64,000 nucleotides of DNA from Coffea arabica (Eukaryota; Streptophyta; Magnoliopsida; Gentianales; Rubiaceae), in contig NC_092329.1 in the NCBI RefSeq assembly GCF_036785885.1, positions 3,162,001-3,226,000 on the forward strand. The letters run 5' to 3'. The translations under genes were made by a program, and so were the position numbers. The notes beneath the pieces are model-generated. The model ran no database searches and was not told where the DNA came from. It saw nothing but the letters and a program-made list of their open reading frames with translations. This document shows positions 1-64,000 of this stretch, piece after piece; the stretch's first letter is position 1, and every line of letters begins with the position of its first letter.

Positions 1-460
1 TGTGAAGTTTCAAAAAATATTTTTAAAAATAAGATAAAATAATTGTAGCCACATGAACATCTATGCATGCTTCCAATTGTCAGATTTGCTGATTAACTAC
101 TATAAATCTTGATATTATGGTGAGATCTGTCAAATAAATTTTAAAAATTTCAGATCTAACAATCAAAAATTAAAAAACTCAGATCTAATATAAAAAATAT
201 GAAAAAATTACCTAAAACTCCCACCGGTAATCCCTAGGAGAAAAAAAAGCTTGTACTAGAAAAGTATAGAAGAGCCAAAAAAAAATCTCATTAAGCAACT
301 TTTAGAGAAAAGATACTTTAACTAGAAAATCTTAAAAGAGAATTTATTCACACAAATGAAAAAAAAAAATAGAGAGAGGAGAAGGATCAGAAAAACTTGT
401 TTATAAAATCTTTCTTTCATGGGAGAGTTGGAGGAAGTTTTTATTAGGGATTATATGCGA
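1..460. repeat. Dispersed AT-rich repeat, copy 1 (unclassified)
   Basis: This stretch shares a series of matching blocks in the same order with 37960-38480, including AAGATAAAATAATTGTAG, the word AGATCTAA several times, and TTACCTAAAACTC followed by a TAGGAGA-like block. I see no open reading frame, terminal repeat or target duplication, so the class of element is unknown. The two copies are clearly diverged and carry many small gaps. The left edge may lie outside the window. Confidence 0.5.
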
Positions 461-814
461 ATTAATTTGTGGGATTATTGTTGTCATGTATTTGAGTTAA
501 TTGACTTAAATTCGGTGCACATCGTAGTCTATACGTATTACTCCAACTAATGTGGCGGTATTACTTTGTAATCCTATTAAAAAAATACCTAGGGATATAG
601 ATGTTACTAATACTTATCCTTCAAGATTCGAAATTGATCTCCTAGATCTAGGTCTCTCTATTTTCATAACAATGAATTTATTACTTCTTAGTCCTCGGGA
701 TGTAGTATTAAGATGATTACTTTGATTGGACTCGTTGATGATTTGCTTTACAACTATTTCCAGGAAAGCACACATTCCCGTTACAAAAAACTCTCTATAT
801 GTAATTCTTTTTTT
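461..814. other. Intergenic, no feature recognised
   Basis: This is AT-rich DNA between the dispersed repeat and the SINE-like insertion. I see no coding potential or conserved motif. Confidence 0.4.
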
Positions 815-1015
815 TTTTTTTTTTTTGTCGACGGAGTGGGGTGTCCGGGTCAAGTCCGTAAAGGCGGCCCGATTAATCCCCACTCCGGCCCGGCCCAGCG
901 CTCCAACCAGACCTAACACGTTAAATGCACGGCGAACTGATGTTGCTGCGGAGGTTCGACCCCAGGACCTAACGGTCCCGAGGAGGAGGCGCCAACCACC
1001 AGCCCATTCACGTGG
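815..1015 (-). mobile_element. tRNA-derived SINE, Au-like (reverse orientation)
   Basis: Read on the minus strand, this GC-rich island has a tRNA-like front. A block resembling an A box (TGGTTGGCGCC) is followed by a B-box-like GGTCGAACCTC, then a body ending in CCCGGACACCCCACTCC and a run of A (seen as poly-T at about 809-827 on the plus strand). Internal RNA polymerase III boxes plus an A tail are the hallmarks of plant SINEs, and the CCCGGACACC block near the tail recalls the Au SINE family from memory. The ORFs that cross it are not genes. I could not define a target-site duplication. Confidence 0.5.
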
Positions 1016-1667
1016 AGGCATCTATATGTAATTCGAGAGAGAGTAAAAATGCAGTTATGAGAAGAAGAATATCTAGAGCTGGGGGCCGGGCAGGGCTGAA
1101 GAGAAAGTTCGCAATAGTAGCTAAAATTTTGGTATGTTATCTCACATTGTTACAGAGTATAATTGAATTGACACGGACAGGGACACGGGACTCATTCTGA
1201 ATCAGAACATTAGGAGAGTCAACCGGGGTAAAGCTGAGCACAGGGCTCGAGAATGGCAGAGACACAATTATTGGGACTCGCACATATCCATTCATCATCA
1301 GCCAGTCCAGCACCCCTCTAATCCTTCTTTCTTTCTCTTCCTTTACGTACTTGATTCAAACTAGCAATAAATTTGATTTTACCTCTGAGTCTACTGCCAC
1401 TACTTCGACTACTGCATATCTTATATCATCAACCATAACAACAACAGAGCAACTCCCGCGGGCAGCCTACTGCTCCTCTATCAAGTTTCATTTATATCCA
1501 TGATGATCAGCAGATTTTCTGGGATGACCCTTACCATATCATATGACATAGTATGACTTGCTCTTTTTTTTTTTTTTCTTTCTCTAACATGTGATGTGCC
1601 CAAATGGATTTTCAAGCCCTTCTTCTATTTGCTACTTTTCAAGAAAGAAGAAAATACACTACTAGGA
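1016..1667. other. Intergenic, no feature recognised
   Basis: I see no gene here. The stretch contains a T-run near 1563-1577 and otherwise unremarkable sequence. Confidence 0.35.
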
Positions 1668-1834
1668 GTTTGTTTGGATTGTGAATTATTAGAGATATTT
1701 TTACTATAGCACTTTTTGTGATGTGATGTATGTGAGATAAAAAGGTAATTGGGAAGATAAAAAGGTGCGTTGGAAATTGTAATGATGATGTAAGCAAATA
1801 TATTTTGACAAATAAACCGCAATCCAAACAAACC
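1668..1834. mobile_element. MITE with GTTTGTTTGGATTG ends
   Basis: The ends are inverted (left GTTTGTTTGGATTG, right CAATCCAAACAAAC). The interior word TTTGTGATGTGATGTATGTGAG is shared almost exactly with 29297-29473, so both belong to one small non-autonomous family. It has no coding capacity, and no convincing target duplication was found. Confidence 0.55.
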
Positions 1835-2104
1835 ATGATTATGGTTAGGCTCTCGAATGATCACGATTAAGGAATGTTGTAGTAGTAGCATCAAGTCTTG
1901 GAAAAGGGATTCCCCATTTTCTGGGATTTAGCAATTGGACTCAAATTGCAATCCTCAGAGGAAGGAGATGGCTACGATTTTCAGACAACAATACTAGTAC
2001 TAGTAATAATCAAAGTTCTTTTTTGGCACGGGCAGATTTTATGGGATATATCAATAAATCATCATATCCTAGCAGTCTGCCTCACTTCGATTCGAGCCTG
2101 CAGG

Positions 2105-2450
2105 CCTTGTTTGGATTGCTGTTTTTCGCCGAAAAAATGTTTTATTTTCCGTGAACACATTTTTCTATCACCTTTTTTCCTTTTTTTTTTTCAACAGCCT
2201 GAATCAGACTTTTGTTGTTTTATAAACCTAATCCCAGAATTAACCTTTTTTCCTCACATACATCAAATCGCTATAGTAATTTTTCTATGAAAAATCATGA
2301 AACCCCGTTTGGATTGCATTTTTCATGATTTTTTATGAAAAAATTACTGTAGTGATTTGATGTATGTGAGGAGAAAAAGTAATAGAAAAATGTGATCACG
2401 GAAAACGACGCAATTTTCCGGCAGAAAATGACAGTCAACAAACAATACTG
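2105..2450. mobile_element. Foldback pair of GTTTGGATTG-type MITE sequences
   Basis: The left part (2105-2290) and right part (2300-2450) are inverted copies of each other. TTCCGTGAACACATTTTTCTAT on the left answers ATAGAAAAATGTGATCACGGAA on the right, and the CATACATCAAATCGCTATAGTAA block answers TTACTGTAGTGATTTGATGTATG. The centre is near 2295. This is either two copies of one MITE inserted head to head or one long hairpin element. A roughly 60-base unmatched segment sits in the left arm. Related sequences lie at 29768-29911 and 37500-37713. Confidence 0.55.
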
Positions 2451-2623
2451 AACTTTTTGAAAGGGGGGTATATTGATCTACTGAAATGAGAGCATGAATG
2501 AATTAATTACCCGTGGAATAAACGCTTTCAGAAGCTTTCTTCCACCACAAAAAAGGACAAAAAGAAAGAAAGTTCGTTTAAAAAAAAAAATGAAGGCAGC
2601 CACAAGAATCGATGACTACATAA

Positions 2624-2654
<31 letters not shown>

Positions 2655-4276
2655 TTCTGGGGAAAGAAGAATCGATGACTATTGTCAAGTCGCGCGCTAT
2701 CTATCATGCAAAAGGTTTCCCTAAGAATAATTGGTCAGAAATATAATAATAATAATGTGGGTCGCAGGCAGATATTTGTATCCATGAGAGAGGGCAGAGG
2801 GTCAAATAGTGAAAAGAAGAACCTCGGGCCCCTAAAAATATAAATATCCAATTTGAATCGCTATTTACTACTGCTACTAAACAAACGCTCATCATTGAAT
2901 TATGGCAACTAATTAGTGCTTTTCACGTTTTGGTTAGCCTAGATTAGTATTGAAAATTGATCCGATGCGGCCACTGATTCTTGATGATTTCTTCTAAACT
3001 GATTTCTGATTTTCGTCAAAGACCTCGGGGGCAAGCTACGGCTGGATTTGGGCCGTCGTCGGTCTCGTATATATTATTGAAAAATTAAATCTAAATATGG
3101 CCACTAATTAGGGGATGTCACGTGTTTGTTAAAGCTGACAAAAGAGAAATAATTTCTTCCATTCTGATAATTATGAGGATGGCGCCCGTGACAGATTACA
3201 TATATATATATATATATATATATACGTATATATATAGATTATAGAGCCAGTCACAAGGCTATACTATTAGCACTAAGCCAAGTCGGAGTTCAAGTTCAAG
3301 GTTGGTCCTTGGCAACTTCTAAGTTGTCTTATCGAACAGATGTTAATAAGTTAACTCAGCTTGAAAAAGTTATTGACAACGTTATCCCGACAATTTTGAC
3401 TAATGATGGGGAGCAGAATGAATGAAATAACGAGATAGAGAAAGTCTAGACAACATAATTATCTCAATAATTATTTCTTTATGTATGTGTGTTTTATTAT
3501 TATTATTTTTTTATAAAACAAAACGAATAGTATGAGTAAAAAACTAGTTAGAAATCATCCAACACGGTTTATTTAATGCATGATACATAAAATATGTCTG
3601 ATTTGAAAAATTATTGAATTTAACAGAGTTACAAAAAATATATATATATATATATATATATAAATATATAATGTGAATCACAAATCATCAGATCTGACCA
3701 ATTGTATAATTTGGATTTCCAATTTTATTTCACAAAAGTAAATTGCTACTATTTGAAATTGTTTGGATTCCATTGTGTTATGTTTATATACATATATATA
3801 TATATACACACACACACGTACATAGTACATACATATTCTTTCTTCTTCGTTATTTATTGTTTTTGAGTAGGCTCAAGAACAAGTAGCAAATTTCTTTTGG
3901 TTTTCTAAGGAATAACGCCAACGCTAACACAAAATAGCAAGTAGCACACATAGACACCTTTACCATACGAAAGAATTATAACTTGACGTGATGATTTCAG
4001 TTCATAATATACTCTTTGTTTCAGCATTCTAATGGGATTTTGATCTACGCTATAATGATCAAATTTGTAGAAGAAATTTTGTGATATAACTCAATGGAAA
4101 ATAAGAGAAATTTTCTCAACCGGTCTTAATGATTCCATCCATGTTCATTCTCTATGATTTGGTTAGAGACTCACAACCTGAGGATAATGCATGGGCAGAT
4201 TGATACGTCACGCACCAATTTCACATAAAAGGGTTGGAAAAAAAGAAGAAGAAGAAGAAGAATAAGAGGGAATGAG
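2451..4276. other. Intergenic with TA microsatellites
   Basis: No gene is supported. Runs of alternating TA occur near 2628-2655, 3198-3235, 3638-3668 and 3793-3806, with a short AC run beside the last. A GAA run lies near 4243-4261, just before the hAT-like element. Confidence 0.5.
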
Positions 4277-4284
4277 AGTAAAGC

Positions 4285-4817
4285 TAGGGCTGTCAACGGT
4301 TCGGGTCTAGACTAGGGTCCGGATTGGATCCGTCAAATTTATCCGAGTATGGGTAGGGATTTAATTCCATTACCCGGATCCGGATCCGGACCCGTTTTGT
4401 CAAACAAAAAACGGGTCGGATATGGAATATAGTATTCCGACCCGTATTTGACCCGGATCCGGATATAGATGGATTAATAATTTAAAATATATATTTATTA
4501 ATATAATTTGATTAGGATGATGTATTTGAGTAATCAATATAATTGGACCCGGATCATAATCAATATAATTGATTAGGGTGATGTATTTGAGTAAGGTTAA
4601 TTTGATTTTTTTTGTATTAGTTAGAAATTAGTTTTTAAATATATGTTTTTTTCTCATTTTTATTAGGAATTATAAATTTTGTTAGTTTTTTTTCGGGTAG
4701 ACCCGAATCCAGAACATAGAGTAAAAGATCCGTCGGGTAAACGGGTCGGATCCAGATCCGATATAGTGCGCCGGATTCGGGTCTGAAATAATGAATTCCG
4801 GCCCGTTGACAGGCCTA
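4285..4817. mobile_element. hAT-type MITE with 8-bp target duplication
   Basis: The element starts TAGGGCTGTCAACGG and ends CCGTTGACAGGCCTA, which are imperfect terminal inverted repeats of the type known for hAT elements. The 8 bases AGTAAAGC lie immediately outside both ends (4277-4284 and 4818-4825), the target-duplication length expected of hAT transposition. The outer thirds are rich in CCGGATCC/GGGTCGG words that can pair across the element, while the middle is AT-rich. It is 533 bases long, has no transposase and is non-autonomous. Confidence 0.85.
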
Positions 4818-5281
4818 AGTAAAGCAATTCTTGGACTCGTGAAATGATGCTGATCTTCCGATGTCTTTTGTTGGACGAAGAGGCTTAGGCAGCAGAATAA
4901 AGAATTTAACAATATAATATGTCGACATTGTTTCCAGCAATATGAAAAAATCCTACTTTACAGTTTACACCATTGCTTCATACTAGTATTAAATTAAAAA
5001 GAAGTGCTACCACCACATGGGCATTCTACAAAACCATATCCATATGCATCGCAGAAGATTGCTACTCTTTCCATTAATACTACTTGATTACCTTAGATTT
5101 GATTTCTTCTGCTTGGATTAACTGTTTTTTAGGGTGTTTTTGAAATATTTTACTGTAGCAATATAGATGAAAACTTTTATTGTAGATGAGATTGTTTTTA
5201 AGGTTTTTTTAAAATATATTTTTGAGGTTATTTTTGATATTATTTTTATTTGTATATTTCTGTAATATTGTACATGAAAAG

Positions 5282-5583
5282 GCTCTGTTTGGATGGAAGT
5301 ATTTTTCAAAAATTAGTTTTTCAAATACAATAAAATTTTTTAAAAAGTACTCTAAAAGGTAATCTAAAAATTAGTTTAAATTTTTTTAAAATTTAAAAGA
5401 TATCTCAAAATATATTCTAGAAACTTTTATACTCTTAAATATCCCAAAATAATTTCTAAAAATATCCCAAAATATACTCTTAAATATACTTTTCTATAGC
5501 AAAATTTTTTAAAAACATTTCAAAAAACAGCTAATTCAAACGAAAAATTTGCTTTTTTAAAAAATAAACAATCCAAACGGAGC
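5282..5583. mobile_element. MITE with GCTCTGTTTGG / CCAAACGGAGC ends
   Basis: The inverted ends are GCTCTGTTTGG and CCAAACGGAGC. The interior repeats the words CAAAAATTAGTTTTTCAAATAC and CTCTTAAATATCCCAAAATA, both also found in the left part of the element at 34675-36711, so the two share a family. It has no coding capacity. Confidence 0.6.
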
Positions 5584-7328
5584 ACTGTAATTTTAATTTC
5601 TTTGTGCCTACCCTATATATTGGTGTGGAGTGCATACTGCATAGGAGAGAGTACGTGGAAACTTGCGTTTGCGTACATAAAGCGAAGCAAATTTCATGGA
5701 GACGGATCTTTCAATTCTCTGTATGGCCTTTACAGAGATCCACTGTTGTTATACCCATAAAAGAACATTATTAATTGATCCATGCATTATTGTTGCTGGT
5801 GCATACAAACTCCCAAGTCAAGGACCCCCCCTTCTTTCTCCCTCGATCTTCTCTTGTTCTTCTTGTATGTTACATCACTTCTGTTACTGTCAATGGGAGT
5901 TGACCTCGAAATAGAGCACTGCCTTTACATTTCTTCATTGATCCCATCAATAATATTCCTAAAACCAAACTCGATGTAGAATGGAGTCAATCTTAAAATG
6001 ATTACTCAAAGAGTTAAGAGAGGAATACGAGGCGTTTATTCTCTAATTCTAGAAATAATTCTGCAAAATACTTACTAGTATGAGGCTAAGGCCAACCATA
6101 TGCTGCTTACCATTGCAGTTTTCTGAATTCGAGAATTCTTCCTCTATCATCCTAATGTTCGGCCATGAATATATCTCTCTCATGCTATTACTCTGTAATA
6201 ATAATTGAAAGAAAAACTTCTTGAGATGTTTTCATTCATGCAAGCCAAATTTTAGTGTGTATATATATATATTCATTGATCTGAAATTTCTCATCAACTT
6301 GAAAATCTTACCTGCAAGATCAATTCTTATCAACTCTTTAGCTTTGGCATCTTGTTCACCTATCATGTGTATGTAAATGGTTAAAAATTCCAACTAAAAG
6401 AAAAGCAAATATCAACTTGAAAATCTTACCACACACTCCATTGCCCTAGTGTCTAGTTGACGACCCCCTAATCATCCTCCATTGATTGGTCTGTGAGGGA
6501 AGAATTAGTAAAGTTACCCGTAGCATACCGTTTCCTCATTTAGGAGATGGCTTTGGCTCCGTTGGGAAGTTAATAGTAAAATCCATCTTAATTATTATGG
6601 TAAGGGGGTCAGAGGCAACAAAAAAAGTAGAGCGTGTTTTCCGGTGCAAGGACGAATAAGCAAAAGCTGATGCTTCGCCACGTGGGAAAGCATTGACCGT
6701 CCGATCGTCATGGATTCATCCTTCATTGATAGAGATTTTTGTTGCAAACTGCAAGAGAACTGTAGAAGCAAGTGGTAAGATTTTGTTGTGCCTGCAGGCT
6801 CAAAGAGCCAGTTCATCCAGTGTTGTTAAGTGTGATACCTGTACATGTAAGTGCGTGAGTGCGTGAGAGAGAAGGAGATAGAGAGGAAATATTGGTACTA
6901 CTATTACTGTTGGTTGTCTTAAATTGAGGTTGCAGAGAGGGGTCTCAGAGGCCATGGCGGCGTTTGCAGGAGCTGTGACTTTAATGCTTCAAAGAAAGAC
7001 AAGGAATTCAAGTTAGCAGCAGCAAGTCCCCAACTCCAAGACTCAGAGAAGAAAACCGTCCTGCTTCCTTCCCTCCTTTCTCTCTCTCTTTCTCTTTCTT
7101 TCTTCTTTCTTTCTTTCTTCTCTCACCCCCGCCCTTAAAACATTTTCCCTAAGCCTGTCCTGAAAACTGAAAAGCTGCATTAAAAACAAAAGACACCCGC
7201 AAAACACACACACCCTTGCAACTTTACTACTACTACTACTACTGCTACTGCTACCACTTCCCACTTATTCAAACCAACCTACTAGTCCGAACCCCAAAGA
7301 ATAAAAAGAAAGGGAAGAAAAGAACTTG
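5584..7328. other. Intergenic / presumed promoter region of the SRS gene
   Basis: I recognise no coding gene. A 20-base word (ATCAACTTGAAAATCTTACC) occurs twice, near 6293 and 6412. A tiny ORF (6954-7016, 20 codons) is not supported by anything else. A long pyrimidine tract lies at 7060-7125. The segment probably contains the promoter and 5' leader of the gene that follows, but I cannot place the transcription start. Confidence 0.4.
7060..7125 (+). promoter_or_regulatory. CT-rich tract upstream of the SRS gene
   Basis: This is an almost uninterrupted run of C and T (CTTCC, TCTC and CTTT units), about 330-400 bases before the start codon. Pyrimidine-rich patches of this kind are common around plant transcription starts and in 5' leaders. 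It may equally be a microsatellite; a regulatory role is an inference. Confidence 0.35.
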
Positions 7329-7373
7329 ATGTTTCACAGCATACCAAATTCTTGTCTAGGGCGTAGAGGTTGA
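7329..7373 (+). promoter_or_regulatory. Upstream ORF 1 in the presumed SRS leader
   Basis: ATG at 7329 opens a 14-codon frame closed by TGA at 7371-7373, which is 82 bases before the main start codon. It matters only if the transcript begins upstream of it, which the sequence does not prove. Confidence 0.4.
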
Positions 7374-7381
7374 GTTGGGCT

Positions 7382-7477
7382 ATGGATTTTTTTGGAGAAT
7401 TGAGGAGCAGGAGGGTAGAGTTAGCTGGTGGTGTCTTTCTCACTAGGGGTAGAAAATGTCTGGGTTTTTTTCACTAG
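7382..7477 (+). promoter_or_regulatory. Upstream ORF 2, overlapping the SRS start codon
   Basis: ATG at 7382 opens a 31-codon frame in a different phase that runs past the main ATG (7456) and stops with TAG at 7475-7477. It overlaps the main coding region by 22 bases. If it lies in the mRNA, ribosomes that use it cannot reinitiate at the main start by simple forward scanning, so it could lower translation. Confidence 0.4.
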
Positions 7478-9167
7478 GTGGTGGGAAAGAGCAAGAGCAA
7501 CAAGAGCAGCAAGATACTACCAATAATAGCAGCTTCTATCTGTTCAAGAACGAAGAGATCTATAACAAGGGTTTTGAGCTATGGCAGCAATACTACCAGT
7601 TGCATCAACAAAGAATACATCATCATCATCATCATCAAGTAGTTGGGCAGGATGTGGATTTCTCAGTGGGTCCCAGTAGGAGGATCATCAGTAGCGGTAG
7701 TGGTGGTAGTGGTAGTATTGGTGATGATTCTTCCTATAGATCAGCAGGATTTAGGGTGATGAGGCACGGAGGAGGAGGAGGAACTGGTAGTGGCAGTAGT
7801 AGTGGTGGTGGTGGTGGTGCTACTATGAATTGCCAAGACTGTGGGAATCAAGCTAAGAAAGACTGTCCACATATGAGGTGCAGAACTTGTTGTAAGAGCC
7901 GAGGGTTTCAGTGCCAAACTCACGTTAAGAGTACTTGGGTTCCTGCTGCCAAAAGGCGTGAAAGACAACAAGTCTCTGCTCTGCAAACTCAACAACAGCA
8001 GCAACAACAAAATCAACAACAATTGAGCCTGATCAGAGGTGATAACCCCAAAAGACTCAGAGAAAATCCAGGCGGAGGAGGAGGGGGCTCTTCCTCTCTT
8101 GCTTGCACTCGTTTGCCTACTTCCACTTCAGGTAACGTTTGTTTTCTTCAAAAACATTCCAGCAAAATATCAACCAAAGCTCCACGGAGTGGATTTGATG
8201 GGCGTTTCATTCATCTAGATACAACTATTTTTCTTATCTTAAAGGCACACTAGTAGTAGTAGGTATTAGGTATGTAGGAATTAGGAGGAAGAAACAACAA
8301 AGCACTTGCACACTCTCAATCAGAGACTGTAAATGCTAGCTCTATAGAGAGATATCTCTACAGGAAAGAGAGAAAATACTCTCTATACCAACAAAATTCT
8401 CAGCAACACTTGGTACATATATTTATTAATAATAAGAAGTCATACTCACCACAACCACCACAGCCAGCAAAGAGATCATATCTTCATATCCTTTGCGTGC
8501 GATCAATGAAGTCCACCTTCCATGGTCAGTCACTCACCCTTTTGTCTTTATTTTTCTTTCCATGTCTTCTCTCCTGCCTTTCTTTTCATTCTCCTCCTTT
8601 TACTACTGTTACCGAGTAAACCTGACCAAAAAGTCTTGTTCTTGCTCTAGTAAAAATGCTTTCTTTGCACTTCCAAAATTTGCAGTTCCTTTTTCTTTAA
8701 AGGCCATTTTTTTGTGGGTTCTGATTTTTATTGGCTTGTTTTTTTGACTAGGGTTAGACGTGGGTAACTTTCCGGCTGAAGTGAATTATCCCGCTTCATT
8801 TAGGTGCGTAAGAGTGAGTGCAATGGATGATGCAGAAGAACAGTACGCGTATCAGACAGCTGTTAACATAGGAGGTCACGTTTTCAAGGGAATTCTCTAC
8901 GATCAAGGCCTTGAAAGCCGCTACGCTACTAGTGGAAGAGCTGGTGCTGGCGAAGCTTCCTCAGGCGGCGGTGGAGGTCATGGTCATCATCATGATCATG
9001 ATCCGCAACCACCACTCAATCTTATCGGGACAGCCGCCGCGGCCACCGCCAACGCTGCAGTCACCTCTACCAACCCTGCTCTCACTATGCTTGACCCTTC
9101 CATTTATCCAACTCCACTAAGTGCTTTCATGGCCGGTACGCAATTCTTTCCACCACCAAGGTCTTAA
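7456..9167 (+). CDS. SHI/STY-type (SRS family) zinc-finger transcription factor
   Basis: Two exons, 7456-8131 and 8752-9167, joined in phase (donor G|GTAACG, acceptor TTGACTAG), give 363 residues. Residues about 126-172 form the family's RING-like cysteine/histidine zinc finger ([12 protein letters not shown] ... [12 protein letters not shown] ... H) ending in [11 protein letters not shown], a likely nuclear signal. The second exon carries the IGGH domain ([27 protein letters not shown] near 265-272), used for dimerisation. Family members activate auxin-biosynthesis genes and shape gynoecium, stamen and root development. The N-terminus [10 protein letters not shown] resembles the SHI/STY1 branch. 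Linkers are low complexity: six His near residue 55, long Gly/Ser runs, a Gln run after the finger, and a His-rich patch after IGGH. The subgroup (SHI, STY1 or SRS5) is not resolved. Confidence 0.95.
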
Positions 9168-12100
9168 AACGAAAAAAAAAGAAAACAAAGTGCTAACTGG
9201 TAGTTGAGGCTAAAGAGCTTTCCCTTCTTGACTGCATTCAGTATACATTGATCTGATGTTGTTTTTCATTAAGTGTATTGACCATTGACATCCCCCCATC
9301 GAAGTAGTTGGGACAAAAAAAGGAAGAACAGATGAGTAACAAAAATGTACCATGACATTTCGGTTATGTTGGTTTCCATTTCGAATTTCTTTCCCATTTT
9401 GATCGTTTTCATTCTATTAATATTACTAGTATTGTTATTGTTCATCTTCTTGTTGGTTTGATACTTTTTTTTAATAATAATTATTTTTTTGGGATTGTTT
9501 TTTCCCATTTCGAAAGGTTGGTATAATATGCAACATGTGGATGTGTGCACAGTAGGCATATTCTGTGGGTTTTTGTTCCTTCTTTATGAGTTTACCTGTT
9601 TCGGGTGTGATTTTTCGTTGGCTTTTTTCGTTTGTATTGAACTTGCATCTGCTTTTTTCCCTTTTATCTGATTCCTTGCCGGAAAAAATTGAGACTAAAT
9701 AGCTGGTTTCATGTTCGTTTTGGACCAAGATTTTTTATATCCTAGTTCGCTACATGCCATCCATGTTTCATGCAACAAAATAATATACATTATAATATGC
9801 GCACCGTTGAAAATCAGAAGAGAAAACGGGGTACTAGAAGCGGTCCAGCTCTGCAAGTCTCCCATGCAGTGGCAAATGGCAGTTTGTCATCACAGTCCCA
9901 AAAGTATACGAGTCAAGAAATCTCGCTCCTCTCTCACCTTGTTTTTGTTTGATATACGTGTATGATGATTTAATGAAAAGTTTGCTAAACACAAATCTTC
10001 TCCAGTAATAGAAACTTGAGGGAGACTAGGTGGAGCAACGTGCATGGATGTGACCTGTAGAAAAATGGGACCTGTTGAATCCTAAATGCTAATCTTTAAT
10101 GTTGGCAAATGCACAGAGATATAATGCTTATGATGTTAGACATATACGCGAGTGTGTGTGTGTGTGTAAGTAGAGCTTAATAAGTTTGGTTCCTCAAAAT
10201 TATAAATCTTGATGTAGGTTAAAGTTGTACACATCATACGAGCAGATTAAAGTTGCCTTCCATAGTTTGCTAGATTTGGTGTTGACGTATACAAACCTAA
10301 ATTGAATAAGCTTTCCTAGATTCGAAACTTCTGCCCCATACCAAGTACTCTTTTATCTTGTATCAGATTAGGACAATACACTCTTTTAACGGATTGGCAC
10401 AGCACTTCCAGTTCCTTTTTGCATGCATCCTATTGGATCTTTCTGCTAGTCTTTAATGGGAAAATTGGAGGGGGGTCTGGAAGCATTTTCCACTTGCGAT
10501 CTTGAACAAATAGCAAAGAATATCTTGGAGTAGCCATAAAATGTGTAGTAAGTGGGCACATATGCTTGCTTTGAGTTCTTGCAAAATAGTATTGTGTTCT
10601 ATGGGCATCAAGAAGAGAAGTGCTCTCAGTTGATGTACATGAAAAGACTAGATGGGATCTGCCTTCAACTTTTGAAATCTATACTATAAAAGGAAAGCAT
10701 AGAAACCTGAGGGATGAATGACTGTTGCCCTTTAGTTTCATGAGATATTTGGAGGAAACATTATTTTTTTTTATATGTCCAAGTAACGTACACATTAAAA
10801 AAGTACATGATCACTTGGATCAGTGCATATTTGAGTGCCATTGCGAAAGAGTAAAGTTGGAATAAAAGATTACGTTAGAACTTCTACATGATGTAATAAT
10901 CCCGGCCTTGAGTTCATGGGGAGATCTGTTCACTTTGACCTTTATGTTGTATATGATGATTGTATTAGAAGCTTTCTTTGGTTCTGCATTCCAAAACTTG
11001 CATACCTCAAGGTCATACGGGGATTGTGTGTTGGATGAACAAGCTGTCTGCGAATAGCAGAATGTGGTTTCATGCTCTCCACCTCAAGTAGAAGCTTGGT
11101 GATTTCTTCCAGCTATCCATAACGGACCCCGCTAAAAATAAGAAAACAGATAAACGATGATCATCTAAGAATTTCCAGTGTTCCACTAAATGTGTAGATG
11201 TTGAAATTGAGAAACTAGGAGTGAGAAGTGCATTAAAAATCTGAATGAAGGCCAAGCATTTGTTGATTAATAACACCCCTTTGAATTGTCATTTTAATCG
11301 TTGAGCAAGATCGGACTAGTAACTAACATGTGCTATCAACCTCTTGGTACCGTGTCTTCATGTTTATATACGTTGCATGCTTGTAAATTCGTTGTGCTGG
11401 AACGACGTTGTGAGATTATTAAGTACATACATTAAAGCTGCAATTGCTTGACACTGGCCTGCGAATCAGGTTTGATGCCACAATACCTCTGGATGTTTTT
11501 GTGCTCCCTTTTTTATGATAATTCAGTTTTCAACACATCTGTTTTAACAACTTTTTTTTTTTTTGTTCTTTGTTTTAATTTTATTTTAACCTCCCGCCCC
11601 TTCTCATACTCTTCCAACTCTCAAGTGCCAGTCCTAGGATTCGGACTCTAAACTTGATAGTGGAGAGAAATATGTTGCTCAACTTGCATACTCTCCAGAT
11701 GGAACATATGGGGAATTAAACATTATTGCTGTTTATTTAGTTTTCCAATATCACTAACCTTTCTGCATATCCTGCTTTTAAGCCAAGAACAATTTGTTTT
11801 GCTTTTCTCTGTCAAATCAAGGGTACGTTAAAAAAAAAAAAAGAAAAAGAAAAAACTACTAGCGATTTCAAGAAATCGACCCGGACTGATGGAAAAAGAG
11901 AAGCGATATGTTACTTGAAACAAAACAAAACTTTTTGTTCATTGCCTTCGCACTTTTTCTTTTTGTTTTCTTTTTAATTTTTGAAAATTTGAACCGTCCT
12001 TTGTTGGAATCTTTCGCAGTTAGAACAAATTGTCATTATTATTTTCAAGTGGTGTAATTGATCTATAGACCAATCAAAAGCTTTTTGGCCCCCTTTACAA

Positions 12101-14271
12101 TGCTCTCTTACAAATGAATGCTACAAATTTTGACCCCACAAACGAGAAAAATAAAAAAAAATGGGTGCGGACTGGATAAAATGTCATCCAAGGGTCGAGC
12201 GCATACTACCGCATGCCTTTTCGTTTGTGGCGGCTATCTGACTGAAGAATATACAACAAAACTTGTATGTGAATTTTAGAGAGATGTAAATATCCTCTCT
12301 CTTTTTATATTCCCCTTTTCTTTTTGTGGATTGTCTAATAGAGTATTAATGCTTTAGATTAACAATTCACAAGAGGTCATTGTAGTTCTATTTCTACGCT
12401 AAGAATAAAATCCTCAATTTGATGCTCGTAATTAATAGGGTAGTCACAAATTCATTCGTGCAGCCTTTCCTCTTGGAATTGTTTATAGTTCCGTTTCTGC
12501 ATGCTTCATTAGCTTAGTTAGAAAATAAATTTATTCAACTTCGTAAATATTCCATACCAAGTAGTTTAAATTTTTTTTTTTTTAATCTCAAAATGATTGA
12601 TCTATAGGTTGGGAATGAGAACAAAACAGGTTAGTCTTCCGGACGTCCTTCAATTTTCCTACCACACAACATGTGTGAGTTAGTATTCCTTAGGTATTAG
12701 GAGCGGAACTCGTAGTCAGACGTTACCAATCATTGTTGAATGATTTCTTGAGTTTTGCATCGTCAGACTTGGAATTCACAATCACTAATGAGAAAAAAGA
12801 ACTTAAAAAAAGAAAAGAAAATGCATATACCATTCGAGGGCATAGGGTAATAATTTAATAGCTGGCCACAGGTTAGGAAATTTTTCATTCCATTCTTTGG
12901 TTTGAAATTTGAGGCAAGCAAATCGATCAAAACATTAGCAGACAAACTTGAGATTTTTCGTCTTGTGGTCATGTATATAGCTGTTGAACTCCATAATGAA
13001 ATAGGTAAGACATGCATTGCTTAATTATGACCTCACCTCATTGTGATGGATGACAATAATCAGTAAAGAGGACAAACAGAAAAAAGAGTTGCAACATGGG
13101 AAGCTGATCCCAGTTGTTTTATATCAGTATAGAAAGGCCGGACTCCTCCAGTGCATTAGGCTTTATAGGGTATGGAAATTTTAGGATGGTAGGCTGAGGA
13201 CAGCCGCGTGCTCGATTCTGCTGCTGCTGCTCTTCTTCGCTTTCTTCTCTAATTGACCTGGGAGAAGTGGTCCAATTTTCAACTTTGTTGCAAATGTTGC
13301 TACTATATCATGCTCTCGATTCCATCTTTCCCTATGGGTTGGGGTGCCGATGGCTTAATCTATCCTCCTTTTTCCATTCCATAAATGTGTCAAATAATAA
13401 TGGAGTGGCAGCTATATATGGCGGGCTGATAATATAGGAGAATGCGAGCCCCTTTGCATGGAGGGCTGTCCTTCCTCTCTGGATTTCCTTGACTATGTCA
13501 TCACTCGTACTCAAGGTGTGGACCATTTTCGCATGCTATTTAACCATATATGGTGCATTATGTAAAAAGTGACAATCAAAGTCCGTAAACTTTAGGGCAC
13601 TTATTTCTGATTTAAACCATCAACGTATCTACCAAACAATCCACAGACGACGCAGATTCAGCACTGCAACGTTGAAGAAAAATTTCGAAGAAACAAGAAA
13701 CATATATAGGGTCAATAATTACTTACTTTTAGAATAAGAACATAAACTTTTTCCATAAATTATTCGTATAGCAAAAGAATAAAATAAAATTGCCTTGCAG
13801 CCAAAGAGACAACAACGAATCTACAAAACAAACACAAGCATAACTTCAATATTTGACAAGTTAAAGAACCATTCTATAACGTTTTGTTTGTTTATGAAAT
13901 TTGTTCAAAAAAATTAATGCTTAACGAATTATAAATTTATGCATCACAAAAAAAAAAAAAAAGATTTAGCTGTAGATAGGGACGTTTTTTAGTTGTGTTT
14001 TGGTGGGTGGGGGGGGGGGTGGGAAGAAAGCAAAATGTCAAAAATTAACATCTTAATATTTTTCTTTTTCTTTTTTTTTTGTCCAATTAGGGGAGACTTT
14101 TTAGGAGCTGTTTCGTTTAAATTTTCAGCAACACTGTCATGCACCATGATAAATTGGGGAATAGCTATGGGTTTGATAAAAACCCGAAAAGTGTTAGATG
14201 ACTTTACACCAATGGGTTTAAGTAATAAAAAAATATAATAGATAACTAAAACTCTACTCTTTAGTAGTAAG
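9168..14271. other. Intergenic, about 5 kb, no gene supported
   Basis: I find no exon chain or conserved protein here. ORFs are short and uncorrelated. The stretch holds homopolymer and AT-rich patches, a GT run near 10155-10167 and an 11-base G run near 14007. Some sequence just after 9167 is presumably the 3' end of the SRS transcript. Confidence 0.45.
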
Positions 14272-14702
14272 TAGGGCTGCAAACGAACCGAACCGGTCAC
14301 GAGCGGCTCGAGTTTGATATTGATTGAGCTCGAGTCGAGTTCGAACTAGCCAAATCGAACTCGAGTTCAAACTCGATCTCAAAATATTACGCTTTATTCG
14401 CGAGGTCAAATATGTATATATATTTTTTATTTTTTATTTTCATAGTAAAATTACTTATATATCCCTAATTTTTAATTGTTTATTAAGAAAAAAATTATTT
14501 TATTCATTTTTTAAAAAAATAATTATTTTTTATTTTTTTGAGCTCGAACTCTACTTAAATTTGAATTGAGCTCCAGGTTGAGCTTTAAATTAGCAGCTCG
14601 TCGAGTTCAAGTTCGAGTTCGAGTTCGAGTTTGATAAAATTAAGTCAAGGCTCAACTCAATTAGGTCAAATCTTGACTCGATTCAACTCGTTTGCAACTC
14701 TA
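14272..14702. mobile_element. hAT-like MITE rich in CTCGAG words
   Basis: The ends are TAGGGCTGCAAACGA and TCGTTTGCAACTCTA, flanked by GTAGTAAG on the left (14264-14271) and GTAATAAG on the right (14703-14710). This is an 8-base duplication with one mismatch, as expected for hAT. The outer parts are built from GAGCTCGAG/GTTCGAGT-like words around an AT-rich core. A relative lies at 51572-52100. It has no transposase. Confidence 0.75.
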
Positions 14703-14710
14703 GTAATAAG

Positions 14711-15452
14711 TCATGAACCTATTAAGTAATTTTGATTGACCTTAAACGTATTGCTTATTTGTATACGGGTGTGATTGAACCTTAAACATTGTATACGGGT
14801 GTGATTGAAATTGAAACATATTTCTTATATCAAAACTAGCTTACTTAATGAACACCTCATTAAGGCTTCTAAGGGAAAACAAGGAAAGGGGATTTTTTAT
14901 TTCCTTTTAAGTGCAAGTAAGAGATCTCAAATCAGAAACCTCATAAGGAGAAGGAAAGGCTTTATATACAATTGAACCTACCAACTGAAGTTATTGTTAC
15001 CCTAACGTTAGCTAGGTGTTTGAGATAAAAGAAATTCTTCTGTTTCAAAAAGGCCAAAGAAAAAACGGTTCAAACAGAATTCATGGACTTTGGACTTTGT
15101 ATACATACAAGACAAGTCCATACCATTCATGGGCCAAATAAAATGCCCATATCCGAATCCCAAATTTCAAATATCCTTTTGCGGGCTTTTGGTCCCCACC
15201 CAAAAGAGAGTAGCCAACAAAGGAAGTTTCCAACGGCATTTGACAACGACGTGGTTGAACGTTCGGTAGAATATCACCAACGCGGCAACCAGAAAAAATA
15301 TAAAAAAAACTCAGAGGAAGCAAAACATTGCGACATGCTGGCACAAGGACAGAGCACTTTTTTAAATTCCGGCCAATCAGAACGAAAGAAGAAAAAAGAA
15401 AAAGAAAGTGCGGTATTTTTAGAACGTGAGAAGTCATAGGGCGCGTAAATTC
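14711..15452. other. Intergenic / upstream region of the V-ATPase gene
   Basis: I see no gene. The phrase TGTATACGGGTGTGATTGAA occurs twice close together (near 14760 and 14791), a small tandem duplication. Overlapping 118-codon ORFs lie on both strands at about 15081-15439 but show no family resemblance and probably arise by chance. Confidence 0.4.
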
Positions 15453-15481
15453 CCCTCCGATTACTTCCTCTAATCGGAGGG
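15453..15481. promoter_or_regulatory. Perfect 11-bp palindromic arms upstream of the V-ATPase gene
   Basis: CCCTCCGATTA and TAATCGGAGGG are exact inverted copies separated by 7 bases, ending 109 bases before the start codon. An AT-rich TATA-like stretch (ATAAATAAAA) follows at about 15485. The palindrome could be a site for a dimeric factor or a hairpin in the leader; both readings are inference. Confidence 0.4.
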
Positions 15482-15590
15482 ATCATAAATAAAAGCGCGT
15501 TCTGCATTTTATTCGTTTGTTTTTCTAGCAACATTTCCTGATTGGGAAAATAATATAAATTTAAAAGGAAAAGGATTAATCGAAGAAGGA

Positions 15591-18500
15591 ATGAGTTCTC
15601 CGACGATGGATCTGCTGCGGTCGGAGCCGATGCAATTGGCGCAGTTGATCATACCTATGGAGTCGGCTCATCGCACAATATCGTATCTCGGTGATCTCGG
15701 CCTTTTCCAATTCAAAGACGTAAGCTGCACGCTTCACATTTTTAGTTTTATCTTCATGAAATTTTGTACTATTTTGTTTTCCTGTTTTTCTTCTAGTTTA
15801 ATTTTCCGTTCCTGAATATTTTTGTTTTATCATAAGCTTGATAATTTTCTAGCTGCATTTTGCTCTTCTCATGACTATTTTTTTCGTATGTATCTCTGTT
15901 TTGGTAATGTTTGCAATTTGATAGTAATTAGAAAGAGGAATACTAACTACTGGTTAATCCTATGCAAATGCAATAGAATCAGTAGCTTGGATTGTAATCA
16001 AGGGATCAGATAATCTAGTATTGGATTTTAATTGTGTCATCAGATTATCTACTAGTTCATGTAACTACATTGCTAGGTTGATGCTCAATTCTTTTTTGTT
16101 GGCGTATGTGGATTATTGCTGGTAAAAGTAAGCAAAATAATCAAAATGCAATGTGGAAATTAATGTAGAGTTCAGAATGATTAACAAGTCCTTTGCATGT
16201 ACCTTTTTCTTTTCAATATTACCCTTGTTGTCAATCTATCTTTGTAAACATTGAAGTCATCTTGTTCGGTATCAGGATGTGGATATCCTAAGATTTAATC
16301 GTCTTGTTTCTTTTGTATCTATGTCAAGATTCAAAACCTAAAATGTTCTTGAATTGCTAACTTTTCCTTGTTTTATACAAAATATGACCTTCTTTTTGTC
16401 TGCTTCACCAGCTCAATACTGAAAAGAGCCCTTTCCAGAGAACATACGCTGCTCAGGTTTGTTTTAGTTCTATTAATGACCTCTCACTAAAATTTGTTTA
16501 CTGAATCTTTGCCTATTTCAGCATATTTGTGTCTGTAGTGGATCAACTAAAATGAACTTGTAATGAGTTTATTTTGTCTTCAGTTTAATCCATGTACATT
16601 CTGTTGGAGTGCCTTTAATTCATTTTCGTTATTATCTTTTATATGGAACTTTCAAGTGATCTAGTTGGAAGTTATAATTAGGTTTACATTATCCCTTTTT
16701 CCATAGACTAGAGAATGGGAGATGATTATGTTGTCAAACTACTAATAATAGGTTCCGGAGAAGAACAATGTCTATCTTAGTCCTATCCTTTGATGAGACT
16801 AATGGCTTCGTGAGGTTTCTCTACCGTATCTGACATCCTTGCATACTTTCTAGCAGCACTAACAGTGAAAGTTGCTTTCTACAGCTTTTGAGATTGTCAA
16901 CATGCTGTTAATATTGAGGAATTTACTTGATTGCGTAGGTTTGTCGATAATGAAAACTTTTTTGCAGATGATATTTTTTAGCTGCTAAGTCCACCTCCAG
17001 CTCATGCATGATGTACCTTCTACTCCGTGGGATATTTAGCTAGTTATTGAAATCAACTCAAGATAAAATCTTTGTCTACTTTAAGTTGAACTTGTTTTAT
17101 GTTGCATAGACTCTACACATCTATAGAGTTTCACTTTTCTTTTAATATGATCGGCATAGTTGGTGAAACTCGTCAGTATAGTCTTAAGCTAATAGAGTGA
17201 CATTTTTGGGTTTAATATCTGCCAGAACAAAGATACCTCTTTCATCCCCATCTTACTTTCTGAGAAGTTTCACACGTCAACTTAAGGGTTTAAAATTTGG
17301 TGGATGAAGTGCAACGAAATCTAACTATGTTGGGTTAATCGTAGCAAGAGATTGAGTGAAGTCTTATAGGCTTTAAGACCACCCCCATTAAAATGCAAGA
17401 GTGACTATGAGCGTGGCTTAAGAAACTGGAGAAAAGAGATACACAAGTCAGTTTTTTGTTTTTGATAATCCCTGACTCTCTGGCCATGTTGAACTGCTTA
17501 GATTAGGACAAATAACCTTCCATTCTGCAGCCATGCCCAACACTAAGACTTGGTGTTTTCCACATCTTGACGTCCTTTCTTTTTCAATTTTGTATGAGCT
17601 AGTGCCTTCTGGATCTTCTTTCTTTGCTCAGTACACTCTAAGGCATCCAACTTCAGTAAAATTGTTGTATGGAGAGATCGAAAGGAATGACATTCTGTTG
17701 CTGAATAATCTTTTTGTTTTTCCTTTACTTAATAGATACTTCTCTGTAATTTATCAGTATTACCTACGAAATTATCAGATATATCTCATATAACTCCATA
17801 AGTGGAGGAAGAGTAGTTTCTTTATGTATAGATGTTGAAGTATGCAGTTTTCATTGGGAAGTTAAAGTCTATGATCTTCCTCTGTGATCACCTTCATTAA
17901 TTAACTTTTGTTTGTAGAAATACAACTGAGTTTTGCATAATCTTTATTTTCATACTAACTAATTACGTGAGTGCATGGTATGTAGATCAAAAGATGTGGA
18001 GAGATGGCACGTAAGCTTCGTTTTCTCAAAGATCAAATGACAAAGGCAGGCTTTTCACCTTCATCGAGGTGTAGCTTTGACACTCGTGTTACTTTGGATG
18101 AGCTAGAGGTTAGTTAAGTTTTGACTCCCTGTGCTCACTGTATGTGGTGGTCATTGATGTGATTAGTTATTCCAGCATTTGCAACAGTATCATCAACATC
18201 AATGACACCAGTTACAACAGCTGCAACAATATAATCATGATCACTATTTTTCAGTTTTTGGACAAATTATTCACCAGTGTAATTGGAATGGTAGGTAAAA
18301 CTTGGAGAACTTGAAGAAGAGCTTATAGAAGTGAATGCCAACAGTGACAAGCTACAACGGTCACACAATGAGCTTTTGGAGTATAAACTTGTTCTGCAGA
18401 AGGTAAGGCCACGTTGCAGGCCTTTTTAGTTACAATTCAAGCAGGAAACTATATATTTTCAGTTGTTTCTTATTTTTGCACTTTCTTTCCCAAACCTGTG

Positions 18501-21500
18501 ATCTTCATTACTTTTCAATCTTGGTCAATTCAGGCTGGTGAATTTTTCCATTCAGCACAAAGCATTGCTGCAGCCCAGAATCATGAATTTGAAGCAAATG
18601 TTATGGGAGAAGTATCTATTGACAGTCCTCTATTACTCGAGCAAGTAATTTTGTCTGATTTGACCTTATATAGTTTTCTCAAGCTAAGACATTCAGTTAT
18701 TTGTCAAAATTTTCTTTCTAGGAAGTATATTTTGATTGTCAAGTTGAATATTGACTAGGAAATGTCTGTGGATCCATCAAAACAAGTAAAGCTGGGTTTT
18801 GTTAGTGGCCTTGTAGCAAGGGAGAAGTCAATGGCTTTTGAACGAATTTTATTTCGTGCAACTCGTGGAAATGTCTTTCTAAAGCAAGTGGCTGTGGAAG
18901 ATCCTGTTATTGATCCTCTGTCAGGAGATAAGGTTGATACTCGATATTAGAGCTGTTTGCCATGTTCTTATCTTTTGGATTTGATTGTGGATGATGTCCC
19001 ATATCTCTATGTGCATTTTTGTTTCCTGTGATATAGAGGTTCTCTGTGCTTTTGATCTGCAGTGGTGTATAATGATAGGTTTAAAGGTATGTTTGATGGA
19101 CTACTGCAATAATTAAAATTTTTTTTTCTTATTGTTTTCTACCTTTTAGTCTGCAAACTATTTTTCCTACAGTAAAGGGGCGGATGAAAACTAATGAATG
19201 AAAATCACATGAAAAAAATAAACATAGTTCGAAACTATCCGATGCCCTGCAATATCTTGTTTCCATAACCTGCAATTTTTTCCCTTTTGTTGCATTCCTT
19301 TTGTTATCTTATTTAAGTATAGTCCTTTTATGTATTTCATTTGCATATATGTAACCACCGGATGCTAATTTCAGATTGAGAAGAATGTCTTTGTTATCTT
19401 TTACTCTGGGGAAAGGGCAAGGATGAAAGTAACAAAGATTTGTGACACGTTTGGAGCAAATCGCTACCCATTTACAGATGATATATCCAAACAATACCAG
19501 ACAATATCTGAGGTATGGTTTTCTATTGAAGAGGATTTAGGTTGATCATACCATCTCCAGTTTTTTTGGGATGTAATGTGAGCTTTTCATTGGTCTTTAT
19601 GTTAAGAACATGTCTGAGATTAATTAAATTGCGATATTTAGGTATCTGGAAAGCTTTCAGAGTTGAAGACCACTATAGATGTTGGACAACTTCAGCGAAG
19701 CAATCTTTTACGGACTATTAGCTTTGAATTTGAGCAATGGAACCTTTTGGTTAGTTTCCTTTGAATAAATAGTTGGTTTGATGTTTGCTCTCCTTGCATA
19801 GAGGGCTTGTATTTCCTCAGTTTGTCTGGCAATCCTCTTAAATCACTGAAATTGCAATGCCTCTAAAGGTGAAGAAGGAGAAGTCAATATATCACATTTT
19901 AAATATGCTGAGTTTTGATGTGACCAAAAAGTGCCTTGTGGGAGAAGGCTGGTGTCCCATCTCCGCAACAGATCAAGTAAAGTTATCATAGTACTTTCAA
20001 TGGTGCACTTTCTTTGTTACCTTTGCAAGTTTTCTGAAACCAAAGTTTTAGCTGTAACTTATCAAATGATATTTGACTTGGCAGATAAAAAACACACTGC
20101 AGCAGGCATCTTTGGATAGCAACTCCCTAGTTGGAGCTATATTTCAGGTCCTGCAAACCGAGGAATCACCACCTACACATTTCCGCACAAACAAATTTAC
20201 TTCTGCTTTCCAGGAAATTGTTGATGCATATGGGTAAGTAATAATAGGAATTGATCTGACATTGAGATATGTGAAAATGAAAACTATGTTAAAGGTGATA
20301 TGCTTGTTGCTTTAACAATTTCAATTGTGTGTTGTACTTTTCTTGGAGTCTGTCATTTGGATTCAGGTTTTGCAAATATTCCTTGAATCTCCTTTCTTTC
20401 AACTGTTCTAGAATGTACTTGATTCTCTAATGTGAACCTGCTGAAATGACTTTGATATTTTTGTTTGGGTACTTATGTGTGAGGCCAAGGAGTATTAATT
20501 CTAGGTTTGCAAATATTCCTTGGACATTTTTGCTTCGACTGTTCTAGAATTTATGTAATTCTCTAACATTTTCCTCGTGAACTTAACTTTCTTATTTTTA
20601 TTAGGGTATTTATAAATGAGATGAGAATTTGTTTGGGGGGGGGGGGGGTTTCTGTTGCTTTTAATGTTATCATATATTGTTTGAAATTTACTTGGCCAAT
20701 GCCTCTGGTAATTTTAAAGTTCCCTAGCGATGATTTTCTAGAAACTTTTTACAGGGTGGCAAAATATCAGGAAGCAAATCCTGGTGTTTTTACTATCGTA
20801 ACATTTCCCTTTTTATTTGCCGTTATGTTCGGAGACTGGGGGCATGGCTTATGCTTGTTTCTCGCTACATTGTATTTTATACTCAGGGAGAAGAAATTGT
20901 CCCACCAGGTAATTTTACATTGTTTCTGGTTCTTATTTTTCAAGAGTTCAATTGTCTAAATGTGCATCTTGGATCTCTCAACTATTATGGCTATCTAATG
21001 TATCGCAACCTTCATCAGAATATTACATAATTTAGTGCAGATTAATATGTTCTTTTCACAAAGTTGTGTTTTATTTTTGATTCCTGTGTTTTTATAACTT
21101 TAGCCATGCACAATTGATTTGGTGATCCTTTACTGCATTGTCAGTGGAAGAAACAAGTTACTCGAGAGTAGTTATTATGTGATAAACTCTCAGAATACGG
21201 GGATATTCTGAAATAGCTTTTATGGCTCAGTTAGAGCTGAAAAATTTGACGTGGATGTATGCCTCTTGCTTTTCAATTACAAAGTGGCTGGAGCCTTCAT
21301 GCACTAGACTTTATAAGTTACATTCTGCGTGGCATGGTTCAAGGTTCACCATATGTTTCAAGTAAGAGGTGGATGTGAATGGTAATGCTTGAACAGAAAA
21401 AACTATCAGAAAAGTTGGCTGCATGTTTTATGATGTAGGTGATAGGGTATTATATATTAATATTAAAGCTTCACATCATACAGTGTATAATATGCTAAAT

Positions 21501-23785
21501 CAGCTATTTCATGTTTTGTTACATATCTTTCTTGATTGGATAATTTTTGTTGATTTATATCAACAGAAGCTTGGAGATATTATGGAGATGGCTTTTGGTG
21601 GTCGTTATGTTATTATGATGATGGCACTCTTCTCAATATACACAGGATTGATATATAATGAGTTTTTTTCTGTTCCTTTTGAACTTTTTGGACGTTCTGC
21701 TTATGACTGCCGAGATTCTTCATGCAGGTGTCCAATTGCTACCTTAACTTCTAGTCACACACCCCCACCTCGAAATTAAAAAGTAATAACTATTCGCACA
21801 ATCCTTTAACTCACTGTTCTTTTCAGGGATGCATCTACAGTGGGCTTGATTAAGGTGCGTGGCACCTATCCTTTTGGTGTTGATCCCAAATGGCATGGTA
21901 CACGCAGCGAGCTACCATTCCTCAACTCTTTGAAAATGAAAATGTCCATTTTACTTGGCATAGCACAGATGAATCTCGGAATAGTTTTAAGCTATTTCAA
22001 TGCAAAGTTCTTTGGGAACGATATAAATATCTGGTAAGTTTAGATTCCTGAATATGTGCTGCTGCTTGTATTGCATGTGTGTATTTCATTCACACCATGC
22101 AGTGCTCCAATTGTAAGTCTTTACAGATGCATCTGGGCTTTTAATTGCATGGTAGCACAATAGAGCTCGAATATTTGATGTTGTTGTCGTGATTGATAAA
22201 TATGTGCTTTATACCATAATATTGGCTCGTGTTTACATCCTTTTGCAGGTACCAGTTTGTTCCCCAGATTATTTTTTTAAACAGCCTGTTTGGCTACCTA
22301 TCACTTCTCATAATTGTGAAATGGTGCTCCGGTTCCCAAGCTGATCTCTATCATGTAATGATATACATGTTCTTGAGTCCTACTGCTGATTTAGGTGATA
22401 ATCACCTATTTTTTGGCCAGAAATATCTCCAGGTTTTACTTTTATTTTGACGAATAAGTTCTTGGGACCAGTTCAGGTAGAGAAGAACTCTGACTCATTT
22501 CATATATTCCATTCTACACTATCCTCAGATTCTTTTGCTATTGCTTGCGCTTGTTGCTGTTCCATGGATGTTATTTCCAAAGCCCCTTCTTTTGAAGAAG
22601 CAGCACCAGGAAGTATGTTCTGAATTAATTGCATCGCCTCTGTTAAGTTGGTAGTTTTTACTCTGTTGTCTTCCTGTCTTGATATCTATTTACTTCCATA
22701 TCATGCTTTCTCAGAGACACCGAGGACAAGCCTACAGACCTCTTTATAGCACTGAGGACTCCTTTGAACTCGAGATACAAAGTGATTTACATGGTCATGA
22801 GGAGTTTGAGTTCAGTGAAGTTTTTGTCCATCAAGTAATCCATACAATAGAGTTTGTTCTTGGAGCAGTCTCTAACACAGCTTCTTATCTACGTTTGTGG
22901 GCACTTAGGTACATATCTGAAGCTGTTGAAAATTTTATTTTAATTAAAATACATAAGTCACTTGCTTCTGGAGAATCTCTTCTTTTTCCAGTATGACATT
23001 TGATGTAGATTATGAAGTATTTTGGAAAACTCAAATTCGGTGGGAAGTTGTTCTTTGCCCAAGCATGAATGAAGAAACAATGTTTGCAAATCCCTAACAA
23101 ATGAATGAGCTCCCTGTTGTATTCACCCTGGCTTTTTTTTTTTAAAGGTAGTTTTGTGTTCTTAATAATCTTAGAACCATGACAAGGAAAGTATGAGAAA
23201 CTTTTAGGCTGTTTGCAGATCCCAATTATCCTTTTTCTTTAAACCTATGCCGAATTCTATTTCCTTAAGTTGGATGTTGACATGTTGTCTTGAAATCATA
23301 ACTGGACTACTCAGGAATCATTGATAAATGCAATTCTACTCTGATCATATTCATTCAATCTACTTTATGCTGATCTAGTACCACATAATGATTGGAGCAT
23401 TGTTGGTTTTGCAGTCTTGCACATTCAGAACTTTCCAGTGTGTTTTATGATAAAGTTCTGCTTCTTGCTTGGGGGTAAGGATCTCCGTGATTTTTTTTTT
23501 TTTTTTAAAAAAAAGCTCCTAAAAATCTTGTAGAATCTGTTTTATGACTCACGTGAGGTTCATTGTGATCATGGCGTCAGGTTCAACAACGTCATTATCC
23601 TCATCATTGGGATTATTGTGTTTATATGTGCTACTGTTGGTGTATTACTGCTGATGGAAACCCTGAGTGCATTTCTCCATGCCCTGAGGCTTCACTGGGT
23701 AGAATTTCAGGGCAAGTTTTACGAGGGAGATGGTTACAAGTTTTATCCATTCTCATTTGCATCACTCAGCGAGGATGAGGAATGA
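15591..23785 (+). CDS. VHA-a3: V-type proton ATPase subunit a (VHA-a3-like, tonoplast)
   Basis: Eighteen exons assemble in phase into 813 residues: 15591-15719, 16412-16456, 17986-18108, 18295-18402, 18534-18644, 18759-18932, 19375-19512, 19642-19749, 19869-19976, 20085-20233, 20755-20908, 21567-21727, 21827-22033, 22249-22432, 22529-22612, 22715-22908, 23415-23474, 23581-23785. Subunit a is the membrane stator of the Vo sector and carries the proton half-channels. The N-terminal half is cytosolic ([31 protein letters not shown]); the C-terminal half is membrane-spanning. The channel arginine is present in [15 protein letters not shown], across the exon 16/17 joint, and a second conserved arginine lies in [11 protein letters not shown]. 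The words VKLGELE, AGEFF and the ending [19 protein letters not shown] resemble the vacuolar a2/a3 forms more than the Golgi form a1. Length is near the usual 815-820. Confidence 0.96.
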
Positions 23786-23994
23786 TAGGAGCAGTTTTTT
23801 TAACATGACTGAGTTTTAGATGATTCATTTGTGAGTAGACAGATATTAGAAGTCCCAGAGGAATTGCTGAAAATTTTCGGAGATTCAATTCTCTAAAGCA
23901 CGCCCTTCCGGGTCAATGTAGTAGTAATTGTTTTATGGTGAATCCCGCAGGCTAGCGGTCATATTAGGTCTATCCGTGGAAATTGTTACTAAAT
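23786..23994 (+). other. 3' flank of the V-ATPase gene, ending in the Pack-MULE target site
   Basis: This is short non-coding DNA, presumably 3' UTR. I see no canonical AATAAA. Its last nine bases, TTACTAAAT (23986-23994), are the left copy of the Mutator-element target duplication, so the transposon sits in or just beyond the UTR. Confidence 0.5.
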
Positions 23995-25152
23995 GGGCAA
24001 AGAGTTCCGGTGGCCCTCAAATTATTAGCCGGATGAACTTTTGGCCCCCAAACAATTAAAAGTAAACTTTTGGCCCCCGATCTATCTAAAGTACAAAATG
24101 TTAGACCTTCTGTCAAATTCAGCAGTTAATACAGACGGAATCTACGAACACGTGAGACCCGAAATACAAAGGGCATACGAAATGGTGATTCTGGGGTGCT
24201 CTTCTGAAGCGGACGCAAAAAAAGGGCATTGGGTTGAAGGACTATTTGAGGGTCGTACAGCCCTTGGAAGCCGAGGCTAGGGAGTGTTACTTTGAAAATA
24301 CAGGGTACAGCAGTGATGAATTCATAGAGATGTTGGTTCTTGACAGTTGTTTCATTCTGGAAATCTTTCGAAAGTTTGGAGGGTTGGTGCCGGTCGATCC
24401 AGATGATCCGCTTACCTCGATGTTGATCCAGATGTCGTGGGTGTATGCTTACCCCGATGACGAAGGATCAGGGCCGTCTTTGGGCCGATTGACTCTAAAT
24501 TTCTTCAACAATGCACTGCAAAGGTTTGAGCTAGTTTTGGCCAGATACAGCAGCCTCGAACTCGAACGCAAGCATTTGCTGGACTTTCTTTGCGAAAGCT
24601 TCAACCCCCTGGAACACGGCGAACCTAAACCCGATGGGTTTCTGAACACTCGCGTAATCGAATGCGTCTCGCATCTCTCGTACGCTGGAATTGACCTTAA
24701 ACCCAGCGAGGAAGAGAGCTTCTTGGCCATAAAATTCAGGCACGGGGGGTAATCGAGATGCCCAGAATTGCTTTGGATGATTTCATGAGCTCGTTTCTAT
24801 TGAATTGTGTCGCCTACGAGCAATGTCAGGCGGGTTGTTCCAAACACATGACGACTTGTGCTACATTCTTGGATTGCCTGATAAATTTGTCCAAGGACGT
24901 CCAATTTCTATGCGATTGGAACATAATCGAGAACTATTTTGGGACAGATGCTGAAATTGCCAAAAATGCCCTTCGTATTTCGGTGTGCTTCTCACGTAGT
25001 CGTAGATTCCGTCGGTATTAACTGCTGAATTTGACAAAAGGTCTAACATTTTGTACTTTGGATAGATCGGGGGCCAAAAATTTACTTTTAATTGTTTGGG
25101 GGCCAAAAGTTCATCCGGCTAATAGTTTGAGGGCCATCGGGACTTTTTGCCC
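23995..25152. mobile_element. Pack-MULE (Mutator-like element carrying a DUF247 fragment)
   Basis: Terminal inverted repeats lie at 23995-24176 and 24966-25152. They begin GGGCAAAGAGTTCCGG and GGGCAAAAAGTCCCGA and by hand count differ by about 11 substitutions and one 5-base gap. The nine bases TTACTAAAT flank the element exactly on both sides (23986-23994 and 25153-25161); a 9-bp duplication with long inverted ends is the signature of Mutator-like transposition. The roughly 790-base interior holds no transposase. It holds a piece of a DUF247 gene running almost from one inverted repeat to the other, which is the defining arrangement of a Pack-MULE. The preserved ends and duplication suggest a fairly recent insertion. 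Confidence 0.92.
24196..24965 (+). pseudogene. Captured DUF247 gene fragment, frameshifted
   Basis: The reading frame near 24235-24750 contains the DUF247 signature LEAEARECYFE, SSDEFIEMLVLDSCFILEIFRK, then HLLDFLCESFNP, VIECVSHLSYAGIDLK and SFLAIKFRHGG. It stops with TAA at 24750-24752. The next frame continues the same family without a break in homology (VIEMPRIALDDFMSSF, NCVAYEQC, CLINLSKDVQFLCDWNIIENYFGTDAEIA). One missing base in the six-G run at about 24743-24748 explains the switch. The usual N-terminus and C-terminal membrane helix are absent. The block of the DLLLLENQLPFF type expected after SWVY is missing too, replaced by a short acidic linker. DUF247 proteins are plant-specific and of largely unknown biochemistry; members act in grass self-incompatibility. 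There is no ATG at the front of the frame, so this is probably not a working gene. Confidence 0.85.
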
Positions 25153-25320
25153 TTACTAAATTGATACTCATGATGCTATGAAAGGTATAACCACGATTTA
25201 TGGCCCCTAGGATTAAGTTGTCCTGACACCCGTCATTCGCTGTTTTGTGAATGAAAGTTCCATTTATTTATCTAAGAGAAGACTTTGCTGCGGTTAATTT
25301 CTAGGTAAATCCGTCTTTAA

Positions 25321-26120
25321 GGGTCCGTTTGTTTCGGGTGAAAATGTTTTCCAGGAAAATATTTTCCTAATTTCCCGTGTTTGGTTGCACAAAAGTTATT
25401 GAAAACATTTTCCTATGTAAAATATTTTCACTCATCTTATGGAAAACAACTTCCCTTCCAAACTTACTGAAGTTGTTTTCCGAAATGCATGCATCCCGCC
25501 TGTAGTATGTTCTAAACTTACTGAAAACATCTTGTAGTATGTTCTTTTTTTTTTTTTAGTGTAAACAGGAGGATTCGAACCCAAAATCTCTTTCTTACAC
25601 TCCCTCCCCCGTACCACCCAACCCTCCCCCTAGTATATTCAAAATAAAAAAAAAAACCTCATTCTGTTCATCCTATGCTAGTAATTAATTATATATAATA
25701 GAGACATTCTTTTCTAGAGAAACTTTCAGCAGTGAGAGTGCAAGATATATGTCACAATAAGCATTGCATGTGATTGATATTTGACACTAAATGACCAGCA
25801 ATTTGTTTATTGCTTAAGGAGATATATCTTTATTCATATATACATTTCTCCAAGATTTTTTAAAATTAAACAATAAGATAAATTTTTTTATTTTGCATGG
25901 GAAGAAGTATGTAGTTATAATGTGTAGAAAGTAAAGATAGAGATAAAAATAAAAATATTTCAAAAGTTAAACAAACACCAGAAAAATGAAGTAAGAAAAT
26001 ATTTTCAATAAGCTAACCAAACACCTGAAAAAGATGAAAGGGAAATGATTTTCATGGAAAATTACTTCCACGGAAAATATTTTCCCAAGGAAAACATTTT
26101 ACTTCCAACCAAACAGACCC
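25321..26120. mobile_element. PIF/Harbinger (Tourist-like) MITE with TAA duplication
   Basis: The ends GGGTCCGTTTG and CAAACAGACCC form inverted repeats, and TAA lies directly outside both (25318-25320 and 26121-26123). Three-base TAA/TTA duplications with a GGG..GTTTG end are typical of Tourist-like elements. Sub-terminal GAAAATATTTTCC words on the two sides also pair. The 800 bases contain no transposase; a SINE has inserted at 25545-25630. Confidence 0.8.
25545..25630 (-). mobile_element. Compact tRNA-derived SINE nested in the Harbinger MITE
   Basis: On the minus strand this reads an A-box-like GGTTGGGTGGTACGG, a perfect B box GGTTCGAATCC, about 15 more bases and an A tail. It is flanked by TAGTATGTTC (25535-25544) and TAGTATATTC (25631-25640), a 10-base target duplication with one mismatch, as retroposition would leave. 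Diverged relatives in the same orientation are at 31319-31410 and 37827-37920. Confidence 0.75.
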
Positions 26121-26634
26121 TAAAGGTTGCATATTTGCATATTGTCACAACATTGGATATCAAATCTGCTGCAAAATGTACGGACCTCTTATCCAACCTC
26201 TCACAAAGGGATCACAACCCACACCATAAAAGAACTTTCTGCCCATTTTCAGAAGCAGACTTAAAAATAATTCTCAAACTAATTACGCGCCATGGTAGTC
26301 AACAGAAGTTACAGAACTTCAAAGTGCATCCATATTGCCACGAAAAAGGAAAAGAACAATAATAATTGGCACAACGGCAATAAAAAATTAAAACCGCTAT
26401 TCTGATATACGTCGAGTTCTAATTTAAACCATTTTAGGAATGTTTGTTGGAGCCTCGAGGTGATACCATACAGACCATCTTCTAGAATACATTAATGGAA
26501 AGTAGTTCCTATATACACAATACCCAAATAAGTTCATATTTAAGTACAGTACCAACAAATGAAGATCAATGACTTGATACTGAGTTGATGTGTGATAGTA
26601 CCACCAAATGAAGGTTCATGACTTAATACTGAGT
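26121..26634 (-). other. Downstream region of the protease gene
   Basis: Non-coding DNA after the stop codon of the minus-strand protease, presumably including its 3' UTR. A phrase of the form ACCAACAAATGAAG..CATGACTT.ATACTGAGTT occurs twice (about 26551-26587 and 26601-26636), a small tandem duplication running up to the stop codon. Confidence 0.4.
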
Positions 26635-28695
<2,061 letters not shown>

Positions 28696-28762
28696 TGGAC
28701 TTGAAGAGTGCACTGTGTAGTGGATCAGAAACGTGAGATGGTTTCCATGGATGTAGGGATGG

Positions 28763-28773
28763 GATTATATAAC
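28763..28773 (-). promoter_or_regulatory. TATA box of the protease gene
   Basis: The minus-strand sequence GTTATATAATC lies about 70 bases upstream of the ATG. It matches a plant TATA box at a plausible distance, leaving a short 5' leader of about 40 bases. Confidence 0.6.
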
Positions 28774-29296
28774 GGGTGCTGGAGGACAGTAGGTGGAAAT
28801 AAGCGAACGACATTTTGCAACGTGGTCCGGCTTTATTACTTTATTGTTGATATTTTCGCGCTTGGATCGGAAGGTTATTTAAAATAATTACTGTGTCTTT
28901 TTTATAATTATGATGTGTTATATATAATATTAACAAATATGTTTATGATGCAATAGGTATTTTTTTTTGTAAATAATTCCTATTTGTCAAGCTAAGCTTT
29001 GAATAATGGACTAAAAAAATAGAGGAATGGCTTGCTATCCTATTTGAATTGCTATATTTCGTGACCATATTTTTTGATCATTCTTTCGACCTCATATACA
29101 TCAAATCGTAATGGTATTTTTTTTTATAAAAACTCCTAAACAATCCAATCGGGTGCAGATTCTAGTTTCTTGATGGGCTAACCTTATTCAGTGGTCAATT
29201 CTTAATTTTTTTTGTCATTATTCAAATACATCAAATCGCAACAATACATTTTTCTATAAAAATTTCTAAAATAACAAGCCAAACGGGTGCTCTTAA

Positions 29297-29473
29297 ATTG
29301 TTTGGATAAGGTATTATTTGAAATATTATTTGGAATAATTACTGTAGCACTTTTTGTGATGTGATGTATGTGAGATAAAAAGGTGGTTGAGAATATAAAA
29401 AGGTGAGTTGAAAAATGTGTTTATGATACAAGCGAAATATTATTTAAGATAATAGAGTACTATCCAAACACTC
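29297..29473. mobile_element. MITE, TTAA-flanked, same family as 1668-1834
   Basis: The ends ATTGTTTGGATA and TATCCAAACACTC are imperfect inverted repeats, with TTAA on both sides (29293-29296 and 29474-29477). It shares the interior phrase TTTGTGATGTGATGTATGTGAGATAAAAAGGT with 1668-1834. It is 177 bases long and non-coding. A weaker relative may lie at about 28861-28960. Confidence 0.6.
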
Positions 29474-29767
29474 TTAATTAATGTTTATTTCATTCAACGT
29501 CACTTTCAAAAAGAAAAGCCTATTGATGACCAAGGTTGCTAAAGAAAACCTTTGCACTCTATGCAAGTGAAAAATGGCAGTAAAAGAATTTGCTTAGTTA
29601 ATAAGTTATCAAAGCTTTCATGCAAGGAAGTTTTGGGCGTTCCCCTGCCAAGATTGACTAATGCTTATACACACAACACAAGCGTGGTTACCTTTTGACT
29701 TTTGAGGGAAAGACAACTATAAAGCTGGATTTTTTTCTGGATTTTTCTGGATTGCATTTGTTCAAAA

Positions 29768-29911
29768 TCCCGTTTGAATTGCATTTTTCTAGATTTTTTG
29801 TTGAAAAATTATTTTAGCGATTTGATACATGTGAGGTAAAAAAGTGATAGAAAAATATGTTCACGGAAAACGAAATAATTTTTCTGAGAAAAATCGCAAT
29901 CCAAACGGGGA
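29768..29911. mobile_element. MITE with CCCGTTTGAATTGC / GCAATCCAAACGGG ends
   Basis: The ends are inverted, and sub-terminal TTTTTCT / AGAAAAA words also pair. The core GCGATTTGATACATGTGAGG...TGATAGAAAAATATGTTCACGGAAAACG matches one arm of the foldback at 2105-2450. The flanks TTCAAAA and TTCAAAC may be a target duplication with one mismatch. Confidence 0.6.
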
Positions 29912-32520
29912 TTCAAACAATTTATCTTACCCTATCTTCCGATATAAGCCATTCAAATCTCTTTCGAAGCATACTTCACGAATGACGTCTTGCACCTGCG
30001 GCCGTGGAATTCCAGGAGGGCTATGCTATACTAGGACTGTGTTTGTTTTGAGGGAATAGGAGGGCAAAGCAAAGAAAGGAAGTGGAGGGATAAGGTTTTT
30101 AATATTTGGATTGGATTTTGAGGAAGGAAAGAGATTTTGAGGAAGCAAAGAAAGGAAGTAGAGGGATAAATTATTATATATTTTTTTAATCTGCCTTTCC
30201 TCTAAAAGTGGACGAAAACAGAGGGAAAGGATGTCAAAATTAATGAAAATCATAACATTTTCTAAGAAACTTTACAAATTAAACTTTTAAGTTATGGATA
30301 AAAACATAATTAACTCGTAATAATTTTATTTCCCTTCCTTTCATAATTCAAACAACGTGAATGGATTCCAATTTCCTCTCCTCTCATTTCTTTTCCTTTC
30401 CACTGGAGTTCTCTCATTTCCTCTACTCTAATCAGACGTTGAAAAATAACTATGACAGGCGCACAGAATTCAAAAAAACAAACTACACAAAAACTACAAT
30501 CCCAATCCCAACTGTGTAAGGTGTATATCTGTCCGGAAAATGGTGCTATGACATGACTAATAAGCGAAGACTAATACACACGTAAAATACAAAATACCAC
30601 CCTATGCTTTGGCTTACATACACTTGAAGTCTTGAACTCTCCTATAATTTAGCTAGAAACCTATAAATAGACCCCTATATAATTGTGATTAAAGTGATAC
30701 CATTAGATCTTCTATTAGATTTAACGATTAAACTTGAATACTCAAACTTTTCAAATAAAATTACCATAGAATGACAAAATCACCTTCAGTCCAAGCTTGA
30801 TGCAATGTTCCAAATAAAATTCAGTAGCAAACCATACTTTTAAAAAATTTCAACGTAAAAATGAAATTATAGAATAAAACTTATATTTGTTTCATCTTCA
30901 ATGCTATTTGTTAGACCGCTACTGTCATGATAAAAAGTTCAAATGTGTTTCGTCTCGTACAAAAAAAAAAAAAAAAAAGGCAAGAACAAAGTACGGTGAC
31001 AAGAAAAATCACAGAAGCAAATATAAATTTTTTGTTCCTTCTTATCATGATGGTAGGAGTCCAACAGAATACTGAAGATGAAGTAAATATAAGTTTTTTT
31101 TTTCAAAATTTTGTTTTTATCTTAAAATTTTTTTAAAAGTATAGATTGTTTCCAAAATTTCATTTAGAACATCATAATCCTACATAGAAGGGTGATTTTG
31201 TAATTTTGTCGTGATTTTATTTAAAATATTTGACTTTTTAAATTTGACCGTTAAATTTAACAGAGAACATATCAATTCTACTTTGATTAAAATCACCACA
31301 TTTTTTTGCCTTTCTAAATTTTTTTTTAGTATAAGTGGTAGGTTTTGAATTCAAAACTTTCAATTACACTCATTTCTTCCGTACTATTCAATCCATCATT
31401 CTTCCCTCAACGCATGGGTTAAATTTTACGCTTCCAAATCACATAAGGCCAAAGCATTTGACAATCTCAGCCTCTTGCTAATTAATTTGCTAGGTTAGTC
31501 AATATTAAGGAATTTGAATCGCATCTGGTGCAGATATACACACATACACACACTTATGGCTTTAATGCAAATTGAAATGTAACCAATATATACGGAATGA
31601 ACAATCATCCGTGGAGAAAAGGACCAATTACTTTTACTACGTGATTCCATTTATGTGTAACTTTTTTTTTTTTTTTTTTATGGATGTTTGACTTGTTTTA
31701 CATGCAATTGCGTACATGTTATCTCTTTTAATAGCAATATGATTAGCTTGTCTAACAATAAATATGTAAAATTTTTGGTATTAACCCTTTTCACATAAAG
31801 AAGAATTAAAGGACCTTTAATTCTCATTCAGTATTTAGTTAACTCTCCAAAAAGCAGCCTATTAGTAGTGTCCAACTATTAGTTGCCGAAAGAATGCCTT
31901 GGACTCTATATGCATGCATGTAATTAGGACTGGTTTAGTTAGAGATGGTCTTACTGTTTCTACAACTACAATATCTCTTGCATCTAACATGTATGTTTAT
32001 AGAATTTCATATTAGTAGTTACGCTTCAATATGCACTTTGTTACCCCATGAACCATAATTAGGGACCATATACTTTAAATGGATAATTAACAATACTTGT
32101 CTGTTTAAAGATTCACACTTAATTTTCACTACTTTTTGCCCTCTATCATTAAATTTTAAAAGAAAGGAAAACTTTTGTGGAAAAGAATACAAACAACTTC
32201 ATTGTGTCTAATAATATAACTAACTATATGATCATATGATCTCTGGAACTTCTATTATTTTCCTCTAAACAACCTCTTGTAGCTGAAATATGCATTCTAA
32301 TTATAAATTTGTAATTCAACAAATAGTTTAAAATTGTTAGGATTTCATTGCATATGATACATAGTGTGGGTATGCAGTTGAGCATATAAACTGATAAAGA
32401 CGTAAAGGTAAGACGCATAAATAATTGTCAGACAACGGAAAATGCTTCTCTGGGAGGTTGCCCTCTCTGTACCATATCCCAAAGTAACAGATTCTGTTTT
32501 ACCCCTCCCTTCTCCTCCCT
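29912..32520. other. Intergenic, repeat-rich, no gene supported
   Basis: About 30030-30430 has purine-rich GGAAAG/GAGGGATA words on the left answered by CCTCTC/TTTCCTTTCC words on the right, suggesting one more decayed inverted-repeat element. A SINE relative lies at 31319-31410. The rest is AT-rich DNA without exons I can recognise. Confidence 0.4.
31319..31410 (-). mobile_element. Diverged SINE, same family as 25545-25630
   Basis: Read on the minus strand, GGATTGAATAGTACGGAAGA, GAGTGTAA and a decayed B box (TTTTGAATTCAAAACC) are followed by CTTATACTAAAAAAA. The same order of blocks appears in the better preserved copy. No target duplication was found. Confidence 0.45.
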
Positions 32521-32521
32521 G

Positions 32522-32531
32522 TATATATATT
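32522..32531 (+). promoter_or_regulatory. TATA-like box before the small ORF at 32667
   Basis: TATATATATT lies about 135 bases before the ATG and is followed by a purine-rich AGAGAGAGACGAAAGAAGAGAA leader just before the ORF, an arrangement seen in plant promoters. Alternating TA is common in this window, so this is weak on its own. Confidence 0.3.
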
Positions 32532-32666
32532 ATCATCTTCCCACGTTCTACCATCCTCTTTGACCCTTTTCAGTACAATATCAAAATATAACATTCGGCC
32601 CAGATTCACAAAGAGAGTCGTTTTACTAGTGGGAAAAGAGAGAGAGACGAAAGAAGAGAAGATAGA

Positions 32667-32978
32667 ATGAGTGATCACGTGCCCCAAAGGTACTGGTTAA
32701 GGATATCTTGGGCTGCCCATTTCATTTTCTGTGTGGCCTTGTACAACCATTGGTTCATCAATCGGGCTGGATTCTTCGAAGGTTGCTTGGGATATCTATG
32801 GGAATGAAAGCTACTTCTTGCCATGGTCATTTTTCTCGTGCCCCTCACGGCTCTGCAATACGCCATCTATTTTCTTCTTGCCGAATTTCCTGAAGTTTTG
32901 CTTCCGCATGCAGGGTTAATTAAGGCTCTAGCCAAATGGTTAATCCAAGAGACATATGACAGGAAAAGAGAATTTTAA
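32667..32978 (+). pseudogene. Possible small two-helix membrane protein gene with an in-frame TGA
   Basis: ATG at 32667 opens MSDHVPQRYWLRISWAAHF..., 46 codons, closed by TGA at 32805-32807. The same frame then stays open for 56 more codons (KLLLAMVIFLVPLTALQY... to ...LIQETYDRKREF) and ends with TAA at 32976-32978. Each half has one strongly hydrophobic segment (about residues 14-31 and 48-71), then a charged amphipathic tail. A continuous, coding-like frame with a TATA-like box and a purine-rich leader, broken by a single stop, suggests a gene with one nonsense change or a sequencing error. I do not recognise the family and assign no function. A chance ORF remains possible. Confidence 0.4.
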
Positions 32979-33371
32979 TTGATTTTTACACTTTTTATAT
33001 TCTTCACCCCATCCTTTCCTTTTTATTCTGACAATCTTTACTATAGTAGCAATAATACTAATTCACAAAGGCATGACTTGCGAGCTCCGTTGAACCCACA
33101 AGCTTCTTACTAAGGCAAATTATACGATCACCAACCGATTAAACAAGTGACATATAACAATTTTATAATTTTATTTGTGATTTGTACTAGAATCGTATGC
33201 GACATAACACTACAGTTTTGGACATTACTCTTTAATAATAATATTATTATTATTATTATCTCTTTCCACTTTCCAGTAACATGTTATTTACCCAAATATT
33301 GCCTTTTCCTTTATTGAAATTTTTTTTTTCGGGTTTTAATAGGCTTCCAGAAACATAAAAGGGGACTTATA

Positions 33372-33778
33372 GGCCCCGTTTGGTGTTTGCGTTGCTTTTG
33401 ATTAAAAAAAAAAACACCTTTTGATGCTAGAAGCACTTTTGAGGTGTTTAGTGAATATTATTTCATAAAATTAGAAGTTGAACATTTATTGTTAAAAGCA
33501 CTTTTAACAAAACCTAAAATTTGATGATTTTAGAATAGTTTTTGTGTTTTAAAAATAAAACATTAAATTTAATCATTTATCCAATATTATGAACTAAATA
33601 AAGAGATAAATATATTTAAAATTTTTAAAATTATACATTATTCAATACAATAAGTACTTATTAAACTATATATCCAAACAATATACTTAAAAATCCTAGA
33701 ACGCTTCATGAGTGCTTTGATTAAAAACTCTATTAGATTAAATACTTTTCAATAAGTTATCGCAAATCCAAATGGGTC
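33372..33778. mobile_element. Tourist-like MITE with GGCCCCGTTTGG end
   Basis: The left end GGCCCCGTTTGG is answered by CCAAATGGGTCC on the right, with ATA and TTA outside. The pattern resembles Harbinger/Tourist MITEs, but the three-base duplication is imperfect. The interior is AT-rich and non-coding, with AAGCACTTTTGAGG/AAGCACTTTTAAC words near the left side. Confidence 0.5.
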
Positions 33779-34514
33779 CTTAGCTTATCTAGAGTCTAGA
33801 TTAGTTTGTAATTTTTTTTTTGTAACCTAAAATATGTCCTGACCTGAACTCTTTGGACCTGATCCGGCACACAAAAGCGGATGGCAATGCCATGGCCCCA
33901 CGCAATTTTCACCCGAGCGAGTCACAGGTGCTCCAAGGAGCAGTTTTGATCCCGGAATCTAGACTAGTTTGTATTGCTTCTTTGATTCCAAAAAGGGGCA
34001 AAAAAAAGGAAAACTCATTTTGTCTCCTTCACCAATATTCATCTTGGCCTCTCATTTTCCAACAAACTCCAATCTTCTTCATCTCCATTTCTTTTACCTG
34101 TTCTGGATCAATTTTAATTCTTATTTTGCGGGTAACTTTGGCTCTTCAAATGGGAAAGTTTGGAGGCCATGACCCCTAATACGGTGATTTCAGTTTTTTT
34201 TTTCTTGCCTCAATTCTGTAAATTGATTTGAAGCATGGAAGAAGAACTATTTTTCCTCCAACAATCAATGTTTATAAATTTTGATTTTTGGAAGAGAATA
34301 AGAAGTAAAAGGAATAAAAAAAATAGGATTATACTTTTGGAAGTTGACTTGTATGACTCTGGCAGTCTATTAAGAGCAACAGTATTTTTAAGTTTGAATA
34401 AAATAAATAGTTGCAAAACTATAGCCCTTTCAATAATGCCCTCGTATTAATTAAGTAACTACTAATACCTTCGAACTTTACACTCTGATCCTAAATTTGT
34501 CCTAAACTAATACC
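33779..34514. other. Intergenic, no gene supported
   Basis: A GC-richer patch at 33860-33960 lies within a 108-codon ORF (33853-34179), but I see no family motif or exon partner. The remainder is AT-rich. Confidence 0.35.
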
Positions 34515-34674
34515 TTCTTCCGGGGGAGGATATGGGAACGAGATCATATAATTGGCTCCTAGGCTGCGGTAGGTACTAGGTAGGTATAAAAGAATGAGAT
34601 TTTACAACGTGGCGACGCTTTATTCCTTTCCCATTTACATTATTTGCCAAGCATTTGATGAATGGACTTAAAAC

Positions 34675-36711
34675 GGCTCCATTTGGGTTCATCAATTTTT
34701 CAAAAATTAGTTTTTCAAATACTATAAAAATTTTTAAAAAATATTCTAAATAGTATTCTAAAAAATTGTCTAAATTTTTTTAATGTTTAAAAAATATTCC
34801 AAAATATATTATAAAAACTCTACTACTCTTAAATATCCCAAAATATATTCTAAAAATATCTCCAAATATACTCTAAAAACTCGTGTTTGGATCCTTGTTT
34901 TTTGAGCTGTTTTTAAAAAACTGTTTTTCAAATCCCAAATGCTACAGTAAATGTGTATTTCTAAAACAACTCCAAAAACACCATATCCAAACATTATATC
35001 AAAAACAACTACATATGTATATTTCAATTATGTATATTATATATATTATATTAATATAAATTGAAATATACAAATTGAAAATTATATATATTATATATTA
35101 TATAAATATTTATATACATTAATATTATACATAATACATTAATATTATACATAATATAATATACATAATATGTAATATTGTATACATAAATGTGTAAATA
35201 TTTATACACAAAATATTGTGTACATTATATTATAATATATACATTATTAATGTATAATATTATTATGTACATTATTGTGTATAATAATGTCTAATAATGT
35301 TAGGTATAATATATAATATACATAATATGTAATAATGTAATAATGTATATTATGTATAATATATTATATTATATATATACAATATTATGTATATTATACA
35401 AATTGAAAATTATATATTATATATTTATATATTATATATTATATGAATATTTATATAATGAAATATACAATAAATATTGCAAATTGAAATATTATATAAA
35501 CACCATATTTATAATATTATAATATTTATAATTAATATTAATGTATATTATATATATATTAAATATTTATATATTTATTTTTACATATTATAAATATTTT
35601 ATTTTACTTAAAAAATATTTTTACATATTTATAATATATTTATATGAATATTATATATTATATAATATAATATATATTTTACATTTATACATAATATATA
35701 TATTAATGTATATTTATAATATACATTTATATTATGTATTATACATAATATAATACATTTATATTAATATACATAATATTAATTTTACATTTATACATAA
35801 TATTAATATATTTGTACATTTATATTAATTATATTAATACATTTATACATAATATAATATATATATTAATAAAATTATAATTTATACATTTATATAATAT
35901 TCATTTGTAATTTATACATTTATAAAAATATACACTTTTACATTTATAAATATATTTATAATATGTATTATATGTAATATAATACATTTATATATTTTTA
36001 TATGAATACATAAATACATTTATTTTTAAAAATTTATAAATGTATATTTATATTAAAATATTAATTTATAATTTATAATTTATACATTTATGTAATATTC
36101 ATTTATAATTTATAAATTTACAATAATATACACTTATACATTTATAAATATATTTATATTATGTATTATATGTAATATAATACATTTATAATACATTTAT
36201 ATATTTTTATATAAATAAATAAATATATTTATTTATAAGTATTTATAAATGTATTATAAATGCATAAATGTATATTTATATAAAAATATAAAAATTATAA
36301 CTTATAATTTATACATTTATATAATATTCATTTATAATAATATACACTTATACATTTATAAATATATTTATATCATGTATTATATATAATATAATACATT
36401 TATAATACATTTATATATTTTTAGCGAATATATAAATATATTTATTTATAAATATTTATAAATGTATTATAAATGCATAAATGTATATAAAAAATAAAAT
36501 TATATAAATTATAAATTATAAAAATACCCAAAATATGTTTTAAAAATATCTCTAAAAATAATCCAAAAAACATACAGTAAAAGTTTTTCATATAGTTTTT
36601 GAAAAATAATCTCAAAAACAACTAATCCAAACGGACTTGTATTTCAAAAACGAAATGCTACAGTTCTGTTTTTGAAAAACAACCCCAAAAACAGGTAATC
36701 CAAACGGAGCC
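34675..36711. mobile_element. Inverted-repeat element with GGCTCC..TTTGG ends and AT-expanded core
   Basis: The ends GGCTCCATTTGG and CCAAACGGAGCC are inverted copies. The left 200 bases match the MITE at 5282-5583, and the right side repeats phrases of the form TTTTGAAAAACAA..CAAAAACA.CTAATCCAAACGGA. A second internal GTTTGGATCC end near 34888 suggests nested copies. The centre has become a 1.5-kb AT repeat. It has no coding capacity. Confidence 0.6.
35000..36500. repeat. AT-only tandem repeat array
   Basis: The segment is almost entirely A and T, with rare C or G. In its right part the phrase TTTATACATTTAT.TAATATTCATTT recurs at about 35881, 36079 and 36308. Each time it is followed by ATACAC.T.TACATTTATAAATATATTTATA and, further on, ATAAATGTAT, giving units of about 200-230 bases. 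The left part (35000-35870) is less regular ATAT/TAATAT sequence. ORFs read across it have no meaning. Confidence 0.8.
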
Positions 36712-37499
36712 TCCTGTTACAATAAAATATTTCAAAAATACCAAGAGAAACAATTAATCCAAACAGAAATCTTGTTATCAGTGTAGTATGTACAAGATTG
36801 GTAGAATCAAGAACGCTGTGTATGTATACCGCATTACATAGACGATAAGAGTAAAGGACCAAGAAAATTGACCTCACTTTTACGCTGGAATATTGGTAAT
36901 TATCAGGTAATGGACACTGTCTATCAGCACAATTGTGCCTTAGATTTTGCGTGTGATTCTCTCTTTGGCTACCCTTTTTGCAGTGGTAACTCGTACTACT
37001 ACTAATTCTTTAGCTAAATCCTCAGGGATGAAGACATGGATCAAACCAATGAATGCACATTTCGAAGTGGTTACTAAAACTTGTTTGCAAGAAATTTTTG
37101 GATGTTCCCTTGATTGACTAAAGCTTATACACACAAGGATCATTACTTCTTCCTCTTCTTGAGGGACACAAGGCTGAATACTGTAGATGTCTCGACCTAC
37201 AAAAATGCGACTAAAGCTTAAACCCGTCTGGAGTATTTGACACTATACCGTATTTGATCTTGAAGCAACTTGCTCAATTGGTGTTTTAGTGATCACACAT
37301 TAGCCATGTTTAACCACGCTACTGAAAGTGAATATTACTTATCTACTTAGAATAATATTTTGAAATGATTTTAGTATTTTCGTAACTATCGTTCAATATA
37401 TGTTGTGTATGTTTATGTTATGTTTTTCTGTATGTGTGCTGAAGGTCTATTAAAATCCACTACTAGTACCTACCTACGAGATAAACGCTGTAAAAACTT

Positions 37500-37713
37500 G
37501 TTGTTTGGATTGTTGTTTTTAGCAATTTTTGTAGAAAAATGTACTGTAACGATTTTATGTATATAAGATAAGAAGGTGATTATAAAATGTGTTCACGAAA
37601 AAGATAAATTTTTTTTACGAGTTAGATATATATAAGATAACAAGGTGATTGAAAAATGTTTTCACAGAAAAAGGTAAATTTTTTTTTATGGAAAACGACA
37701 ATCCAAACCACTT
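37500..37713. mobile_element. MITE with TTGTTTGGATTG / CAATCCAAACCA ends
   Basis: The inverted ends enclose two partial copies of the phrase GATATATATAAGATAA.AAGGTGATT.AAAAATGT.TTCAC, so the element has an internal duplication of about 65-70 bases. It belongs with the elements at 2105-2450 and 29768-29911 by its core words. Confidence 0.55.
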
Positions 37714-37826
37714 TAACTACCGTTAAGAAACGAGGCCAGGCTCATAGCCTTTTCAAGTGCAGCCCAATCCACTGTTTGAATTCAAGATCCGCCCATGGCC
37801 TTGTTATGGACAATTGATGCATAAAA

Positions 37827-37920
37827 TATTTTTTTTTTAAATATAAGTAGGAGGTCTTGATTTTGTGATCCCTCACTTGCACTTTTTCGCCGTGCCACTC
37901 AATCCATTATTCACATTCAA
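37827..37920 (-). mobile_element. Diverged SINE, same family as 25545-25630
   Basis: On the minus strand GGATTGAGTGGCACGG (A-box region), AAAAGTGCAAGTGAGGGATC and a decayed B box are followed by CTCCTACTTATATTTAAAAAAA. The block order agrees with the other two copies, and all three lie in the same orientation. Confidence 0.5.
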
Positions 37921-37959
37921 AATCATACAAAGATATCAAACAACAAATCTGAAAAGTTA

Positions 37960-38480
37960 TAGATTTGAGTAACAAATAAAAAGCTAAGATAAAATAATTG
38001 TAGTTTCAAGAACATCTACTAATTAATTGTTTCAAATCCAGATATTAAGATGAAATCTGTTGAATAGACTAAAGAAATTTCAATTCTAATAAACAAACTT
38101 GAAAAACTCAAATCTAACAATAGAAAAATGAAAAAAATGATCTAAAACTCCTACTAGAAAAAACTTAGATCTAATAATAGAAAAAAAAGTTACCTAAAAC
38201 TCGCACTGAGAATCTTAGGAGAGAAGAACACTTTGACTATAAAAGTTTAGGAGGAGAGAAAACTTTCACTAGGCAATTCACTAGGAAACCTAACCTAGTA
38301 GTGACTTTAGAGAGAGGTTCCTCGCATGAGGAAAAGATAAGAAAATCTGATTTCGCATAGAAAAGTTGGAAGATATTTTGATTAAAAAATTTTTTTAACA
38401 GAGAAGGAAGAGAGTTTTTTTTAAAATATGAGTTATTAATCACGGGATCTTGAACTCTTCTAAAATTTGTATAGTTATTG
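37960..38480. repeat. Dispersed AT-rich repeat, copy 2
   Basis: This is the same family as 1-460, with matching blocks in the same order. The phrase AGATCTAATAATAGAAAAAAAAGTTACCTAAAACTC is the best-conserved part. An internal partial duplication is visible (two similar GAAAAA..TCTAAAACTCCTACT / TTACCTAAAACTCGCACT segments). The class is unknown. Confidence 0.5.
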
Positions 38481-38912
38481 AGGCAATATTGAGCCACAAA
38501 TAAATAAAGTAAGTGCATCTTTAATTGTTTGAATTTTGTTTAATAAGCCAACCGAAAAATGTACCTCGGCTTTTGTCGAGCAAGAGCTGAGGAGTGCCAG
38601 CTGCCAGGTACACCCTTTAAAGAGTTTGACCCAAGTCATACACAGTCTGTTATTACAAAAAATTACAAAAACATCTCCAAACGCGAAGATAGGGCAAGAA
38701 ATGAGCCCAATAACAAAAAGGCCAAAAAAAAAAAAAAAGAATGGGAAAACTCGAATTCCAAAACATAAGAACTCAGCGCAGGGAGAGTCAACACAGAAAA
38801 TTCACTTCCCTGACGAGTTTGATGAAACACAAGCCAGAGCCTAGTAAACTAACACCTGTAGCACAATAAGCAGCTCAGAATCAAACGGAAAGGAACCAAG
38901 TAAGAAGAAGAG

Positions 38913-41900
38913 ATGGAAGACGACGGTAACGGCAGCAACAGCACCGTCGTGGACACCGCCAAGGCGGAGAGATCGGTGTGGCTGATGAAGTGTCCACTAG
39001 TCGTTTCCAAGTCCTGGCAAGCTCAAGCTGCCGCCTCTTCTTCCTCTTCCGTCTCCGATTCACCTCCGGCCTCTAAAGTCGTCGTCTCTCTCGATCCTCT
39101 TCGTCCCGACGACTCACTGCAGGTACTCAAGAGTCATTTCTCACGTACTTAATCGTTTTGATATAATTGAAATGTGCGTGTGCGTGTGCGTGTGCGTGTG
39201 CGTGTGTATACTCCTATTCTCTTTGGTAATTGAATTAGATTTTTGCAGTTTTCTTCTGATTTGAGCTGTAGATTTGTTTAGTGAATTAAGTTTTTTAAGT
39301 GATTTATTTGATTTTTTTTCTTTGCCTTGTAAGATTTTGCTATAGCATCTTTTTTTGTTTTTTTGTTTTTTAAGTTCAGTAGTTATTGTGTGCTAAATAA
39401 AGCCTGAATGGACTATAATTCAGGTTTACGAAGTGAGAAAGCAATTGACCCCTGTCCTGGTACTTGGGAAGAGGCCAGAAGTCTGGATGGCTTTTGATGT
39501 AGTAGCACTTTGTCTTCTTTACGGATAATGCGGAGTGCTTTTGTGATGTATGCCTGTGCATGAAGCATGATCATTGTGTTCACTCTTGTGCATTCAAATA
39601 ATTGATTTTGACTGAATGGCTGCAGGTGATTAGAAGCATATTATTCAAGTTAAGTTTAGTTGTTGTTGAATTCATGCTGACATGTGGTTGCAAAAACGTT
39701 CACATGCTCAAAATTATGTAGTTTGTTACATATGTATATCCATAAATTTGCATCGAGTTTATTTGTTTTTGCAAGTAATTCGTTTCTGCAGAGATTAACT
39801 AATTAGAACATGTATATATTAGGATTGGGACCCATTGTATGTTTAATTTTGCATCTGATGCACTGCAGCATATTTTTACTGGTTAGTTACTCCTTTTTTC
39901 CTCTGTTTTGGAAATAGGTATCTGCATGTTCCATATGTTTGATGGGATATGTGGAGTTCCATTAACCTTTTTTCTTTTCCTTGTCTTTTTCTTCGTATAG
40001 GAAGCACCTTGGGTTATGCCTTTATCGCAATGAATTTCAGAATGTGGATAATCTGTTATGTGTTTTATTTGGATAGTTTTCCTTGCAAATCACTATTCTA
40101 CCCTTCTAAACAGCTTTTTAAATTACAATCAGTTTACTATGGAGATGGCTGGAACTGGAAGTGACACCGGAAACATGCCGAAAAGCTACTCGCTTAATAT
40201 GTTCAAAGACTTTGTTCCTATGTGTATTTTCTCTGAGACAAATCAAGGTAATCTTTATTAGGCTCCTTAAGTTCAAATTTAATTTACAAGATTCTTTTTG
40301 ATGCATTGTTGTTCTGGAAGCTATTCTCTTCAAACAATGGGTATTGAACAGGGATATAGCTTTTTCTCCTTAAATTTTTTAGTATGTCCTGCTTTTGTTC
40401 AGCTGAGTTGAGATTGGGTCTGATCTGTGAGGCTTTCTCTGTGCTCTGACTCTAGTTTTTGATGTTGCATGCCTGGACAGTTTTGGAGCAAAACTTTGCT
40501 GGGAAGAATCTTTTCTTTTGTTATTTATTGTTTAGCACTGATTTTGCAGGAAGAGTTGCTGCAGAAGGGAAAGTCGAACATAAATTTGACCTGAAACCAC
40601 ACAATGAAAACATGGAAGAGTATAGAAAAATGTGTCGTGAGAGGACAAATAAATCGATGGTCAAAAATAGACAAATTCAAGTATGGCGTGATTTATATTA
40701 CTTGCAAAATATCTTACTTGGCTTTTGTATAATTGGAATGATTTTCATTTTTTTTCTTTTCTATCCCAATTTGGGCTCGTATATTTGTAGGTGATCGACA
40801 ATGATCGTGGTGTGCACATGAGGCCTATGCCTGGAATGGTAGGCTTGATTGCATCCAATTCTAAGGTACTCAATCATGTCCTCTAGTTATGGTGTAATTT
40901 TTTGCGGCTAATGCATTCTGCTTTTTAATCTTGCTGATCTTGAACTTCCTGTAGTTGTAACAAAATTTTTGCAACTTATTTATTCTGTTTTGTGATCTTG
41001 TTGGACTTCTGAACAACAAAAAGTGGGAGCTGCTGTAAGAAAGTTTGGAATGTTAGTGATGGACTCTAAGTTGGTTCTAATTCTTAAAAACATCAGAACA
41101 ATGTTTGAAAATATTGTACTTAGATTAAAATTGGCCGATTGGCCTTCTGGATCCCATTGGTAGCTATCTTCCTTGAGACCAGTTAATTATGCTCTGCTGG
41201 GAAGGAGGCCAAATTTTGGGAGAATTTTTGCCCAACGTTGCAGTTCGTCATCTGATTTGTACAAGTATCGTATATTTAGCTAAGAAATTCATTAACATCA
41301 TGATGATGCTGTTCTGTACATTGTTGGTTTATTTCTAAATGCATATTTATTGCTTCCCCGCCTATTGCGCATTACTTATTCGGGAGTGGTTATTATCAAG
41401 GCAGAGAAGGGTAATACAGTACATTCCAGGAAAGTTCCAAAGGTTATAAACATGGAATATTCTTACTCGAATCATGCATCTTTATGGCAGGATAAGAAGA
41501 AAGCAGCTCCAGTTAAGGGATCAGATGTCAAGAGAACTAGACGGGATCGTGGAGAACTAGAAGATATCATGTTTAAACTTTTTGAAAGACAACCTAATTG
41601 GGCCTTGAAGCAGCTTGTGCAAGAGACTGATCAACCTGCGGTATACTCTACTATTATTCTTTTTTATTCTCCCTTCCCTTTCTTTTTTCCCTTAAGGAGA
41701 CAAATGGTGTTCTTTTTAAAATTGATGCATATTTTGGAGTTGAGATTGGAGAAGAGGGAACCATCATTGGATCCTTGTTCATAAATAATGCTTCCTGTTT
41801 GAAGGGAGAGTGTCATTATAGATCAGGGGTTTTTCTTTTTGGCTGCTTTGCCTGAATGTTCACTAGTTTATAGAACAATTTGAAACAGAGTGTTGACCCA

Positions 41901-42225
41901 TCATTTAGGCCCTGGGTCACATAGCATAGCCATAATTCATGCTCCTGCTCCTTAGCTACCCTTGTAAGACAACCAGGGAACAGAAAAAGAGAAATCAATG
42001 CATGCTTGATTTTTTTTCCCTCTCTGGTAATGATTGAGTCTGGAATAACTTTGAATTTCCGTGAACTAATATTCTTGTACTTGCTGCTTTGCCCCATTTT
42101 TGCAGCAATTTCTGAAGGAGATACTGAATGAGCTCTGCGTCTACAATAAAAGGGGTACAAACCAAGGAACATATGAGCTGAAGCCAGAGTATAAAAAGTC
42201 TGTTGAGGATACAGGTGCTGAGTAA
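38913..42225 (+). CDS. General transcription factor IIF subunit beta (RAP30)
   Basis: Six exons, 38913-39122, 40133-40247, 40550-40680, 40791-40865, 41491-41640 and 42106-42225, join in phase to 266 residues. TFIIF beta pairs with the alpha subunit to deliver RNA polymerase II to the promoter. The N-terminal part (AERSVWLMKCPLVVSKSW, then SLDPLRPDD and MPKSYSLNMFKDFVPMCIF) is the dimerisation domain. EGKVEHKFDLKPHNENMEEYRKMCRERTNKS precedes the linker. The C-terminal winged-helix DNA-binding domain covers about residues 190-262 (RDRGELEDIMFKLFERQ, NWALKQLVQETDQP, FLKEILNELCVYNKRG, YELKPEYK). Length is normal for plants. A Ser-rich stretch near residue 40 is variable in the family. Intron 1 holds a GTGCGT microsatellite. 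No symbol is given because plant names for this gene vary. Confidence 0.95.
39174..39207. repeat. GTGCGT microsatellite in TFIIF beta intron 1
   Basis: About five and a half head-to-tail copies of GTGCGT lie 50 bases into intron 1. The tract is likely length-polymorphic. Confidence 0.8.
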
Positions 42226-45200
42226 ATGTTTTATCTCTGACTGTATATTAGATTTGAAAAAGACAACGAATTGCCTGACATGAGGGGAGACATTTGGAGA
42301 AAATACTTCTTTTTTACTAAGCTAAAATGACGCCCTGGTAGCTGTTGTTGTCCATTTTATGGATGCGTAGAATCCGATGTAAAAGAGGCGTATAGTCATA
42401 TAGATAAACTTTTTTTTTTTTCTTGTTTTGGATCTTTATATATATATCCTAATCAGAGATTTTCTCAATTTACCCCCTTATAAAGTTGAAATTTGAGATG
42501 CTAAATCTTGTTTGGTGAATGTGATCCTGTCTGCCTTATTTGTTTCTTTAGGATGTCACTTTGAAAGCAAAAGGTTAGGAAAGCCAAAAACTGGCTTTAG
42601 ATATGAGTACGATCTGCGAATGTTATTATCATGTCCTTTGGGAGATTTAGTTGGAGGACATTTCATTACTTGTAAGCTTATGGTTCCTACTTCTCAACCG
42701 CTGCTTGTTTGGAATTTCCCTATTTGTTGGTCTCCATGAAATAGCTGTTGTCTATTTCAAATTTACTTTCAGTTTGGTGACTACTTGTGACTTCATGCTT
42801 TAACAAGCTTGTGAGTTGACAAAGTAATCACTTAAAATACTCTTTGTATGTAAAAAGTTTAACCTTAACATGTTGAATGTTTAAAGGAGATCTTCTTTTG
42901 GAAATGAAGAGAGAGAGAGATGGTTTGGATTTGCTGGGCGGTTCTTTTTGATTGCGATATTATAGTTATCAAATATATTTTGGTCACTGACCTAGATAAG
43001 ATGGGTCGACTAGACGATCGGTGCAACCAATAAGTCAATTGTTGGATTTAAAGAAATGACATTTGATAATGAAGAAGTACATCAAAGTAAGTAGTTTTTC
43101 GTTCAGATTTTGTTATCCAATTAAGATCTATATCTGTTAAGTGTAATACTTAGAGACTACACCAAGGCAAACCAATCTGTGTATTTAGGGAATTTGTTAT
43201 GGCATTGTTCAAGATTTCTGATAGCAAAAGAAGCAAAGAAGTGTACTTTTCCACTGAAGAAATCCCAGTTGGATTTTGGTCGTTTTGCAAGGTTCAAGCA
43301 AAATTTGGACAGTCAACTTGATCTGCTTGGTCTTTTGCTTAAATGATCTATTGAGTGGGTAAACTCCAAGGACCTGGTTGTGTCTTGTTCAACTTCGTTC
43401 CAAATCAAACTATGGTCCTTGAAAAGTGAGTAAATGGGGTGATGGAGGTTTCTTTTCAGTCAGTATAGGCTCATAAAAGTATGAAACAGTACTGTCAGGA
43501 ATGGATCAAGGGTGCTGATCCAAAACCTATGCCTTTGCAGAATCAGCTTAATCAAACTTCTGCCAGAAAGATGCAGGAGAATATAGGCCTTTGCAGAAGA
43601 GGTGCTGTGTCCAAAAACTAAATTTTTGCAGAAATTACGGAGACTGAAAGAGGATATTAGCTTTTGGTATGCAATATTCACATGGCCCCACTCTAAGAAT
43701 CCCAGAAGAGAAAAATTGTTTGGCGACTGGATTAAGATAACTATCTAATTACTGCAGTAGGAGTTTTACTGTAATTCTTTATTTCTCATTTGATAACCAG
43801 AGTTTTGTTGAGTTGAGGATTATCTCTTGTTAGATACTGGAATTTAGCCAATTCATATGGGCTTCATCCTACATGATTCCTGACAATTCAATGTTCTTTG
43901 TGCTGTACCCTATGTTGGAATGCGTGTATGAAGTGACGTCGAGAGCAATATCTGAAATGTCATGAGTTGTTTATTGTTTTAAGCTTTTATAAAGAAATCC
44001 AAAATTAATTTTATGTAAAGCCGAAGCAAGGGATGATATGTTCTGACTAACTAAGAAAAATTTCCCTTCCCTGTGCCTGCAAATGGCGTAAGTCTTTCCC
44101 CTGCTTGGTTTTTAACATGTGGAGCTTGTGTTTCTTCCTACTGTCTTGGTAATTATAGTTAATTGATTACTTACTAACTCTGGTGTTGTTTGGCAAAGTG
44201 TAACTTCTAGATCGCTGTTAGTCTTTTATTTTCTTGTCTTGCTGAACTCAAAGTTGGTCATTTGCTTGAGTTTTCTTCTATCTCCTGGGCTGAAGGTAGA
44301 GTCTTATTTGCTTCACCATCCAAGCTCCATTTATGGATGGGTTGGGGAGGGGTGATAGAGAATTGGGTTTGTTCCCTTAGCTAGGGCCGCTGAGTGGGGG
44401 TGTTTCTGTATTCTGGTAAGCAATTTATAGACATTTGAGTTTTCAAACCGTATAAAACCTAATTTTGTCTTGGGAAAGCTCGGAGGGTTTCTAACAACAA
44501 CGTAAATAGCATGAGATGAAAGTGGAACCCGTTGTTACCACTTACTCATTACTAGTGCTCAATATGAAAGACCTGGGCGCCATTTTGACTGCTGTTGGGA
44601 AGAGTTTAATATTATAAGATTGGGTTGTTTGGTCAGATTAAGGATTGAAATGTCACCTCTTTGTTAAATCATCTGATCATTTATTTTTTGGCAGTTATTC
44701 TTGTTCCGATAAAATGCTACATTGTTGGGGTAAGAAAAAGTTGTGTATCTCTTGAACATAAATATCAGATGTGTGAATTATGCATGCATCACATCCTGGT
44801 TGTATCTGCTTTCTTGTTCTTTGCTGTTAAGAATCATTTTAGAATGTCTAATTCAGTGGATATATTGCTGGTTTCTCTTATCTGAACGTTCTAGCAAGGA
44901 TATAAATAAATGAATCTGTTGTACCTTAACGTTACATTCTAGACAGATATAACTAAATGCATCCCTCGTACCTTAACTTTCATGACGCATGGAAATTGGC
45001 ATTTCTGGGGAAAGGATTAGTTTTACTAGTTGATTTCAACATACCACTACATAAGAACCATGTGACAGTGGGATTTGTCACTTATTTGTGTTAGGAACAC
45101 TTTTGAGGATGAAGAATTTGGGTAATACCTTGAAAGAAGTCAGACCTAGTTGGGATCTCTGTCAAAAATTTAAATAATTGAGTTATACACTGAAAAATGG

Positions 45201-48200
45201 TTCTTTGGTGTTTGAACTGACACGTAGGATTGCTATTCCAAAAGTAATCATGGCATAGCTGTTCTTTTCTCAAATTGCAGCAGTAGGTGCATTTCCACGT
45301 TAGTGCGGCATTTGTGTCTATAAAAGAGTTTGATTTTTGCAGATTGGTCTTATCTTGTTTAATGGGAATCTGCACACAATGTTGGGGTAAAAATCATTTT
45401 GCTATGGCAGTACATTAGCTTTATGTAGTTGTTGTTGCTGCATTGAGTAGGAAAGGAAAGTAACTGGTAAAATTATTATATCAACTGGGTAGCTGAGGCT
45501 AAACATGCAGGAAACAGTAGAACAAGGTCCTTGATAGTGCGTTCTAAACCTTGTGAAGTGGTCATGCATCAGCATATACTTGGAAGGAAAAAACTTTCTC
45601 TAGACATAAACAAGCCTTTCCTGGTGTTTTGGGGTTTGGAAATTTTCCTGAGAGATGAATAGAAGTGTCATCAAGATTCTCTGGGTTTTGAAGATTATGT
45701 GCCGCGTTTCTTCAAGTAGAAAGTTGAAGAAGCATGGCTGATGTCTTTCTTTCTTTTGATTTTCTGTTTTCTGATCTTGGCTTTTCCTCTTCCAAATAGC
45801 TTTGTGCTAACTGTCTCTCTTCACATGTCAAACCTGCTTTGTTGTTCATGAAATATTTAGGGCTTACTGTAGGATAGGACATAATTACGTCAATCTTAGC
45901 CTGAAGTTGCTTGTATCTTATACAACCTATTAGGGAAAACCAATCCTTGGTTCATGAATAACTTGTTAGTGGATCTTTAATGTGATATACTTGAACGGGC
46001 TCTCTTGAGCACAAAGAGACATATTGTTTTCCACTGTTTCATTGTGTCTGACACAATCAAGTGACAACGAGGCTATTGAAAATGACGAACTAGGAATCTT
46101 CTTTGTTGCTTTTTGAAGGTCTTTATAGCATCTTTGGTGAGGAGATACTTGTACCATCTTCTTATTTCTACCATTGGTCATTGTGTCAAGTTGGCTGGAA
46201 CATTAGTTAGAAATGGTGGGCTTGGCTACCCTGATATGGGACCCTCCTCACCAACTGGTGCAATTTAAAGGGGCTAGCTTAATGGAGACTTTGTCACTCC
46301 CATGAACGTGGATGTCAAAAGTGGGTAACCAATCAATGAGGAGAGAGAAAGTTTGTCAAATTTTGTATAATGAAAATAGAAGTGGTCCAACAATTGAAGG
46401 GCAACTATGATATTCCTGGGTCAGTCTTTCTACTCAATTAGGCGATAATCATTCATGTGGTATGGTGAATTTCTTAGCCTTCTGTTTTTGTTTCAGTCAA
46501 AGGTCATTCCTCTGACGTCCTTGTTTATGAAGTAACTAAAAAGTATATTTGATTGTTTCTCACGATGTGGTTCTGCATCCTCTACTACTTATGACACTGT
46601 TTTGAAGTTATGAGCACTGAATGGCTCGGGTGAGCTTCTGTATCCATTGCCCTCTCCCTGCTAATATTTCTGTGTGAAAATTTTCTCCTCGTCTACCACC
46701 CATATCAAAAGGGAGTCAAGTCATATGTGACATGAAATATGAGCTTCAGCCGGATTTTCTTGAGTTTACAGAAGTAAATATGCGATTGAATTGCGAAGAC
46801 ATGTTGAAAACTATTTTCACTCTGTCTTTTGAGTGTTAGCTGGCAATTTGCTATGGCCATGCACATAAAAAATGCATATTTGTCTGTCTTACAGAGTACT
46901 TGGAAAATTGATGTTTCAGCATATGTTCAATCTTGTCAGGCACAACATGGAAATGGATTTTATTGTGCTTCCGGGATGCTTTCTATACTGTGTAAACTTG
47001 CTCAAGTTGCAATCAAGTTCATTTAGAAAAAGTGGAACATCGTGACTTAGTCAACTTGATTAGCCCTCATGCTGTAATTGTCAAGTTGTTATTTCATATT
47101 GAGGGGCATACTAATGCACAATTATAATGGAGTCATTTTTAAGTCATTATGACTGCATGGTGTTGATTGCATGAAATTCTCGTAGTCTGGTCGATTTTGG
47201 TGTCTTGATAAAGCACTTGGAGCTGTTTTTGCTAATTATCTAGAGGCTGGGACCTTCGAGTGTCGCTAGCAGTGTGGTGGATGGAATCGCCTTGTGCACC
47301 AAAAGAGCCAAACAAAAGCAGAGTAGAATCGTGAGTGCTTTCGCCCACTAACAGCTCGAAACTAGGAAGATGCCAAACTAGGTAATGCCAGGAAGGCCTA
47401 CCCAAAGCTGGGAAGAATAACTTTTTTATAAATCGTAATATTATGTCATTCACTTAAAATTAAGAAATAATGCACATAACTGATTGTAAATTTCGTCAAA
47501 TGCTCTGCCTGAAAAAAAAAATCTGTTCTAAGATCTAGGATCAGTGCTTTACTCGTTAGAGCAAATTATCCGAACATTCACTGAATTTTTTGAATAATTA
47601 AGAGTTGACCACTCAACTACTAATAGAAGGTTTTTACCTATTGAATTATTATTCCGTCTAATTTCACCGTTAATCTAAACAGATCTAAGGATTTTTACGA
47701 TTTATGAGACATACCTTTAATAGTTAGATCTAGTAGAGTTAACGGTGGAATCAGACAGAATGACTCAAAATTTATGCATTTAATAGTTCAATGGATAAAA
47801 ACATTCTATTCATAGTTAAGTAGTCAAAATTTGACGTTTGTTGAAAAGAAAAAAAAGTAGTCAAAATTTGACTATTCAAAATATTTAGTCGCTATCCATA
47901 TAAATTACTCTTATTTGTCACAACTCAAGCACGCTAGTATTTTCAATTTTTGCCCTTCACGCCGAGTTTTCTGCAAAAAACTAAGGAATTTTTAGCGATG
48001 CAAAGCAAATGGAATTTGGCTGGCCAATAGTCTAAGCAAGTCAGTTAACTTGGGTAGGGTATGGTTTCCTTGCTGATTCATGCAATAACTCGTTACACCG
48101 GTGTCCTAATTCACCACCAGCCTTAATTTACTAGCGCCATACTCTTTTATCACTAGAACCGAGCAAAGCCCTTAATCTCTTTAACATGTTTTGTTCCATT

Positions 48201-51200
48201 CAATCAACAACTCATGAACGGCACAGAATTAGACTTAGCGTTTGTTGATTGATGGATACGTTACAATAATATGTGAGGGTTATATCAAGAGGCGATGGTC
48301 AAACTTGATTTCAAAAGCCTAGTTGATTCGAAAACTGTGAGTTGCCCCGTGTTGCTAGTATTTTTCTTTCATACTGGGAATCTCCAGCACTGAAGTGACC
48401 ACTCAAGGGGCTGCCATTATGATTGAAATGGTATCTGTCTCCACAGTCGCGAGGAGAAAAAGAAGCATGGGAAGCACACATTTTTAATGTTGTCTTAGTA
48501 CATAACAGCAATTAGATGAATGTGTCTTACAAGACTTTTTTTTTTTTTTCCTCCTGCTTCAGTTTTGTGAACTTAGAAGCCACCATGCATTTGTAAAACG
48601 AAAGGGAAAAAAGACTCGTTAAGGGTTAGTTTTGGTGAAACTTGAAGAAGATGGAAAAAGTCGAAGAAACATTTTCCCAGTAGTGGTTGTAAAGGAATAG
48701 CGGGGAAATAACTTTTCCTTTTGGCCTTTTTCTCTTTATTATGCTTAAAACCAAACAAATAATTTGTGTTCCCATCCAAACTACTCTATTTAGCAGCAGC
48801 GATATGGGCTAAAAAAAATATATAGGGTGACAATAAAAACCAAAAGGTAGCAAGCACTACATCCTTTTCTATTTTGGCTTGAATTGAACGTAAATGATGG
48901 CATATCATGTGTCTCCACATGTAATGCTGTGTATACTGCATGAGAAAAACTTTTTATTATTTTTATTCTCTACCGAAATGTCTTGACAGTAGGATGAATT
49001 TGGTATTATCGGACAAAGAAAATCTCAACTGAGTTTGTATTTATTGGAAAACGGATGTGGGATATCCTGGTACCATAAAAACCAGGCACTATAATAATAT
49101 TCTTGGAGAACGGAAAATTACCTTTAGCCGTTGGGAATCATTTTCAGAGGATAGACATCATCTTCTATCGTTTATGCACTTTCCGTTTCCCCTTTTCTTT
49201 TAGTGTGAAACTATATGCAAGCAAGCGTACAAATTGGAAAATTCAGGGCAAGCTTTTCCTTCGCGACAGAAAAGAGAGGATAAGAAACTTTTGCGTTGGG
49301 TGCTCACGCCCATCTCTTTTCCTTTGGTGTGACCATAAATAAATTGAGGGATCTTTGTGGAAAAGAAATCTATACACAATTTTTTCCTTTTCTGTTTTTT
49401 CCTCTCCGTATTCTATTTATCACTACTATTAATTAAATCCACAAAAGTGAAGAAGACCTTCTTGGTGGTCAGGTCATGCTGCTTCATAATTAACCTGTCT
49501 ACATAATTAATTAATGTCTCGGTGCTGATCAGCAAACACTCTCAATTGCAGGTGCAAATTCGGTAAGAGTAGTAGTGTTGTGTCCAATTGGGAAATCAAT
49601 CGAGTTTGTTGAGTCAGAGCCGGGGCCAAATGGTGAGAGCAGTCAAGATTCTCCCGTGCAAACCAAATCTAATTTTAGCTGTCAGCCATGTACTATATGG
49701 AACCAAAAGAGAATGAAGGTGTACAGATGGTAATCAAAGTTACAACCTGGACTGGTCAGGGTGGTGTCCGACCGGTTCATGCCGGCCGGGTCATGCCAGA
49801 CACACCCGGCCAACTCCTCCTCCAGTTCCCCCTTTACAATTTTTTTTTGTAAAATATTCTCACTTTTTACACAACATGGCATGGCTGTCAGATTGAAGCT
49901 GCACTTTTCGATTGAAGATCAGGAAAGAGGCTAGTCAGTCATTCTAATAAATTCTTCATGCTCAGGCTTTTCTTTTGAGCTTATTTATTTCTTTATTTTC
50001 TTTTCTTTCTTTTTTTTTTTTGGGTTTTGCGAAATTTTAGAATGATGCTGGTCTCAATTGAGGGGGGACACAATGTCTCTTAAAGTAAAGGAGTAGATAT
50101 CAGACCATAGCCCACACTTTGAGCAAAGCTTTTCAAGTGGGAATAAGCTTAGTGGAAACACTTCATTACGTTTGCAATGAGGATGATTAATTAACGTCTG
50201 TTAGGGGGGAAAAAGATACTCCATTTGAGTAAGTTAAACACTAATTCAGCGACGACTTCTTTTTCTTTTTTTTTGGTTCCCCTTCATATGATCGAAAAAA
50301 AGAGAAGGATTCCTCCTGTTTGCTGCAACTTTCTGTAGTGTGGTTCCGGCCGACGAAAGTGGGAAAGGCCCAAAGTAAGATCTATCATTGATCTATCCCT
50401 TTGGATCCATTGTGGACCTCATTGGAGTAGGCTCCCCTCACCCAAGGGGGAAAATAAAAAAAAAAAAAGAAACAAATAAATAAAAATCTCGACAACGTCT
50501 ACATTTCGTAGGTTCAAACAAAATTGTTTGGTTGGACGAACCTGCAACATATCAACCCATGAAAGAACAAATCTCTTCACAAGCACCATTTAATACCTGA
50601 CTCATATTCGTCCCAATGGAAATCAATCAGGATGTAGTAGCTAGACATATATTCATCAATCAGTACTCTGCATGTGCAAATTCAGTTCTTTTTCGCTTTG
50701 GAAAATCATGCCAATGGCTCATAATTCGCACTTCGTATGCAGAAAGAAAGAAATACGTTAATGCATTTCTTTCATAACTTCAACTGATACATGTAATTAG
50801 AGTCGAGTCGCTCTGGTGTAGCATGGAATACGCGAGTCTTCCAGACAAGAGCTTGTGGTACTTGGATGACTTGGGAGTCTTGTACGGTCAATGGCGATTG
50901 AATTATTTGCAAGAAACTAAGGAGCACAAGTCAGGTAGTAGTATCTGGTGTCTACTTGTATTTTCTTGTTTGGTAAACGAAATAATTTGATCGTACCAGA
51001 GAGTAGTGTATTGCAAACAAAAGACTGAGGACATATTAGAATAGACAATTGAAAGAAACGATAAATGTAAAAGATTAGTAGGGTGGTGGTGGGGTTTAAG
51101 GCCCTTCATGGGGGCTTAGGACGCATGGGAGTACCCACCTCTCCCCTCGTGCGCGCTATCTATCGATGGCGGCTCACCACCACTGACCACCCTTCTCTTC

Positions 51201-51571
51201 TCCTCCATTATCATCATCATTAATGGCATGCTTCCAAAACAGAACCCATTAAAATGCAATACATATTCAACAATAATAGCAAATTTTTTTTTTTAAAAAA
51301 AAATTAGTAATATATATCTACGCACTATCCTTACCTAAAATATATTAAGTTAGGGAAGAGTTCAATTGAATCATGAAAAATTAGAGAAAGAAATCCACTT
51401 CGATTAAAAGGGTGCGCTTCTGCATCTCTTTTGAATTTGGTAAAAAGTGTAAAAATTTGAATGCCTTACTTGCAACCAAAATTACATTACATTATATGCT
51501 TACCCGATTGGTTGAAGGAAATTGGCTCAACAATAATAATGATAATAGTAACCCTTCTTGTAACTCTTCTG
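42226..51571. other. Gene-poor 9.3-kb stretch
   Basis: I find no assembled gene. ORFs are short, on both strands, and show no family motif. The only structured feature I can support is the foldback at 47602-47835. A GC-rich patch near 49740-49815 (ACCGGTTCATGCCGGCCGGGTCATGCC...) and one near 51110-51180 stand out from the AT-rich background but are unexplained. Transcribed non-coding RNAs cannot be excluded. Confidence 0.4.
47602..47835. mobile_element. Foldback MITE
   Basis: The left arm (GTTGACCACTCAACTACTAATAGAAGGTTTTTACCTATTGAA...) is an imperfect inverted copy of the right arm (...TTCAATGGATAAAAACATTCTATTCATAGTTAAGTAGTCAAAA). Internally TTTCACCGTTAA answers TTAACGGTGGAA. The arms are about 100 bases around a short centre. 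It has no coding capacity, and no target duplication was assigned. Confidence 0.6.
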
Positions 51572-52100
51572 AAAGGCCGCAAACGAGACGAGTCGAATCG
51601 AGTTTTGGACTTATCAAACCGAGCTCGACTTAATAACAGGAAGGCTCGAGTTTGAGCTCGAGCTCGACGAGCCAAGAAAATGGAGCTCGACCTCGACTCG
51701 ACCAACGAAAAACCAAGCTCGAGCTCGAGTCGACAAGGCTCGCGAGTCGTAGCTCGATTTTCTGGTTCGTGAGCAGCTTGTAATGTAACTCGAATTTTCT
51801 GACTCATGAGCAGCTCGTTAGCTCGAGTTTCTAAAAATTATTCTAATAAAAACAACAAATAATTATTTTTCTAATAAATAATAAAATATTAGGGATATAT
51901 ATAATTTTACTATTAAAATAACTAATAATAATAATAATAATATATATATATACTCGAACTCGTGAGCTATAAACGAGATTAATATTTTGAGTTCGAGTTC
52001 GAACTCGAATTCGATTTGACTAACTTAAACTCGACTCTAAGTCCCATATTGATCGATCTCGTGTCGACCTTTGAGTCGAGCGCTCGCGTTTGCAGCTCTA
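51572..52100. mobile_element. hAT-like CTCGAG-rich MITE in the WAT1 promoter region
   Basis: The left end AAAGGCCGCAAACGAG and right end GCGTTTGCAGCTCTA correspond to the ends of the better-kept element at 14272-14702. The body has the same GAGCTCGAG/CTCGACTCG words around an AT-rich centre with a TAA run. No matching target duplication remains. Its right end lies about 275 bases before the likely TATA box of WAT1. Confidence 0.65.
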
Positions 52101-52375
52101 CAGTCTTCTCTCTTTCTTGCTTTAATCTCTCCTTTCATTTTTTTTCCCCTCCCCCAGTCAGTGCTATTGGGGGCCTGTCTTGTCAGCTAAGAAGGAGAGA
52201 GTGTCCAGTGTCTCGTGTGTGTGGATTGGTATAGAGAAGAATGTGGGAGACAACCAGAAACATTTGAAGGCTGTTAACAGTTGACAATACGTCTTTTTAG
52301 GTCCCTCCTTGTGGGTCATCCTCAAGATTCAAGCTTTCCGTCTTCCCCCTTCTCCCAATTCTCATCTTTCTCCAA

Positions 52376-52388
52376 CTATATTTATACT
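52376..52388 (+). promoter_or_regulatory. Likely TATA box of WAT1
   Basis: ACTATATTTATAC lies 160 bases upstream of the start codon in a CT-rich promoter stretch, a plausible distance for a leader of about 130 bases. Confidence 0.5.
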
Positions 52389-52547
52389 CCCCTAAGTCTA
52401 CCCTAACATCCCCACACTTCCACTCATTTTTCTCACTCTCAAAAGTCTCAACCCTCGCTAGCTAGTATAGAATTCACGTTTTACTCATCCCTTTCTCTCC
52501 TTTTGATTAAATTCACCTTCCTTCGCTGCTAGGCGTCTGCTTCTCCA

Positions 52548-55500
52548 ATGGCAGATACAGCTAGTTCTGTAGCTACTAAGAGAATGTGGTGTTCAATACC
52601 CGAAAAGTTTCAACTGCACATAGCCATGTTGGCTTTGCAGTTTGGATATGCTGGTTTCCATGTGGTCTCTAGAGTTGCCCTCAACAGTGGCATTAGCAAG
52701 ATTGTTTTCCCAGTTTATAGAAACATAATTGCCTTGCTCCTCCTCTTGCCCTTTGCCTACTTCCTTGAGAAGTAAGTAATCATAACTACCTTTTATTTGG
52801 CTTTCTTTGGTTCTTGATGGGAACTGGAATTGTAATGCATGGGGCTTATGTAAAGGTCCTATAATATACAACTACTCCTCCAATCAGTTCCGCATATGCC
52901 AAATACAACTTTCGCTAAGATATGCTAAAAGTTAAGCTTGAGCATATGTGATGGATGATACACAACTTGGCTAGTTAAGCTATTTTTCAAAGTTTAACAT
53001 GAACTCTTCTTTGTTGATTGAGCAGGAAGGAGCGGCCACCTCTTACTTGGTCCTTCTTGATTCAGTTCTTCCTCATGGCAATTGTTGGGTATGATCACAT
53101 TGCACGCCCCCCCTCCCCCCACCCACCAAAAAAAAAAAAAAAGGCGCATCATGATATTTATCCTCATATGAACAATTGTACATACAAGAATTAACAACAT
53201 GTACTTACTCTCCAATATCTCTGGACAGAATAACTGCAAATCAAGGATTCTATTTGTTGGGATTGGACCACACCTCCCCGACTTTTGCATCTGCCATACA
53301 GAATTCTGTCCCAGCCATCACATTTCTCATGGCTGCACTACTCAGGCATACACTCGTATTCCACTAGTTACATACAGAGTAACAAATTAACAGTAATCTG
53401 GTACTAACTTAATTAACGATGTATGTGACAATACTCTTAATACAGGATAGAAAAAGTGAGAATAACTCGAAAAGACGGCATAGCAAAAGTGCTAGGAACC
53501 GCGTTCTGTGTTGCCGGAGCATCGGTGATCACTCTCTTCAAAGGTCCCACCATATACAGCCCATCAACAACGTTACAAGAAATCTCACCAAGGATCATGA
53601 TGCTTCAGCTGGGAGATGCTGAGGGCAAGAGCTGGAGCCTGGGTTGCGTTTACTTGATCGGGCATTGTTTGTCGTGGTCAGCTTGGCTTGTGCTTCAAAA
53701 GCCGGTCCTCAAGAGTTACCCGGCTAGGCTTTCATTCACCTCTTATCAGTGTTTCTTTGGAATCATACAGTTTCTCATTATTGCTGCTTTTATGGAGCGG
53801 GACGCTCAGGCTTGGCTCATTCACTCTGGGAGTGAGCTCTTCAGTGTTTTCTATGCGGTAAGTTACATGTCACCACATATCAGCCTTCTATATATCATAC
53901 ATGCACGGTCTCCATAGAAAATTTTATAGGTTTGTTTAGATGGTCAAATTTTTTTTTTTTACATATATCACACATTAAGAAATGTTACAGTATTATTTTA
54001 ATTTTTTTTTTAAGAAATAATCTTCAATCCATATGGATTGAACACGAAGTGGGGATGGGGCATTTGAGGGAAGGATGCGGCGGCGATGGGAGAAGAAATT
54101 GCCTGCTAAACTGAATACTAAAAGAAATTAAAAAGCAAGATAAAGCAGAAAAAAGATTCTAAAACGAGGAGGAAAGCCATAATTGTTTAGAATTTCTTGG
54201 ACTAAAATGAGTGTCTTTTTCAAGGGAGAAAGAGATAATTCCATCATTGCATGTGATATTGTGATGTGAAAGCATAACGGGGGTGTACGGTTAATGACAC
54301 AAATGTGGCATGTATTTGTATGTTGTCCTTTGTAGTTATACTCAAATGTGATGGCTTTCATTTTCTAAACCAGTAGTAATCTCAGAACGAATTACAATTT
54401 GACAAGATAGGAAGTCAAAATATCTTGTCGATAGTACGTACACTTTCTTGCCTTTGGATTTATCGTGTCCGACAAACAGCTTAGTACAAACATGACAATT
54501 CATGAGGTTACTTAAAACTGGAAAAGTAGAAAACAGTAAAGTACTATGGGTATTGGGGTGAGGGAGAATGAAACCAAAAAAAAAATAAAAAATCAACTAG
54601 TTTGTAGTAAATAGACTGATTGGCGTTGCAGGGAATGGTAGCATCTGGGATTGCATTCGCTGTACAGATATGGTGCATCGACAGGGGTGGCCCCGTGTTC
54701 GTGGCCGTGTATCAACCTGTTCAGACCCTAGTTGTCGCCATCGCGGCCTCCATTGCTTTGGGGGAGGAGTTCTACTTGGGAGGGTAATGCACTTCTTCTA
54801 CTTCCAATATATATATTATCCACCACCCATCTTAATTACCCGATCTCTTAATTTCCCTTCTTAGTATTATTTTGCAAACCCCCCCCCCCCCCTCCCGGGG
54901 GGCCAGAAGCTTCTTATCAATTATGCATTTCTTATAAGACGTAACCCACATGCACGTCCCAGCCACAAGTTAGGTATAGATGTTTACCTGTCATCTTTAT
55001 TTTTAGGTTAATTAAGCTAGTTTCTTATTCTTTTTATGAGTTTAATCATAAATTGGCTTGCACTATTCAGAACTACACCTCTCGTTTCTTGAAAGTCTTT
55101 CAATCTCAAAATTGCACTCTTTTATATATTTAGAGATAATAAAGATAAGGGGAAGTAATAACTAATAAGGCCACCTCAATGAAAAGTAAGGGCTAGCAGC
55201 AGTTAAGATTTTTAATTGATTACCCCATTTCCCATGGCCTTCCTCCTTATTCTTAACAAACAAATCATGAAAATGGTAGCGCACGGAATTCTGAGAAGCT
55301 AGCTTAAGCTTAAAGGACACATGATCCGTTGTCTCACTGAAATCAATTGCAGGTCTCAGCTTCAATGCAAAAACTTCCAAAGGGTTACGTATTATTTATA
55401 GGAAATTCTAATCAACTTTTTTTTTGGTACAGGATCATTGGAGCTGTACTCATCATAATAGGGCTGTATCTGGTCCTGTGGGGCAAAAATGAAGAACAGA

Positions 55501-55637
55501 AGTTTGCAAAGCTGGAAGCCGCCGCGATTCAGGCACCCCCTGCGGACCACGGCAGCAACATCAGCAGCAGAGCAACTACCCACATCAAGTCTTCTCTGGC
55601 GCAGCCATTGCTCTCTCAGTCAACGGAGAACGTTTGA
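52548..55637 (+). CDS. WAT1: WAT1 (WALLS ARE THIN 1), vacuolar auxin transporter, EamA/MtN21 family
   Basis: Six exons, 52548-52771, 53026-53088, 53229-53345, 53446-53857, 54632-54783 and 55433-55637, join in phase to 390 residues, the expected size. The protein is a ten-helix membrane carrier with two EamA repeats. Diagnostic stretches are IPEKFQLHIAMLALQFGYAG, GISKIVFPVYRNIIALLLLL, NQGFYLLGLDHTSPTFASA, VYLIGHCLSWSAWLVLQKPV and GGPVFVAVYQPVQTLVVAI, and the tail ends PLLSQSTENV. WAT1 exports auxin from the vacuole and is needed for secondary wall deposition in fibres. Agreement with the Arabidopsis protein, as remembered, runs the full length, so I call the orthologue and not merely a WAT1-related gene. 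Intron 3 begins GC instead of GT (CTCAG|GCATAC) and no nearby GT keeps the conserved LLRIEKVRI junction. Convergent with the NPF gene downstream. Confidence 0.96.
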
Positions 55638-58169
55638 CCGGCAAAAAGCTGACTTTTGACTACAGTATTCGCCGGGTTATGGAGCGGGGGGAAGAAAAAA
55701 AAAAGTTATCCCATATTAAAAGGCTTGCAGTGTGTACTTATCTGTTCCTTTTTTTAGGTTTTTTTTTTTTTTTTATGAAGAAGCTTTTCTCTCTAGGACA
55801 GTAGCTCAAAAAGAAGAGAGGCCAAGAGAGGGAAAAAAAAAAAAATTTGAAGCAGAGTTTAAGCCTATGTAATCATTAGTATTATCTTTGCTCGTGGGAT
55901 CTCAGCATGGAAATCCCATATATGTTTTAATATATTAATTTAATGGTTTGAATTATGAGAAAAAAGTGATGACGACGAAGGTAGTGCTTATAATCGTAAT
56001 TAAATGGTCCTACACCTAAGCAGGCTTTTTTTTTTTTTTTTCCATTAGCCATTGCTAAAGATGGGCAAGCAAGTTGATTATTTGAGGTACTTAGTTAGTT
56101 ATCTTTTTACTAAGCGCAGTTGATATATAGGTGCTTGGCATCATACAAAATTTCCACACATTAGATTTTGCTCATCATGATGTCAACTGGATGCACATAC
56201 ACCCAAAGCATATTAATTCCTACTGAGGACGACATCATTATTATTTGTTGTGAAAAAGCAACGCAAGAAAGATCAATTCTGAGCACGTCAAACGATTGAA
56301 TGGAACTCTTCAAATAGCGCAAGGACTTAAATTTCAAGAAATGAAGATGTCTTGCCCTTGATACTTATTACTCTCTCTCCATAAACATACATTGTAGTCT
56401 AACATATATATATATCTATTTTTTTTCTTCTCAATGTAAGACAATCTTGCTTGTGAAAAATCCACACTTGATGATAAATCTCTCAAGTCTACCACTAATC
56501 AATCATCTATATTCATGAGCAGTTTAAGTTGGAAGAGAAATCTGCGAGCTCATCAAAAAAGTCATATTGCAAATTTAGAACTAGAAGTATCTCGCACTTC
56601 CTTCCTCATTCACTTTCATATAAGTAATAATTCTTGTCCTTAGCACTAAGCATGAATATACAGAGCTTTTCCTATATATCACTATCATTCTTTGAAGATG
56701 CCAATGAGCCAAAATGTGTTTTTGTGCGTGCCTTTACTTGAATGAATCGAGCTCTTCTTTCTCAAGTGCAGGCCACGTGCAGAGACAATAAAATTTGGGA
56801 TTAGGTTATTTGAACTTTAACGAACAGATCCCAATGTAACATGATTAAAGACTTAGTATTAATCATTAATATCCTTGAAGCTCGATCACCGCATTTTTTC
56901 AAAAGCATCTAGCATTTCAATCGCTGTTCCCAACTAGTCCTTTTCTCTTTTCTCATATCGTTTTTTTTTTTCCTTAGGCTTTCAATAATAGAATGGCTCC
57001 CTCCTCTACTTTCTTTCCTTGATTTGCTTCCACTAAATATCGATCTTCCTGGTTCCATCATCGGACTACGTAGTTCTGTCTTTTGATGGAAATAAAAGTA
57101 TACATTAATTTCACAATTGCGTGGCCCATATGAAAATCAACTTTTTTTTAGCCTTATGAAAGTGAGCTCTTGTCCTTATGAATGACCCTGATAAAATAAA
57201 AGTTCTTCATTAGCTACATACCATTACAAGGGGTGCCATATTAGAATGTGCTAATATTCATCTTAATTAGCTTCTTTATAAAACCAAAAAAAAAAAAAAA
57301 AACCTTTTTCTTCACTTGATAAATTTATCCAAAAGAAAGAGAAAAAGGGTGCATGACAATATAAACAGACCAAGATGACAACGTGTATATATATAAGCAA
57401 AAAAAAAGCCTGGATTGAACTATAGCCGTCTGATATTTAAATTGAATAAGTTCAGGTACCTAATTCTCAGCTAGTTTTTATCTATTATTAATGTGTTGTA
57501 AATAGAGTAGTGAGAAGCCCAATTTGTTGAAGGCAACCACCTTAAGAAAACATGAGTGGTGTTGAATGAAGTACAAATAAATTTGAGCGTAATTCACTAA
57601 TAATTCAAGTTCAAGGATTTGTTTTGGTTGTAAGTTTATTCTAATCAGACGAGGCTATGCTATTTTGAAAACGGAGAATGAAAGTTCGTATTTGTAATCT
57701 GTACTTTTACACGAAAAATGGGTAATCAGCTTAAATTTATTTACTTCTTGAACTTTTCCCAATCCTCTTACATTAGGTGACGATAAATACGAAAGGGATT
57801 TCAATCTTACTTCCTTTTTTCTTGCTGATGATGAACGGAGCTAACTCCAGTTAGAAGAAGGCGAATTAAAGTGAATTTCAAGGATCGAAAAGAAAAAAAA
57901 AAACCATAACTGCGTGCAGAAATATAGAGTTAGGTAAAGTTTGCGAAGTTACGAAAGTGAAATTTATACCCAAGAAATATATAAGAAGTAGCCAACCTGT
58001 CACAGTAGCAGAGAATGTAGCAACTTAAGAAATGACATAAATCTCAGTTTCTGCCTTTCTGGAGCTCTCCTCGTGTTGAAGCCCGGTGAGGATCGAATCC
58101 AAAAGTAGTGATACTTAACAATCTCAGTTTCTCACCACATTATTATTAAAAGTAGTGGTAATTAAGTTT
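55638..58169. other. Intergenic between WAT1 and the NPF gene
   Basis: The two genes face each other, so this holds both 3' ends. I see no gene. T-runs occur near 55757-55774 and 56026-56041, and an A-run lies near 57286-57302. Confidence 0.45.
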
Positions 58170-61100
58170 TCAATACGTAATACTACGTGATTCCCCATTG
58201 TCATCTTTACCATTTCTAAGTTCAACAGCATTTTCAACCGGAGAAACATCTCTTACGCTAGTCTTGGCACCATCTCTGCCCTTATAGTTCCATGCAACCA
58301 CCAAGTAAACCAAGAAATTCAAGCCATTAATGGCCGTTAGTATCCAGTAAAAGTAGTCCAGTCGGCTTTCGTTGAGATTATTTCGAAGCCATCCTTTATC
58401 CACACCACCGGTCGCCGCCTCAATGATCTTGACAAGCGCAGTACTAAGCCAACTTCCAATCCCGATTTCGCTCAAGAAGAATGCGCTACTTATGCTCCTC
58501 GTACCATCCGTTGCCTCATCGTAGAAAAACTCCAACTGCCCAACGTACGTGAAAACCTCAGCACTTCCCATGAGAAAGAATTGTGGGAACAACCAAAAAA
58601 CGCTGAGGCTGGACGGATTGCTATCGGTGCGGCGCTTCTTTTCCACCCGTGCAGCCGAGAGCAAGGCGAATATGGATATAAACAGGCCGACACCCATCCG
58701 TTGAAGGGAAGTTAGGCCGCGACGATGACCGGTTTTACTGCGGAGAAATGGGACGATGACTTTTTCGTAGATGGGGACGAGGATGAGGGCATTGCAGGCG
58801 GCAAAGACTGGAACGGAGCCTGCTGGGATTTCGAAATGTGGGCCAAGTTTTCTGTGCATAATGTTGGCTTGGCTGAGGAAGAATGTTGACAGTTGAGCGA
58901 ATGAGATGGAGAGTGCGATGGTGGATGCCCATACGGGTTGGACTCGGATGAAGCATTTCAATTCTTCAACTTGTGTTACTGTGCATAGCCTCCATCGGTT
59001 GTTGGCGTTGCTTTCAGCGTCGGTCTTGACTGCTGCCTTATCCAGGAATCTGTTCAAACAAAAAATTCATCTCAAGTTCTTGACTTGTATTAATCACTTT
59101 TTTGAGGATAACGATGGACATAATGAATCCTAAGGATGCAATCCAGTTGAGTGGGGCTCCAGATCTCTTGTTAAAATACTTCAATCCAAGGTCGAGCCCA
59201 TCGCGGTTTTAATAATTGAGTTTAAAATACAAAATTTGATTAAACTCTATTAAGTTCAACAAGTTTTTAAACCTCACAAATTAGAACTCCAAGCAAGCTC
59301 ATGAATAAATTAATTAAATTCGATTTATTTGCATCCCTTGTCTGCAGTCCCGAAAGATAATTGGATATGACTAAACTATATATATATATTTTTTAAAAAT
59401 CTAAATCAATTGTGGGAGGAACATTGAAAAAAAAAAATAAGGGAGCTAATTCAGGTGTTAGAATTTCCATCCGGTCTTGCTTTTGCATCCTATGTTAAAT
59501 AATTTGGTAATTCCTAGGTAGAAAGGTCTAACATAATGAATGAGAAAGATTATTAGTTACAGACTGAGTACTCCATCGTTTCGAGGTTGAAACAGGATCG
59601 TTTGCTTTGGAATAGGACATTAAGGTGATCCAAAACGGAAAAGTCAAATTCTGTTTCGCCGGCAATGCCCCGTGGAGTACCAATCAAAGAAAGAATCATT
59701 TAAACATCGTCGATATCGAGTGTCCGCGGCAGAGCATGCATGCAGCAATAAAAGCAAACATGCACACAAAAAAGTCAATGACAGATATCATTCGTCTTAA
59801 TTGCTCCCATTAAAGAACATGGTACTCATGTCGTTTCAAAGAATTAAAAGAAAAGGTCATGGACATATTAAAGAAAAAAAAAAAGGGGTCATGATATATT
59901 TATCATAGTGACAGTTACTTGTCGTTAATTACAATATTGGATTGTACGGGTTATAGAACAAAAAAATTTTTTGGGCATGTTTATGTGTTATATTTAGTAA
60001 GATAATCTCTTAATTGACAACCACAAAGAGTGGATTAGCATGGCTGCAGTTGAAGTTAGTGGTGTGCAGCCATACAATATTGCAGTAATATATAGAGTTG
60101 CACTTGAGATTTTGAGCAATAAAATTGCAATTAGACAAGAGCTATACAAAATAATTCTCCAAGAGAAAAAGCTTAGTTGAAACCTAACCTGTATTGTTCA
60201 GTGTGAAGAAGTTTCGGAGCACCAAATATATCAGAATTTTCAGTCGGGACCTCATAAAGCCGAACTGCTGGTTCAAATTTGACCCCTTTAAAGTGGTTCC
60301 TCACAGAAGCCACAATGACTTGAACAAATCTAGTAAAGGCACTTCCCATTGGCTTTTGGTAACGGTATTTTGAGCTGCCCGCGACCAAGGTGACGATAGA
60401 GCAAAACATTGTCACTGTTGGAACCGCAAATCCCCAGCTCCAGCCCTTCTTCACTTGCACATAAACTAGAAGAGTAATACCCAAGAGTGCACCCATGTTG
60501 ATGGCAAAGAAAAACCAATTGAAAAATGTATACTTCTTTTGAGCTTCTTTCTTGTCAGCATCATCATATTGGTCGGCCCCAAATGATGAGACGCATGGCT
60601 TGATTCCACCAGTTCCTAGGGCTATGAGATACAGTGCAGCATAGAGGAAGGCAATTTGGCTATCGGACGCCGGTGGGCACGGCCTCTTGATGCAAAATGG
60701 TGGTCGTAAGCTGTCTATCGAAGCGGATAGTGTTAATAACACCAATCCCTGTTGCCCAAAAAGCAATAAGTGAAATAAAAAAAGCCAATGTTAGATGCTG
60801 GATTAATTTGGAGCTCCACAATAAAATTATAACGAGGGATAATTTTCATTGGTGATACCACCAATTGCATTCGTATTTCTCGATGGTTCAAATAAATTAG
60901 TAAAAAGCCATGCAAACATTTGACTTCTTCTTCTGCTAGGAGCCGAGGATATGCGGCATGATGACATAGCAAACTCTAGCTTGTCTCTTATTTGCCTTTT
61001 TTGCTTTTTTTCTCCTTTTAAACTTTGGCATTTGAGGCACTGAAGCCTAAGTATTAGTAGCACTTGTCCTTACCACTTCGTAGATGCAAGAGAAGATAAT

Positions 61101-61748
61101 TATGGTTAAAAATCGGCCCAAATAAGCATCGGCCAAGAATGCTCCGAGTAGTGTGAGAACATAAGCAGCTCCGATCCAGTCGGTTACATGAGTGGCAGCA
61201 TCAGGAAGGGATTGATGCATCTCAAACACAAGATATTGCACCATGTTAACCGCAATCGCGAAGAATGCCAACCTCTCCGCCACCTCATTCACTATATATT
61301 ATACATCCAAGAAATATTGTCATCTCCAAACTAACATGTAATTAATACTACTAGTTTATATTAACATATGGATGATACAATAATTTGCAGCATGAATAAC
61401 CAAGAAATTATGACCTATTACAAAGGGGGAAGCCTTCCATCCTCCAGTTTTCCGTTTATCAGCAATTCTTCCTTTGTAGTCAACACTGCCATTGGTTACC
61501 AGAGTTGAATCTACGCCTGCCTCCTATTATTTCCACCCACAAAATAAAAACGAAAAAATTGAATTGTTCAGAAAAGAGTTCCTTTTTAAGGTAAAACGTC
61601 ATTAATTCCTGTAGGCCAAAAGTAACTGAGTAAAGTCGAACAAGCTTACCTTTGGAAGTTCACCGTTTCCTCCCACAAAACCATTTTTAGATGGCTCCAT
61701 AAACAACTTATCATGAGGCCGAGAGAAATGAATGCTGCTATTTTCCAT
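58170..61748 (-). CDS. NPF (NRT1/PTR) family proton-coupled transporter, NPF8/PTR-like
   Basis: Five exons on the minus strand, 61650-61748, 61415-61523, 61074-61291, 60189-60748 and 58170-59049, join in phase to 621 residues, slightly longer than the usual 570-600. NPF carriers move nitrate, di/tripeptides or hormones with protons through twelve helices. The proton-coupling ExxER motif is intact at residues 72-76 (EVAER). Other family words are GAFLADAYLGRF, LYLIALGTGGIKPCVSSFGADQYD, FFNWFFFAINMGAL, RFLDKAA, LCTVTQVEELKC and GHRRGLTSLQRMGVGL. The LCTVTQVEELK and IALGTGGIKPCVSSFGADQ wording is close to peptide transporters of subfamily 8, but I cannot fix substrate or subfamily. The soluble N-terminus of about 60 residues is long for the family. 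The ATG chosen is the first in frame. Confidence 0.93.
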
Positions 61749-63339
61749 GACTAATGAAGCAGTACCGTTCTAATCTGTATGTTTCGGGTTCGTGCTGAAA
61801 TAAACTCTCAAATCAGGAGTTGTTTGTTGCTACCGCCTGATTCCCCTTACAAGCACATATTCTCCTGAATCAGAGATTTCAGCTCAGCTTTATGGGAATT
61901 GAAGTACTTTTATTTTGATACATACTTTTCATGTTACTAGCAAAAAATATTATGTAGCAGTAGGGAATTTGTTTTTGGAGTGGTTGATTGGACAATTGAC
62001 TAGTTACATGGTTGACGGTTTCTGATCTTTTAAGACGCATTCCTCAATGTATCCTTCACCTTTGCAGGCCGCAAAATTAAGTTAGTATTTTTGGAAGACA
62101 TGAACCGTTAGCATACTAAACCAAACATATATAGAACTATTTATTTATTTTCTTGGAATTAAGTTTTTAGTAGCTGTTGGATTTAGGAATTTGTGTTTTA
62201 TTTTCTTTCCCAACAAATCTAATAGATTATAAATAAGACATTATTTAGGATGTTTTCTAGAGAGAGAATTTAGAAGAGTTTATCAAATTTTTTGTAGTGA
62301 TGTGACGTTCTTCATTGTTTGATATTTTAATAACATTGTAAGTTGATTATTTTTTTTTCTCTCCTACATATATATATTTTGAGTGTTTGTTTTATCTCTT
62401 CAATTCTGTAACCTTGTACGCATTGATTATTATTAAAACCCTAAAATTTGGATTGTACATGAACTAAAATTGGCACAGATGTATACCAGTAATAATCTAG
62501 TATTTACGACTTTTCCAACTGCCGACCAACAAATTTGGCCGGATTCTCCCATCCGCGGACAGATCATTCGCAGCAAGCTTTGGGAGAGACCACCTCCGGC
62601 TGCGCAACTCAATATCATTTTTAATTCTCTTTGCCGATCATCAAGCATTCGTCTCCACGGACGGATGCAACCAAATATTTTTGTTTTCAGGGCCGCCCGT
62701 GTAGAAATGGTCCAGTTGAGTAATTTAACCATTTGCTGTTACTGCCATTGCCATGTAGATGTCAAGAAAGAATAATATCCCTTTATTTTTTGACAAGGTA
62801 AGAGAATAAGAATGTCTGTTAATGGTAAGGGATTTTCTTTTTCTGGGATAAAAAAGATTCTGCTACCTATTGGGATGAACAAGATTTTTTTTTTTTTCCT
62901 GGGATAAAACCTTCTGTTACCTAATTGGAAGACCAAGTTTTTTTCTCTGCATATATGTTCTTGTTTCGGCGTATTTTGCGTTCAAAGTCCTGATTTTTCC
63001 TTTGCAGTCCGAGAATCCATTACAAACAAATCCTTCCACGACTTTGGACCTGAAAGGCAGAAACCGAAGGGATTCCTACTGACACAATTTTCTATTTATT
63101 CTGAACAAGTCTGTTCGCTCCATTCTTTTCAGGCCCACAAAACAAACGGATACGAGAATGGAACATCAAATGGGCCATTATATTCCTATCCCCAGTAACT
63201 TCATCTTACGGTCAAAATTCCACTGATGAAACATACAGCCCAGTACAGGATAGCCCTTCGGCCTTCCCGTAGTCATCAACTCTTCATCCTTCAAAAATTA
63301 CCATCATGAAGTTCTGAATTTTCCAATTAAATAATGGGC
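61749..63339. other. Upstream region of the NPF gene and intergenic DNA
   Basis: This presumably contains the NPF promoter (minus strand), for which I cannot pick a TATA box with confidence. ORFs at 62433-62775 on both strands are short and show no family motif. Confidence 0.4.
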
Positions 63340-63920
63340 TAATTTCAGACGGCAACCTCCCTTAAGGTTTGAAAAAGTATATTTACCGCCCCTAATATTA
63401 TGAAAAGACTATGATAACCTTCACAAACTTTATAAATTTTAAGTGAAAATGAGTTTAAAAGAGAAAAATGAAAATTCTTTTTTGGATAAGAAGTTATCCT
63501 GAAACTTCATCGCCATCTAATCTAGTACATTATACTTTATTCCCAATTTTTCTGATTACAAAAAGTTGACCAACCAATTAGGGAGGCGTTTGTTGAAATA
63601 AGTATTTTCAAAAATTACCGAACCTAAAAAAAAAGTCCAAAGTACCAAAAAAAATGTTTTCAAAACATGACTTAAATTTTCCTACAAAAAACTAATTTGA
63701 AATTTTCACCTAATGAATAATGGTGATTGCTGATTTGTTAGCATTTAATTTATTTTACATATCAGAAACAAGAAATATTGAATTTTTTTTACTTATGATG
63801 CCAATTATTATCAAAATATACTTTCTAGGAGACGTTTTTATAATTTTTTTTTAAATCTTAGGAGGGGTGACTGCGATTATTAGAAACCTTAGGGGAGATT
63901 TCTAACATTGTGCCTTGAAT
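63340..63920. mobile_element. Possible MITE with AACCTCCCTTAAGG / CCTTAGGGGAGAT ends
   Basis: GGCTAATTTCAGACGGCAACCTCCCTTAAGGTTT at the left is answered by AAACCTTAGGGGAGATTTCTAA at the right as a broken inverted repeat. The interior is AT-rich and non-coding. The ends are uncertain and no target duplication was assigned. Confidence 0.35.
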
Positions 63921-64000
63921 AAAAGAGAGAGAAAAAAGACGAGAGAACATTAGTGTACAGCACAAAGAAATAGCCAAAAGAAATATTGGGTGGAGGCATG

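Follow-up and report, generated by a model that had tools for sequence, protein, structure and literature searches.

The stretch of Coffea arabica DNA analysed here (the window; 64,000 nucleotides, C20:3162001-3226000 in our labelling) almost certainly contains a non-autonomous Mutator-like element (Pack-MULE), which carries a once-captured fragment of a DUF247 gene and moved to a site behind a V-ATPase gene. The element occupies positions 23995-25152 (1158 bp). Its structure is not a product of chance, since it recurs elsewhere in the assembly at 97.6-99.8% identity with other perfect 9-bp target site duplications (TSDs) and since the homologous site on contig C19 is empty. An element with GGGCAAA ends took up a DUF247 coding stretch between its two terminal inverted repeats (TIRs). 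A later net deletion of 69 bp, accompanied by locally copied filler, is shared by the copies on C9, C6, C4 and C20. The window copy landed 201 bp behind the gene for V-ATPase subunit a, duplicating TTACTAAAT, and only one of the two homologs carries it.

Structure, copies and empty sites

Comparison of the inverted repeats defines a left TIR of 182 nt (23995-24176, plus strand), starting with GGGCAAAG, and a right TIR of 187 nt (24966-25152, minus strand). They are 91.4% identical, with one 5-nt gap between them. Perfect 9-bp copies of TTACTAAAT flank the element at 23986-23994 and 25153-25161. The 3' end of the V-ATPase subunit a coding sequence lies on the same strand as the element (23642-23785, plus; PF01496 profile positions 777-815), and its stop codon (23783-23785) precedes the left TSD by 201 bp. 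A first-pass annotation had described the inverted ends, the duplication and the adjoining V-ATPase gene, all of which proved accurate. Each TIR also harbours an internal 29-nt tandem duplication (24036-24093 and 25054-25111) composed of AACTTTTGGCCCCC units that are 79-83% alike. The longest stop-to-stop frame in the element comprises 187 aa (24189-24752). No transposase was detected in the three plus-strand frames scanned, which yielded DUF247 or nothing (minus-strand frames, of at most 115 aa, were left out); a sub-threshold Arm_3 match was the sole extra match in these frames. PHROGs gave no match.

The whole assembly (1.198 Gb, 131 contigs) was searched; contigs in the result tables are labelled C1 to C22 and measure 40-77 Mb where size is shown. 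Search with the whole element returned at least 94 matches. Since 40 of 363 candidates were scored, TIR counts are lower bounds. The first-pass annotation had proposed to look for siblings with the terminal repeats and regarded a lack of other copies with these ends as an argument against its reading. Three full-length siblings of the C20 element were found, on C4 (99.8% identity to the window element), C6 (99.5%) and C9 (97.6%), along with a longer fifth copy of 1226 bp on C13. All five copies are delimited by perfect 9-bp TSDs, each of them different: TTACTAAAT, AATCTTTAA, ATAATTATA, TTTATTTTA and TTTCATGTA.

Contig C19 matches window positions 22901-23994 and 25153-25324 without the element, and the flanks join at one TTACTAAAT. 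Similarly, the C4 site contains TTAAAGATT twice and its unoccupied C3 homolog a single TTAAAGATC, while the C13 site contains TACATGAAA twice and its unoccupied C14 homolog one copy. All three copies with an identified homologous site (C20, C4 and C13, out of five) are thus present on one homolog only. Because the C9 copy sits in a repeat, its check was limited to two paralogous copies of that repeat, both unoccupied and with only 79% match on one side. The left flank of the C6 copy is a dispersed repeat, and search with its right flank gave no homologous site. C19/C20, C3/C4 and C13/C14 are probably homologs of one plant. Since divergence is considerable in parts of the homologous flanks (identities of 91.3%-98.3%, with 91.6% right of the C4 site and 91.3% left of the C13 site), the paired contigs may be either phased haplotypes or homoeologs. 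The empty site, which had been suggested for comparison with related genomes, was in this way found between homologous chromosomes of one assembly.

Two further insertions were observed next to the copies. To the left of the C4 sibling, L031:1-643 is a dispersed repeat with at least 14 other near-complete copies (98-100% identity; 40 scored candidates); the C3 homolog lacks it, and it appears to be another recently active element. To the right of the window element, a second insertion, ~0.8 kb long (~25321-26120), is likewise missing from C19. It has imperfect inverted repeats of about 53 nt and ends GGGTCCGTTTG.../...CAGACCC, which we take to be hAT-like.

Given how many DUF247 members this genome has, a resident, immobile DUF247 pseudogene with a pair of MULEs around it by chance might in principle look like the window element. 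Such an arrangement has next to no probability: all 1158 bp are found again at unlinked loci, each copy with TSDs of its own, and precisely the segment between the two TSD copies is absent from C19. That copies occur at unlinked loci and that the homologous sites are empty (3 of 3) demonstrates mobility as a unit, and the siblings together with the empty site rule the bracketed pseudogene out. It is also conceivable that the V-ATPase subunit a gene has in this insertion a 3' element specific to one allele, acting on polyadenylation or stability, given that the Pack-MULE lies on the V-ATPase strand, 201 bp past the stop codon, and is missing from the C19 homolog. We regard this as unlikely. Some 170 bp beyond the Pack-MULE, the second insertion follows on this chromosome, and it is not on C19 either, so that any effects on the V-ATPase alleles would be confounded.

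Origin and decay of the DUF247 cargo

Search of the assembly with the interior of the element retrieved the five copies, a locus on C11 and a locus on C12, and nothing else (all 7 candidates were scored). The C11 locus is a DUF247 gene whose open frame runs over 471 aa and matches the domain in full (E 6.6e-121); the open frame on C12 encodes 469 aa. No TIR match occurs in the 6.5 kb around either gene. The parental gene that the first-pass annotation had hoped to find with the interior was hereby obtained and, taken together with the siblings and the empty site, it bears out the view of a Pack-MULE with a captured host DUF247 fragment. The two genes differ in 10 of 756 compared columns (1.3%) and are presumably two homologs of one gene. 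Since interiors of the copies differ from them by 7.6-9.3% (756-column alignment without the scar zone), the actual donor, be it an allele or a paralog, may have been lost.

The captured DNA (24180-24964, plus strand, 785 bp; search identity with the C11/C12 gene 91-93%) corresponds to about 855 bp of coding sequence of this one gene. To place its junctions, the parent and the TIRs of 12 related elements served as references. At the left junction there is a 3-nt filler, ACG (24177-24179, plus strand), and the right junction falls inside a shared 4-nt microhomology, CAAA (24961-24964, plus strand). Both junctions cut the TIR at a nearly equal inner position, short of the ~226-nt TIRs of larger elements. 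Microhomology at one junction and filler at the other are consistent with acquisition by gap repair or template switch. Gap-filling and template-switch models are discussed in PMC8277862, which, in the portion relied on here, leaves their validity for plant Pack-MULEs open. Because the same two junctions are found in all five copies, the fragment was acquired once.

The Pfam DUF247 profile (PF03140) is matched in three pieces, 47-125, 166-262 and 256-344 (E-values 4.1e-15, 8.8e-7 and 1.1e-21, respectively). The first two are in one frame and the third in another. The earlier statement that the interior encodes the DUF247 signature almost from end to end needs qualification: the frame is broken and the captured DNA, confined to 24180-24964, falls slightly short of the full TIR-to-TIR span. 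Two lesions interrupt the reading, leaving the window copy without a continuous DUF247 coding frame. One is a scar at 24424-24452 (plus strand), in which 29 nt stand for 98 parental nt (net -69). It includes locally copied filler, recognisable as a 13-nt direct repeat within the element (24393-24405 / 24422-24434, plus strand), and is present in four of the five copies (C20, C4, C6 and C9), so that the C13 copy alone keeps the full form of the captured stretch. The other is a 1-nt frameshift in a G run (24744-24749, plus strand), one base short of the C11 parent; a TAA stop follows immediately (24750-24752, plus strand). This frameshift is common to all five copies, as are both capture junctions, and C9 and C13 carry additional 1-nt gaps. 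Differences from the C11 parent at codon positions 1/2/3 number 18/20/23 in C20, 19/21/19 in C9 and 23/22/25 in C13. Such an even spread is as expected without coding constraint, and the cargo probably lacks any protein function by itself.

The survival of a 187-aa stop-to-stop stretch (24189-24752) in the window copy could nevertheless reflect a small retained gene, or a transcript with a host role, for example by giving rise to small RNA directed at the DUF247 parent. Published accounts lend this some plausibility: 40% of Pack-MULEs are given as transcribed in the relevant part of PMC8277862, and PMC3310237, where it touches on the subject, treats Pack-MULEs as potential regulators of parental genes. 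A retained gene is still quite improbable, as the frameshift and the internal deletion are shared and further 1-nt gaps occur in C9 and C13, codon-position bias is absent, and the element is found on one homolog only at all three testable sites of the five copies. A decayed passenger fragment within a mobile Pack-MULE remains the preferred reading.

In the assembly as a whole, DUF247 gives at least 106 matches over the cut-off (103 of 194 candidates scored), a figure that includes both homologs as well as split pieces. DUF247 genes, many of them with open frames, are clustered on paired contigs (C5/C6 at 5.3-8.6 Mb, C15/C16 and C7/C8). Around the captured parent on C11/C12, no other DUF247 match lies within 1.9 Mb among the matches listed. 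The first-pass annotation had pointed to the link of DUF247 with self-incompatibility in grasses. Because the cargo is broken, this link finds no support here; the parent is one of the at least 106 matches. An oak study (PMC9018854) belongs, as far as its cited part goes, to the literature around DUF247, self-incompatibility and transposable elements, and our literature search found no work combining Pack-MULE and DUF247.

Transposase-bearing relatives

Twelve further TIR pairs (L037-L048) were picked from the matches of the whole-element search. TSDs are perfect in 10 of the 12, with a length of 9 or 10 bp (two are 10 bp; one of the 10 emerges after the end is shifted by 2 nt); the TSD of L043 agrees in 8 of 9 bases and L041 has none. 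TIRs of the window element are up to 94% identical to those of the larger elements over ~192-199 nt. The domain scan covered L037 (5640 bp) and L040 (5645 bp), both with 9-bp TSDs, and in both of them PF10551, PF03108 and PF04434 (MULE, DBD and SWIM, respectively) were detected between matching TIRs. The MULE and SWIM parts are in different frames, which may signify an intron or a break, and no complete transposase frame was seen. Several separate frames are present in each of six large elements. The autonomous partner that the annotation had proposed to look for was hence found only in part, as TIR-matched elements with transposase domains. These 5.6-kb relatives are the putative source of transposase in trans.

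Between the transposase and the right TIR, on the strand opposite to the transposase, L037 contains a 149-aa ORF with a GRF zinc finger (L037:5912-6361, minus strand; PF06839, E 3.7e-6). By tblastn the ORF is also found in L040 (1284-1733, plus strand), L039 and L041, and in interrupted form in L038 and L048. The protein is rich in lysine and glutamate over one stretch and has a hydrophobic segment at its C-terminus. Four of the six copies were compared (the interrupted L038 and L048 were left out, and in L039 a stop close to its end was skipped), and pN/pS is ~0.11-0.26 in 5 of 6 pairs. The sixth pair, L037-L040, is a close one whose value of 0.77 is based on four changes and carries no information. 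Purifying selection thus appears to act on the ORF among these copies. Its position is, we presume, the one at which maize MuDR carries mudrB. Tentatively, the GRF protein might be the product of a second gene, perhaps a transposition factor that also mobilises the Pack-MULE. No work joining the GRF zinc finger with Mutator elements was found in the literature searched.

Order of events and relation to known elements

To order the copies, distances and a tree were computed from 756 columns, the scar zone being left out. The window interior differs from C4 at 2/755 positions, from C6 at 5/755, from C9 at 19/754, from C13 at 33/754 and from C11 at 61/755, and C13 differs from C11 at 70/754. The tree, ((((C20,C4)97,C6)99,C9)72,C13)100 against the parents (HKY+G, 100 bootstraps), places C9 with 72% bootstrap only, and the shared scar backs the same grouping. 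C20 and C4 are 0.3% different, well below the divergence of the homologous chromosomes C20 and C19 around the window insertion (1.7% on the left; 4.7% and 2.5% in two right pieces). Together with the distance of about 8% between interior and parent, this points to a capture that is old relative to the spread and to a window insertion that is itself recent. The clean ends, read by the first-pass annotation as a sign of a recent event, date the insertion and not the capture.

The element is a clear but ordinary example of an already known kind and leaves ideas about Pack-MULEs and DUF247 unchanged. Its value lies in how unusually complete the natural history of this Pack-MULE is within a single assembly: a parent on both homologs, transposase-bearing relatives, a full-capture copy, a four-copy deletion form and one-homolog insertions are found together. 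The order of capture, decay and spread can be read from them. In addition, the insertion provides natural presence/absence alleles beside a V-ATPase gene, usable for expression comparison.

A close parallel is the tomato PM-ZIBP family, as portrayed in the sections of PMC3310237 used here. Both families are multicopy, occur in dicots, have 9-10-bp TSDs and an identified parental gene, and carry one gene fragment; in both, one distinct copy looks ancestral to an amplified derivative form. They differ in cargo (zinc-ion binding protein in PM-ZIBP, DUF247 here), in number of copies found (14 versus 5) and in the derived change, which is a gain of tandem TIRs in PM-ZIBP and a net loss of 69 bp of cargo in coffee. 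With Pack-MULEs of rice and maize and with Pack-TYPE elements, as outlined in PMC8903248, the element shares the nature of a non-autonomous TIR element, captured coding DNA and class-typical TSDs; rice Pack-MULEs are known by thousands in that outline, whereas a single family is described here. Larger relatives of the element are likened, in their features, to autonomous plant MULEs of the MUDR kind as characterised in the pertinent part of PMC6446971: they share a SWIM-finger transposase, long TIRs, 9-10-bp TSDs and, sometimes in the MUDR kind, a second antisense ORF. The antisense feature listed there as usual is a PMD motif, in contrast to the GRF zinc-finger ORF of the coffee elements.
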